A stretch of DNA of 64,000 nucleotides from Paracyclopina nana. Its lineage: Eukaryota; Arthropoda; Copepoda; Cyclopoida; Cyclopettidae. Shown here piece after piece: positions 1 through 64,000 of the stretch. The first letter of the stretch is position 1, and each line of letters starts with the position of its first letter. Both the position numbers and the translations under genes were made by a program. The stretch is taken from contig JAGUCH010000002.1 of NCBI GenBank assembly GCA_019096065.1, forward strand, positions 15,884,501 to 15,948,500. The letters run 5' to 3'. The notes beneath the pieces were generated by a model. It saw nothing but the letters and a program-made list of their open reading frames with translations. It was not told the DNA's origin and searched no databases.

Positions 1-1818
1 GCAATGACAGCCAACCCAGTAGACACTGTGACAAGACTGATGACAAGTGGCAACGAGCTGGAGTCCGAGTCAGACCAGCCAGAGTCGATCAAGTCCTCGC
101 GTACACACTGGGGCAGCTCGTTGGGAGTCCAACATCCGGTGGGGTGGCATTTCAAGGACCGCGACCCCTTCATTTTGTACCCAGGGTGGCACTCATAGTA
201 GACCTCAGTCCAAATGCGGTAGACATTTTCCGGGGAGGTCACCATGAAGCCATGGCTGACACTTGGTGGCCTCTCACAAAAGTCAAATGGCACTAAAAAA
301 TAATTTTAAAAAAATAGACGTGTCAAATTTGTATTGTAGTTACCACAAGCTGGCATATTTCCGACCCATTTGCCAGCATGACAAGTTCTCCTGGTTGGCA
401 AGCAGGGCGTCCGTGAGTCACGGTAGCCAATGCTGCATGAATACTCGAGGACTGTGCCATGTATGGCTCCATTTGAGGTCAACCAGCCCTCCATGCGCTC
501 GAAATCAGTGTTTGGAATGGGAGTTGGCGAAGGGCACATCACTTCATCCAGAGGGTCTTGAAAGGTGTTTTGCTCGAGCTTGATGCACACAGGCGGCACC
601 TTGGGAGACCAGTCACCTGTTGACATGCACCTGTAGGTGTCCTGGCCCTGATAGGTGCGCATGATGTAGCCCTCTTGGCAATGGTATCTGGCTATGGTGC
701 CCCGCTCGTACTGCCCTCTTTCGGACACTGGCAAAGCCAGGGGTGTTCCTGCATCTGTATCCGTGACATAATATCCATTTGGAATCGAGGTCGGAGAGGG
801 GCAGTGAGTTCTTCTAGGCACCGGCCGAATTTGGGATGACACTACAAAAACATTATTTATAATAACGGCATTTTTAGCTTGGACCAGTTTGTGAGTTTTC
901 TCACTACCGCTTTGGATGGCGCCACCGTCGAGGGGGCAACATTGCCAGAAGTGTTTATTTTCGTTAGTTCACCTTTTTGGCGTTTTTGGTGGGCGAGTGG
1001 CCAAAATTATAGTAAAAATGTAATTACCACAAGCTGGAATGACGCCTTCCCACTTTCCTTTGCGGCAAACTCGTTTGTCAGCCGACAGAGGGAGCAAGAC
1101 AAATCCTTGGTGGCAATGGTACACCGCCACAGCTCCTGGCTTGTAGCCGTTATTCGGGGACTGCCGATGGCCGTTGATTTCCAGGCTGCCATTTTCTATC
1201 ACAGGAATTGTGCTATCTGGGTACTGGCAGAGTTTCTCTAGATTGACAAAAATGCCAAATGTCAAATTATTCTTTTCCATTATTCCTTTTGGTACCTTTG
1301 CACTGAGGGAAATCCTTTTGGCCCCCAACAGCCTCCCAGCTGCCATCTTCCTTGCACCTGATCTTGCCATTGGAGCTGCCACTCCTTAACTCATAGCCTT
1401 CATCGCACTCAACTGAGGCCTCCTGGCCAGTTCTGTACCTCACATTGTCCCCAGTGTCCAGTTGACCATTGGGGATTTTGGGGTAACTACACACAATGGG
1501 CTTACAGGTGGGGTAAGTTGATGGGGCTGCATCGGAGAACCAATTGCCATAGCGACACTCCACAAAGGGTGGACCCACCAAATGGAAGCCCTGGAAGCAG
1601 GCATACTTGGCCACTGAGGACTTGCCATCCCAGTCAGTGACACCATGCTCAATTTGCTCAGGAAAAGAGCAAGGTGGATCTGAAAATGTAGCATTGCTAA
1701 TCATTTTTTTTATGTCACTAATCAAAGGCCGAGCTTTTGTACCTGATTGAGAGGAAACCAAGGCTAGGCTGGCAAGCAGCCATTTTGCCACAAGAGTCCA
1801 ACGTTTCATGCCTGACAT
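1..1818 (-). CDS. Six-sushi (CCP) type I membrane protein, C-terminus cut by window start
   Basis: Coding exons on the minus strand are 1818-1296, 1237-1028, 841-344 and 292-1. The introns (58, 186 and 51 bp) have GT-AG ends and each join keeps the frame. The protein starts with a hydrophobic signal peptide (about residues 4-25). Six sushi/CCP modules follow, each with the four-cysteine pattern and a late Trp: two in exon 1, one in exon 2, two in exon 3, one in exon 4. After the last module comes a Ser/Asp-rich stretch and then a hydrophobic run that begins a transmembrane helix exactly where the window ends. Sushi modules mediate extracellular protein binding, as in complement regulators and synaptic organisers. 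I do not recognise an ortholog. The ATG at 1818 or the one at 1809 could be used; both precede the signal peptide. The cytoplasmic tail, if any, lies outside the window. Confidence 0.82.
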
Positions 1819-2276
1819 TTGTAATGTCTCATTGTAAGTTCCTCATATAAGGAGCAATATTTTGTACTCAGCTGGCAAGAAAATCGATGGCTCTGACTGC
1901 TTTTGCGCTGCAATGCTGGCGCGCTCCTCTCAATTTGTGGAGGGCTTTCTCTCCTTTTTCAGCCTAAAGAAAGCAATTTTGCTCAAAGAGTATACAAGAG
2001 CGAAGCGAAGAAACATGCAAACATTTGAGCGAAAACGGCCTTGCCAAAACGTTTCATCAATCACTACAATGAATTTAAACAATAAGTTATTTGCGCTAAA
2101 TTCTAATTCATTTCCGGTTCTTTGTTTGAACTGTTTTCTGTTTACCAGTCATCGGATTACTTTGAATTTTCCCGCCAAATGACGTTGGTAAAAATCGACT
2201 TCCGGTTAGACAATTTAAATTTGCCGCCTATTTCTATTTACAATATAGCTGAGAAAATCAGCACCATCCTTCGAGT
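1819..2276. other. Divergent intergenic region, sushi gene / coiled-coil gene
   Basis: This 458-bp AT-rich stretch separates two divergently transcribed genes and must hold both promoters. A TATA-like TTATAT on the minus strand near 1845-1851 lies about 30 bases upstream of the sushi-gene ATG. I see no ORF of interest and no repeat. Confidence 0.4.
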
Positions 2277-4043
2277 ATGGCCGAGAAAAATGACATCTCT
2301 GACTTTCTGAGTCAGTGTCAATCCGGTGTTGTGGAAAAGCAACGCCGAGCTTTGCGTCAAGTCGACGATTTGAGGAGCGAACTCACAACATGGGAGGCCG
2401 AGGAAAAGCGTTTGATCAGCAGCAATTCTTTGATCAAAGATAGCATAAAAAATCGGAGAGCAAGCACGAATCAGCTCCAAAAGCTATATGACCGAATGCT
2501 GATAGAAAATGGACGCGTTAATGAAATCAAAGAAGAGCTCCTTTTGTGCCATGACGTAAATAAACAATACATCAGTGAGCTTGAGAAAACCGTCGCAAAT
2601 GACCAAGAAAAGAGTCGTCGGACCGTTGAAGAAAAGGCCCAGCTTGAGCGCGACCATGAGATCAATATGGAAGCGATTAAACGGGAATTGGGCGAGATAC
2701 AAAAGTGCAAAGCCTCTGCTCAAGACGAGTTCCAGCGTGATGAATCCAGCTTGAAAATTAACGTGGAGGATTTAAAGGAAAAACTCGTTTCTTCGAAAAA
2801 TGTTGGCCTCGAAAAAGCCCAGAAATTGAGAGATTCTGGTGACCAAATGGTGGCTCTCGAGCAGACCTTGAAAGGCCGAGCTCTTGACTTGGAGACAACT
2901 CGAGGTAAATGTGCTTCAAAGAAAGCGGACTTGGCCAACATTGCCTCTGCTAATCAATCAATCAAAGAAAATTTGAAAGCAATCCACGAGACCATTGCAA
3001 GGCTGGAAATGGAAAGGCAAGGCAGGAAATCTAGTGATAATAGCCTCAAAAGTCAAGCAGATGAGTCTCGACGCAAGCTTGAAGCCATCGAGCAACAAAG
3101 AGCTGCTCTAAATGATCAAATATCCGTGGCAAAAAGAGAATTCGAGGAGAGCATTAAAAATGCCTCGCATTTGAAGGCCCAGCTCGAGGCCATCCTCAAT
3201 GACAACGTTGAGGAAAACTTTGCCAAGGCCTCAGAAGACGCCAACCGCTTAAATTGCACTCTTGATGAAATCAATGACAAGTTGAAAAGGCTGCCTTTAC
3301 CTGAGGATGTTCAGCAGGTCCTTATGAATGCTCTTAAGGAAAAGGAGGCTCTTGAAAACAAAAAAGAGGAAATTCAAGGAAAGGCCAGGTCTAACGGTGC
3401 CAATTACGAGCACCAATGCTCTGATCTGAGGACTCAACTGAATGAAGAAATTTCCAATGCGAAAAAAATGTTGAATGATGCTCAGATTGAAATTGAGACC
3501 TCCTCCAAAGAAATTGAAGCCAAAAAGAAGGAAGTCTACGAAAAGACCGAAAATATCGAGGCCCTGAAGAGAAAATTGGACGAAAGTCAAAATGTTGCGC
3601 AAAAAAATGTTATGGATAAGAAGTCAGATTTAAGAAATCAGTTGGCTCAATTGGAAGATGAGGTCAAGTCCAAAGAAGCTTTGTTGGTCGCGAAGGAAAA
3701 AGCTTTTGCGACCTCCTCCAATCTTCAACAAGTTCGCGAGGAAAATAAGAAAGAAATTGAAGCAGTTGAAGCTGAACTGACATCTGCTCAAGGTCGAATC
3801 ACTCTTAAGAAAAAGACCTTGACTTCTCTCGAGGAAAACATGAAGAAAGAAAAAGTTGTGGTGAAAGCAAAGGAGCCCTTGGCCGAGCTGCAGGATGTGG
3901 CAGGCTCCAATGGTCGTCATCGTTGGCTTGTTTCTCCGACAAACAAGAAACCCTCGCCAAGCAAAAATCGCTCAGCTCACAAGTCATTTAAAGTGAGCAT
4001 CTTTGATTCCAGCTCCGATGAAGATGAGGACTTATTTGCTTAG
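2277..4043 (+). CDS. Long coiled-coil protein of unknown function
   Basis: A single-exon ORF of 588 codons. Residues about 30-530 are almost wholly charged heptad-type sequence rich in Glu, Lys, Leu, Gln and Ala, predicting a long parallel coiled coil with a break near residue 345 (a Pro-containing stretch around LPLPEDV). The tail from about 545 is basic and Ser/Pro-rich (NKKPSPSKNRSAHKSFKV) and ends in an acidic cluster, SSSDEDEDLFA. This layout occurs in chromosome-axis, synaptonemal and centrosomal proteins, but coiled coils converge easily and I cannot assign a family. The stop codon TAG is followed directly by a good 5' splice site, and BAP1 starts 103 bases downstream on the same strand, so the two may share a transcript. 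Absence of introns in the ORF could also reflect retroposition, but no A-tail is visible. Confidence 0.8.
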   Translation: MAEKNDISDFLSQCQSGVVEKQRRALRQVDDLRSELTTWEAEEKRLISSNSLIKDSIKNRRASTNQLQKLYDRMLIENGRVNEIKEELLLCHDVNKQYISELEKTVANDQEKSRRTVEEKAQLERDHEINMEAIKRELGEIQKCKASAQDEFQRDESSLKINVEDLKEKLVSSKNVGLEKAQKLRDSGDQMVALEQTLKGRALDLETTRGKCASKKADLANIASANQSIKENLKAIHETIARLEMERQGRKSSDNSLKSQADESRRKLEAIEQQRAALNDQISVAKREFEESIKNASHLKAQLEAILNDNVEENFAKASEDANRLNCTLDEINDKLKRLPLPEDVQQVLMNALKEKEALENKKEEIQGKARSNGANYEHQCSDLRTQLNEEISNAKKMLNDAQIEIETSSKEIEAKKKEVYEKTENIEALKRKLDESQNVAQKNVMDKKSDLRNQLAQLEDEVKSKEALLVAKEKAFATSSNLQQVREENKKEIEAVEAELTSAQGRITLKKKTLTSLEENMKKEKVVVKAKEPLAELQDVAGSNGRHRWLVSPTNKKPSPSKNRSAHKSFKVSIFDSSSDEDEDLFA

Positions 4044-4093
4044 GTAAGGAACTAGGTTTGGTGACTTTTGGCACCAATATTTTTTCCGCGCAG
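4044..4093 (+). other. Candidate 50-bp intron between coiled-coil ORF and BAP1
   Basis: The sequence begins GTAAGG right after the TAG stop at 4041-4043 and ends TTTTTTCCGCGCAG, with a pyrimidine tract. Its 50-bp length matches confirmed introns nearby (51, 51, 57 bp). If spliced, it lies between the two ORFs and would imply one bicistronic precursor, or a 5' UTR intron of BAP1 whose donor overlaps the upstream stop. The acceptor alone could also take a spliced leader. Confidence 0.45.
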
Positions 4094-4146
4094 AAATTGT
4101 AAAATGTAAACAAAGCAGAAAAGGCTGGTTCAATTGTCAAATAAAT

Positions 4147-5751
4147 ATGTTAAATGGCAACGATGTATACAATTTGGCCGACGGGTGGCTCGAGCTCGAG
4201 AGTGACCCTGGCCTGTTCACGCTCCTCCTTGAGGACATGGGAGTTCCAGACGTTCAAGTTGAGGAGATTTATGACCTACAAGCCGAAAAGCTAGCAGGGG
4301 ACTCTCGCGGCAATGACGTGCTTGGCTTCATTTTCCTATTCAAATGGATCGAAGAGCGACGATCAAGGAGGAAAAACATTGACGAGGAGCATTTGTACGT
4401 CAAGGATCCGGACGTGGTCAATTCCATCTTTTTTGCCCAACAAGTGGTGCCCAACAGTTGTGCAACTCATGCACTTGTCTCAATTCTCCTCAACTGCCCA
4501 AACCAGGATATTGGACCTGCCTTGCTGGATCTCAAGTCACACGTGGATGGCACCGATTCAGAGACAAAAGGACTGGCCATTGGCAACTGCCCTCGCCTGG
4601 CAGCAGCCCACAATGCTCATGCTGTCCCACGTGCCAGGCGAAGAACTGAAAAGCCCAACTTGGCATTGCCCACGGTCGTCACGGGCAGGAGTGAGGCGTT
4701 TCACTTTGTCAGCTATGTCCCCATCAATGGGAGGCTTTACGAGCTGGATGGTCTGAAGCCATACCCAATTGACCACGGCCCTGTGAGTGAAGATTGGACA
4801 GAGAACTTCAGGCAAGTCATCACCGACAGACTTGGCATTGCCACTGGAGGAGAGCCATATCACGACATTCGATTCGCCTTGATGGCTGTTGTGCCCGACA
4901 GGAGGAAGGATTGCTTGAAGAGGCTTGACATGCTCAAGACGAACAAGATGATTGTCGTCGATGCTTTGACACAGCTTGTGGAGCAGCACGATGGCAAAGC
5001 CATCGAAGTGAAGCAAGAGGAATCTGAGGAAGAAGCTATGGAACAATTGGAGATGGATGTCACTCGCGTCCTCAAGGAGAGGAATGCGGTGAAGAGGAAG
5101 AAGATAGGGAGCAGAACGTCTTCACTGGATAGCTCTTGTCCGCCAGGATCTCCATTCCAAAACAATCCACAGCTCATGTCTCATGATTATGCCAAATCTC
5201 CTCTTATGGAGGAAGAGGATGGCGACGAGGGCTCAGCTGAGGAAGGGAACAAATGTGACGAGGTGAAGTCCGAAGAAGCGGGAGATGAAGAGGAGACAGC
5301 TGCCAAAAGTGAAGAAGATGAGGGCGACGCCATCAGCACATTTGACCCTCGTACCAAGCAGCTTTTCGAGCCTCATAGATTTGCACCCAAAGACCTCTTG
5401 ACTCTTTTGAAGACAATTGAGGCGGACATTCATTCATGCCTAGATATCCTCAGGGATGAAAATGACAAGCGCAAGAAGCACAGAATTGATGACAGTCGCA
5501 GAGTTCACGATTATGACGAGTTCATCACGACCTTTTTGGCAATGCTGGCGGAACGAGGTCATTTAGGCGACCTCTTGGAGCACAGCATGAATTTCAATAT
5601 GCCAGCCAAGAAGAAACCAGTCAATTTGAATTCCAGCAACGGTTCCACGAATGGAGGAAGCTCTTCCTCAATGTCAAAGACCAAGAGTAAAATGTTGGCT
5701 GCCAAGAAGCATCTGCAGAAGAGCAGAGGAAGGCCAAAGAAGAAGAAGTGA
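4147..5751 (+). CDS. BAP1: Ubiquitin C-terminal hydrolase BAP1 (calypso)
   Basis: This 534-residue single-exon protein is the nuclear deubiquitinase that, with an ASX partner, removes ubiquitin from histone H2A (the PR-DUB complex). The UCH domain (about 13-240) has all key elements: [14 protein letters not shown] at the start, catalytic Cys105 in PNSCATHAL, His186 in EAFHFVSY and Asp201 in YELDG, followed by PYPIDHGP. A long acidic linker (about 280-400) precedes the C-terminal ULD-type helical region with [18 protein letters not shown] near 455-475. The tail is Lys/Arg-rich, as in BAP1, and fits DNA binding and nuclear import. The size is closer to insect calypso (about 470) than human BAP1 (729). 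The start adds about ten residues before the conserved WLELES. The ORF follows the coiled-coil ORF by 103 bases. Confidence 0.93.
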
Positions 5752-5873
5752 GTCGCGAAGCAGTATTAATAATAATGTACTATATTCATGTCGAGGTTTG
5801 GTGATTAAACCAAAATTAATTTTCCGAAAATGAGAGTTGGTTACGCTGCTACAGTTCGGGAGCGAACTCAGTA

Positions 5874-8471
5874 ATGATGGGGCTGCTATCAAGAATTGTG
5901 CTCCTGCAGTTTTTATTCATTGATTTGGCTCTGTCCACATATCCTCATGTCAATTACGTGCTCAATCCAAATGCCAAGCCTCTGTTTGCTCTCAGAAGCA
6001 AGTTCAAAGGGCTGACAACCACTTACAAAAATTGCTTTGGAGTGTCTTCAGATTACAATGGGGGCGAGGACAAGCCTTGCCTGTTCCCTTTCATCTACAG
6101 AGGATTGGTAAGTTGAGCAACATTGCGCTGAACAAATTCATTCTTCTCATTACTGCAGGTGTATGAATCTTGCACCACATTTGCTGATGAATACCCCTGG
6201 TGTGCTACCAAGCTGGACAAAAATGGCCACCTGATCAACAATGAGTGGGGCTACTGCACTGCTCAATGTCCGACTGAAGAGCCTCCCTGTAAAACTGTCC
6301 AAGGAGGGCCAGTAGTTGGGGCCATATGTCATTTCCCATTTAGATATCATGGCATTGAATACACTCAGTGCATTGAACTTGACAGCTCACCACCAATGCC
6401 TGATATGGTGAAGAACAACTCTTTAGGTTGGTGTGCAACCAAAGTTGATGCTCATGGAGACTTCCATGGCTATGATTGGGGAGTTTGTGAGGCTGATTGC
6501 AAGCCAGTTCCTATGAGTAAGTCAATGTCTTATGCTAGAGCTACTATGATTAGGCTGAGGGTCATTTTTCTAGGTCCTGACTCATTAGTGTACACTACAA
6601 AGTCTAGGCTTGATATTGATGTGCCAAGCCCTGATGACCTTGCTATTGGAACTCAACCTGGAACCCTCCCAGCAACCAGAACAACTTCTTTACCAGGATC
6701 TACAATCAACATGGGAGCCACTGGAGGAGTTTCTTCAAACATTCCTGGCAACACTTCCCCACCAAGTAATGCTCCAGGTGCCACAACAGGTGTCATAACT
6801 GCCAGTACAGCTCAATCTGGTACAATGACCATGGGAACCAATGCTGGAACTACTATGCTTGGAATCACTAGTGGGAGCACTCAATCTAATACAGGAACAA
6901 CCCAGTCTGGCTTAGTCACCCAAGCATCTACACAACTTGGAACTATTGCTATTGGGATTACTGATGGCAATAGTCAAACTGCAGCCATTTCTCTGGGAAC
7001 AAATTCAAGAACAACTCAGTCAGCAACAATTTCTCAAGGAACCAATACTGGAACTATTGCACTTGGAAGTGCTCTACCTAGCACTGTTACCTCTGGAACC
7101 AATGCAGAAACTACTCTACCTGGCACCATTGTTATGGGTACCAATACTGGAACTACAGTTTCAGGAACATCTGCTCTTGGAATCACTCAATCTGCTGGTA
7201 TTACATTGGGAACAACTCAGTCTGCTACAATTTCCCAAGGAACAAATTCTGGAGCTTCTCAGCCTGGAACAATTGCTATTGGGATCACAGGTGGAAGTAC
7301 TCAATCTGCTGCTATTTCCCTGGGAACAAATACAGGAACCACACAGGCTGGAACTATACCTATTGGGATCACTGGTGGAAATACTCAAACTGTTGCTATT
7401 TCCCTGGGAACAAATTCAGGAACTGCTCAGTCCAGTACTGTTAACCAAGGAACAAATTCAGGAACGACTCAGTCTGTTGCTCCAGGAATCACGAATGGTG
7501 GCAATACTCAATCTGGCTCAAGTACTTTGAGAACTAGTTCAGAAACTGCAGCTAGCAGTACAATTGCTTTGGGAAGCAACATTGAACCCACTCAGCCAGG
7601 AACTATTGGAAATTCTGGTGGGACAACTGCACCATCTGTCACCTTTTCCACAAGCACAAATTTGCAAGGATCCACTGCTGGCATTGGTGCATCATTACCA
7701 GTCCAAACAAGTAGTTCTGAAAACTTGTCAACTAATCAAGGATCAGGTGCAACCACAATTGTCAATACTATTGGAGAACTTACAACTGGCAGCAACAATA
7801 ATTTAGGAAATGGCAATGAAGGCAACAGTAGTGTGGCAACAACTTCAAGCAGCATAGAGTCAACTTTGAATAATGAATTTAGAACACCAGATGGGCCTTT
7901 ATTTGAAGTGACCACTTCTACCCCATCAATGTTGGGTCAAGTTTCAAGTGCATCATCTGCTACTTCCTCTAGGCCCAGTCTTTCTCCTGGAATCACTCAA
8001 CCAAGCATCAATCCTGGATTTAACTCTTCAGGATTTTCTGGTGACGCATCAACAACGCCCATAGACTTGAATGCACCAGTGGATGGTATAGTCATGACAA
8101 CTCAAATTCCAATTTCAAATTCTTGCATATCAGCCAATCCCACTTGCAAGTCTTTGTGTTCAACAGATTCCCAATTTTGTCTAACCCCATGTGCACCTGG
8201 TACTGGTGCAGGAGGTGGAATTCCCTTAGGTTCTACTATGATGGGGCCAATGTGCAGGAGACCATGTAACCTAAGAGAAATTAATACATTCTGCTTGGAT
8301 GACTGCATTGAGGCACCCCCACAGTGCAGAGGTCCACCTAAACTCCATATACCTAAGAGGCAATTGCCCAGCTTTGGTGATCCAGATTTAGCCACTTACA
8401 TCCCTAAAGTATACTTGGATCCAGTCATTGAGATAGTCCTTAATGCAGGGATTCCAATTGCCTCTAATTGA
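5874..8471 (+). CDS. Secreted FN2-domain protein with a Thr/Gly/Ser repeat region
   Basis: Exons are 5874-6107, 6159-6516 and 6574-8471, giving 829 residues. The second intron (57 bp, GTAAGT...TTTTTCTAG) is a multiple of three and has no stop, so its retention would add 19 residues. A signal peptide (about 4-22) is followed by two fibronectin type II modules (about 60-170), each with C-x-FPF-Y-G...C...WCATK...W..C. Residues about 200-560 are a Thr/Ser/Gly-rich repeat with a 14-15 residue period (units such as TIAIGITGG-TQSA and ISLGTN-GTTQ). A Ser/Thr-rich linker follows, then a C-terminal Cys-rich domain (about 690-770: CxxLC, CxxxC, CxxPC patterns). FN2 modules bind collagen-like or glycan ligands. 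The repeat is mucin-like or possibly a beta-solenoid. I know no ortholog. Confidence 0.85.
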
Positions 8472-8654
8472 AACTTTTATCCTATGTTAACTATGAAATA
8501 TATTTTAATCAGGACTTCCACCAAATCAATATTCTTTCAACCTCCTAATTTTTTTTATGCTTCATTGACTCAACTTGTTTTGTTCAGGGTTGCTTCATCA
8601 AGGTGTGCCAAAAACTCTTTATTTCACAACAGTTTTAAGGATATGTGGAGAACT
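8472..8654. other. Convergent 3' region, FN2 gene / actin
   Basis: 183 AT-rich bases hold the 3' UTRs of two convergent genes. The next plus-strand gene starts more than 3 kb away, so this is not a promoter region. Confidence 0.4.
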
Positions 8655-9845
<1,191 letters not shown>

Positions 9846-9902
9846 GATGTTTAACTACCAAGGGATCAGTGCTGACTGCACATGCTTTCGAGGTTGAAAG
9901 TT

Positions 9903-9910
9903 CTTTTATA
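9903..9910 (-). promoter_or_regulatory. TATA box of the actin gene
   Basis: On the minus strand the sequence reads TATAAAAG, 58-65 bases upstream of the actin ATG. A start of transcription near 9875-9880 would give a 5' UTR of about 30 bases. Strong TATA boxes are usual for highly expressed actin genes. I see no perfect CArG box (CC-6A/T-GG) in the next few hundred bases. Confidence 0.6.
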
Positions 9911-11667
9911 GTAGCAGAGCACTGCAGTAGTTTGAATGCTCAGGTGGATTTATGACCTCAGGTCAGCTTTCTTCAGGTGGGCATATTTAGAAAAGTGTCA
10001 GGTACTTTCACTGGCTTTTTGCTGGCTCATATGTCAAAGGAAGAAATGTTGCAGCTCTCGTCACCTTAGCACACTAGAGCTTAGCTTTCTTTTAAATCAT
10101 GTCATGCAATAATTGTTTGCAAGGCCTTAGGCAAGTTGTTGACAGAAACGTAACAATTTTAATTTTCCGAATTGCTCCATGAAATTAGATTCAGCATTGG
10201 TCCAAGGTGAAAGCATTGAAAATTTGAAGCATGTCAAAAGTTCTCTAAATTTGAGCACAGGTGACCTAGAAGTGGCAAGATGCCATAGTTTGCTTCATTT
10301 ACACTTACTATACTCTCTTGAGATGCGAAAAAGCATTCATACACAAAGGTACATCTTTTGAAATTGAATCCCATATGATTTTCCAAGTAGGTGCTTCAAG
10401 TAGTAAAACAGTTCAGTTTCGAAGATGTTTCGAAGACTTGTCAAATTTTTATAGGCCATAAATTGTGTTGAAAAATACTTTTTTTTAGTCAAGACTGAAA
10501 ACTTTGAGTGTATTTATGAGCTCGAAGCCATTTATAGGTAGCAAAGCTCGTATTGATTGTTTTAAAAGATATCGTTTTAATTTTCGATCGGAAGAAACCC
10601 ATTTAGAATGACAGCGTAGTCAATGTAGAGATCTATGAATTTAATCATTGAAAACAGTTATTAAAAAAATATTGATGAATAAAACTGATTCTTGAATGAC
10701 CTATAAAAGTTTTAATTGACTGCTAGATAAACACGACCAACTTGAAACTTGTTTTAAGTATATAGGCATATACTTACCTGCAAATGACCTCGGAATTCTG
10801 CAATATTTCCGAATCTTTGCTAGGATTTCACATGTTACATTAAGTAGAGCGTATAGAAATCTTTATCATATCATTACACGACTGCCCACTTGTGATGAAA
10901 CATGGGAAGTTTTGGGTAGGCAAAGACCTTATGATTGTTTTGGCGTCACAAGTGTAAAACTCATTTTAGTGCCAAATTAATAAAGAATCAAATAGAGCAT
11001 TAGCTGAAAAAGGTGTCAAATAAGTTCTAGGATTGCTTCTAAAATAAAAAGAGGATTATCTTTTGGTGCTACTAGCTTTTGGCTCCAAAATTGGATAATA
11101 GAGTTGAAGTCCAGTTGGAGGGTTTAAAATTGGTTGCTTTTTTTTTCAATCTCAACTTTTCTTTTCTGCCAGAAAAAACTGAACAAAAATAGCGTTACTA
11201 AAGATTTTGATGAATTCCTCGCAAAATTAGCACAAAAGCCAAATTGGGGATTTATTTGAAGTGATTAAAATTTTTCTGGTAGATATGATTTACTTTCCGG
11301 CCTACCCAACTTTGCCCTTAAAGGACATAAGGAATCCCCATGGTCAATGTTGGTATTATGATCAGTATGTCAATACATAATTTAGTGGGATGGAAGTGTT
11401 ATGTTAGGTTGAGTTAAGCAAAAACTTTAATCACATAGTTTGATAAACTAGATACAATTATAATTAATGATGAAGTAATTAATAATGCAAAATTGCGTAT
11501 ATTGGCCTTGCAGATTAGCCAAACTTAAATAATATTTTCCGTTCGAGGTTGCGTGGTCACGCAAGCAACTTTGCGAATGTAAACAAATGAAAAATAATCA
11601 AATGAATTCAATTGTGATGGGCAATAATACTCCCACCAATTCAATATTGAAGCTGTGAACAATCAAA
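9911..11667. other. Intergenic, actin upstream region and WASHC5 upstream region
   Basis: About 1.75 kb AT-rich DNA between divergent genes. No credible coding exon is visible. The segment 10860-11380 is a dispersed repeat (listed separately). The rest shows no structure I can name. Confidence 0.5.
10860..11380 (+). repeat. Dispersed repeat, intact copy
   Basis: This about 500-bp segment recurs in inverted orientation at 48385-48583 plus 49872-50165, where a foldback element splits it. Shared landmarks include CACTTGTGATGAAAC, AGAGCATTAGCTGAAAAAG, CCAACTGGACTT-type sequence, AATTAGCACAAAAGCCAAA and GGAATCCC. Overall similarity by eye is about 75-80 percent with small indels. This copy serves as the empty-site reference for the insertion at 48584. 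Confidence 0.7.
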
Positions 11668-14600
11668 ATGGATTTTCTGGCTGAAAACAATTATTGTGGA
11701 CAAACTCTGCTCAAATTGGTGTCAAGGGCAAATTCTGCTGTGGCTGAACTGTTCAAACTCAAGGATGTCATTCCTTCAATCTACAGGTACTAATACTCAA
11801 AAATTGATTTGCTATTTAATAATTACTAAGCTAACTTTTTTCTGGCTTTGCTGCTTTTCAGAGAACCGACTCTCCAAGAAAAGCAAAAATTTGGCGAGCT
11901 CATCAGTTGGGACCTTTCCTACTTTTCTGGACAAAATGATGATTCAGTAAGTCCTGTCAACCAATAATCTTTATAAATTGGCCTCTTAAGCTGGATTTCA
12001 GTTTGAGAAAAAAGTTGAAGCCAATGATGCTCTCAAGGCTCTTGATGAGGAGTTAAAAGCAACTCATGTGGACCTATTGACTCGGTTTTACAAGCTATTT
12101 GAAAGCGTGCATCGCTATGGCGTTGATTTGGCATTGTTCTTGCATGACTTGGATGATGGCAGGTTCATCCAAAGCTCCATGGAATCAGTTTTCTTGGACC
12201 CGGACGGAGAGCAGCTTTTGGTAATACATGCAACACTTTCACCAGCCTTGCTAATTTAATAGTGCTCAACTTAGTGCGAATCTTTGTTCCTCTGTGGTGT
12301 CTTGCTTTTGTCTTTGGACTCTCACATTGAAGGGCCAGTGAGGGAAAAGCTGCTGGTTGCCTATTTCAGATACTCTGGTGAAAAATGCTTTTTTTAACTT
12401 TCTGAATTTTTCACATTGCCTCTTGCTATGTGTCATCCATACACAGGAAACCAAAATGTGTCAGAGTCCAAATTTGAGGATATTGTTCACTTGCTCAGAT
12501 CTACGGAATACCAGGGGAGTTCCGCCAAGAGAGTGGCGAAGTATCCAGAGTCTCTGTTCAAGTAGCCCACAAAGTCATTTCTTATTTCACATTTATAGCT
12601 CTATCTATTTTTAGGAGGTTATCAATTCCGGAGCATTTTATTCGAATGGTGGTTGGCAGATTGAGGTCTGATGACATCTACAACCAGGTATTAATCCATG
12701 CATATTTTAATTTACATAGTGTTCAGGCTGTATAGAAAAAAAACCTCCCAAAACCTTAGCTAGCCTCGCTGAATTTGACTAACTAAGTTGGTTTTTTGCT
12801 ATTTCAGGTTCGTTGCTATCCCAATCCGGAGCATCGTTGTACAGCATATTCCGAGCAAGTAATTAAATAATATTTCTCTAAGTTGTGTTTTCTTTTCTCT
12901 TTACGAAAATGTATTTTTAGGCTTCCATGCTGTTCATTTGTCTTTTTTTCATGCCAAGTGTCTTGGAAGGTGAATCTGCCACAATGCGCGAAATAGTGGA
13001 CAAGTTTTTCCCCGACAATTGGGTAAGCTGCTGAGTAACAGCTCATTTGGCCCATCTTTTTCTCTGGCTGAGACCCATACTCAGCATTTTTTTACCTTTG
13101 GCTGAGATTACTGAGTCTGGTCTCAGAAGAGAGTAAATACTCATTTTTTACTCTCCTTTAGACTAGAGTCAATACATGCAACATGGGCAGCATTTTGTAG
13201 TTGCTAGATAGTAGATCCTCCCAAATTGGCTACTTAGAACTGACTCAAATTCTCAACAGGGCTCATCAAAAGTCAAGAGTGCTGAGTTTGGCCGGGCATA
13301 CTGGTAAAAGGCACTTTTTGGGAAAGGCACCTACATAAATTGGCACCACTATAAAAGGCACCATACAGTATAAGCACTTTAATAAAAGGCACTTTATAAT
13401 ATTGACACCCCTTGTATAGAAGAACATGTAAACAAGTCCCATATCTATCATACCGGCAAATTATGTAACATTTTGGAGGGTCGATCGCTGCCTGCATCAG
13501 ACCTCCAATTTCTAATCAATCACTTTTTCTCATTATTTTTTTTCACAAGGAGGGATTTTGTCAAGCTTAACTTGTACTTAGGGGAAGAAAGTTCATATTT
13601 TATCGTAATTTAACCATTTTTTGCATGCATGCAAATCTAGAAATTTTGTGAGCACCTCAGCAAGCTATTTGCCCGCTAAAATACCGTGTTGCCACCTTGC
13701 TGACTTTTGAATCCTTTAAAAAGCTCATATGTCTTGCTTGCTATTAGTTGTTACAGTGCCTTTTATGACTGGTGCCTTTTATTGTAGTGCCATTGTACAA
13801 TAGTGCCAATTTATGTAGGTGCCTTTCCCAAAAAGTGCCTTTTACCAGCAGAGCACGTACTTCTGTGTACGTTTCAGAGGTGCCAAAAAACATATTTTGT
13901 AGACACACTCAAAGTCCTGGGATTGACTCAGCTGCCTCGCCACATTCTCAGCAGGGCTCAGCTTAAGGGCTAAGAATGCTGAGTTTGGTCTCAGAAGAGA
14001 GTAAATAACTCATTTTTGATTCTCAATTTTCTCTATACATGCTACATGAGCAGTATTTTAATTGTATTTGCTCGATACTCCTAAAATTGGCTGCTTAGAA
14101 TTGACTCAAATTCTCAGCAGTGCTCAGCAAAGTCAAATGTGCTGAGTTTGGCCTGAGCTGAAAAAAGTTTTCAAAAGAGTTTTTGCCCATCTTAAGCAAA
14201 ACCAAAGACTAAATAATCTCCTTTTCTGCTATTTCCTCATTTATTCTCTTACACTATAAAATCAAATTGGAACAAGAACATGTAGGTTGCCCACTTTTAG
14301 ATGAGTAGTTTTGATTTCAGGTGGTGTCTGTTGGAATGGGCATGATCTACAACCTTGTGGATTGGTGGGATCCTTACAAAGCTGCCAAGGCTGCACTTGG
14401 CAACACCATCCAGACAAACAATGTGAAGACTGTGACTGTCAAGTATGTGGGCCAACTTCTGGTAAGGCACACAACTCAAAATTCTGTGCAGCCTTGAGAA
14501 CGCGCGCTCAATTGCAGAAATTGCTGCCCGAAACTCAAAAGTTATTGCAAGAGGGAGCAATGACTGAGGAGAATGTCCTGGACAATGGAGTCAAGTTTCT

Positions 14601-17600
14601 GACTTTGGCCCGAGAATGTAATGTGACACTTCGATGGCTGATGCTCCACACCGCTGAGCTCACTCCAGCCTCGACAGAGAGCCATAAACGATGCAAGCAA
14701 TTGCGTGAAATGGTGATGAATGAGACGAAATCAAGGCATGGCCACATTTTCCACCTGCTTTTGAACACCTCCCAATTTGAGTACAAACTGGGGGCAATGT
14801 ACAAAAAAATGCTCCAGAGGAGGAAGCAAACTTGGCACGGGTACTTGTGTGCAAAGTGTCAGGCTTGATTTCAGTATGATTACCTATTATGTGGCCAATT
14901 TCAGGTGTAGAGAGAAGGCACGAGAAAAGATGATGGAGTTGGTCAAAATGATAGGAAATGATGCGAAGCAAACAGCCAAGGCGAGGAAGTTGCAGGAATG
15001 GCTGATTGCCAGAGAGGCTCAAATGGCACAGCTCACTTTGGATGGTATGGCCATAAGATTTGGTGTTTTTTTTCACAATTGAAAAATGACTGAAAATGTT
15101 TTTCATCTAGATCCCATTTACAGTGGGAATTTGGCCAGGCAATTGCTTGATGCTCTTCATGAAGCTCTTGAGTTTGAGCAATTTGAGGCCAATTGGGCCA
15201 TCAAACAGGCAAGTTGCTTATCTGCCTGTATAGGTGAATTGATGACATCTACAAATGCTCTAGATAGTCGAGGCGACCAAGGAAGTCCTACGGCATATGG
15301 TGCGAACAGCTAGGATCCGGGATGATGATTTAGTCATTCTCCAGATTGTCGGAGACTTCAGCTATGCTTGGGAAATCATTGACACGTTTACCCTCGACAT
15401 GCAGGAAGGCGTGAAGCGCGATCCAGCTTTGGTTGGAAAATTGCAAGCCACATTTCTCAAGGTGCCATGAAAAGTGATTGCATGGATGATGATGGTTTTA
15501 CATTATTTTCAGCTGGCATCAGCAGTGGAGAGGCCCGTTTTGAGGATCAGCCAAGCAAAATCGCGTGACTTGGTCTCTGTATCTCAGGTACTTTTAGTTA
15601 TCACTCACGAGATTCTTGCCCATTTTCCATTGTCCTTGGTTAGCACTACTCCTCCGAGTTGGTTTCCTATGTGCGAAAGGTGCTGCAAATCATTCCAGTG
15701 ACAATGTTCAAGCTGCTAGATCAAATCATAAAGCTGCAAACCCAATCCATCAAGGTAAGTCCAAATGTGGTTCCATATATGCATGTGAGAATTGCTTTTT
15801 CCATAGGAAATTCCCACGAGGCTTGACAAGGACAAGCTCAAAGATTTTGCTCAGCTCAAGGAGCGCTTCGAGGTTGCCAGGCTGACACACTCCATATCCG
15901 TCTTCACCGAGGGCATTTTGGCTATGAAATCTACCCTCTACGGAGTCATCAAAGTGGATCCCAAGCAGCTGCTGGAAGATGGAATCAGGAAGGAACTGGT
16001 GAGGCTGGTGACCATGACTTTGCACTATGGACTGGTTGAGCCGTCGAAAGGAAGAAAACCTCCCTTGGACTTTGCCACCAAAATGGAGCAATTGAAGAAA
16101 ACGATGGTTGGCCTTCGTACCTCGTTCCTCTACATTCAGGACTATGTGAATATTGCAGGACTGCGAATTTGGCAGGAGGAGTTGTCACGCATTGTCAACT
16201 TCTACGTGGAAATGGAGTCAAACTTGTACGTCAGGCAGAAAGTCATGGCCTTTGATAGCATCTACCAGAGCAAAAATATCACCATACCTTACCTGAAGTG
16301 TGGCGAGGTCAACTATTTGACATTCATGGGGCGATTGGCCAAAGACCTTTTGGCGCTGACCAGCCCACAAACTACCATTTTCGTCCCATCCAGGCAAACT
16401 TGGTATGACATCAAGACCCAAGGTAGTTTTTTTGCTAAAATTAATATAGATTATATGACAGTCCAACAAAATAATTTTTCAGCCGAAGTGGCCAGCTTGA
16501 CTCAGCTGTTTACACTTATGGAATCTGCTGTGGGCACCTTTGGTTTGGTTGGCCTCGATCGACTGTTGGGCCTTCAAGCAGCCACGCTGGTTCAGAAAAT
16601 TGTGGGCACCATGGAGGCCAGTGTGTTCAAAGATAAAGCATGGATTGAGTTGCTTGACAACCTGAGCAACAGCTTGAACCCCATTGAAAATGTGATAGGA
16701 CAGGTATATACTTAATATCCTCTATGATTAATATACAAACTAGGCATTTTTGTCATCATTTTGCTGCAGCCTGTGAAATTCTACCATCAGCAGCACTTAT
16801 CTCGTGCAAATCGAGCGCTGACAACCTTGACTGAGCTTCTGGTGGATTTGGGACAAATGCAACTGCTGAGGCAATCTATTGCCTACCAACTGTCAACTAC
16901 AGCCAACTTTGATTCCAAACTGCTCTTCTCCTCCATAAAAACCTTCAACTTGTGAGCATGTCATTTTTGAGTTTATCAACCACCACCAATTATGCTCCTC
17001 TTTCACAGATTGGTCCTTCATCACTTGGAGCACCAAGTGAGCACCAAGAAGGATTTAATGGGAGAAAGCCCCCTGCTCTATGAGCTTGGCTTTTATCTGA
17101 GTAATTGTGGACTTACTGAGCCCATGCACCAGGTATCTCAAAAGCAATCAGACCTTGCAATTAGCTGTGAACTGAGCTAGTTTTGTGATGAATGCAATAG
17201 ACGAACTCTTTTCATCCTCATGATTTAATGTAGGTCTACATGAGTGCCAAGGCTGGAAGGAAGGTCACCGAATTGCTCTTTTTGTGTGTGATCGGACACT
17301 TGACCAGGAGTTGTTACTCTCCTGCAGTTGACAACTTGGTTGCAAAAAGGCCCCAAGATCACATGGACAGCCAGCCTTTCCTGCTTGGCATCATCACCCT
17401 GACAAAGCAGTACCCTGTGCCAATCAGTCAAGGACTTGTCGAATATTTGGCCCAATATGCTCGCTCCTTTCTGCAGGACCACGCAAAGTAAATCTTACAG
17501 TTTTTTACAAACCATAATCTTAGCTTTTGTTAATTTCCCAAATTGAAGTAAGAGTCCATTACAGTACTAAAAAGCCTAATTTATTTGCACAGTGGGGGCA

Positions 17601-17740
17601 AAGTAGGGGAAATTCCCCAACCTGTGAGCAGCGTTTTGGTGATGCTGGAACGACTGAGGGCCGAAACTGGGTCGGAGTTTGATGGTGTGTTGGCCGAAAA
17701 TGCTCCAAATGTTATGCGTGACTTATGGACCAAGACATGA
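11668..17740 (+). CDS. WASHC5: WASH complex subunit 5 (strumpellin)
   Basis: Strumpellin is a core subunit of the WASH complex, which activates Arp2/3 on endosomes for cargo sorting. I can place 21 exons: 11668-11786, 11862-11946, 12002-12220, 12275-12377, 12447-12561, 12615-12687, 12808-12858, 12921-13022, 14321-14461, 14518-14840, 14905-15044, 15111-15208, 15264-15461, 15513-15587, 15644-15754, 15807-16422, 16483-16703, 16770-16951, 17009-17132, 17234-17487, 17593-17740. They join to 1165 residues (human protein 1159) without a stop. Family landmarks are MDFLAEN.CGQ at the start, [58 protein letters not shown] and FIQDYVNI-like sequence. The intron after exon 12 (15209-15263) starts with GC (CAG/GCAAGT). 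The 1.3-kb intron 13023-14320 holds repeats; the others are short. Confidence 0.96.
13110..14165 (+). repeat. Two direct copies of a ~200-240 bp repeat flanking a MITE in a WASHC5 intron
   Basis: Copy one (about 13110-13300) and copy two (about 13925-14165) share TGGTCTCAGAAGAGAGTAAA, ACATGC-ACATG-GCAG, AATTGGCT-CTTAGAA-TGACT, AATTCTCA-CAG-GCTCA and GTGCTGAGTTTGGCC in the same order and orientation. A third partial unit (CTCAGCAGGGCTCAGC...GCTGAGTTTGG) lies at 13945-13990. The MITE at 13301-13848 sits between them. Confidence 0.65.
13301..13848. mobile_element. MITE with perfect 46-bp terminal inverted repeats
   Basis: Positions 13301-13346 and 13803-13848 are exact reverse complements, beginning CTGGTAAAAGGCACTTTTTG. 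The motif AAAGGCAC recurs several times inside both arms, so the ends consist of short subrepeats. There is no ORF. I find no clear target duplication in the immediate flanks (GGGCATA / CAGAGCA). Non-autonomous DNA transposon, family unknown. Confidence 0.75.
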
Positions 17741-18417
17741 TAGAAGAGTAAAACAATCGTAGCATTTGCGCTGTATTTTCAATTAATTAAACGTGCATTT
17801 CCAACTTAATTTTTCATGAGTTTATTTCAAGCCCAGGAAGGATTTTAATGGATTTTTCAGCAGATAAGAAACTTATGTAATAACATAGTAAGCTAATACC
17901 AAAAAGTGAGCTTCATGAAAACTATGCAACTTTGAAAAATTCTTCATTTTGGTAGTATTTCCTCTATGAATAATAAAGTGAACGTTTCAGGTTCTAAACC
18001 GTTCATAAAAAGATTAGATTAAAAGATTTAATTTTTCGCTCCAATACTGGCTAAATAGCATTTATAGGGTGTTCATCTATGCCTCGTTTCCTTTTAAAAA
18101 TCTTACGACAGCCTTAAACGAAATGCTTAAGTTTTCGTGCTTCTAATTAATCAAAAAACACTTCTAGCTCTTATGACCAAAAGATTGAAGCTATGAAAAG
18201 TGAGTAAAAATGATCAGTTCTGAAATAGGAGGCTTAAGTAAAACGCAATTTAACGGAAGGAAAAAATTTCCTTAGTAGGTGAACACAGCATTAACAGTTT
18301 CGATATAAATCTGGAGCTTCCTTTTCTTCATACATCGATTCAGATTCAATTTTTTGCTTCTGGGCCCTAATCCCTTATCCAACTTTGCCTTTATTCCTGA
18401 GGCCTCTGGAGAGTGTT
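17741..18417. other. Intergenic, downstream of WASHC5
   Basis: About 680 bp AT-rich sequence with the WASHC5 3' UTR at its start. No gene seen. A weak inverted pair (GGGTGTTCATCTATGCC near 18067 and AGTAGGTGAACACAGC near 18275) may mark another decayed MITE. Confidence 0.35.
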
Positions 18418-18814
18418 TATACCGTCTGACCGTTCAAAATTGGACGGTGCGGGAATCAAAAGTATGTGTTATGAATTCATGAATTTTGAGGCTTAATGGG
18501 TATCGTTGGAAAGCTTGAACCTTTGGACATCTTTTTTGTTTTCTGACAAAATGAAAAATATTATTGAGAATTTCGCGTGACAGCAAAAAATAAATGATGC
18601 ATCAGTTTTTTCGTGACAATTTTCTGGTTTGCCTTGGGAAAATTGAATTTTCCGTGTTTATTCCTCTATCAATTGATATTTTCTACTTTTACAAAAAAGA
18701 TGGAAAAAGGCTCAATCTTTCCTACGATATCATTTAAAAGTCCTGTATTTATTGAATATGTGACAAAAAGTTTAGATTCCCGTACCGTCCAATTTTGAAC
18801 GGTCAGACTGTATA
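18418..18814. mobile_element. 397-bp MITE with 40-bp terminal inverted repeats
   Basis: The arms 18418-18457 and 18775-18814 are inverted copies with about two mismatches; the core is GTCTGACCGTTCAAAATTGG. The interior is AT-rich with no ORF of note. No clear target duplication is visible. Confidence 0.7.
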
Positions 18815-18914
18815 TCAGGAGAAAAAAGGTGGGAAAATTCCTCTGCAGGACTTTTGTCAAAAATAGGCAGGATCGGTGTAGCTGGCTTAAAAAGATCTTT
18901 TGGCTAAAATCTAC

Positions 18915-19465
18915 CCTATTTTCAGTGTTATGAACGGATTTTTAGGCTTCCGACCACCTTTTTGGCAAATAAACGACCACTTTTGCAACCACAATTTTTC
19001 AGACCATTTCAAAAGCGACCACTTTACCGACCACCGACACAAAAACGGCCGAAACTTACACAATTTACGCATAAAATGTCCTTTTTCCATATACAAAGCC
19101 TTTTTAGCAATGTCTGTTGTAAAAATATGTTACTTAGGAAATTTTTTTATAAGAAAACAGAACTTTGATCTCGCTTCTTTGAGCAAAAAGTAGCCTAAAA
19201 AATGAGAAGCTGTTTCTCATCAAAATGAGCTTTAATTTCATATTTATATTGAGATTAAGCTAAGTTTCTGCGTGTAAGATTGCTTCCCAAAGGAAAAATT
19301 GGCAAGTTTGAATTGGAATTTTGATACTTTTTTGACTAAAAGTGCCTATTTTTAGCTTGTTTTGGTTCAAAAACGACCACTTTTCCGACCACCAATTTTT
19401 TCCGACCAAAGTAGGTCAAAAACGACCACTTTGGTCGTTTCCGACCACCGTTGATAACTCTGCCT
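18915..19465 (+). repeat. Dispersed CGACCACTTT-rich repeat, copy 1
   Basis: The segment is dotted with CGACCAC and GGTCGTTT motifs and recurs inverted at about 50310-50845. Both copies start near GTTATGAACGG...TTTTTAGGCTTCCGACCACC and end near GGTCGTTTCCGACCACCGTTGATAAC. GTTATSAACGG is therefore found near both ends in inverse orientation, as in a TIR element of about 550 bp. Confidence 0.6.
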
Positions 19466-19652
19466 ATTTTCCCGCCAAAACCAAACGTCATTTCCGCCGG
19501 AACTTGGATATTACTTTTCGCTTCTCAGATCTCGGCTATCAAACAAATTGCGACTTGCTGTAGAACATGAAATATTTACTGAAAAAGGATTTTTATTTTT
19601 TTCCGTCAAATCGCAGAGGGTTAAGAGAGGATACAAATTACCATCAACAATC

Positions 19653-20484
19653 ATGGAAATGGCCACGACTCCTTCTTTCAAGTCCATTTTCGGGACGCAA
19701 ACGGCGCAGACTCCAAAGCAGAGCTTTGAATTTATCTGCAAGCTCACTTCTATTGGCATTTCCTCAATTGTCTATTTGCGGAGCCATTTGCCGGAGGAAT
19801 GCTTCACTTTGAAGAAAATCGACGGCGTGAGGGTGACGCAGTTGGTGCCCGACTCAGGCGAGTGCGTTAGCAACATTTGTCGGAATGCAAGAATCGCCAT
19901 GAAAGCGCTCAAATGCGGGTATTTGAGTAAGCTGGAAATCCTCATTTTTCCCCACGCTCATGCCGAAGAAGCCATCGAGTCCTACATATTTGAATATGAC
20001 TACACGCCCTCAGAGTTCTCAACTGGTGATGCTAAAGAAAGTGGCGAGGATTTGAGGCGAGCCGCCAATTCGCTCATTAGGAAATTGGGCCAGCATTGGC
20101 AGTTGCTCAATGTTTTGCCAGAAAGCGCCCACTTGGGTATGATAATGTACTACACTGATGACGCTCCAGAGGACTTTTGCCCGCCAGGATTCGTGTCGAT
20201 GCCGCTGAATTTCCGGCCCAATTTTATCAATGGTCAGGTACCTGCCCTCATTAATACGGGCAGCGTTTCCACGCGTTTCCATCGCATTCAAACTGCATTT
20301 CAGTAAGCATAATTTTATCTGCTTTTACTATTGTTTCATATTAATGGATTGTCTTTCAAGGTCTCAACTGTACGAAGGCAAAGATAGTCAAAGCCAGAAG
20401 AGCCCAAGTTTCGGAAGTAAAAATAGCCAAGTTCCAATTGTGGCTTCGTTGAATGTAGGCCTGGACATGTGCAATTTAAAGTAA
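19653..20484 (+). CDS. HORMA-domain meiotic chromosome-axis protein (HORMAD1/2-like)
   Basis: Exons 19653-20302 and 20361-20484 (58-bp intron) encode 257 residues. The HORMA fold covers about 15-220: KQSFEFICKLTSIGISSIVY, YLRSHLPEECF, the central IFPHAHAEEAIESYIFEYDY, SLIRKLGQ, and the region MIMYYTDDAPEDFCPPGF, which matches the HORMAD pattern of an acidic loop and PPGF. HORMAD proteins coat meiotic axes and direct break formation and homolog synapsis. The C-terminal tail is only about 40 residues, Ser/Gln/Lys-rich, far shorter than vertebrate HORMAD1 (about 394 total). MAD2 and REV7 are excluded by the PPGF motif and by length. The start at 19653 gives the N-terminus closest to family size; an in-frame upstream ATG at 19548 is possible but the added segment looks like 5' UTR. 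Confidence 0.85.
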
Positions 20485-20656
20485 CAATTAGGTATTCCAA
20501 CTTGGATGAGTTGCGTAAAAATTGTGCCTGAGTATGAAAAATCCAACTTTGAAGCGCATAATGCGACAATGTATAACCAAATTACTTGACAGCATTGCGA
20601 CGTGATAGAAGCCATAATATGAAGTTAAGAAGATGTATATTGGCTCTCATTAAGTC

Positions 20657-20985
20657 CATTGTAAGCAATGTGACCATTGTGCACAGCGTGATCATTGTGC
20701 ACAACGCGACCAATATGAACAATGTGACCATTGTGAGCAATGTGATCATTGTGCAAAACGAGACCAATATGAAAAATGTGACAATTGTGCACAAATCGAT
20801 CATTGTGTAAAACACGACCAATGTGCACAACGCGATCATGGTGCGCAATGCGATCATGGTGCGCAATGCGATCATGGTGCGCAATGCGATCATTGTACAC
20901 AACGGGATCATTGTGCATAACGCAACCTCTGTGAACAATGTGATCATTTTGCACAACGCTATCATTGTGCGGCCATTTTGTGACC
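20657..20985. repeat. 18-bp minisatellite
   Basis: About 18 tandem units of an 18-mer of the form GNGATCATTGTGCANAAN, with three almost identical neighbours (GCGATCATGGTGCGCAAT) at about 20828-20888. The period is a multiple of three, so all frames stay open and give spurious repetitive ORFs. The core resembles the 9-bp array at 46010-46262. Confidence 0.8.
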
Positions 20986-21059
20986 TCTTTATTCCTAGCT
21001 CTGCTTGAATTAATGGATTATGTACTGAGACTGGAGCTGATTTTGAAATTTATCATGCT

Positions 21060-21539
21060 AGATGGCGCCACTGTAAGGTAGTACAGCTGTTTACGTATGA
21101 CGCTTTGACGGAAAAGTGTGAAAAAATATTTTAAGGTTACGCACTCAAAAGCTGCTAAAAGTTGCCAGTATTTTCATAAAACAGCCCGAATCACTCATTA
21201 CGTAATGAAAAAAGTTTTTATCTGGTAGCGCCATAAAAGCCAACATTATTTAACTCTGCTCTGATTGGGCTAAAAAAGGCGGAAAATTTCAAAATACATT
21301 GCAAATGAAGAACTTTAGCATTTTCCTGCTTTTTTCTGCTGATCGGCCTGGTTTTTTTTAACTTGGTAGCATGAAATATAATAGGGAACAAATATTATTA
21401 ACCAAATTTTCCAGAAATCATATGGAAAGGCTAATTTTTTGGCAAATTTCGAATTGCTATTTAGCTGCCTCTGTAGTGAACATACTACACGGCTTTTCAC
21501 GCTAGGGTGCGCTGACTGTACTACGTAACAGACGCCATC
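21060..21539. mobile_element. MITE with imperfect GATGGCGYC ends
   Basis: The left end, GATGGCGCCACTGTAAGGTA, is an imperfect reverse complement of the right end near 21505-21539. The first 80 bp of the left end recur in direct orientation at 52150-52235 (AGATGGCGCCACTATAAGGT). The motif GCGCCATCTAGC also occurs at 43780 and 44090. No transposase ORF. Confidence 0.55.
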
Positions 21540-21784
21540 GTTCCTTTATTATCTAAGAGGTAGAACCTGCAGAGCTCCTTAGTGAATGTAGTAAATAGGA
21601 AGCTGGGTTAAGCCCAGGGCTTTCTCAATTTGAGTGATTTGGAACACATTGGTGGGAGGACAAGTGCTAGGCCACTTCCTCCTGATGGTTGTGCTGATTG
21701 GGAGGATTGGTACACTGTCTACCCCAAAACATTGTGTATATGCCATTAGGCTTAGTCCCAACCAGAGTGTTTTTACAGAGGATT

Positions 21785-22025
21785 TGTTGGAACCCCGTTT
21801 CCATTTACCTTGTATTCTCATCAGTATATTCTCTTGTTCATTACTGAGTTTAGCACACGTGTCAGCTTTACTTGCTCAATAAAGCGACAGAACCGAATCC
21901 GATACCAAACGAACGAGTTGTGCTTTTTATATATCTTTTATTTCATTTCTTTGTATGAAGCTACAAAGGCGGTAGAACTTTGAAGCTTCCATCGCAGAGG
22001 CCGCGGTAGTCGTCCTCTCGAAACA
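21785..22025 (+). repeat. 5' LTR (241 bp)
   Basis: Starts TGTTGGAACCCCG and ends TCGAAACA. A TATA-like TTTTTATATATCTTTTATTT lies near 21920-21945. The last 46 bp are identical to those of the other two LTR end copies. Confidence 0.85.
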
Positions 22026-22027
22026 TC

Positions 22028-22045
22028 TGGTGCAAGCGACCCGGG
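22028..22045 (+). promoter_or_regulatory. Candidate tRNA primer-binding site
   Basis: TGGTGCAAGCGACCCGGG begins two bases (TC) after the 5' LTR end, and TGG pairs with the CCA end of a tRNA. I could not match the rest to a named tRNA. Confidence 0.5.
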
Positions 22046-22731
22046 ATTGCAGGCAGCCTCGCGGCTGCCCAGGTAACCGCCGGTACCTTTAGATATATGT
22101 AATGCCCAGGAACTCGGGCACAACACCTGCAAAAAACACTGGTTCTCTCTAGAAAAAATGGGGGGAGCCATTTTGAAGTCGTCTTGCTTCAAATTCATGT
22201 TGGCCTCGCGGCCAACAATTCCCTGTCATGTCTTATTTTGCGTTCTGATTTTGGCTTCATGGATTCCAAGGATTGGAAGAAGGTCAAGACCTCCACCTGT
22301 ACCACCTTGGACAAAGCATGCTTAAGTTTGCTAGCATCAAATGTTTGGCAGCTTTGCAGCTGCCAAAAACTTAGCAAGCTACCATGACCACCTCAAAAAA
22401 CTGAACAAATCGACCAATGACGCTATGGGATCACCCTTCTTAGCTGATGTTCAAGATTGGACCTGGAGAGGGGAGACTGACAAAAGAAGACAACAGCCGC
22501 GGGGCTGCTGCTTGCTTTGCTTTTGGCATTTTTGAGTAATATATGACTAAATGCTGTATAAGTCAGGCCTCAGCAGTCACCTGCAATATGCTCAGACGAT
22601 TATAGAAAATTGCTACAAATAACTCAAACGAAAGTGATGTTCTGGAAGTGGTGGACAAGGATGCTTTATTGGACTTAGATTCACATGGCCATTCATCTGA
22701 CTCTCGCTCTTCAGCTTCCCACAATATTGAT

Positions 22732-23407
22732 GCCCAGGACAAGGGATCTCCGTCTTGCAGCCAAAGCCGATCGGGGGCACGGGCTGTGGGAAATCTCATC
22801 AAGTCCCCAATGGTGCTGTCGCAAGCCCAGCACATTCAATGTGTGCTTTTGAAGAGCTTGAGATGGTGGAGATGGGCCGACACCTGGCCGCCAACCGCGA
22901 GGTTGGCGCTGCAGGAGTTTCTGTCCAGCCTTCTTTGCCATTTTTCTTTATGTTGCAATGAAGAGAAAACAGTGGTACAACCGGAAATAATGTCTGCCCC
23001 ATCCTCCATTGAGGCTGGTGATTCTTGAATCACTGTCCCAAATGATGCCACTGCTGGTCACTGCCCAATGCCCAGGACGAGTTGAGGATCTCCGTCTTGC
23101 AGCCAAAGCCGATCGGGGGCATGGGCTGTGGGAGTTCTCCTCATCAAGTTCCCAATGATGCTGTCGCCAGCACAGCACCTTCAATGGATCTTGAGGTTAT
23201 GGAGATGGGCTGACGTCTAGCTGCCAACCGCGAGGTTGACACTGCAGCAATTTCTGCCAGGGTTTTGGGCCTGCCCCCTTCTTTGCCATCTTTCTTTATG
23301 TTGCAATGAAGAAACGGGAGAAGTGGTATAACCAAAATGTCTGACTCATCCTCCAGTTAGGCTGGTGATCTTGGAATCACTGTCCCAAATGTTGCTGCTG
23401 ATCAACA
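22732..23407 (+). repeat. Tandem duplication of ~338 bp inside the retrotransposon
   Basis: Unit one (from 22732) and unit two (from 23070) both contain GGATCTCCGTCTTGCAGCCA, AGCCGATCGGGGGCA, GCTGTCGC-AGC-CAGCAC, GCCAACCGCGAGGTTG and TTTCTTTATGTTGCAATGAA in the same order. They differ by scattered changes, so the duplication is old. Confidence 0.75.
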
Positions 23408-23452
23408 CCCCTTGGCCTCAATGCCAGCATCACTGCTGACATCCCTACCCAC

Positions 23453-26045
23453 GGGCATGTCTAAATAAGGCAAACAAGGGCAAACAAGGGCAAACAAGGG
23501 CAAACAAGGGCAAACAAGGGCAAACAGGGGCAAACAAAATAAAAATGCATCACAAACAAAGGCAAACAAGGGCAAACAAAGGCAAACAGAGGCAAACAAA
23601 ATAATCATGCATTGGTAACGAGGGCAAACCAAATAAAAATGCATTGCACACAAGGACAAACATAGGCAAACAAAGTAAGACCCAAAGTGAGGCTCAAAGT
23701 AAGGCCAAGTAATGTGAATCTTCTTATTTCAATCCATTCAGAGTTTGTTTGCACTATTTCCTTCATTGTGCAGCAATGTTAGAATAATTAAGGCTTTTAT
23801 TTCTTCCTTTTTGGCTTTGAATCATGAGAATGAAATCAGAGAGGACCAATCAAGTCACCTTAGGGCAAATGCAGCTTGCAGAAAGTTTGTTTGCCCCATA
23901 ATCGACTTTTCACTTTTGCGCGTAAAAAGCGAAAAGTGCAAAAATGCTGCATTATTGAGCAAGTCAACTTTTTCTGGCCTTTTTGGCCTTCCACACCAAG
24001 GTAAGACTCAAGGGCAGTCCCAGTAACATGAAAGAGGTTATTTCCATCCCTTCAGAGGTTGTTTGCGCCTGTTGAAATTTGTTTGCCCTATTTCCTTAAC
24101 TGTAAACTGATGTTATGGGCAAACAAATGATTAGGGCCATTATTTCGGCCTTTTTGGCCTTGAATCATGAGAATGAAATCAGAGAGGACCAATCAAGTCA
24201 CTTTAGGGCAAATGCAGCTTGCTGAAGGTTTGTTTGCCCCATAATCGACTTTTCACTTTTGCGTGTAAAAAGCGAAAAGTGCAAAAATGCTGCAATATTG
24301 AGCAAGTCAACTTTTTCTGGCCTTTTTGGCCTTCCACACCAAGGTAAGACTCAAGGGAAGTCCCAGTAACATGAAAGAGGTTATTTCCATCCCTTCAGAG
24401 GTTGTTTGCGCCTGTTGAAATTTGTTTGCCCTATTTCCTTCACTGTAAACTGCTGTTATGGGCTAACAAATGATTAGGGCCTTTATTTCGGCCTTTTTGG
24501 CCTTGAATCATGAGAATGAAATCAGAGAGGACCAATCAAGTCACTTTAGGGCAAATGCAGCTTGCTGAAGGTTTGTTTGCCCCATAATCGACTTTTCACT
24601 TTTGCGCGTAAAAAGCGAAAAGTGCAAAAATGCTACAATATTGAGCAAGTCAACTTTTTCTGGCCTTTTTGGCCTCCCACACCAAGGTAAGACTCAAGGG
24701 AAGTCCCAGTAACATGAACCAGGTTATTTCCATCCCTTCAGAGGTTGTTTGCCCCTATTGGAATTTGTTTGCCCAATTTCTTTCACAGTGTTGTACTGTT
24801 ATGGGCAAACAAATTATCTATATTTTTATTTTTTTTTATTAGGGCCATTATTTTGGCCTTGTTGGCCTTGAATAATGTAATTCTCAATGTAAGACCTTTA
24901 GAGACCTTTAAAAAGGCTTAAGTAAAAGCATAAATGATTTGTTTGCCCCTAACAGGAAATTGGGCAAACAAATTCTAATAATGGCAAACAGCCTCTGATG
25001 GAACGGAAATAAGCTGACTCATGTTACTGGGACTTCCCTAGAGTCTTACCTTGGTGTGGAAGGCCAAAAAGGCCAGAAAAAGTTGACTTGCTCAATATTG
25101 TAGCATTTTTGCACTTTTCGCTTTTTACGCGTAAAAGCGAAAAGTCGATTATTGGGCAAACAAACCTTCAGCAAGCTGCATTTGCCCTAACGTGACTTGA
25201 TTGGTCCTCTCTTATTTCATTCTCATTGCTCAAGGCCAAAATGGCCATGATAAAAATATAGATAATTTGTTTGCCCATAACAGTACTACACTGTGAAAGA
25301 AATAGGGCAAACAAATTCCAATAGGGGCAAACAACCTCTGAAGGGATGGAAATAACATGGTTCATGTTACTAGGCCTTACTTTGAGCCTTACCTTGGTGT
25401 GGAAGGCCAAAAAGGCCAGAAAAAGTTCACTTGCTCAATATTGCAACAGTTTTGCACTTTTCGCTTTTTGCGCACAAAAGCGCAAAGTCAATTTTGGGCC
25501 AAACAAACTTTCAAGATGCTTCATTGGTCTTTTGTCATGTCATTTACATTATTCAAGGCCAAAAAGGCCATGATAAAAGAATAGATAATTTGTTTGCCCA
25601 TAACATTACTGCACCGTGAAAGAAATAGGGCAAACAAATTCCAATAGGGGCAAAAAAACTCTGAAGTGATTGAAATTAGCTGATTCATGTTACTAGGCCT
25701 TACTTTGAGCCTTACCTTGGTGTGGAAGGCCAAAAAGGCTAGGAAAAGTTCACTTGCTCATTATTGCAGCAGGTTTGTACTTTTCGCTTTTAACGCGTAA
25801 AAGCGGAAAGTCGATTATGGGCCAAACAAACTTTCAGGATGCTTTATTGGCCCAAAACTGACTTTATTGGTCTTCTGTCATGTCATTCACATTTTTCAAG
25901 GCCAAAAAGGCATAATAAAGACCTAAATAATTTGTTTGCCTTTGTTTGCCCTTGTTTGCCTCTGTTTGCCTCTGTTTGCCCTTGTTTGCCTAGTTTGCCT
26001 TGTTTGCTGTGGTTTGCCTTTGTTTGCCCTATTTAGACACTACCC
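23453..26045. mobile_element. Foldback transposon, copy 1 (about 2.6 kb)
   Basis: The termini GGGCATGTCTAAATAAGGC and (reverse complement of the right end) GGGTAGTGTCTAAATAGGGC are inverted. The element interrupts retrotransposon sequence between duplicated CCCTACCCAC (23443-23452 and 26043-26052); because the element itself ends in CCC, the duplication is 7-10 bp. Next to each end are runs of the 10-mer GCAAACAAGG. Then come about 340-bp units (starts near 23690, 24000, 24342, 24685), then inverted copies of the same unit to the right end. A unique spacer lies at about 24800-25060. There is no transposase ORF. Long inverted arms made of tandem subunits define foldback elements (FB, Galileo). 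Confidence 0.8.
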
Positions 26046-26353
26046 TACCCACTTTTGACAAGCTTATTGGACTGCCCCAAAAGAAGGAGATGAAGAACAA
26101 GATGCCTTGCCGCAAGTTGTAAAAACGATGCATTTGATCACCGCTGCTATGGCAATGACCATATTCCATGTCCTTATGCTCGTTTTGGAGAATAATTTTG
26201 CTTAATTGGCTCCCTTCAACTTTCATTGACATGATGGTCTCTTTCGAGGTCTACAATGGGTTTGGAGGCAAGGCGTCCATCATCACTTTCAAATTGGCGT
26301 TTGATGCAAGCCACTGCTGAGGGCGAGCTGTAAGTTAGGCCTCGTGGCCTAAC

Positions 26354-26364
26354 TTGGGGGAGGA
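26354..26364 (+). promoter_or_regulatory. Polypurine tract of the LTR element
   Basis: TTGGGGGAGGA lies directly before the 3' LTR (TGTTGGAA). This is the usual site for plus-strand DNA priming in Copia-type elements. Confidence 0.65.
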
Positions 26365-26613
26365 TGTTGGAACCCCGTTTCAATGTACCTTGTATTCTCA
26401 ACAGTACATTCTCTTGTTCATTACTGAGTTTAGCGCAAGTTTCAGCTTATTATCTCAATTTAAAGCTTCAGTTAAGAAACCGATACCGAACGAACAAGTT
26501 GTACTTTTTATATATCTTTTATTTGATCATTTATCTTTTTGTATGAAGCTACAAAGTCGGTAGAACTATGAAGCTTCCATCGCAGAGGCCGCGGTAGTCG
26601 TCCTCTCGAAACA
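26365..26613 (+). repeat. 3' LTR, main part (249 bp)
   Basis: A full-length LTR matching 21785-22025, ending TCGAAACA at 26613. It is followed not by the target duplication but by TC and 21 T residues, the reversed A-tail of the inserted mRNA copy. Confidence 0.85.
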
Positions 26614-28371
26614 TCTTTTTTTTTTTTTTTTTTTTTACAAGAATTTTAGCCTGCTTTAACCTTACATACTAATAGTTACATAAGCCCTAGACTGAGGTAT
26701 CATCTTTATTTCACATCTTCTTCATGTTAATACTGATATTAATCACAGCTACAAAGATCACATATACCTACTAAATGTTCCCTACTGTCGCAGATTAGGC
26801 GGCACTGGCATGCAATGTAATAATCTGCCAGACGGACGCTCTGCTTGTTGATTCATCACATAGAATTTGTAATTTGTTGTCAGTCAGTTGTTTGGGCTAA
26901 GTGGAACACACTTAGAGTTCCCTCTCTGCAGCGTCGGGGGCATCATCGTCGTCAGCTTCCTCCGACTCAAAGGCGGCAATTGCCTCTGCATACGCAGAGT
27001 GCATGGTGGCATTGTCCGCTCCTAGGACCTGCCTGAAGGCAACCCAGACCTCTTCGGCCACGAGGCCAGATGATCCAGCAGAGGAAAGGAACTTCCTGGT
27101 TCTTCCTCCAAGGGTAACCCTGACGCCTCTGACCGATTGGCAGACAAGGTCGAAATCGGCGTCATAACCATCCTTGTTTTTATAGACATATTCAGTCTGC
27201 CTCTGCATAATCTTTGTGATGTGAGGGCTCTTCGCAAGGGTGGTTTTGCCAAGCCTGGCCACGATCATGCTCCCCATAAGAGCGATGTGGGGACCAACAT
27301 CGATGATCCTTCGTTCGCTTCCAGTGAGGAAGGCTGCCCCAACATGGTAGTAGGCTCTCAAATCCTGCGCACCTTGGCCCCTGATGGCTTTAACTTGAGC
27401 CACGAGGTCCTTGAGGCTTGCAAGTTCCGGGTAGAGGAACATGAGCCTATCATTTGCGAGCTTCTCCGCAGCTGCCATGACAACTGCAGCTGGGGCCATG
27501 CCCGCTGGGAATCCAGTTGCCCTGAGGCGGACATCCTCTGCCATCACTATTGCAGGAGCGATGGGATTGACCACATTCACCTGCCTGAGGTTCTGGATGC
27601 CCAGGATCCTTGGGCAACTGATGGTACACGCCCATTTCCCGATGATATGGATGGCCTTCACCTGGGCGGCCGGGTTTTGCTGCTCCCAGAGAGACAGCGC
27701 ATTGGCAACTTTGGCAATGTAGCCCACCAGCATACTGAAGCTTTGTCCAGTGTGGTGGTTCACTGCGAAGAAATTCACCTTAGTGCCCATGAGCACAGTG
27801 AGAGCCCTCACCTGCTCATCCTTGGTGATCCACTCGCCCATGCGTCCCATGTTGTTATCCATCCTGTCCACATAGTCGTTTGGATAGGCGTCCTGGACAG
27901 CGAGCCAGCCACTAGTCGGGGTGAGATCAGCACCCTCGGTGGCGATTAATCCATATCGAACAGCCGCAACTGCTGCATTAACCATGATTTTCTGATAAGA
28001 AATCATGTTTGGGCAGACTCGCTGGCTGATCTGATAAGCCCTGGCGGCAGCGCACTTTGCCATGTTCTCGACATGGGTTGCCGTAACGCCGCCTGGGGGC
28101 CTCAAATCGCTGGTACTAAATTGAAGCATATCTACTTCATCGATGCCAGCCTCACTGGCATGGGCGATGCCGAACCCGACTTCGCCGTTGATCGCAGGCA
28201 AAATCAATTGGCTGATTGGAGTTGCCGCCATTTTGTGATGGAGGATTTAGCAGCACGTGAATATCAAATCGAACCGAGATCTGACGCAAACAAAAACGTC
28301 GTCTTAAAACTTTTTAAACAGTTGTGCTCCCGAGACTGCTTCGTACAAACTGTTAAGGACGTTTGTTCACG
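26614..28371 (-). mobile_element. Retro-copied A-tailed mRNA inserted in the 3' LTR
   Basis: Read on the minus strand, the insert has about 140 bp of leader (28371-28232), a 439-codon ORF, about 275 bp of 3' UTR and a 21-residue A-tail (26636-26616), then the bases GA. It is intronless and bounded by a 47-bp perfect direct repeat (26567-26613 and 28372-28418) that is the LTR end. These are marks of reverse transcription of a polyadenylated mRNA. Confidence 0.85.
26912..28231 (-). CDS. Endogenous nucleoprotein-like ORF from a negative-strand RNA virus (tentative)
   Basis: An intact 439-codon ORF in antisense to the host retrotransposon. The protein is Ala-rich and mainly helical, with no signal peptide or membrane segment. 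A central block of conserved aspect (about 105-330) is followed by an acidic C-terminus with a run of Asp (EEADDDD). Size, composition and a monocistronic, A-tailed, intronless mRNA origin fit the nucleoprotein genes of arthropod mononega- or jingchuviruses, which are the viral genes most often captured in arthropod genomes. I recognise the general type, not a family, and cannot exclude another captured cellular or viral mRNA. The ORF has no stop or frameshift, unlike the retrotransposon around it. Confidence 0.55.
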   Translation of the reverse strand: MAATPISQLILPAINGEVGFGIAHASEAGIDEVDMLQFSTSDLRPPGGVTATHVENMAKCAAARAYQISQRVCPNMISYQKIMVNAAVAAVRYGLIATEGADLTPTSGWLAVQDAYPNDYVDRMDNNMGRMGEWITKDEQVRALTVLMGTKVNFFAVNHHTGQSFSMLVGYIAKVANALSLWEQQNPAAQVKAIHIIGKWACTISCPRILGIQNLRQVNVVNPIAPAIVMAEDVRLRATGFPAGMAPAAVVMAAAEKLANDRLMFLYPELASLKDLVAQVKAIRGQGAQDLRAYYHVGAAFLTGSERRIIDVGPHIALMGSMIVARLGKTTLAKSPHITKIMQRQTEYVYKNKDGYDADFDLVCQSVRGVRVTLGGRTRKFLSSAGSSGLVAEEVWVAFRQVLGADNATMHSAYAEAIAAFESEEADDDDAPDAAEREL

Positions 28372-28418
28372 TATGAAGCTTCCATCGCAGAGGCCGCGGT
28401 AGTCGTCCTCTCGAAACA
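28372..28418 (+). repeat. Third copy of the LTR end (47 bp)
   Basis: Identical over 47 bp to 26567-26613, and followed directly by the GGATT target duplication. This is the true right end of the integrated element. Confidence 0.9.
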
Positions 28419-28423
28419 GGATT

Positions 28424-29006
28424 GAGATATTTGCTAGACTCGAGCGCCTCCGCTTAGAGTTGGAGTTGGCCCTGGCTTTAGTTGCAGTCCCATGGGTTCT
28501 GGAGATTAAAATGCCCTTGTTCACTCAAAAAATCCCCAAAATTGAAGCAGCATCAATTTCGAGGGGCAATTTTACTAATTTGCACTAATTCCCTGAAAGT
28601 ACATGTTGTGCATAGTGGAATGGTATTAGGCATAAAAAATGCTTTCCTTAGGGTAACTTTTTGCCCACTAATATTTGGTCAACTTTTGGTTCAGAGACTC
28701 AGATAACAACAACATGCCTGCAGCAAAAAAGGCCTATGTGACTCTTAGCTATGAGAAAAATGCTGTGGGAGTGGGACTACATTCAGTGTGACAGCAACCT
28801 ATGAGCCAAATACTTGTGGCCGTTTTGGACCAGAGCCTAAAAATGGGTTGATAACTCTGCTACTAGTGCTACAGTCTGGCAGCTCTGGAAAACGTAAACA
28901 ACAAGCTTGAATCTTTGTTCATTTTCTTGTTATTTTTTTCATTCACGTGGCAAAAGGGGAAAGTAGTGAGGGGAGTGACATCTGCTTTTCGTGCCCGTTT
29001 TCAAGG
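28424..29006. other. Intergenic, upstream of INIP
   Basis: About 580 bp between the retrotransposon and the INIP start. It must hold the INIP promoter and 5' UTR; an in-frame upstream ATG exists at 28947. GTTGATAACTCTGC at about 28850 also occurs at 19450 and may be a fragment of that repeat. Nothing else seen. Confidence 0.4.
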
Positions 29007-29985
<979 letters not shown>

Positions 29986-30528
29986 GGATAAAAATACACG
30001 ATGACCCTTTCAAACTTGGCAACAGTTTATTTAGGTTCAGTCGGTCGCGCCTTATTCAAACAGTCTATGAGTTTTTCGTGCAAAATTAGTCTGTAGCTAG
30101 GCGGAGAAGCACAGAAAAATGCATGCACGTAAAGACCTGCGTTATGAGTCAACGTCGAAGCGGGAGCAAGTTGCAGTTAGAAGCGGTACGAAGCAGAATT
30201 GGATCACGCCATAAAACAGCTGACTTTTTCGTGCACGAGCTGGCTTGTCTGAGGCCGTGTACAGACCGCATTTATTTTGTTCTGTCAGTTAGCTCAACAA
30301 AATAATTCATTCTTGCAAGCAATAAGGTCTTTGTTTATCTTTGATTGTGCACGCGCCCATTTGACGACAAATTGGATGGTTTTATAACTGTGCATTTGCA
30401 GTACATATTTTGCCAAGTAGATCGACTTGGTTTCCCGGAAGCTCAATATTTATTGTCAAAACAAAGAAGTGAAACTCGGAGGAAAATTGATACTCTGAAA
30501 AACCATGGATTGACACCACCCGTTAATC
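29986..30528. other. Intergenic, METTL5 to LETM1
   Basis: 543 bp holding the METTL5 3' UTR and LETM1 upstream sequence. No exon or repeat recognised. Confidence 0.4.
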
Positions 30529-33500
30529 ATGTTAAGCTCGATGATTCGGTCTGCCGGGGTTCATCGCCAATTCCGCAAGTCCTCCAACATTTCATACTCT
30601 GTATGGAGGTCGGTGCGAAGAGGCGAACTCCAGCAGACCTCGGCAGATCGGCAAAAGGATGGTGACATTCATCGCGTTTTCATCAACTTCCATTGTGGCC
30701 CCCAAGTCGATGTTTGCCGCGTTCAAGCCCGATTCTTGTCGACAACGACATTTCGGACGAAGGAGCCATCGTCTAAGGTTGAGGAAACGGTGGAGCGCCT
30801 CAAGGGCAAGATAGTCGAAAAGCCTGTCAACTCGCCTTCCACCGAAGTGGCCAAGGCTGCGGAGCCGAAGAAAAGCCTGTGGGTACGCGTCAAAGATGAG
30901 GTGATGCACTATTACAGCGGCTTCAAACTGCTCTATTTGGACGTCAAAGTCTCGTCAAAAATAGTGTGGAAGATCCTGCGCGGCAAAACTTTGACGCGAC
31001 GTGAGAGCAGGCAGCTCGTAAGGACGACCTCGGTAAGCATTCTGCATGAGTGTGGGTCTAAACTCATTTAACGCTCCATGATGTTTTTAGGACCTTTTTC
31101 GCTTGGTCCCGTTCTCCATCTTCATAATTGTCCCCTTCATGGAGCTGCTTTTGCCCGTCGCATTGAAGCTGTTCCCAGGGATGTTGCCCTCCACATTCAC
31201 CACTCGATCACAGAGGGAGGACAAGCTCAAGAAAGCGGTCGTTGCCAAGCTCGAGTACACTCGGTTCCTTCAGAAAACTTTGGATGAAATGGGCCCCAAG
31301 GGATCCGGCAGATCCTCTCAATCTGCTCGAGATTTTGTCCAATTCTACCATGAGCTGAAGAAGACCAACGAGGATCGAGCAAAGCTGCTTGACAACGACA
31401 AGATCATGAAGTTTGCACAAGCCTTCGAGGATCACATCACTCTGGACAACATGGACCGTAACCAGCTGAGTGCCATTTGCAGGCTCTTGAATCTGACCCC
31501 GATTGGAACTAGTACTTTTCTGAGGCTGCAAATTGACATGAGGCTCAGGCATTTGAAGTCAGACGACCGACTTATCAACAAGGAAGGGATGGATAGGATG
31601 TCGCATGCAGAGCTCCAGACAGCCAACCAGGAAAGAGGAATGCCTGCCTTTGGTCTCTCCGAAAGCCGTCTCAAGGCTCAACTTGGCGAATGGATTGATT
31701 TGTCGCTCAACTACAAAGTGCCACCATCTCTTTTGCTCTTGTCAAGGTAATTATTTTTCTTTTACACTTTAAAAACTAGAAAAAAACGTGAATCGTTCCC
31801 ATTTAATTTTTTTTGTTTCTCACAAGATTTAAGGTTCCTCAATTTTATTAATATTGTGCTCATTTGCAAGGTTTAGAATTTTTAATTGGTACCGCATCTC
31901 CTAATAATCATCGAATCAGATAAAATGAGTTTCAAAGCAAAAATCACTTTCTCTAGAGGGAGTGATTTAAAAAAAATTTTCTCGCCAAACTGTTGATGTT
32001 AAAACGGTATTACGAAAGCTCTATAAAAGCCTAAATATCTAAGGAAGAAAGAAGTAAGGACTTGGTTTAAAGCTTGCAGGCTTGTCTGTATTTCATCTCG
32101 ATCCAAAGATCCACACTGGGTACATACTAAATACCGCACACAAAAACGCAACGCACACTACTAAATACCGCACAATGCTAAAAAATGCAAATACAGTTGA
32201 GAAACTAAAATTATTCTAATGTACACATAATGAAGACAAATTCTTCTCACTTATTGCTTTACTATGCCAATTGAGTTAGTTTTGACATACCAACTGATTT
32301 TTATTGTTGGAACCAGGCTATAGTAATATTTTTTTTCATTTTTTTCCAAATATCTTCAAGAATTAATTCACTGCCTTATTTTCAAACAAGTATTCACTGT
32401 ATGTGTGGTATTTAGTATTTACCATACACACTTAAAGAAGACACTTGATTACAGCAAAAACAGATTTCGGCGCAAACATTCTTTGAGCTATGAGGATTCA
32501 CACATTTAAAATATTGTTCCCAAATACTTGAAAATGAATAGTTATATTTATTCATAAGGATTGGATCTCAGAGCGCCCTACTCACTTGTGTTTCCTGACT
32601 CTTAGAGAATAATGTGTCTTATCCTGCAGCCAGTTCCATCAGTTCCTTAATATAAGCCCGGACTTTAAAGCAGTGTGCGGTATTTAGTAGTGTGCGTTGC
32701 GTTACGTTTGTGTGCGGCATTTAATATATATGCAGCCCTCTCCGTTCCGCGAATTTTTCTGATGGCGTGCTTTTTGTGAAAGTAATGTTGTAATGTAACA
32801 TCACCTTTTGGCCTTTTGCTGCTTCCCTTCTGAGAATTCGACTGTAAGCTTTGAAAAAACTTTAGGCCAAAAAATAACGTAAACGCATTTCTTTAATCAA
32901 TTTAATGGGGGGCATAATTTGTCATTTCAATATTTTCCAGGACACTCTACAACATTGATGAGCAAGCACCCACTCAGAAAGTTGCAAGTGCTATTTCAGC
33001 CTTGTCTGAAAAAGCAGCCACTGCAACAAGTGCCACCATAGGCGAACGCGAAGGCAAAATTAGAAACGTTGAGCGTTTGCAGCAAATCAAAGAGGAGCAG
33101 CGTAAAATCGAAGAGGAAGCGAAGGAGAAAGAGAGGCTCGAGAAAATCAAGCAGCAACAACAGCAGAAGGCTGTTGACGATCAAGTTGCTGTGGAAGCGA
33201 AGAAGCTCGTCAAAGAGTCCACAAGCCCAATCACGCGAGCTACAGTTACAGACGTGGGAGAAGTCACGCCTGCTGACGAGATCCTGGTTGACAAGGCTCC
33301 AGTTCTGGTTGACAAGGCTCCCATCATGATGGATAAGGCTCCTGACTCTGGCAAGGCCGAAGTCTTGGAAGAGTCTAAAGCCAGCAACAAAGTGGTTGAC
33401 GCTTCGCCTGTCTCCACTTCAAACTTGAGTGACTTGAAGTCCGCCATCGAAAGTCTCGGCATGTCTCAAACCGAGAAGGAAACTCTGAAGGAGATCAAGA

Positions 33501-34201
33501 AGGAGCTCAAGGATTACGACGAGGACTTGAGGGAGTTGGATGAAATCAAGAGTACAGTTGAACGCCTGGACTTGCACGAGTCCAGAGCGGCCAAACTGCT
33601 GTTCTCTAGAGTGAACTCGATGCTCAAGAAGGCAGACTCCATCGTGAACACTTTGCAGGAGAAGAAGAGCTTGATTCACCAAGAGATTGAAGCCGCTGGA
33701 GAGGACAACGCTGAGCAGAGTGAGAAAATTGTCACCATTCAAGAGCTCATTGAGGCAGTCACCAAACTTCAAAAGACTCCAAATCAGGCCAAGGTGGACC
33801 AGATCGCTCAGGTACTTCAATCATGATTTATGTCTGTCATTTTATGTTACTTAGCTTGAAAATTTCAGGTCTTGTCCATGATGGATGCTGACGCGGATGG
33901 AGTCATCAAGGTGGACCACGTCCTCAAAGTGATCGAGCTGCTTGGCATGGAGAACACCGAGTTGCCGGCGAAGCAGATCAAGCAGATCATCAAGGTGCTC
34001 TGCGAAGAAGAGAAACAAGAAGTGGAGGACAGCATTGAGGACATTCTGGTCAAGCAGCCCTCAAAGGCCAACCAATCTGCCGAGGTGGACGAAGCCTTTG
34101 AGAAGGACCTCAGAGATCTGGAGGATCTGGCGTCTAAAGAGGAGATTGACAGCAAAACTGCTAATATTAAGAAGGAGAGTAGAAACGGCGAGAAGCACTA
34201 G
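30529..34201 (+). CDS. LETM1: Mitochondrial proton/calcium exchanger LETM1
   Basis: Exons 30529-31032, 31091-31746, 32941-33811 and 33869-34201 encode 787 residues. LETM1 is an inner-membrane protein for K+/H+ or Ca2+/H+ exchange and mitochondrial volume control. The Arg/Ser-rich N-terminus lacking acids (about 1-35) fits a mitochondrial presequence. The transmembrane segment FSIFIIVPFMELLLPVALKL (about 176-195) precedes the LETM1 domain (about 200-390) with ALKLFPGMLPSTF, QLSAICRLLNLTPIGTS and RMSHAELQTANQERGMPAFG. Then come charged coiled coils (about 415-440 and 535-600), and an EF-hand DADADGVIKVDHV near 683-695. An internal repeat of VDKAP units occurs near 500. Intron 2 (31747-32940) holds a 610-bp MITE. 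The N-terminal exon beyond the presequence is the least certain part. Confidence 0.94.
32121..32730. mobile_element. 610-bp MITE in LETM1 intron 2
   Basis: The ends are inverted copies of about 60 bp with core GCAACGCACACTACTAAATA. The submotif TAAATACCGCACAC occurs twice in each arm, and a related palindromic pair (GTGTGGTATTTAGTATTTAC) lies in the centre near 32403-32432. No ORF. Confidence 0.75.
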
Positions 34202-34322
34202 TTATGTCACACTATTGTTATTTAAGAGAATATTATTCCATAATTTGCTTGCTTGTGATCCCAGTCAACAACACGTTAATAAAAAGTGAACATTATTGGT
34301 AATCAATTTTCTGCATTTTATG

Positions 34323-34540
34323 TACAATTAAGGTAAGGAGCTAAACACGAACACTGCTCTAGTCCTAACTTTTGTCCACCTCTTCATCGATCTCACCCAA
34401 GGCTATCACAATATGAAATCCTGGCACACAATTTGCTTCATACCGATAAAGGGCGAGACAGTCGTTTTGTGTGTGTCTTCAAAAATCAAGTTGATCAAAG
34501 CCTTTTTTGTGATTGGTGTAATAACTAACATACGAGAGTT
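34323..34540 (-). pseudogene. LSM8 3' fragment pseudogene
   Basis: A decayed copy of the 3' part of the intact LSM8 gene beside it, offset by about 299 bp. Both copies share AACACTGCTC-AGTCC, TTTGTCCA-CTCTTCATC, ATCTCACCCA and ATCAAGTTGATC. The fragment has internal deletions, lacks the start codon and Sm1 part, and keeps no reading frame. The repeat continues into LSM8 3' flanking DNA (AATTTGCTTGCTTGTGA at 34241 and 34540), so it arose by tandem duplication. Confidence 0.8.
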
Positions 34541-34615
34541 TAATTTGCTTGCTTGTGAACAGCAAAAAGTTAGTGAAAAATGAACAATTTTGGTAATCGA
34601 GTTTTATTTCTGTAT

Positions 34616-34909
34616 TTAATGTACAATTGAGGTCAGGGGCTCAGCACGAACACTGCTCAAGTCCCATCGTTTGTCCAACTCTTCATCAATCTCACCCACA
34701 CATACGATATTATCACCCCTCACAATATGCAATCCTAGCACAATTTGCTCCACTCCGGCATTGGGCGAGAAAATCCTCTCGTGAGTGTCTTCAAGGATCA
34801 AGTTGATCACTTGGTCAAAGCCTTTGAGTGTCCCCACGAAATTCCTGCCATCGGCTGTGATGACTGACACGAGCCTGTTGACGTAACCCTCGAGAGCAGC
34901 AGAGGCCAT
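34616..34909 (-). CDS. LSM8: U6 snRNA-associated Sm-like protein LSm8
   Basis: The 97-residue protein (human 96) completes the nuclear LSm2-8 ring that binds the U-rich 3' end of U6 snRNA. The Sm1 and Sm2 motifs are complete: YVNRLVSVITADGRNFVGTL, DQVINLILEDTHER, and IVRGDNIVCVGEIDEE. The larger reading frame upstream of the ATG at 34909 is an intergenic extension, so I start at MASAALEG. A strong splice acceptor (TTGTTTTCCAG) ends seven bases upstream of the ATG, only 45 bases after the NUS1 stop. There is no room for a normal intron in that gap. Confidence 0.95.
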   Translation of the reverse strand: MASAALEGYVNRLVSVITADGRNFVGTLKGFDQVINLILEDTHERIFSPNAGVEQIVLGLHIVRGDNIVCVGEIDEELDKRWDLSSVRAEPLTSIVH

Positions 34910-34915
34910 GATCAC

Positions 34916-34926
34916 CTGGAAAACAA
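34916..34926 (-). promoter_or_regulatory. Splice acceptor in the NUS1-LSM8 gap (possible trans-splice site)
   Basis: Minus strand TTGTTTTCCAG ends at 34916, six bases before the LSM8 ATG. A cis donor would need to lie inside NUS1 or further upstream, so this is a candidate spliced-leader acceptor for the second gene of an operon. Confidence 0.45.
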
Positions 34927-34960
34927 GCAGCAAATTATTGCTTTTCAACAACGAAAATTT

Positions 34961-35755
34961 TCAATGACCGAATCTCTGCTCGCATTTGCTAAACTTCAAC
35001 AGCACTTGACAAAAGTCAGTTAACGACACTTGGTAATGAGTGTCCACGTCATGAATTTCACTCAGACGAATTTGCCAGGGTGGAAATCCCAAGTTGGAAT
35101 GTGCCAAGCCAAATCGAAGCAAGACATCAGGGTCGGGTTGGCCTCGATTTGCGGCCAAAGAAGAGCCTACCAAAGACTCATTGACAGATTTGGTTTGCAA
35201 ATTGCCGTCCGCAACTTGTTGGGCCAACCTTTGAGCAGCCTGAACAATGTCAGCCCTTCCATCTTCCTGGCTAAGCAGGCACACGTGCACTGATCTAGGT
35301 CCTGACAAGTCTTTGCCATTCGACTTGTTGTTGTTACGGTTGTTGTCATGCCAGTGAATTTGGAACTGATCATTGGGCAATCGTTTTGTGATCAGAGTGA
35401 GCTCGGAGAGCAGCTCCACTTGATGGGACTTCAAAAAGCCTTTGATGTCGTAGAGGCTGATGCAATTCGCTCCAGATGCAATGCACCACACCACCAACTT
35501 TGCAACGTCAGGCATGGAGATGTTTGGCTCAAGAAAAGCCAAAGCAATGTGATTTGGCACTTTGGTCAGAGTTTGAGCACTGCATTGTTTCAGCTTGATG
35601 TAATCTTCAGCAATGTTGCTCGTCCAGAGCCTTTTCAGCCAAATGTTCACGGAGAGCCATACAAACGTTGCACAGTCGAGGAAAAGATGAATGGCTTGCA
35701 GGATCAGGCCTAAAATGGGCCGATCCCAGCTTCGGGAAGCGACTCTGGTCGCCAT
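34961..35755 (-). CDS. NUS1: Dehydrodolichyl diphosphate synthase subunit NUS1 (Nogo-B receptor)
   Basis: A 264-residue single-exon protein, the regulatory half of cis-prenyltransferase, which makes the polyprenyl chain of dolichol at the ER. A hydrophobic N-terminal segment (about 13-40) anchors it. The pseudo-enzyme fold shows HIALAFLEPNISMPDVAKLV, CISLYDIKGFLK and the C-terminal PDPDVLLRFG, GFPPWQIRLSEI. The tail CEQRFGH keeps the RxG motif that contributes to catalysis in the heteromer. I start at the ATG at 35755; an in-frame TTG upstream is ignored. LSM8 follows 51 bases after the stop on the same strand. Confidence 0.94.
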   Translation of the reverse strand: MATRVASRSWDRPILGLILQAIHLFLDCATFVWLSVNIWLKRLWTSNIAEDYIKLKQCSAQTLTKVPNHIALAFLEPNISMPDVAKLVVWCIASGANCISLYDIKGFLKSHQVELLSELTLITKRLPNDQFQIHWHDNNRNNNKSNGKDLSGPRSVHVCLLSQEDGRADIVQAAQRLAQQVADGNLQTKSVNESLVGSSLAANRGQPDPDVLLRFGLAHSNLGFPPWQIRLSEIHDVDTHYQVSLTDFCQVLLKFSKCEQRFGH

Positions 35756-36533
35756 GGGGCTATTGAGGCAACACCACAATACTGATCATTATTTTTCGAC
35801 TTGTTTACGTAGCTCACGCCGTTGACGTTTTTAAAAAATCGATTCACCCGATCCAGTAATATGCTGGTGTGCTCGCAGAACAGAGCAAGATTTTTCTTAA
35901 TTTTGAATAGTGATGCAGTAATTTTTTATTTTATCGTAATTCAAAATACAAATGATATTGGTTAATAAGCCTTATTTAGCAGACTTGAAGCGAAAAGTGG
36001 AGATTTAATGGCCTTAAATAAAAGCCTCTACTACATTTTTAGGGTAGATCGAAAGTATTCTCAGTTCAGAGTATAAATGTATTATTCGCTTATTTTTGAC
36101 GGCTTTTCTTGAAATGGCCAAAATTAAACCTTCCATCACTAGTTTTCATAATGACAGAAGCTCAAATGTCATGAAAATAAACAAATTCAGTACCAACATT
36201 GGAAAGTGAAAACGTTTTTTGAAGCCTTAAATAAAGTTGCACAGCTCTTAATGTTCTGACTTGATCCGCTAGAGGGCACAACTTACTATCAGTCTCACTG
36301 TCTCAGCCTGGCTGAATGTGAGACGAATTTTTTTTTCGCGTGATAACAACGTAAATATTCCATTTTGGAAATTCCGTCAAATCGACGTTGTGAAACAGCT
36401 GCTGCTGAATCTCGTTCCACGCCTCGATTAAAGATGGAAACGTAAAAGAACTCAGCCTTTTTGGGTCCGTGCTTGGAAAAAGAGTTGATGTGCAACGCCA
36501 TTTTGTGCTTTGTGTTTTAATCGAATTTTAATC
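35756..36533. other. Divergent intergenic region NUS1 / HAPSTR1
   Basis: About 780 bp AT-rich. Promoters for NUS1-LSM8 (minus) and HAPSTR1 (plus) must lie here. No exon or repeat recognised. Confidence 0.4.
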
Positions 36534-37157
36534 ATGGCGGAACGGCTTCCCGAGCCTGAAGATTACGACGGGCCCTCCCATCATCAGCATCATAGAGCAA
36601 GCTCCGAGCCTGGCTCCGAGGCCGAAGTGAGCTCAAGGCAGCGGAGGCTGTGGAGCTTGTTTCAGCATACAGCAACGTCCTTGACAAATTTGTACAAATG
36701 CAAAGCCAAAAATTCGAGCAGTCAGCAGAGCAGCCACGAAGATCCAGAGTCTTGGGTTGCCTTCCAATCCACAGCAGCCTCGCTCACCTCGCTCTACCGT
36801 GAAAGTGCAGAGATTTTGGCCTCGCTGGAACGCCAGCCGAAAACATCGCCCGTGATGATGATGAGCAAAAACGACTTTAAGCCAAGCAGTGATTTTCACA
36901 ACAGTGCGGTGACATCGTCTCCTACGTCAACCACGGCAAACCAAGGCTCGACCTTTGGAACGAGTCCGGAGGATGTGAACGCAGTCATGAACACAATGGC
37001 GACCTTTGACTTCTTAGCAGCAAGCCATCATCACCATAATAATCATCACCATTCGTCGGGGAGGCTCAAAAGATCTTGGTCTCCTCCTCGCGGTTGGCCG
37101 CCTCGTGGAGATGACGACATGGATCACTTTGGTGCCAAGAAACGACGATTCCTCTAG
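36534..37157 (+). CDS. HAPSTR1: HUWE1-associated stress-response protein HAPSTR1 (C16orf72)
   Basis: A 207-residue single-exon nuclear protein. The family block is a doubled motif of the type W.LFQ.(T/S)A..(V/L)..LYK: RLWSLFQHTATSLTNLYKCK at about 38-57 and SWVAFQSTAASLTSLYRESA at about 74-93. HAPSTR1 binds the ubiquitin ligase HUWE1 and tunes stress signalling. The rest is Ser/Thr/His-rich disorder with a His cluster near 173-184 and a basic C-terminal tail ending GAKKRRFL, a plausible nuclear signal. The ATG at 36534 starts MAERLPEPEDYDGP, like the acidic N-terminus of the human protein. It is convergent with the SLF1-like gene. Confidence 0.88.
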   Translation: MAERLPEPEDYDGPSHHQHHRASSEPGSEAEVSSRQRRLWSLFQHTATSLTNLYKCKAKNSSSQQSSHEDPESWVAFQSTAASLTSLYRESAEILASLERQPKTSPVMMMSKNDFKPSSDFHNSAVTSSPTSTTANQGSTFGTSPEDVNAVMNTMATFDFLAASHHHHNNHHHSSGRLKRSWSPPRGWPPRGDDDMDHFGAKKRRFL

Positions 37158-37281
37158 CTAACTAAAACAATTAATTGCTACCTTGTCGATTGTGCATAAA
37201 GGTCTCGCTATTCTTTAAAAAGAATTCCATTCCTCCTACGCTTTGCCTTTACTGACGAGCGTGAACATTGATAACAAAACA

Positions 37282-40270
37282 TTATAAGAAATGCCAATGT
37301 GAAAGCTTTCCTGGCCCGTTTTGAATTTTCAGTCTTGATATAAGGTTAACACACAGCCGGACATCTGACATGATGTCAGCCTTCTTGAAGGCCACATAGT
37401 TGTCGAATCGGATGTTTCTACCCAACGCAACTTCCTTGCCTGCATTCTTTGATTGCCAAGCCTTTAGGGTCTTTATTTTCACCTCCTCGTCGTTGAGGAC
37501 TGCTCTGGCAATGGCATGAACTGGGTAGGTGCATAGGAACTCGTTCAAAAGGTGAAGTAGGAGCTCCCTGGGCGACCGGTTAATATTTTCGCCCAGAGTC
37601 TTGGAAGGCAGCCTCTTAAGAATGGCCTGAATTGCTGGGTCAGCAGAAAAAACTTGTCTACTATCTTGGAAACGTTCCGCTTTCAAGAATTTCAGTGTCA
37701 CTAGGGTGGACAGCCAGGATGGCCGAATGAGACTCGTCCTCATGACAATTTCCTTGATGCTTTTGTTGCCGTACATCTTGACAAACATGTTGCCCAAATC
37801 GGCAGACAAGTTTTGCTTCAGGTTTTTCTTGCGAGACAATGGGCGGGCTGTACGATCCTCGCGGACGCCAAAGTAAATTCCAATCACAGCCATGAGTTTC
37901 ATCATGATGCCAGTCAGTTTCGGCACTTTTTGGCAGCGTTCAATATCTTCGATGACTCGGTAAGCGTAGATTTCTTCCAAAAAGTTGAGCAAGTTCGAAG
38001 TACCGCAAGGGGGCAATTTTGTGGCATAGATTTTTACAAGAGGCTCCTCGGTGGCCTTGCGGCCTTTGTGATGCCTCCACCAGTATTCAAGGTCTTGCTT
38101 GAGCACAGTCACAGCAAAGTCCAGCATGCCAACGTAGAGCTGAAAGTTGGCATCTCTCTTCAGCGCACTGGTCACCGTATTGTGAACGAAGTCGGGAATG
38201 TTGCCACCAAAAAATGTCACGTAGTAGTTTCGCATATCCATCCTCGTCGTCGGGTGGTATCGCAATTGTTCATGCAGCAGCTAGAAATTAGGCAGATATT
38301 TAAATTGTGTATGCACAAAAATGTACTGAAAAGCATAATACCCCTAAATATTCATGGATGATGAAAAGCCTAAGGGAAGGAGGTCCTTTGCGGCTGGCAA
38401 TTTCCGACATAACGTTGGACAGCACGTCAGGAGCAAAATAACTCCGTGAGGAGAGCACAGGTCGAATGGCAAGAAAGAGAACGTTGAGTGACTTCAACAA
38501 AGGAGCCTTATCTCTGCTACTCTTGAGAAAGTCGTCAAAAAATCTGTCATTGTCCTCGATCGGCGCTGACAGGGGCTGATTTCGGTTGTTCAAAAACTCC
38601 TTTTTGAGCCTTGACTCATGATGCCGATCGTAACAAGGGGTTTTAACCACGCCCGTTTCCAAACCCATGTTTTCAACCTCTTGGTTGTATAGGAATCGCT
38701 GAATGGCCTTTTCTAGCACGCTGTCTTCAACCTCGATGGGCTTGAACGACGTAATGCACTCAGAGGACAAGCCTCCATTTTCTTGGAATAAGTTCACTCC
38801 GTCAGGTTGGAGTGTTCCTTCAGTTTGAGAAATGTTGTCATCGCCATGCGACGTCACGCAATCATCGTTTTCTGTGATTTGCATCACAGTGTGATCTTGA
38901 GAAATATCTTCGTCAGTGGACATTGCAGTACTTTCATCCTGGTTTGACGAGCTGTCCTCCGCGATTTGCGACGGATTTGCATTGGCAGTATCTTGCGAAT
39001 CTTCAGCATCAGCGGCAACTGGAGAGCCGAGCATTGGCTCGTTTTCTTCAGAAGAAGACTCTGAGGAGTCTTGACTAGGCTCAGGTTGGGTAATCGTCCC
39101 AAAGTCCAAGAAAGCTGGCCTTGTCCCAGAGGCTGTCAATCCTAAGTTGAGAATCCGCTTCTTTACTGGAGGCTCCTCCACTTTTTCTAGCTCAGGTGAA
39201 ATAATAGTCTCGGGGCAGATTTTTTCTTTGGAATTACTTGCTTGGATTATTTCCAATGTGGCACCACTATTGATATCCTCGTTGATCTCTTTCTTTGGCT
39301 CCACTGCCTCTTCATCGCTGCTCACCAAGTCAATGACGGTGTCATTGGCATTGTCAGTCTTTCTTCTTCGAAACGATGGTCTGTATTGTGTGTAGGCAAA
39401 TACTTTAGGCGGCCTCACGTTACTGATTTTTTCATCGAGCACCTCAATGTCGTCATCAGTATCTTCACTGCTAGTATTCAGTGTCACTTCTTCTATTTTC
39501 TTCTCCTGCCGCGTACCCATTCCAGCCCTGGTTTGAGTTGGTACAATTTCAATTTCAGGCTCAGACACCTTTGGATGCAACTTGGACATCAAGGCCTCAT
39601 TCGTGACTGAGAAAAGGTCCTCAAATACTTTCCTCTGATCCCCCAGAGAGCTATGCAGGACGAGCTTGAAAATGCAAACATAAGACAACACCTTCACAGG
39701 TTTGCCCTCAGCGGCACGCCTTGCTTGGAACTCATTGAAGTGACGATTTGAGCAAGCAGACAAGTCAGTGAACACGGTAGTCACTTTGGCAGTTTCCTCT
39801 GGGCTCTTCTGGCTGAGGTCTTTGTAGCTCCAATTGAGAACTTGAGCCCCTCCATCTCTGAGGATATTTTTGAGCTCCGCTTGTCTCCTTGAATTTGTAA
39901 GGTAAACAATGACGGTATCATTGACGAAAAGTTTTCCATGTTGTTTTATGTGAGCCAAGGCATCCTGAGCAGACTTGGGAATAAAGCCTTTTTCGTCGGC
40001 AAAAGCATTCTCCTTGTCGCAAAAGTACAAGTAGCTTGCTTTGACCACAATTTTGCCACTCGCCAAAGCCCCGATCACTTTCGGGCAAAGCTTCTCCGAT
40101 TCCTGATTTGGAATGACGATGTGTGTCGCATCTGATACGTACATCATTTCATGCGGCCGGGAAATGCCGCCGAGCCTGGAGACAATCCTGTGCAGGAAGG
40201 CTTTCTCATCGTCGTCAATGAATGCATAGAGAAAGACCCTTTTCTGTTCTTTGTCGTCCAGAATCCCCAT
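37282..40270 (-). CDS. Tandem-BRCT protein, SLF1-like (SMC5/6 localisation factor) candidate
   Basis: Exons 40270-38342 and 38280-37282 (61-bp intron) encode 975 residues. The N-terminus has two BRCT-like modules (about 10-95 and 108-215). The first includes SDATHIVIPN, then a segment SEKLCPKVIGALASGKIVV that is laid out like the SEKFLAACAAGKWIL segment of vertebrate SLF1. Residues about 250-480 are acidic and disordered, with many SSDEE-type clusters. From about 500 to the end the protein is helical, without recognisable repeats; vertebrate SLF1 has ankyrin repeats at its C-terminus and I see none. SLF1 with SLF2 recruits SMC5/6 to DNA damage. The assignment rests on BRCT arrangement; another BRCT protein is possible. 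Confidence 0.5.
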
Positions 40271-40472
40271 GTTTCCATTGAAATCGGCTCTGGAATGACA
40301 AAACTCGTTCGTGATTCGGAACGGAGGGTAATACTGTCAAGTTTGTTTTGATTTGGTTTGCAAGTTGCGATTTGACGAGAAATGTGTGCAAAGGCGTCCA
40401 CGTTGTTAGTAAACGGGAGCGCTCAAACTACAACGCGACTCATTGAATAAATTAAATAAAGCCATGATCAAT

Positions 40473-41827
40473 TTACCTATGTTCTTGATCCTCTGGCTTG
40501 ATTTGCTTGACGAAGGAGAAATCCTCATCGTTCTCGATGACTTCGGTCTTCACTTCAACCTTGATTTCAGGGCACACAAAATCTTCTTGATTTTTATTTG
40601 TGACAAAAGGTCGGTGCTTAATTTTTCGATGCATTGCTAGACTTCTTTGCGCTTTGAAGAGGCGATTACAGCACAAAAAGTTCGAATTCAAGCTTGTTGA
40701 ATGTCTTACAGCCAAGTGGGTGGCCAAAGAGGCCTTTCTGTAGCTTCCATAGCTACAGAAGCAACAAAAAAACCTATGATGGGCCCACTTTTCATGGTAT
40801 CTTAACCCCCTAGCAAAATCAGATGAAAAATCACATTTGACACACATTTGCCTTCTGTGCGTTTCAAGTCCGCTAGTCTTGGGATGGCTTTTAGTTCCAG
40901 TCAAGAATTTTGTGTCCACTTTGCGCACATATTTCTTCCTTAGCACCTTTGTTACACTGATTTTCCTGAAAAGAAGGATAAATAGGGGCTTTTAAAGTTC
41001 TAAAGAGAGAGGTTCAAGTCCTTGATGGAGTTAAATCTTATAAAGAGGCTCTCAAGTCCCAAATACAGGGCTATTGGTTCTGTACCGCTTAACTTCTAAA
41101 TGGGCTTAAATCCTAGATGGTCTCAAGTTTATATGGGGTCAATAGAAGGAATGAGCCTTTGCTTGGCTTGAAGTTTCAAGCAAAAATCCAGCTTGAGCTA
41201 AATAAGCATTTTTGGGACTAGAATATGACCTGTCATGCAAGAAATTAATTGTAATTACTACAAGCGCAAGCAATTCCTTGCTCAGACTCAGCTCCTTTCT
41301 TTGTCATTTTAATGCAAGCATTGTAAATTTACCTCATTAAACCCTTTGGATCGGCTTCAGATGGGGATAATTCGCTTCTCATTTCCCAACAAGTTTTCTT
41401 CACAGCCTCTACTGGGGTCAACTTGTGGTTAATTGCTCTATGCCTTTTGTAGCTCTTCATCGACTTAAAATGAAAATAACAGCAAACAATACTGGAGCAC
41501 TGAGAACGACTCGCTTCTTCACTCTTTGAGTCTACATCATAAAAGCTGCAGTACCCGCAAAAAGAATTGCGATGAGCCCACTTTTGATGCCGATCCATAG
41601 ATTGCTTGTTATTTGTGCTGTAGGGGCAAATTTTGCAACGCCACTTTTTCTGCTCCAGTCCACTATCCAAGGCTTTCAGGCGAGCAGCAACATGATCCAT
41701 TAACCTTTGATGATTCTTAAGGGCCGCACGGAATTTTGATTTAAAGTGGCAATGGTCGCACCGAAAATATCTTTGCCTCCCCCTTGGTTTCTTTGCCACT
41801 TTTGGTAACTCCTTTTTCAACTGAGGC
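40473..41827 (-). CDS. C2H2 zinc-finger protein, 5' exon(s) not found
   Basis: Two exons are visible on the minus strand: 41827-41333 and 40965-40473, joined in frame through a 367-bp intron. The first opens at a splice acceptor (TGATTTCGCAG), so at least one upstream exon with the start codon is missing from my model. There are six C2H2-like fingers: FRCDHCHFKSKFRAALKNHQ, WRCKICPYSTNNKQSMDRHQ, one degenerate pair around SQCSSIVCCYFHFKSMKSYK, MCVKCDFSSDFARGLRYHEK, FFCCFCSYGSYRKASLATHL and FLCCNRLFKAQRSLAMHRKI. The C-terminus is acidic and ends before TAA at 40473; AG/GTAAAT there also looks like a splice donor, so the 3' end is uncertain too. Probably a DNA-binding regulator; target unknown. 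Confidence 0.75.
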
Positions 41828-42617
41828 CTGCGAAATCAATGCACAGTCTTATCTAGAGATTTATTATGCACACTTAATAATACAAAGCTATGAGCAACGA
41901 ATTCGACAATAATGGGTATCTTTGGAAAGCTTAAACATTTAGCAATTTCCTTTGTTTCAGAGAGATTGTAATTATAAATAACCAAGTGCTTTAAAGAGGA
42001 TGTTTTTCGTTTTATATGCTGTAAATCCTGTAATACGATTTCTTCGCGCTATAATTCAGTTTACCGAACCTCGGATTTTAATATGGAAAAACACTCGTAC
42101 AATTACAGCTATGTAATGACCCAATTTTATGTGCCCCAGCTCGGAATATACAATTTTATATTCTGTAATACAATTTTTGAGTGTTTTAATGAAGTTACCG
42201 GGCTGCCCCGTGCCCTAGAAAATACTGCTCGGTTTTTAGTTGCTATGTGAATATCACTGGCTCTCATTAGCTAGTTTCCAGTGGGTTGGGAGCTATTAAG
42301 TAGACTTTTAAAATCCTTTTCTTCAGATGTGTTCCTATGGCACAATGATTAGAGTGCTAGGCTCTTGAATTAGGAGTCAATTAGGGTTCAAACCCCAGAC
42401 ATTCCTTAACTAATTTTTTTTCTTTATCTGGCTTAAATTATGGTTAAAGTCCAATAGGAAACAGTAAACAGACCCCATATCTAGCCTAGCGACTAATTTT
42501 GTAAGTTATTGGACGTCTTTCTGCTGCCTAAGTTGGGACGTACGCCAGTATTAAGCTAATTTTTCTCATGATTATATTTGGCAAGGTAGGATTTTAGCAT
42601 GCTCCACTTGTTTTGAG
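41828..42617. other. Intergenic with a tRNA-like fragment
   Basis: Contains the unassigned 5' part of the zinc-finger gene, the tRNA-like segment at 42331-42405, and ends in the GTTTTGAG target duplication at 42610-42617. No other feature recognised. Confidence 0.35.
42331..42405 (+). other. tRNA-like sequence (SINE head or tRNA pseudogene)
   Basis: Box A-like ATGGCACAATGATTAGAGTGC and a good box B, GGGTTCAAACCCC, are spaced as in a tRNA. The anticodon arm is poor (no U before the anticodon in the best fold) and the acceptor arms do not pair. It is more likely a tRNA-derived repeat than a working gene. Confidence 0.4.
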
Positions 42618-42689
42618 GGCCGCGACTGCATAGGCAGGGATCAAATGCAAGCAAAACTTATATTTATTTTCACAAAAAATATAGATTAC

Positions 42690-43410
42690 GCTGTGTGAAC
42701 CCGTGTTTGGTGTGTTCGGTGTGTTCGCCGTGTTCATGGTGTTCGCCCGTGTTCGGTGTGTTCGCCATGTTCGCCGTGTTCGCTGTGTTCGCCGTGTTCG
42801 CTGTGTTCGCCCGTGTTTCCTGTGTTCGCCCGTGTTCGGTGTGTTCGCCCGTGTTCGCTGTGTTCGCCGTGTTCGGTGTGTTTGCCCGTGATCGTTGTGT
42901 TCGCCCGTGTTCGCTGTTTTTGCCATGTTCGGTGTGTTCGCCGAGTTCGGTGTGTTCAGTGTGTTCGCCGTGTTCGGTGTGTTCGCCGTGTTCTCTGTGT
43001 TCGCCCTGTTCTCTGTGTTTGCCGTGTTCGCCGTGTTTGCTGTGTTCACTGTGTTCGCTGTGTTCACCCGTGTTCGCTGAGTTCGCCCGTGTTCGGTGTG
43101 TTCGCCCGTGTTCGCTGTGTTCGCCCGTGTTCGCTGTGTTCGCCGTGTTCGCCGTGTTCGCTGTGGTCGCCCGTGTTTGCTGTGTTCGCCATGTTCGGTG
43201 TGTTCGCCGAGTTCGGTGTGTTCAGTGTGTTCGCCGTGTTCGGTGTGTTCGCTGTGTTCGCTGTGTTTGCTGTGTTCGCCGTGTTCGCTGTGGCTGTGTT
43301 CACTGTGTTCGCTGAATCGCTGTGTTCACTGTGTTCGCTGTGTTTGCTGCGTTCGCCCGTGTTCGCTGTGTTCGCTGTGTTCGCCCGTGTTCGCTGTGTT
43401 CGCCAGTCAT
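42690..43410 (+). repeat. Left GTGTTCGCC minisatellite array
   Basis: About 720 bp of 9- and 10-bp units (TGTTCGCCG, TGTTCGCTG, TGTTCGCCCG, TGTTCGGTG). A block of about 240 bp is repeated (ORF-shadow peptides CSPCSVCSPSSVCSVCSPCS recur), for example CATGTTCGGTGTGTTCGCCG at about 42925 and 43190. Confidence 0.9.
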
Positions 43411-44313
43411 GTCAAAACTTGATGAAAAAAGGCCAAAGTTTGGACTTTGACAAAAAATGCAAATTTGCTCTTGCAATTATTCACTTACGCGATTTTCAAG
43501 TTTGGTCTTAGTCAAAAAATGCAATTTTGCTCCTGCAATTATTCCCGTTACGCGATGTTATGAATCCACTTCACAGAAGCAATGAAAGGTAATATGATAA
43601 AAGTTTATGATTTGTTTGAGAGAGAAAGCTTGTTTAAGGATGACATTCATATATCAAGGACTGGATATGATTTGTTGGCAAAAGTTATTTTAAAGAAAGT
43701 TCTTGAAATAGATTTAACCCCATAAAAGGCATATCTGGTCAACTCAATAAGCCAATCGCGTAAAGTTGCTAGATTCGCAGCGCCATCTAGCCAGGAAACT
43801 TGAGCAAGAACATTTGACATGGCTGCACTACATAGGTGATCACAAATGGGCTATTTTTTGGTTTTGGGTGCACTAATTCCAAAAACCTAATTAATATACG
43901 GATAAAATGGCACCCTTTCAAGCCATAAAACCATATGCAACTCACACAAAATTCCAAGCTTTTCATTGCTGAAACCGATTTTTTCTAGCCTGGCTTCGCT
44001 GATGAGCCAATCAAAGTGCCACTCCTGATCACGTGACAAGTTTCGCGCGCGACAGTTTTTCCAAATATGCTTGCCCAAAAAAGCGCCATCTAGCGAAAAA
44101 GTTTGTCCCTCCAATGGCTTATTCGGAGATAATACAACTAGAAGGGTTCGGACATTTTACTACTGGACAAGTTATTTCGGAGGTAGTACGTCTAGGCGAG
44201 TTCGGACATTTAACAACTGTGCATAATTGGTCGGACATAGAGCTACTCAACTTTTCGGAGATAAAACTACTCAACTTTTCGGAGATTTTCCAACTAGATT
44301 TTCGGACAAAAAA

Positions 44314-44460
44314 TGGCTCATTATCTTCCGCGTCTTTGATCGTGACTTGGTTACGGTTGTTATCGGTTCTTATTTACTGACGAGGTTGCGATGTCAGTAA
44401 ATAAGAAGCGACAACAACCGTAACCAAGTCACGATCAAAGACGCGGAAGATAATGAGCCA
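44314..44460. repeat. Near-perfect 68-bp palindrome with 11-base loop
   Basis: Arm 44314-44381 and arm 44393-44460 are inverted copies with two mismatches (TATCGG against TGTCGC in the arm comparison). The loop is GAGGTTGCGAT. Outer ends are TGGCTCATTATC / GATAATGAGCCA. Such a young palindrome would form a long hairpin in RNA or cruciform in DNA. Confidence 0.9.
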
Positions 44461-44620
44461 ATGTTTCCCCTTTTCAGTTCTTATTTTGCACTAGGAGACC
44501 AGTCATGACAAAACTAGATGAAAAAAGGCCAAAGTTTGGCCTTTGTCAAAAAACGCAATTTTGCTCTAGCAATTATTCACGTTATGCGAGTTCCACTCCT
44601 AGCCCAAAAAAATGCCAAAA

Positions 44621-45072
44621 AATGAGTCAAAGCTTGACTTTGCCTCACATTTAGGGTCCAAATGCCTCAAATAATTAGCCACTACTGACATTTTGACTCA
44701 AATTTGACCTAGTCCAGTATTTCGTATTTTCTTAGTAGTTTATTAGCAGCATTACGCGATGCGCAAGTTTCGGCTCTCGCATAATCAAAAATGAGTCAAA
44801 GTTTGACTTTGCCACACATTTAGGGTCCAAATGCCTCAAATAATTAGCCACTACTGACATTTTGACTCAAATTTGACCTAGTCCTGTATTTCGTATTTTC
44901 TTAGTAGTTTATTAGCAGCATTACACGATGCGCAAGTTTCGGCTCTCGCATAATCAAAAATGAGTCAAAGTTTGACTTTGCCTCACATTTAGGGTCCAGA
45001 TGCCTCAAATAATTAGCCACTACTGACATTTTGACTCAAATTTGACCTATTCCAGTATTTCGTATTTTCTTA
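44621..45072 (+). repeat. 169-bp tandem repeat, 2.7 copies
   Basis: Units start with AATGAGTCAAAG at 44621, 44790 and 44959, an exact 169-bp period, with very few differences. The third unit breaks off after GTATTTCGTATTTTCTTA at about 45072. Confidence 0.9.
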
Positions 45073-46009
45073 GCTGGTTTTCTGCTGAGCTGCTCAGCAC
45101 CTCTTTGCGATGTCTCAGCAACGGAGCGTCCCAGCGCACTTCTTTTTGCGGCTTTGAATTCGTCTTAACATTCTCAATCACTTTTGTTAGTACAGTCACT
45201 CAGCGCATTTTAGTTTACGAAGTTCTATAGTGCTGAGCGCTCAGCGCTATCTCCGCTCGTAGTTGTCCGATTTTAATAGCATTTTACTTGCTGCTTTTCG
45301 GGACTGAGAAGGTAAGTAAAAATTGCCCTAGGTGAGTAAATGAAACCAAGCCGAATCTTGAACCGAGCGAAGCGAGGGGAAGAGTGAGGCCGTTGCCTTC
45401 GAAGTCCCGAGAAGCAGCAAGTCAAATTTTATTAACTGTGACCGATTTTCCGAGCGAAATGAACTTGCCGGAATGCCATGTTGTGACGTCACGGGGTTTG
45501 CAAAAAGCTGACACGATCGGCAAAGTGAATTTACTCGCGAGTAAAACCGGTTACAGTTAGTAAAACTGTTTACATTTTTGGAATCCAGAGACTCAGCAAA
45601 AACTACTTTTACTTCATAGTAAAGCTCATATTTCCACTCATACACCCGCTAATTCTGAACGAAAAGCCGTATGTAGTACGTGGTTCATAAGGCTGCGTTT
45701 CATCCGTCTATTCAATGCCAAAATTCGAAAAATGCTCCGATTTTGGAACTATTTACAGTTTTGGAAATGGGAGATCAAATGGTACACTTTTTATTACATA
45801 GTAAACAAGATATCTCAGCTAGAAGTCTCCGCAAAACTCAGCAGTTAGGCTACTATTTAGCGGTAAACTTTGGCGCGCGATATCTCCGGTTCTACACAAG
45901 ATATCATGCCCCAATTTGAACAAATTGACCTTCTCTACAACCTTTATTTCAGTCAAAGTCCGTATATCGACTTTAAATCGATTAGCCAAAATTCGCTGAT
46001 CATAGTGAA

Positions 46010-46262
46010 CAAAATGGTCACCCAGAACACACAAATTGCTCTGATCACTCTGATCACAGTGAACACAATAATCACCCAAAACACACAAATTGCTCTGATC
46101 ACTCTGATCACACTGATCATAGTGAACACACTGGTCATACAGTACACACTGATTACGCTGATCACTCTGACCACGCTGATCACTCTGATTATGCTGATCA
46201 CTCTGATCACCCTGATCACTCTGATTACTTTGATCACTCTGATCACGCTGATCTCGTTGATT
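46010..46262 (+). repeat. 9-bp (18-bp) TGATCACTC array
   Basis: About 25 units of the form CTGATCACT, with an older left part in which 18-mers such as GTGAACACA-ATCACCCAG vary. It resembles both the 20657-20985 array (GATCATTGTGCACAACG) and the flanking GAACACAGC array. Confidence 0.8.
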
Positions 46263-46437
46263 GCTCTGATTGCACCTGTCTTGATTAGTGCAAGTTGGCT
46301 GTTTATTTAATTAATTTGACTAAGTTTTGGCTGCAGACTTTGCCTATCTGGCTCCAATTTGAACCTCTGAAGTCAGGTTGATCTCCTCTGAAAGGTTTAT
46401 TAGCAGTCCAAGTTTTTCACGGAAAATTCCACTTTAG

Positions 46438-47650
46438 AACGAACACAGCGAACACGGCCGAACACAGCGAACACGGCCGAACACAGTGAACACAGTGAAC
46501 ACAGCGAACACGGCCGAACACCGCGAACACGGCCGAATACAGCGAACACGGCCGAACAAAGCGAACACGGCCGAACACAGCGAACACGGCCGAACACAGC
46601 GAACACGGCCGAACACGGCCGAACACAGCGAACACCGCGAACACGGCCGAACACAGCGAACACGGCCGATCACAGCGAACACGGCCGAACACAGTGAACA
46701 CAGCCGAACACAACGAAGACAGGCGAACACAACGCACAAGGACGAACACGGCCGAACACAGCGATCACGGCCGAACACAGCGAACACGGCCGAACACAGC
46801 AAACACGGCCGAACACAGCAAACACGGCCGAACACAGCAAACACGGCCGAACACGGCCGAACACGGCCGAACACAGCAAACACGGCCGAACACAGCGAAC
46901 ACGGCCGAACACAGTGAACACAGCGAACACGGCCGAACACAGCGAACACGGCCGAAACAGCGAACACGGCCGAACATGGCCGAACAAAGCGAACACGGCC
47001 GAACACAGCGAACACGGCCGAACACAGCAAACACGGCCGAACACAGCAAACACGGCCGAACACAACGAACACAGCGAACACGGCCGAACACAGCGAACAC
47101 GGCCGAACACGGCCGAACACAGCAAACACAGCGAACACGGCCGAACACAGCGAACACGGCCGATCACAGCGAACACGGCCGAACACAGTGAACACAGCCG
47201 AACACAACGAACACGGCCGAACACAACGAACAAGGCCGAACATGGCCGAACACAGCGATCACGGCCGAACACAGCGAACACGGCCGAACACAGCAAACAC
47301 GGCCGAACACAGCAAACACGGCCGAACACAGCAAACACGGCCGAACACGGCCGAACACGGCCGAACACAGCAAACACGGCCGAACACAGCGAACACGGCC
47401 GAACACAGTGAACACAGCGAACACGGCCGAACACAGCGAACACGGCCGAAACCGGGAACACAGCCCAAAATGGCCGAACAAAGCGAACACGGCCGAACAC
47501 AGCGAACACGGCCGAACACAGCAAACACGGCCGAACACAGCAAACACGGCCGAACACAACGAACACAGCGAACACGGCCGAACACAGCGAACACGGCCGA
47601 ACACAGCGAACACGGCTGAACACAGCGAACATGGGCAAACTCGGGCGGAC
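46438..47650 (-). repeat. Right GTGTTCGCC array with ~494-bp higher-order repeat
   Basis: On the plus strand the main unit is the 19-mer GAACACAGCGAACACGGCC. Landmark variants recur about 494 bp apart (GTGAACACAGCCGAACACAA near 46693 and 47187; TGGCCGAACAAAGCGAACAC near 46976 and 47470), so a block was itself duplicated in tandem. Long frames through the array in all phases are artefacts of the repeat. Confidence 0.9.
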
Positions 47651-47716
47651 ACAGCGAAAAAATTTTAAGTTTTGCTTGCATTTGATCCCTGCCTATGCAG
47701 TCGCGGCCGTTTTGAG

Positions 47717-48583
47717 GCATTAGATGGATACACTTTATTATGATTTGACCATATTTTGAGCCTTACATTGTCTGAAATTCCAATTTTTAGTGAAATTTAA
47801 GGCTGGCTTTAAGGCTGGCTTTCGGGTAAGCCAAAGCACCATTTAAAAGTGCTTCCGGAATTAATTTGCTCAATAAAAGTGGCAGTATTGTTTGATAAAT
47901 TTGGTTACTTTTGGCCTGATATTAAAGTACGTGTCTTGTAACACCAAAAGGCATGGGTCAACTAGTCCTGACGTCACTACAGCTGAACTGACGTCCGAAA
48001 ACATCGGTTCCGCTTTCCTATACATAGCATGCAATTTTCATGATGTTTCCATAGCTCAGTGGTTAGAGCTTTGGGATGCTAATCCAACTGTCTGAAGTTC
48101 AAATCTTGGATGATCCTCTCTTTTTTCCAACTTCTTTGGAATTTGGATTACTTCCATGGAAAATGAGGGGCATTAAATTACTTAAAATCCCTCAAATTTG
48201 ATTCAAGGGTTGTTAAGCATTTAATATCCACCAAATTGCTTAGAAAGAACTGTGATATAAAAGAGCTGAGTCGGATCGGTAAACTGAATTTTAACACGAG
48301 GAAATCGTATTACAGTATATAAATAACTATTAGGTCATTCAATTAAATCAATGATGCTTTTTAAGAAAGGTCACAAGCAAAAAAGATGGTATAGACATCT
48401 TGATCATAACATCAACATAGGGATTCCTTCAGGCCTTTAAGGACGAAATTGGGTAGGCCGCAAAGTGACTCATAGCTACCAGAAAAATTACAACCACTTT
48501 AAATAAATCCCTTTGGCATTTGTGCTAATTATGTAAGGAATTCATCAAAATATTTAGTAACATTGTTTTTGTTTAGTTTTTTC
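47717..48583. other. Gap between foldback elements, with tRNA-like fragment
   Basis: About 870 bp. Holds the tRNA-like segment at 48044-48115 and, from about 48385, the left half of the dispersed repeat split by the foldback copy 2. No gene seen. Confidence 0.4.
48044..48115 (+). tRNA. tRNA-like sequence, anticodon GCT (Ser) if real
   Basis: TAGCTCAGTGGTTAGAGC is an excellent D-arm/box A. A 5-bp anticodon stem (TTGGG/TCCAA, one G-T pair) encloses a 7-base loop ATGCTAA with U33 and anticodon GCT. Box B AGTTCAAATC is fair. The acceptor arms GTTTCCA/ATGATCC and the T stem pair badly, and a Ser tRNA would need a long variable arm, which is lacking. A decayed tRNA or a SINE head is more likely than a working gene. 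Confidence 0.3.
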
Positions 48584-50165
48584 GGGCGTGTCTAAATAAG
48601 GCAAACAAGGGCAAACAAGGGCAAACAAGGGCAAACAAGGGCAAACAAAGGCAAACAGGGGCAAACAAAATAAAAATGCATCACAAACAAAGGCAAACAG
48701 AGGCAAACAAAATAATCATGCATTAGTAACGAGGGCAAACCAAATAAAAATGCATTGCACACAAGGACAAACATAGGCAAACAAAGTAAGACCCAAAGTG
48801 AGGCTCAAAGTAAGGCCAAGTAATGTGAATCTTCTTATTTCAATCCATTCAGAGTTTGTTTGCACTATTTCCTTCATTGTGCAGCAATGTTAGAATAATT
48901 AAGGCTTTTATTTCGGCCTTTTTGGCTTTGAATCATGAGAATGAAATCAGAGAGGACCAATCAAGTCACCTTAGGGCAAATGCAGCTTGCAGAAAGTTTG
49001 TTTGCCCCATAATCGACTTTTCACTTTTGCGCGTAAAAAGCGAAAAGTGCAAAAATGCTGCATTATTGAGCAAGTGAACTTTTTCTGGCCTTTTTGGCCT
49101 TCCACACCAAGGTAAGACTCTAGGGAAGTCCCAGTAACATGAGTCAGCTTATTTCCGTTCCATCAGAGGCTGTTTGCCATTATTAGAATTTGTTTGCCCA
49201 ATTTCCTTCACTGTTAGGGGCAAACAAATCATTTATGCTTTTACTTAAGCCTTTTTAAAGGTCTCTAAAGGTCTTACATTGAGAATTACATTATTCAAGG
49301 CCAACAAGGCCAAAATAATGGCCCTAATCAAAAAAATAAAAATATAGATAATTTGTTTGCCCATAACAGTACAACACTGTGAAAGAAATAGGGCAAACAA
49401 ATTCCAATAGGGGCAAACAACCTCTGAAGGGATGGAAATAACATGGTTCATGTTACTAGGCCTTACTTTGAGCCTTACCTTGGTGTGGAAGGCCAAAAAG
49501 GCCAGAAACAGTTCACTTGCTCAATATTGCAACAGTTTTGCACTTTTCGCTTTTTGCGCACAAAAGCGCAAAGTCAATTATGGGCCAAACAAACTTTCAA
49601 GATGCTTCATCGGTCTTTTGTCATGTCATTTACATTATTCAAGGCCAAAAAGGCCATGATAAAAGAATAGATAATTTGTTTGCCCATAACATTACTGCAC
49701 CGTGAAAGAAATAGGGCAAACAAATTCCAATAGGGGCAAAAAAACTCTGAAGTGATTGAAATTAGCTGATTCATGTTACTAGGCCTTACTTTGAGCCTTA
49801 CCTTGGTGTGGAAGGCCAAAAAGGCCAGAAAAAGTTCACTTGCTCATTATTGCAGCAGTTTTGTACTTTTCCTCAAGTCGGGACCGAAAAAACCAATTTT
49901 TTCCCCCTCGAACTGGACTTTAACTAATTTTCGAATTTTGAAGCCACAAAACTAGGAGCACAAAAAGAGAATCCTCTTTTTAAATTAGATGCAATCCTTG
50001 ACTTTATTTTACAGCTTTTTCAGCTAATGCTCTATTTGCTTCTTTATTACTTTGGCTCTAAATTGAGTATTACACTTGAGATGTCAAAACGATCTCAAAT
50101 TTTTTCCCTACCCAAAACTTCGCACGTTTCATCACAAGTGGGCAGTGTAATGTTATGATAAAGCT
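48385..50165 (-). repeat. Dispersed repeat copy split by foldback element
   Basis: 48385-48583 and 49872-50165 together match 10860-11380 in inverted order. The break falls at TTTTTTC (48583) on the left, and at TCAAGTCGGGACC (from about 49871) on the right. Confidence 0.7.
48584..49870. mobile_element. Foldback transposon, copy 2 (right end missing)
   Basis: Starts GGGCGTGTCTAAATAAGGC like copy 1, then 10-mers GCAAACAAGG, one forward unit (48790-49110), a spacer (49110-49350) and inverted units (49370-49865). The sequence stops at GTACTTTTC, inside the unit, without the terminal TATTTAGACAC, so the right terminus is deleted. The spacer is in the opposite orientation to that of copy 1. Confidence 0.8.
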
Positions 50166-50309
50166 ACTTACAAGCACCATAAAGATTCAACCTGGTGTGT
50201 TGCATAATTGCATTTGCCTGTCCTTTTCTGTGCGGGAAAATCAGGTGCCATCAAGAAAAGATTTTGCACCCATAATTATTTGTTGCTTTTTTTATGTGTC
50301 GCGTATTTC

Positions 50310-50845
50310 AGTTATCAACGATGGTCGGAAACGACCTAAGTGGTATATATACTAGTTTTTGATTTATTTTGGTCGGAAAAATAATATTGGTGGTCGAAAA
50401 ATTGGTCGTTTTTAGAAAATGATCAAAAATATCAAAAACAGGCACATTTAGCCAAAATAAGATATGCAAATATGCAATGATAAAATAAAGATATGCACAT
50501 TTTTCCTTTTACAAACAATTTTAGCCCAAAAAAACCTTGCAAAAACAGCTTAATTTCAAAAGAAATGTAAAACTAAAGCTTGACTAAAATTAACAAAATG
50601 TTCTAATGATTCAGACTATATTTTGCTCAGAGCTCGGTCATCAAAATAAAAAAATTCTAATTTCGAGTAATATTTTTTATAAGTGACTAATTTTGTACGC
50701 CAAATATTGCACAAAAAACTTTGAAGAAGAAATAAAAAGACATTTCATACATAAATTGGGTAAGTTTCGGCCGTCGCAAAAGGGGTCACTTTGGGCCAAA
50801 AAAAAAGTGGTCGGAAGCCTAAAAATCCATTGAAAACTCTGATTT
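50310..50845 (-). repeat. Dispersed CGACCACTTT-rich repeat, copy 2
   Basis: Inverted relative of 18915-19465: begins GTTATCAACGATGGTCGGAA and ends AGTGGTCGGAAGCCTAAAAA. Divergent, with many AT-rich indels. Confidence 0.6.
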
Positions 50846-51447
50846 TAGTAAATCGATCACTAGTGCTATTTCACCAAGTATTTTACAACTTATCAAAATT
50901 GTCAGCAAAATAGGTTTAGCTTTGTAATTTCATGCTTTTAAAGCATTTCAAAATTCGGTTTGCCGTGCGATTCAATTTGAAAATTATTTAGATTTTAGAG
51001 TTTAGCAACATTAATTTTTTGGCTCAAAAAAATTTCAATTGTAGTTTGAGTTCCTGGGAGGACATGTCATTTACAAAAAGTGATTTTTACATAAAAATTA
51101 AGGTTGCGAAAGGTTGCCAAATGGTTAATATGTTTTGTATAAATAACAAATATTGCAAAGTTTTTAAGAAGAATGCTTACCTGGAATATCTGGAGTAATT
51201 GTGATCGGCTAAAGCTGGAGGAAGCTGAACATTTTCGTTTTTCATCCTGGATCTGAATGGCTTCTGTCACATTTCACTAACTCTCAGTGAAGAGTTCATT
51301 AAAGCCCAAGGTAAATTGAACGAGTAGATTAGGTAAGTAACGCAAATGCTGAGTACGCGTTAATCAAAAAGTCAAAACACTGTTAACCACGTGTGGAATC
51401 ACTGGCGTCAGTCAGTCGCTATCGAGAACTGTCAGCGATTTGTTTGA
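50846..51447. other. Intergenic AT-rich sequence
   Basis: About 600 bp without a recognisable gene or repeat. It ends in the target duplication of the MITE at 51448. Confidence 0.35.
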
Positions 51448-51845
51448 CAGGGTGACGAGACAATTAGAGCGGGTTGTAGCCAGATTTTTCACAAAAATAG
51501 CCACGTTTGGCCACAAATTGGCAAAAAAGTGTCCACAACTTTCGCGATTGTCTAGATAATGATAAATATTTCGAAAATTTGATCCATTTTCTGGCATTAA
51601 TGTGGGCGAAACAATGATTTAAATCGTAATTTGGTAGCAGAAATTTCAAAAATGTAGTTGGCCTGATTTTCATACTTGATTTTTTCCCAGCTTTTAAGAA
51701 AATTATTCAAGCGTTAATTCAGTAAAAATATCGAATTTTCAGGCTCTTCCAAAAAATAGCCCCAAATGGCTATGCAGCCTACATTAGCCACACTTGGGTC
51801 AAAAATATCCCATTTGGCTATAAATAGCCACATCTGGTCACCCTG
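51448..51845. mobile_element. 398-bp hAT-like MITE
   Basis: Ends CAGGGTGACGAGA and (reverse complement) CAGGGTGACCAGA. Flanks TTTGTTTGA (51439-51447) and TTTGTTTCA (51846-51854) form an 8-9 bp target duplication with one mismatch. The interior carries several TAGCCACRTTTGG motifs in both orientations. Short CAGGGTG-type ends with an 8-bp duplication suit the hAT superfamily. Confidence 0.75.
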
Positions 51846-51854
51846 TTTGTTTCA

Positions 51855-52724
51855 GCCAGAAAAAGCCGGAAAATACCCAGGACTACGCTTTGGGCCAGTG
51901 ACCACATTTGGCTATTTATAGACAAAGTGGCTACGGAAATATAGGCCGAAGAGCCAAAGCCATTTGAGGCCATTTTTGAAAAGCCCGGAAATCATAAGCC
52001 TAAGAGCAATAGATTTTGATGAGTATCTCGCTCTCAAAAAAAGCTGACCTTCTTTGGAAAAACTAAGGCTAAGGTAGAGCTTCCACTACTGCTCCGATCG
52101 GAACGAAAACTTGAGGTGCTCAGGGTTTTTAGGTGAAATTAGAGCTTAATTATCATGCTAGATGGCGCCACTATAAGGTACTACAGCTGTTTACGCATGA
52201 CGCTTTGACGGAAAAGTGGAAAAAAAATATTTTTTGGCTCAAGCCACTAAATTCAAAAAGTCTATAGTTTCGGCGCTAGAAGTTTTTTTTATTTTATAGG
52301 TTTTTAAAATAACTTTTCGAGTTAATTAATATCTGCCAAACAAGCCCCCTTAGCAAATGCTTTCAAAATATGTATAGCTTTTGGGTGGGGAATTGTTTCT
52401 GGGTTGCAATAGCCCTCAGGTTGATGTTTATATGCGGACATGGACATTGATCGCTCGGATTTCCTCTTAGAAGCCAACTACAACTAAATCTTGCTTCATT
52501 CAGCGTTTCTTTGGACAAAAATTGCCCAAAAATTCATATAATTGATCAGATGAACGGGGCCCTTGTTATGAGCTAAGTCGCGCAAGAGCTAAAAAGAAAA
52601 AGACCTGAGTGGCAAATGCCTTTTAAAAGGGTAAATGTAGAAAAGGGTTAACGAAAGCATGAATGATCAAGTTCATATATAAAAACTGTTTGTTATTTGT
52701 ACAAAGTTGAAATGAAGGTACATT
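51855..52724. other. Intergenic, downstream of MCM2
   Basis: About 870 bp. Contains 52150-52235, a direct copy of the left end of the 21060 MITE (GATGGCGCCACTATAAGGTA, GACGCTTTGACGGAAAAGTG). No gene seen. Confidence 0.45.
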
Positions 52725-55536
52725 CTACATTTGTTGAATGATCAGCTTTCGCTTGGCATCATGGGAGAAATTGTTGGCCTTGAACATGTCACTGTTGAAG
52801 AATGGCTGCAAGTTTTGAATGCTGATTGCCCTCGCGCGCTCGAGCAAGTCATTTTCAGCCACTTCGATGACTTCTTGTTCAGTTCCATATCGGTTCCTCA
52901 TGTACACCGCCGTTTCCTGGGTGAGTTGCCTCAAAACGAAGAGGAGGAGCTCGTTGTTGTCCCTCTTGAAAGTCAAATATCTGGAGAACTTGCGCTTCAT
53001 CGACTTCATCACGCTGAACTTTTGCGTGTCAATGAAGGACTCGAGCATGACACGAATAGCCATGTTGACGTCGTCGTCCCTCACGAATTCCCTCAAGTGC
53101 ATCTTGGCATGAGCCTCGGCCATGCGAATCATGGACTCGATGTGCCTCACCGTGATGGGCACACTTCCAGTAGCCATGGATTCCCTCCTCAAGTCCGAGT
53201 ACATTTTGGCCACCTTGTCCTGGTCCATGTCATGCAGCTTGGGGTGGATTTTTTCCCTGGCATAAAGAATGTACTTGCGAAGCAAGTCCTGAGGGATTTT
53301 CTCCACGCCAGACAAATTGGTGGCAGATGCCAGCCTCTTTTCAATGTTTTCCATCCTCTCCACGTCCACTTCTTCGGCCAAGGGGTGATTTCGCATGTGA
53401 GAGCCCACGACGAACCTGGCCAAATGCTCATCACCCACAGGGTCGACGGTGTCCCTGACAACGCACAACACATCGAAACGGGACAAAATGGGCTCGGTCA
53501 GGTCGACGTTTTCGGAAAAGGTCATGCTTGGATCGTACCTGCCACCGATAGGGTTGGCAGCTGCCATCACTGAGCATCTGGCCTTCAGCGAGGTGACAAT
53601 TCCCGCCTTGGAAATGGAGATGGTTTGCTGCTCCATAGCTTCGTGAATGGAGGTACGGTCTTGATCGTTCATCTTGTCAAACTCGTCAATGAGGCAGACT
53701 CCCTTGTCGGCCAAGACCAGGGCTCCAGCCTCGAGAGTCCACTCCTTGGTGACAGGTGACCTCTGGACGTAGGCGGTCAAGCCGACAGCCGAGGCTCCTT
53801 GGCCAGTGGTGAAAACGGCCCTGGGAGCAATTTTCTCCACATACTTCAAGAATTGGGACTTGGCAGTGCCTGGGTCACCACACATGAGCACGTTGATGTC
53901 ACCACGCACGCGATGCTTGTCCGACTTGTCTTTTGGCTGACCGCCAAACAAGGCCAAGGCGAGGCCTCTCTTGATATCCTCATGTCCATAAATGGAAGGT
54001 CCGATGGAGGCGACGATGCGTTCGCCAATGCGCTCATCTTTGCTCAGAGCAACGATGGCTTTGATGTCATCATCAGTCATGGATTTGGTAGCATTACTCT
54101 CGTCCTTTCGGAACACGTGGTTGGCCATGATGACAGTTGCGAAAACGGGGAAACCTTGGGAAGTGTTCAAAGAGCCATCATAGTTGTTGGTGTAAACGCC
54201 AGTGAGTTCAATTTCATCTCCCGGACGACAAGTGTCGCAGAGGTCACCGAGCAAAATGGCGTCCTTGGAGCGTGGCAGCCTTCCTGCAGGCACCTTGCCA
54301 GGGCTTTCTTGAATCGTGATTCTTTGGAAGTTCTTGTACAAAGTTTGCTCCATGTTGACAGTGAAGGGGCCTCGGCTTTGGCACTCTGGACAAACTCCAG
54401 GCCGGGTTTCTTGGTTTTGACTCTGAATGTAGGGCCCAAGGACGTAGTTGCACTTGTCACAATCATACTTGATGAGTGACAGCTGCGGCAGGACTCCGGT
54501 GGATGATGTGACTACACCAGATGTACGAATCAGTTGGTTCAAGTGGAGTTGGCGGAGCGATCGCAGCTCTTCCACCAGGGGAAGATCTGTGATGCGAACG
54601 TGAATCTCTTTGGCAATCGCCTCGTATTTGGGGAACATGGACAACACCACACTTTTGGCAGCCTCGTCGAAAATGGCCAGCACTTCGGTGGGAGCCTCGG
54701 GTAAAAAGTAGGCTAGCACTTGGCATTCTGAGGCCAAAATGTTGTAGTCAACCTCGAAACTCGCGCGGTTCTCCTCGCACATCGACCTGATTTTCTCCCT
54801 GAAAATTAGAACATTACCAAATAACATGATGTTTCTATGGCAAAATGGGCAATTTCAAACCTGTAAAGGTTGTGGCCCTTCGAGTCCACATAGGTCCTCA
54901 AAAAGTTCTTGAACCGGTTAAGACACTCGGTGCGAGGTCCAACTTGCATGACATGCTCCCTGATGGATCTACCACGTGTGTCCTCCAAGTTTTCAATGGA
55001 CTCAACGAGGCCTTGGTCTTCCTCATCCTCATCAATGCCGCCTTCAGCCGCTCTGTCAGCGGCCAGGCGTCGACGTCTCCGTGCCGGTTCGTCGTCCTCA
55101 TCATCCTCATCGTAAAGAAGGCCACGTCGCATGCGACCATCAGCCCTTCGGCCTTCCTCGCGGTCACGCTTGCGCAGAGCGGCTTCGGCAGCAGCACGAT
55201 CTCCCTCGGACATCATGTCATAGTCGTCTTCGTCGAGGAGCTCGCGCTCATAGCGATCCAGGGCGGGCATGGGACGATAGTCGTTCTCCATGTTGTCGCC
55301 AAACAACTCCTCGCCATCTTCCTCGTCCTCCTCTTCCACTCCAGCCTCGCCCAACAGATCTTCGTCCTCAAAGGGAGGAAGGTCCCGACCGGGTGACGAG
55401 TCCATTCTTGACCTCCTGGAAGGCGTTTCAGGATCGTTGTCTGACAGCCTTGCTGACGGCGAAGTAGGGTGATCCTGAAATTTGAAATGGTTCACCTTGG
55501 CTTGACTTTTACAGGGTTTGAATGACTTACCGACAT
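52725..55536 (-). CDS. MCM2: DNA replication licensing factor MCM2
   Basis: Exons 55536-55531 (only Met-Ser), 55474-54861 and 54798-52725 encode 897 residues (human 904). MCM2 is a subunit of the MCM2-7 replicative helicase and a histone H3-H4 chaperone. The acidic N-terminus includes DEDLLGE and [20 protein letters not shown], then [17 protein letters not shown] and [13 protein letters not shown], which are specific to MCM2. The C4 zinc finger is at 320-346 (CDKC...CPEC). The AAA+ core has Walker A GDPGTAKS (514-521), Walker B LIDEFD (576-581) and the SRFD arginine finger near 646. The first coding exon of six bases is unusually short but gives a normal MCM2 start. Introns are 56 and 62 bp. 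Divergent from ATP6V1A. Confidence 0.97.
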
Positions 55537-56359
55537 GATGATAAAGTTCTTTTCAGCGCAAGAGCAGACAAAAAATTGCGGGAGTAATGAAAGAAACGGC
55601 GGGAAAGAGTACCAAAACAACAAGTGAAATGTAATACACATTAATAACTCTCAGAAGATGCATTAAAATACCAAAATTGGCAAAGATGCATAATATTGTT
55701 ACCAAGAAAGTAAAGGCTCAGTTTGGATTGCTAAAACGCTAAATTAGAAATAATAGTTCATTGTATTTGAATAATGGAGCTGTATTTTACTCATTCTCTG
55801 CTTGACAATTTTAAGGCAAATATCCTTGGAGTTTGATGGATTAAATCTACTAAAATACAATATTTTGTTGGTCAAATAGGAAGAGGTCACTTTTCCAATA
55901 TAAGCAAGAATTCTGAATTCATTGGAAATGTTTGCTAAAGATATATTTTCTAAATATTGGATCTCGTGAAGATGTTGAAGGTTTGTTGCAGCTTTTTCTC
56001 TGATTTCGGGTTACTTTCAGACTTTTTGCTTCCATTTCAGATTCTGGCTTTTTCAGGCAATATCCCGGCCACTTGATATGTACGAAGCTCAACACCACTT
56101 ACTGTGCCGAGTCACATGACAGCTCAGAATTTCATAGCAGTCAGAGAGAAAGCCATTAAGGGATCTCAAAGGGGAATTCCAGATCTTTAGTTCGACCAAC
56201 AAGATAAATTATAAAGGTGAGTCTTGTCTGCAAGAAATCAATCATCTCTCAAAGCGATTGATCTCGTTTAATTTCCCATAAAATTTGTTTATTTTATGTC
56301 GCGGTGGGCGTTTTTGGACACGAGTCCAGTTTGTGCTAAATCATATGATCACTTAGGCA
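55537..56359. other. Divergent intergenic region MCM2 / ATP6V1A
   Basis: About 820 bp with both promoters. A likely 5' UTR intron of ATP6V1A runs from GTGAGT at 56217 to CACTTAG at 56356, three bases before the ATG. No repeat recognised. Confidence 0.45.
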
Positions 56360-59108
<2,749 letters not shown>

Positions 59109-59725
59109 TTATGCAACCTGTTTTTGATTCTTGTCGCATTTCTAAATAGTGTGTAAAAGAACAAGTGTTATCATCCTTGATGTAAAGACGTTTATTGTTG
59201 ATTGATTTCTGTTCTTCATTTTTTATAATGCTTTCAAAAATAAATTCGCATAGAACAGACTTCCAAAAAATTCACGCCTTCGATCATGGCTTTTTCGAGC
59301 TAAAGCGTTACCGAGTAATAAGCCTTGAAGAAGGTCTTGCCTTTTCAGCTTCATAAGAAAATTGCTTGAGTTATTGAGTTATCAGGAAAGGAGATGCAGC
59401 TAAGTTGATCCTACTGCAGTTAACAGTGTTAAGAAGTTCGAGCTTTAATATTTTTATTTCCCTTACTGATATTTTTAGAACTTGCTGAGGAAACGAAGGA
59501 AGCTAAGTACTGGTAATCTTATCAAATGACAACCCTAAAAATATCATTATGTTTTGGGAAGCAGTAGATTTTCTCCCAACAGCTTTCGCTTTCAGCAATG
59601 AAGTTATGCTTAATTGAGCCTAGGCAAAACTGAATGCAGGCAACCAGAGATAAAAAATGAGTCAAGAGGTACTTTCAAGCTGTTCGCTATGGTTTATTGT
59701 GGTGATGAAACCCCTCAATAGAATC
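59109..59725. other. Convergent intergenic region ATP6V1A / RPLP0
   Basis: About 620 bp holding two 3' UTRs. No exon or repeat recognised. Confidence 0.4.
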
Positions 59726-60734
59726 TTAGTCAAACAAGCCGAATCCCATGTCGTCATCAGACTCCTCAGCTGGCTCCTCAGCCTTAGCCTCTTCCTTCTT
59801 GGGAGCAGCAGCAGTGGCGGCAGCAGCGGGAGCTGCAGCTACAGCAGCAAACTTGGAAGGATCAGCCAAGTACTCCTTCAGCTTTTCAGCCTCCTTGAAC
59901 GTGATATCAGTCACTGCAGCAAGAGCCATGCAGTTCTTGAGTCCGTTGACAACAGAGTGGGGAACTGAGGCAAGGGTTGGGTACCCAATCTTCAAGGAGA
60001 TGGCAGCAATATTCCTCACGCCAGCCATGATGTGAGCCTTCAAGTCAGCATCAGTGATGTCCAAGATGGAGGGATCAAAGACGGATCCAGAGTCATAGAC
60101 CTTCTGGACTGCCAAGCCATAGGTGAAGGGAGAAATTCCCAACATGTTCAAAAGGGTGGCTTCAGACATACCAACCTTATCACCAGACTTGATCAAGTGA
60201 ACATCCTGGATGATTTCAATGGTACCCTTGGTAATCTTGGTGGGGATGTTCAAGGCCTGGAAGAAGGAAGTCTTCTCGGGCCCCAGACCAGTGTTTTGGG
60301 CGGGCACAGTGACATCCAAAGGGGCAAGGGCTCCAGCCTTGGCTGGTGCCCTGACCTTGTTCTCCAAGAGCATGTCCCTGACAGAGACCAGGTCTTCCTT
60401 GGTGAAGACAAAGCCAATGTTTCCCTTGATGTGGGGAAGGAGGAGCTCCAACTTGGGGTTGTTGGACAAGTGCCCACGGATGGCCTTGCGCATCATGGTG
60501 TTCTTGCCCATGAGGACGACAGCATGACCCCTGAGGGAGATACGGATTTGCTGCATCTGCTTGGATCCGACATTGTCAGCATCGACCTGTAATAACCAAG
60601 ATAATTGAAATGGGCAGGTTGCTTAAGGCACAATTTAATTGAATTACCAAGAAACATTTGGGATATTCATCCACAAGCTGAACCAGCTTGGTGAAATAAC
60701 CAGCTTTCCACGAGGCTTTGTCCTCCCTAACCAT
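59726..60734 (-). CDS. RPLP0: 60S acidic ribosomal protein P0 (uL10)
   Basis: Exons 60734-60648 and 60586-59726 (61-bp intron) encode 315 residues (human 317). P0 is the stalk base of the large subunit; it binds rRNA and two P1/P2 dimers that recruit translational GTPases. Seen are the N-terminal [20 protein letters not shown], the central [14 protein letters not shown] and [12 protein letters not shown], an Ala-rich hinge with [16 protein letters not shown], and the universal acidic P-protein tail ending [13 protein letters not shown]. Divergent from CSTF1. Confidence 0.98.
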
Positions 60735-61129
60735 CTTGTTTTAGTGATATAGGGACTTTCGAAGAGGAAAATTTAAGGACAAAGTTGTCTGTTCTTTAGC
60801 AGGAAACGGAGAGATTGATGCAGCTGATGTTTATGTACGAAACAGAAAACGGAAAAACCATTATTTGAAATAGTCCGCAAAATGAGAAAAACTGTATTTA
60901 TTATATAACCAACGTTTGCTGTTAACATTTTTTAGAGTTTTTATCTTATTTTTAGTCACATTCTGGATAAATATTTTTGATGATACAGATATTTCTTGAA
61001 AAAAGCTGGACTCACTTTTCGATCTTGTCCAAGTCAAGCAAAGCGCAGTTGAGCTCGGGCGCAAACAAAACAAATTGCTAGTCGCTCACAAGAGAATTCT
61101 TGAAAATTGATTAAAGTGTCTAAAGAACA
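60735..61129. other. Divergent promoter region RPLP0 / CSTF1
   Basis: About 395 bp. Minus strand TTTTCCTCTTC at about 60760-60770 is a pyrimidine run about 30 bases upstream of the RPLP0 ATG and could be a 5'TOP start, as expected for a ribosomal protein mRNA; without RNA data this is a guess. No other motif is named with confidence. Confidence 0.35.
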
Positions 61130-62885
61130 ATGAATATGTCGCCGATTCAGGGCATCGGAGCGTCCAATCATCCAGGGTAAGCGAGGCTCTTATCTTTTAA
61201 GGCTCAGCGCATGCTATACCGTTGAATTCCAGGCCGATGTTCACGGCTCAGCCGATGGCGAGTAATGCAGGACCAAACCATGCGCCCACCGCTGCTCCTC
61301 AGATGAACTTTACCGGTGACATGCCCTCTTACGAGCATGGAAACACTATTCGTACTCGCGAAATCATGTATCGCCTCATGATCAGCCAACTGTTCTACGA
61401 CGGCTACGCTCAAGTTGCGATTCAGCTGACCAACATCCTTGGCGTGGATCCGCCGTGTCCTCCGTCTGAGAGACTGTACCACGTCACAGTCAAAGGCCTG
61501 GTCCGAGAGACCGAGGAGCGGGCGCTGGAGAAGAAGAACATTTTGGCCGACATAGGCGCTCCCATTTCTCGGTCTGAGATCCTGGAAAGTTTGGCCACCA
61601 AAGGGCTGAATCTTGAATACGACTCGGAGCCGCGGTCAGTTGGCCCCGATGCTGCTCCAGAGCCGGCTCTCTATGAAACCGCCTACGTGACATCCCACAA
61701 GGCGAACTGCAGGGCCGGTGGCTTCAGCCCTGATGGCTCCCTTGTGGCCACGGGAAGTGTGGATGCCTCCATCAAAATCCTAGACGTGGACCGCATGTTG
61801 GCCAAGTCACAAATGGAGTCCATGGCCATGGGCAACAAATCCATCGACCCCGGGAGCCACCCTGTCATCCGGACATTGTATGATCATCTCGAGGTAATGT
61901 TGTCCCCTTTTGTGATACTCTCAATAAATGACCAACTAGTGATCGAAAAGAGCCGAATCATCGCGACCGTCGTTCTCGTCGTTGCGTCGTTGGTCCAAAT
62001 AAACTCATTAGAGAAGGGTGTCATCATTCATTTTTGCATCTACGTATATTCGTGTATAGGAGGTCACTTGCTTGAGATTCCATCCACGAGAGCCACTGCT
62101 TGCTTCCGGGTCGAGAGACTACACGGTGAAAATTTTCGACTATAGTAAGGCCTCGGCAAAGAAGGCCTTCAAGACCATCAACGAGACTGAGCACATTGAG
62201 GACGTTGCTTTCCATCCCTCTGGATCTCATTTGCTCGTGGCGGTTCGGCATCCGGTTGTCAGGCTCTACGACGTCAACACCACGCAGTGTTTCACAGGCT
62301 CGGTCCCCAGGCACCAGCATAGGGACATCGTGACCAGCCTGGACTGGTCGCACGATGGCAGGCTCTATGCTTCAGCCTCCATGGATGGCGCCATCAAGAT
62401 TTGGGACGGTGTGAGCAGCCATTGCGTTTCCACGTACATCAAAGCTCACGATGGAGCAGAGGTTTGCTCCATCAAATTCACTCGCAATGGCAAGTATGTC
62501 TTGTCCTCCGGAAAGGACTCGCTCGTCAAGCTTTGGGAGCTGTCTACAAATCGATGCTTGATTGCTTACACTGGAGCGGGAGCCACAGGCAAACAGGTAA
62601 ATCAAGGCCTAAACTGTTCGCATCACTATGACTTATCATGATATTTGATTACAGGAGTTCCGCGCTCAAGCTGTCATGAATCACACTGAAGATTATGTCA
62701 TGTTCCCAGATGAGGCAACGACCTCGCTCTGCTGCTGGGATTCGCGAAACGCATCCAGGAAACAGCTACTCTCTTTGGGCCATAACGGAGCTGTTCGGTT
62801 CATCACACACTCGCCCACAGAATCTGCTTTCCTCACTTGCTCTGACGACTTCCGAGCAAGATTCTGGTTCAAGAGGACGAGATAA
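61130..62885 (+). CDS. CSTF1: Cleavage stimulation factor subunit 1 (CstF-50)
   Basis: Exons 61130-61176, 61233-61893, 62060-62596 and 62655-62885 encode 491 residues. CstF-50 is the WD40 subunit of CstF, which binds the GU-rich element in mRNA 3' end formation. The N-terminal dimerisation region has [20 protein letters not shown] (about 60-80). The WD40 propeller starts at [20 protein letters not shown], with [72 protein letters not shown] and the C-terminal [20 protein letters not shown] and [10 protein letters not shown]. The protein is about 60 residues longer than the human one, mostly from an Ala/Pro/Asn-rich N-terminal extension. The first ATG is used; a second in-frame ATG lies six bases downstream. 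Confidence 0.96.
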
Positions 62886-62969
62886 GACGGATAGTAGTAT
62901 ATATTAACATTAATACATTGTGTACATTAAAGAGAATTTTTGCCACCCCAAATGCATGCTTTTTGCCTC

Positions 62970-64000
<1,031 letters not shown>

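Follow-up and report, generated by a model that had tools for sequence, protein, structure and literature searches.

How did a copy of a polyadenylated, likely viral messenger come to lie directly behind the end of a retrotransposon LTR in the genome of the copepod Paracyclopina nana? For RNA viruses that lack a reverse transcriptase, the way into the chromosomes of animals has mostly been deduced from A-tails and from transposons close by. The joint described here can be read to the base and recurs: the LTR end, two spacer bases and the 3' region of the likely viral message. We propose, with a probability of roughly two in three, that the messenger was joined via its poly(A) tail to a BEL/Pao LTR plus two spacer bases by a jump of plus-strand strong-stop DNA. 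In the window, by which we mean the whole 64,000-nucleotide stretch analysed, the overall order is GGATT, LTR, TC, 21 T, an antisense 439-codon ORF, the last 47 bp of the LTR, and GGATT again, composed of the following features:

21780..21784, no strand: GGATT, left copy of the 5-bp outer target duplication
21785..22025, plus strand: 5' LTR, a hybrid of U3 of type B (C1-like) followed by R-U5 of type A (C8-like), crossover at about 21875-21886
22026..22027, plus strand: TC spacer between the 5' LTR and the predicted primer-binding site, likewise TC at C8, C3 and C6
22028..22045, plus strand: predicted primer-binding site TGGTGCAAGCGACCCGGG, based on its position and TGG start
22028..26364, plus strand: interior of a non-autonomous BEL/Pao element, within which a nested fold-back repeat element occupies about 23453-26040
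26365..26613, plus strand: 3' LTR, a hybrid of U3 of type A followed by R-U5 mostly of type B, crossover at about 26454-26467
26614..26615, plus strand: TC between the LTR end and the T-run, likewise TC in C1
26616..26636, minus strand: poly(A) tail of the copied messenger, read as 21 T
26637..28371, minus strand: antisense copy of the likely viral messenger, extending 140 nt before the ATG (142 nt in C7)
26912..28231, minus strand: unbroken 439-codon ORF from ATG to stop, 439 aa, no relatives found
28372..28418, plus strand: repeat of the terminal 47 bp of the LTR (U5 end), identical to 26567-26613
28419..28423, no strand: GGATT, right copy of the outer target duplication

Much of this architecture had been recognised in the preliminary description and is confirmed here: the GGATT duplication encloses everything, the inner 47-bp repeat stops on the LTR terminus with both copies ending in CGAAACA, and the TC before the T-run equals the TC that separates the 5' LTR from its primer-binding site.

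By its protein domains, the LTR family is BEL/Pao: the genome contains an autonomous BEL/Pao element, C6, with Peptidase_A17 (the Pao peptidase, 6e-34), RVT_1, rve and DUF1759, whose LTR is 82% identical to the 5' LTR of the window. The window element has no ORF of at least 150 aa in its internal region and is thus non-autonomous. Four elements, namely those of the window, C8, C3 and C6, share TG...CA LTRs, 5-bp target duplications (GTTTA at C8, AAGAA at C3 and GTTGG at C6, read by eye) and the sequence TC-TGGTGC; a gene for the primer tRNA was not found with three patterns, one of which had its T-loop two bases out of register. At C2:1680181-1680476, a palindromic U3 insertion of the window LTR family is flanked by GCCTT and GCCTC (four of five bases matching by eye), which suggests integration of aberrant cDNAs from this family.

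Did the complete retrotransposon and the messenger arrive together? They had initially been described as products of one integration, a view that the LTRs do not support. In the 5' LTR, 9/9 diagnostic columns up to column 90 are of type B, which is defined by C1 alone, and 9/9 from column 104 are of the C8-like type A; in the 3' LTR, 9/9 are of type A up to column 90, followed from column 104 by 6/9 of type B and 3/9 of type A. The window LTRs are thus reciprocal hybrids with a single common crossover point, as expected if an LTR-virus unit was there first and a younger element then entered it by recombination. Moreover, the window interior matches the C8 element at 99.93% identity over its first 1426 bp; the nested element (~23.45-26.04 kb; repeats and inverted arms), which makes up much of the interior, is absent from C8. 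The interior was probably added after the LTR-virus unit, and the older unit would have been U3-R-U5-TC-virus-U5 end, lacking an interior.

The preliminary description had also proposed a search for chimeric LTR-insert molecules with the same TC junction elsewhere in the genome, and one exists. At C1:15482192-15482366, an LTR end is followed by TC and then by the viral 3' region also found at the window joint. The exact LTR-TC string CTCTCGAAACATC occurs six times in the 92-Mb genome (85 sites with up to one mismatch): four occurrences are junctions of a 5' LTR with a predicted primer-binding site and two are the virus joints. Among ten close U5 ends, four lead into a primer-binding site, two into virus and three into host DNA, and one is the 47-bp copy. 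At the C1 joint, both T-run and direct repeat are absent; with the T-run, about 15 nt of viral 3'UTR are gone, possibly through later deletion. The C1 LTR is truncated on its left, and the viral part lacks about 860 nt around a nested element. On the right, the viral 5' end is followed by element interior and then by an inverted R-U3, with 41 bases between the BLAST matches, an arrangement that reverse-transcriptase jumps fit better than target-primed insertion.

In both loci, then, the LTR-mRNA junction lies at U5-TC, a position that reverse transcription can explain. The two spacer bases are present at the cDNA end only before trimming by the integrase, so a joint that retains them points to a plus-strand strong-stop DNA intermediate. 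The pathway would begin with the viral mRNA inside a BEL/Pao particle, where plus-strand synthesis would copy U3-R-U5-TC and run off the template at the primer end. The 3' end of this strand would then shift to the poly(A) tail of the mRNA and copy the mRNA to its 5' end, after which the enzyme would return to U5, at a point 47 nt short of the LTR end, to yield a molecule with the U3 end on its left and the U5 end on its right. Integrase would insert this short chimera at GGATT. Later, a full-length type-A element may have recombined into its LTR by one crossover, giving rise to the two present hybrid LTRs. The template switching suggested by the preliminary description is therefore retained for the LTR-virus unit, whose joint C1 repeats with a divergent virus, while the full element was probably not part of the event.

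The rival that survives best is a LINE-type, target-primed insertion of the polyadenylated viral mRNA into an existing LTR, with a 47-bp duplication that ended at the LTR terminus, and a TC filler, by chance; we consider it unlikely. It predicts the identical GGATT arrangement on both sides of the chimera, and the window copy carries all its textbook marks: the poly(A) tail, here 21 T, the full-length copy and the 47-bp direct repeat, even if this repeat ends on the LTR end and TC intervenes. Bornavirus (BDV) integrations with A-tails and target duplications have been attributed to LINE-1 (PMC3205384). C7 seems to be a local example: it is an A-tailed copy of this viral gene in which a single filler base is present, an LTR is absent and the direct repeat, 172 bp of single-copy DNA, is perfect. 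(The 172-bp repeat was considered as a mobile element and rejected, being single-copy apart from one 72% match elsewhere.) A second, LINE-type machinery thus seems to copy viral mRNAs in this genome and to make long duplications, and the window's 47-bp repeat could be of the same kind. The early caution that long duplications at other copies would weaken template switching is justified to the extent that, given C7, length alone is no argument for it.

However, target priming would require a nick exactly at the LTR end together with a filler equal to the spacer, and then a second, apparently independent hit at the same base in C1, where T-run and direct repeat are absent. The exact string is present only six times in 92 Mb. 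A-tailed copies also occur without its repeat. Five T-runs of at least 14 were present in the window and 35 scanned loci, four of them in viral copies; a direct repeat adjoins the run in two of these four (window, C7) and is missing beside the other two (C2b, C4). A wider look at T20 runs gave 152 and 307 overlapping matches. Three non-viral T20 loci, drawn from 22 distinct non-viral runs counted by eye among the matches listed, showed no duplication next to the run within 1.5 kb each, where copies may be longer. One of the three has a 15-bp word 182 nt before the run that recurs downstream.

Could the window and C1 instead stem from one LTR-virus chimera, whose LTRs were later made alike by gene conversion, with the viral ORF evolving under selection? 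Both share the joint and LTR type B, and C2b and C4 likewise differ mostly at synonymous sites (10 of 15 ORF differences). The divergence between the window and C1 is 13% in the viral parts and 2% in the LTR parts. Differences at codon positions 1, 2 and 3 amount to 7/203, 4/202 and 62/202 (dS 0.71, dN 0.022), against 3/100 in U3 and 1/78 in the U5 end next to the joint. The 3'UTR stretch adjoining the joint differs at 13/116 positions (88.8% identity), and the 5'UTR at 33/127, very divergent first bases counted in. The contrast between virus and LTR is marked for third positions (62/202 vs 4/178; Fisher p = 6e-15) and persists between the 3'UTR stretch and the U5 end (p = 0.009). The C1 viral sequence seems too different to descend from the window's event, and the two loci look like separate captures. 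This independence is judged from LTR stretches of 78 and 100 bp, and gene conversion between LTRs could produce the same pattern. Conversion would, however, have to halt at the joint, with third positions 31%, the 3'UTR stretch 11% and U5 1% different, and the right-hand junctions of the window and C1 are entirely different, so we regard a single capture as distinctly unlikely.

We rate just as low the idea that the insert is the messenger of a host gene. It draws on the isolation of the ORF, which has no match in Pfam or PDB at E ≤ 10 (overlapping pieces), none in Pfam for its two halves, nothing in a protein collection for residues 1-300 and 168-439 at E ≤ 0.01 / E ≤ 1 (7996 most word-sharing candidates scored each), and none in IMG/VR for residues 1-300. 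These collections, in which no relatives among known viruses were found, are not dedicated to RNA viruses; the insert DNA has no match among phage records, where none is to be expected. Two structure models (mean pLDDT 37.3 and 37.6) are too poor for use. Against a host gene stand the five loci found in the genome, none recognisable as an intron-bearing parent, and the divergence between copies within this one genome, with dS of 0.7-2.7 or saturated and dN of 0.02-0.11, the C2b-C4 pair apart. Such divergence fits an exogenous source that evolves fast and was captured repeatedly. Mostly synonymous divergence and the failure to find a parent gene make the insert a likely RNA-virus mRNA.

Finally, a target-primed insertion at the 5' LTR/primer-binding site boundary of a complete element, with TC included in the duplication and the interior later removed by recombination of the duplicated U5 end with the 3' LTR to restore LTR-GGATT, would account for TC without template switching and for the exact right boundary, and C1 does retain element interior beyond the virus, but it calls for a rare exchange across some 47 bp and leaves two hits at the same base unexplained. 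C1, too, speaks against it, having an inverted LTR at its end and neither T-run nor duplicated U5 end; we consider this rival very unlikely.

If the strong-stop route is true, the two loci would document in the germline how such viruses get into DNA, and the route can be tested with a reporter mRNA. The viral gene lies antisense to the presumed LTR promoter, an orientation relevant to the origin of antiviral small RNAs. As a tentative extension, which we hold to be possible rather than probable, BEL/Pao plus-strand strong-stop DNA could naturally and repeatedly prime on poly(A) tails and so place complete viral messengers behind an LTR, in every case antisense to its promoter; each capture would then be an LTR-driven antisense gene and a ready source of antiviral small RNAs in the germline.

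How does this locus compare with known systems? A literature search, with most subscription papers outside its scope, met no strong-stop/poly(A) viral joint, and we do not claim that none is published. The LINE-1-type bornavirus elements (PMC3205384) also combine A-tailed viral mRNA copies with direct repeats; C7 fits them and the window has both marks, but the window and C1 are joined to LTR-TC, and C1 has neither A-tail nor repeat. In LCMV-IAP (Geuking et al.), RNA-virus sequence was likewise joined to an LTR retrotransposon and integrated, by recombination in infected mice and cell culture, and no endogenous LCMV element is known according to the review PMC3205384; here, there are two genomic copies with one exact joint of U5 and spacer to the mRNA 3' region. 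Among the Aedes NIRVS, AeBunya1 lies inside a Pao-Bel element, again viral sequence within BEL/Pao in an arthropod genome, and template switching was suggested; a base-level joint or recurrence at one base is not among the features described in the part available (PMC5497376). Anakin, a Pao element with a chuvirus glycoprotein, is a further BEL/Pao capture of a negative-strand virus gene, carried inside like an envelope gene and replicated by retrotransposition (PMC7642597), unlike the unit proposed here, which would lack an interior, carries the viral gene antisense and shows no co-amplification with the LTR. A parallel in mechanism is LTR-mediated retroposition (Tan et al. 2016), in which mRNA also enters LTR-element cDNA by template switching and is inserted by integrase. 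There, switching occurs at microsimilarities and often yields partial mRNA copies (review PMC5408686), whereas here the switch would take place at the strong-stop end, onto the poly(A) tail, and the window messenger was copied whole.

Two copies of GGATT flank a composite locus in the window, and re-examination of the sequence confirmed the coordinates given for its features in the preliminary description:

flanking GGATT copies, enclosing the LTRs, interior, insert and 47-bp repeat
21785-22025, 5' LTR
between the 5' and 3' LTRs, interior
26365-26613, 3' LTR, followed by TC and then by 21 T
26912-28231, antisense, unbroken ORF of 439 codons
28372-28418, repeat of the terminal 47 bp of the LTR, without a mismatch

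The window corresponds to C2:15884501-15948500 and also holds an MCM2 gene, which among the best 120 of 7996 matches shows up to 95% identity to environmental proteins, 78-80% to decapods, 80% over half its length to a fish record and 69% to a tick. A crustacean is therefore the probable host, perhaps a copepod.

Searching the whole genome (92 Mb, 10 contigs) at both the DNA and the protein level located the insert at five loci, namely the window, C1, C2b (a further locus on C2, C2:2384283-2386015), C4 and C7, and found no parent gene. The ORF is interrupted in C1 and unbroken in the other four; since these four full-length copies keep an intact ORF of the same length, the integrations are either recent or selected. 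Most differences from the window copy fall in third codon positions. dS is 0.71 between window and C1, 1.7-2.7 between C7 and C2b, C4 or the window, or saturated, with dN of 0.02-0.11; the exception is C2b-C4 (dS 0.034, dN 0.005). Such divergence is what one expects if the copies were captured separately from an exogenous source that evolves fast, and it is on this basis that we read the insert as the probable messenger of a virus. The 5' ends of the copied messages are alike, lying 140 nt (window) and 142 nt (C7) upstream of the ATG. The protein had no relative in Pfam, PDB, the protein collection (best 7996 candidates) or IMG/VR (residues 1-300), and its predicted structures were poor models.

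The C2b and C4 copies (C2:2384248-2386141 and C4:2558705-2561050) are 98% identical and lie within a terminal-inverted-repeat DNA element with ends TGTCGACGTC... whose 5-bp duplications differ between the two sites (GCGCT and TGAAT); the viral gene was apparently taken to a second site by a cut-and-paste element. Ten of the 15 ORF differences are synonymous (about 23% of sites are), and the 5' region diverges more than the ORF. This may reflect selection acting on the ORF once it had been duplicated, or the two copies may stem from different viral strains.

The carrier LTR family is small: the genome search gave at least ten close U5 ends (three in the window, two each in C8, C3 and C6, one in C1), and a longer LTR query added two more, incomplete or diverged, at C2:1680181 and C1:10885570, all counts being lower bounds. 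The C8, C3 and C6 elements have 5-bp duplications and, as in the window, TC-TGGTGC directly after the 5' LTR. Because the 11.3-kb C6 element (LTRs included) encodes Pao peptidase, RT and integrase domains, the family is assigned by sequence to BEL/Pao. The window carries a non-autonomous element, whose interior starts with 1426 bp at 99.93% identity to C8 and includes about 2.6 kb of nested fold-back repeat. Three genome patterns, one with the T-loop two bases off register, found no primer tRNA gene. The C6 element has a third long ORF beyond pol (1176 aa, L036:1970-5500, minus strand), without a Pfam match and envelope-like in position. Large fold-back tandem-repeat elements are nested in both LTR-virus loci (window 23453-26040, units of 10 and 343 bp; approximately C1:15473338-15481463, units of about 180 bp).

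An LTR-insert chimera with the same TC junction, which the preliminary description had suggested looking for, is present on C1. There the LTR end (15482192-15482366) is followed by TC and the viral 3' region, without a T-run, the viral part beginning about 15 nt short of the window's tail start. At the other end, the viral 5' region gives way to element interior (its counterparts in the window being 23390-23452 and 26049-26148), with the BLAST matches 41 bases apart, and then to an inverted R-U3. The viral part is interrupted by a satellite-like element, some 8 kb long and nested within it, and by the loss of about 860 nt. The two viral parts differ by 11-13%, whereas the LTR flanks differ at 1 of 78 positions (U5 end) and 3 of 100 (U3), a contrast tested by Fisher's test; the viruses would therefore have diverged before joining the LTR, and window and C1 are probably two captures sharing one joint. 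Against this, the case for C1 as an independent capture leans on short pieces of LTR, and C1 may have had a T-run that was deleted later.

In the established retroviral scheme, plus-strand strong-stop DNA is copied up to the tRNA primer, which here gives U3-R-U5-TC. Such a DNA could have jumped end-to-end onto the poly(A) tail of the viral message, and a return jump into U5 would have made a substrate for integrase. Being end-to-end, the first jump would explain the boundary, the TC, the orientation and the completeness of the copy. Integration of unusual cDNAs from this LTR family is suggested by a palindromic U3 insertion (C2:1680181-1680476; L038:1681-1976), in which part of U3-R-U5 is joined to inverted U3-R, with U3 at both ends and flanks GCCTT/GCCTC.

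A LINE-type insertion into the LTR is the main alternative, and a LINE-type route seems to operate in the genome as well. The C7 copy has an A-tail, one filler base, no LTR and a perfect 172-bp direct repeat (L033:2158-2329 and 4104-4275; C7:4312158-4314275), unusually long for a target duplication, in single-copy DNA; the A-tailed C2b and C4 copies had no direct repeat next to the T-run in the flanks scanned. Since such a repeat occurs at C7 without an LTR, nothing can be concluded from the 47-bp repeat alone. The template switching first proposed is supported, for the LTR-virus unit, by the recurrence of the joint at TC. Only six exact LTR-TC sites exist in the genome, four of them normal primer-binding-site junctions and two the virus joints; it is not credible that two of the five viral loci came to lie at one base of so few elements by chance insertion. 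Allowing for the LINE marks on the window copy and for a possible later loss of the T-run from C1, we put the strong-stop jump onto the viral message at about 0.66 rather than 0.68.

The claim that retrotransposon and virus arrived in one integration was not supported. At 18 columns distinguishing LTR type A (C8-like) from type B (C1-like), the window 5' LTR is type B at 9/9 up to column 90 and type A at 9/9 from column 104, and the 3' LTR is type A at 9/9 and then type B at 6/9. The two look like reciprocal products of a single crossover near CTCAATAAAGC, so that recombination apparently brought a type-A element into a type-B LTR that was already there. For the older unit we infer GGATT-U3-R-U5-TC-virus-U5(47)-GGATT, without interior or primer-binding site.

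Parts of the literature that we consulted cover LCMV-IAP and BDV-LINE-1 (PMC3205384), LTR-mediated retroposition (review, PMC5408686), Aedes viral integrations including a bunyavirus piece within Pao-Bel (PMC5497376), Pao-chuvirus hybrids (PMC7642597) and crustacean EVEs (PMC4573495). Fusions of viruses with LTRs or retroelements are thus already described (PMC3205384, PMC5497376, PMC7642597), and the window joint belongs among them; what appears new to us, set against these parts, is the joining of a strong-stop end to a poly(A) tail, and its recurrence.
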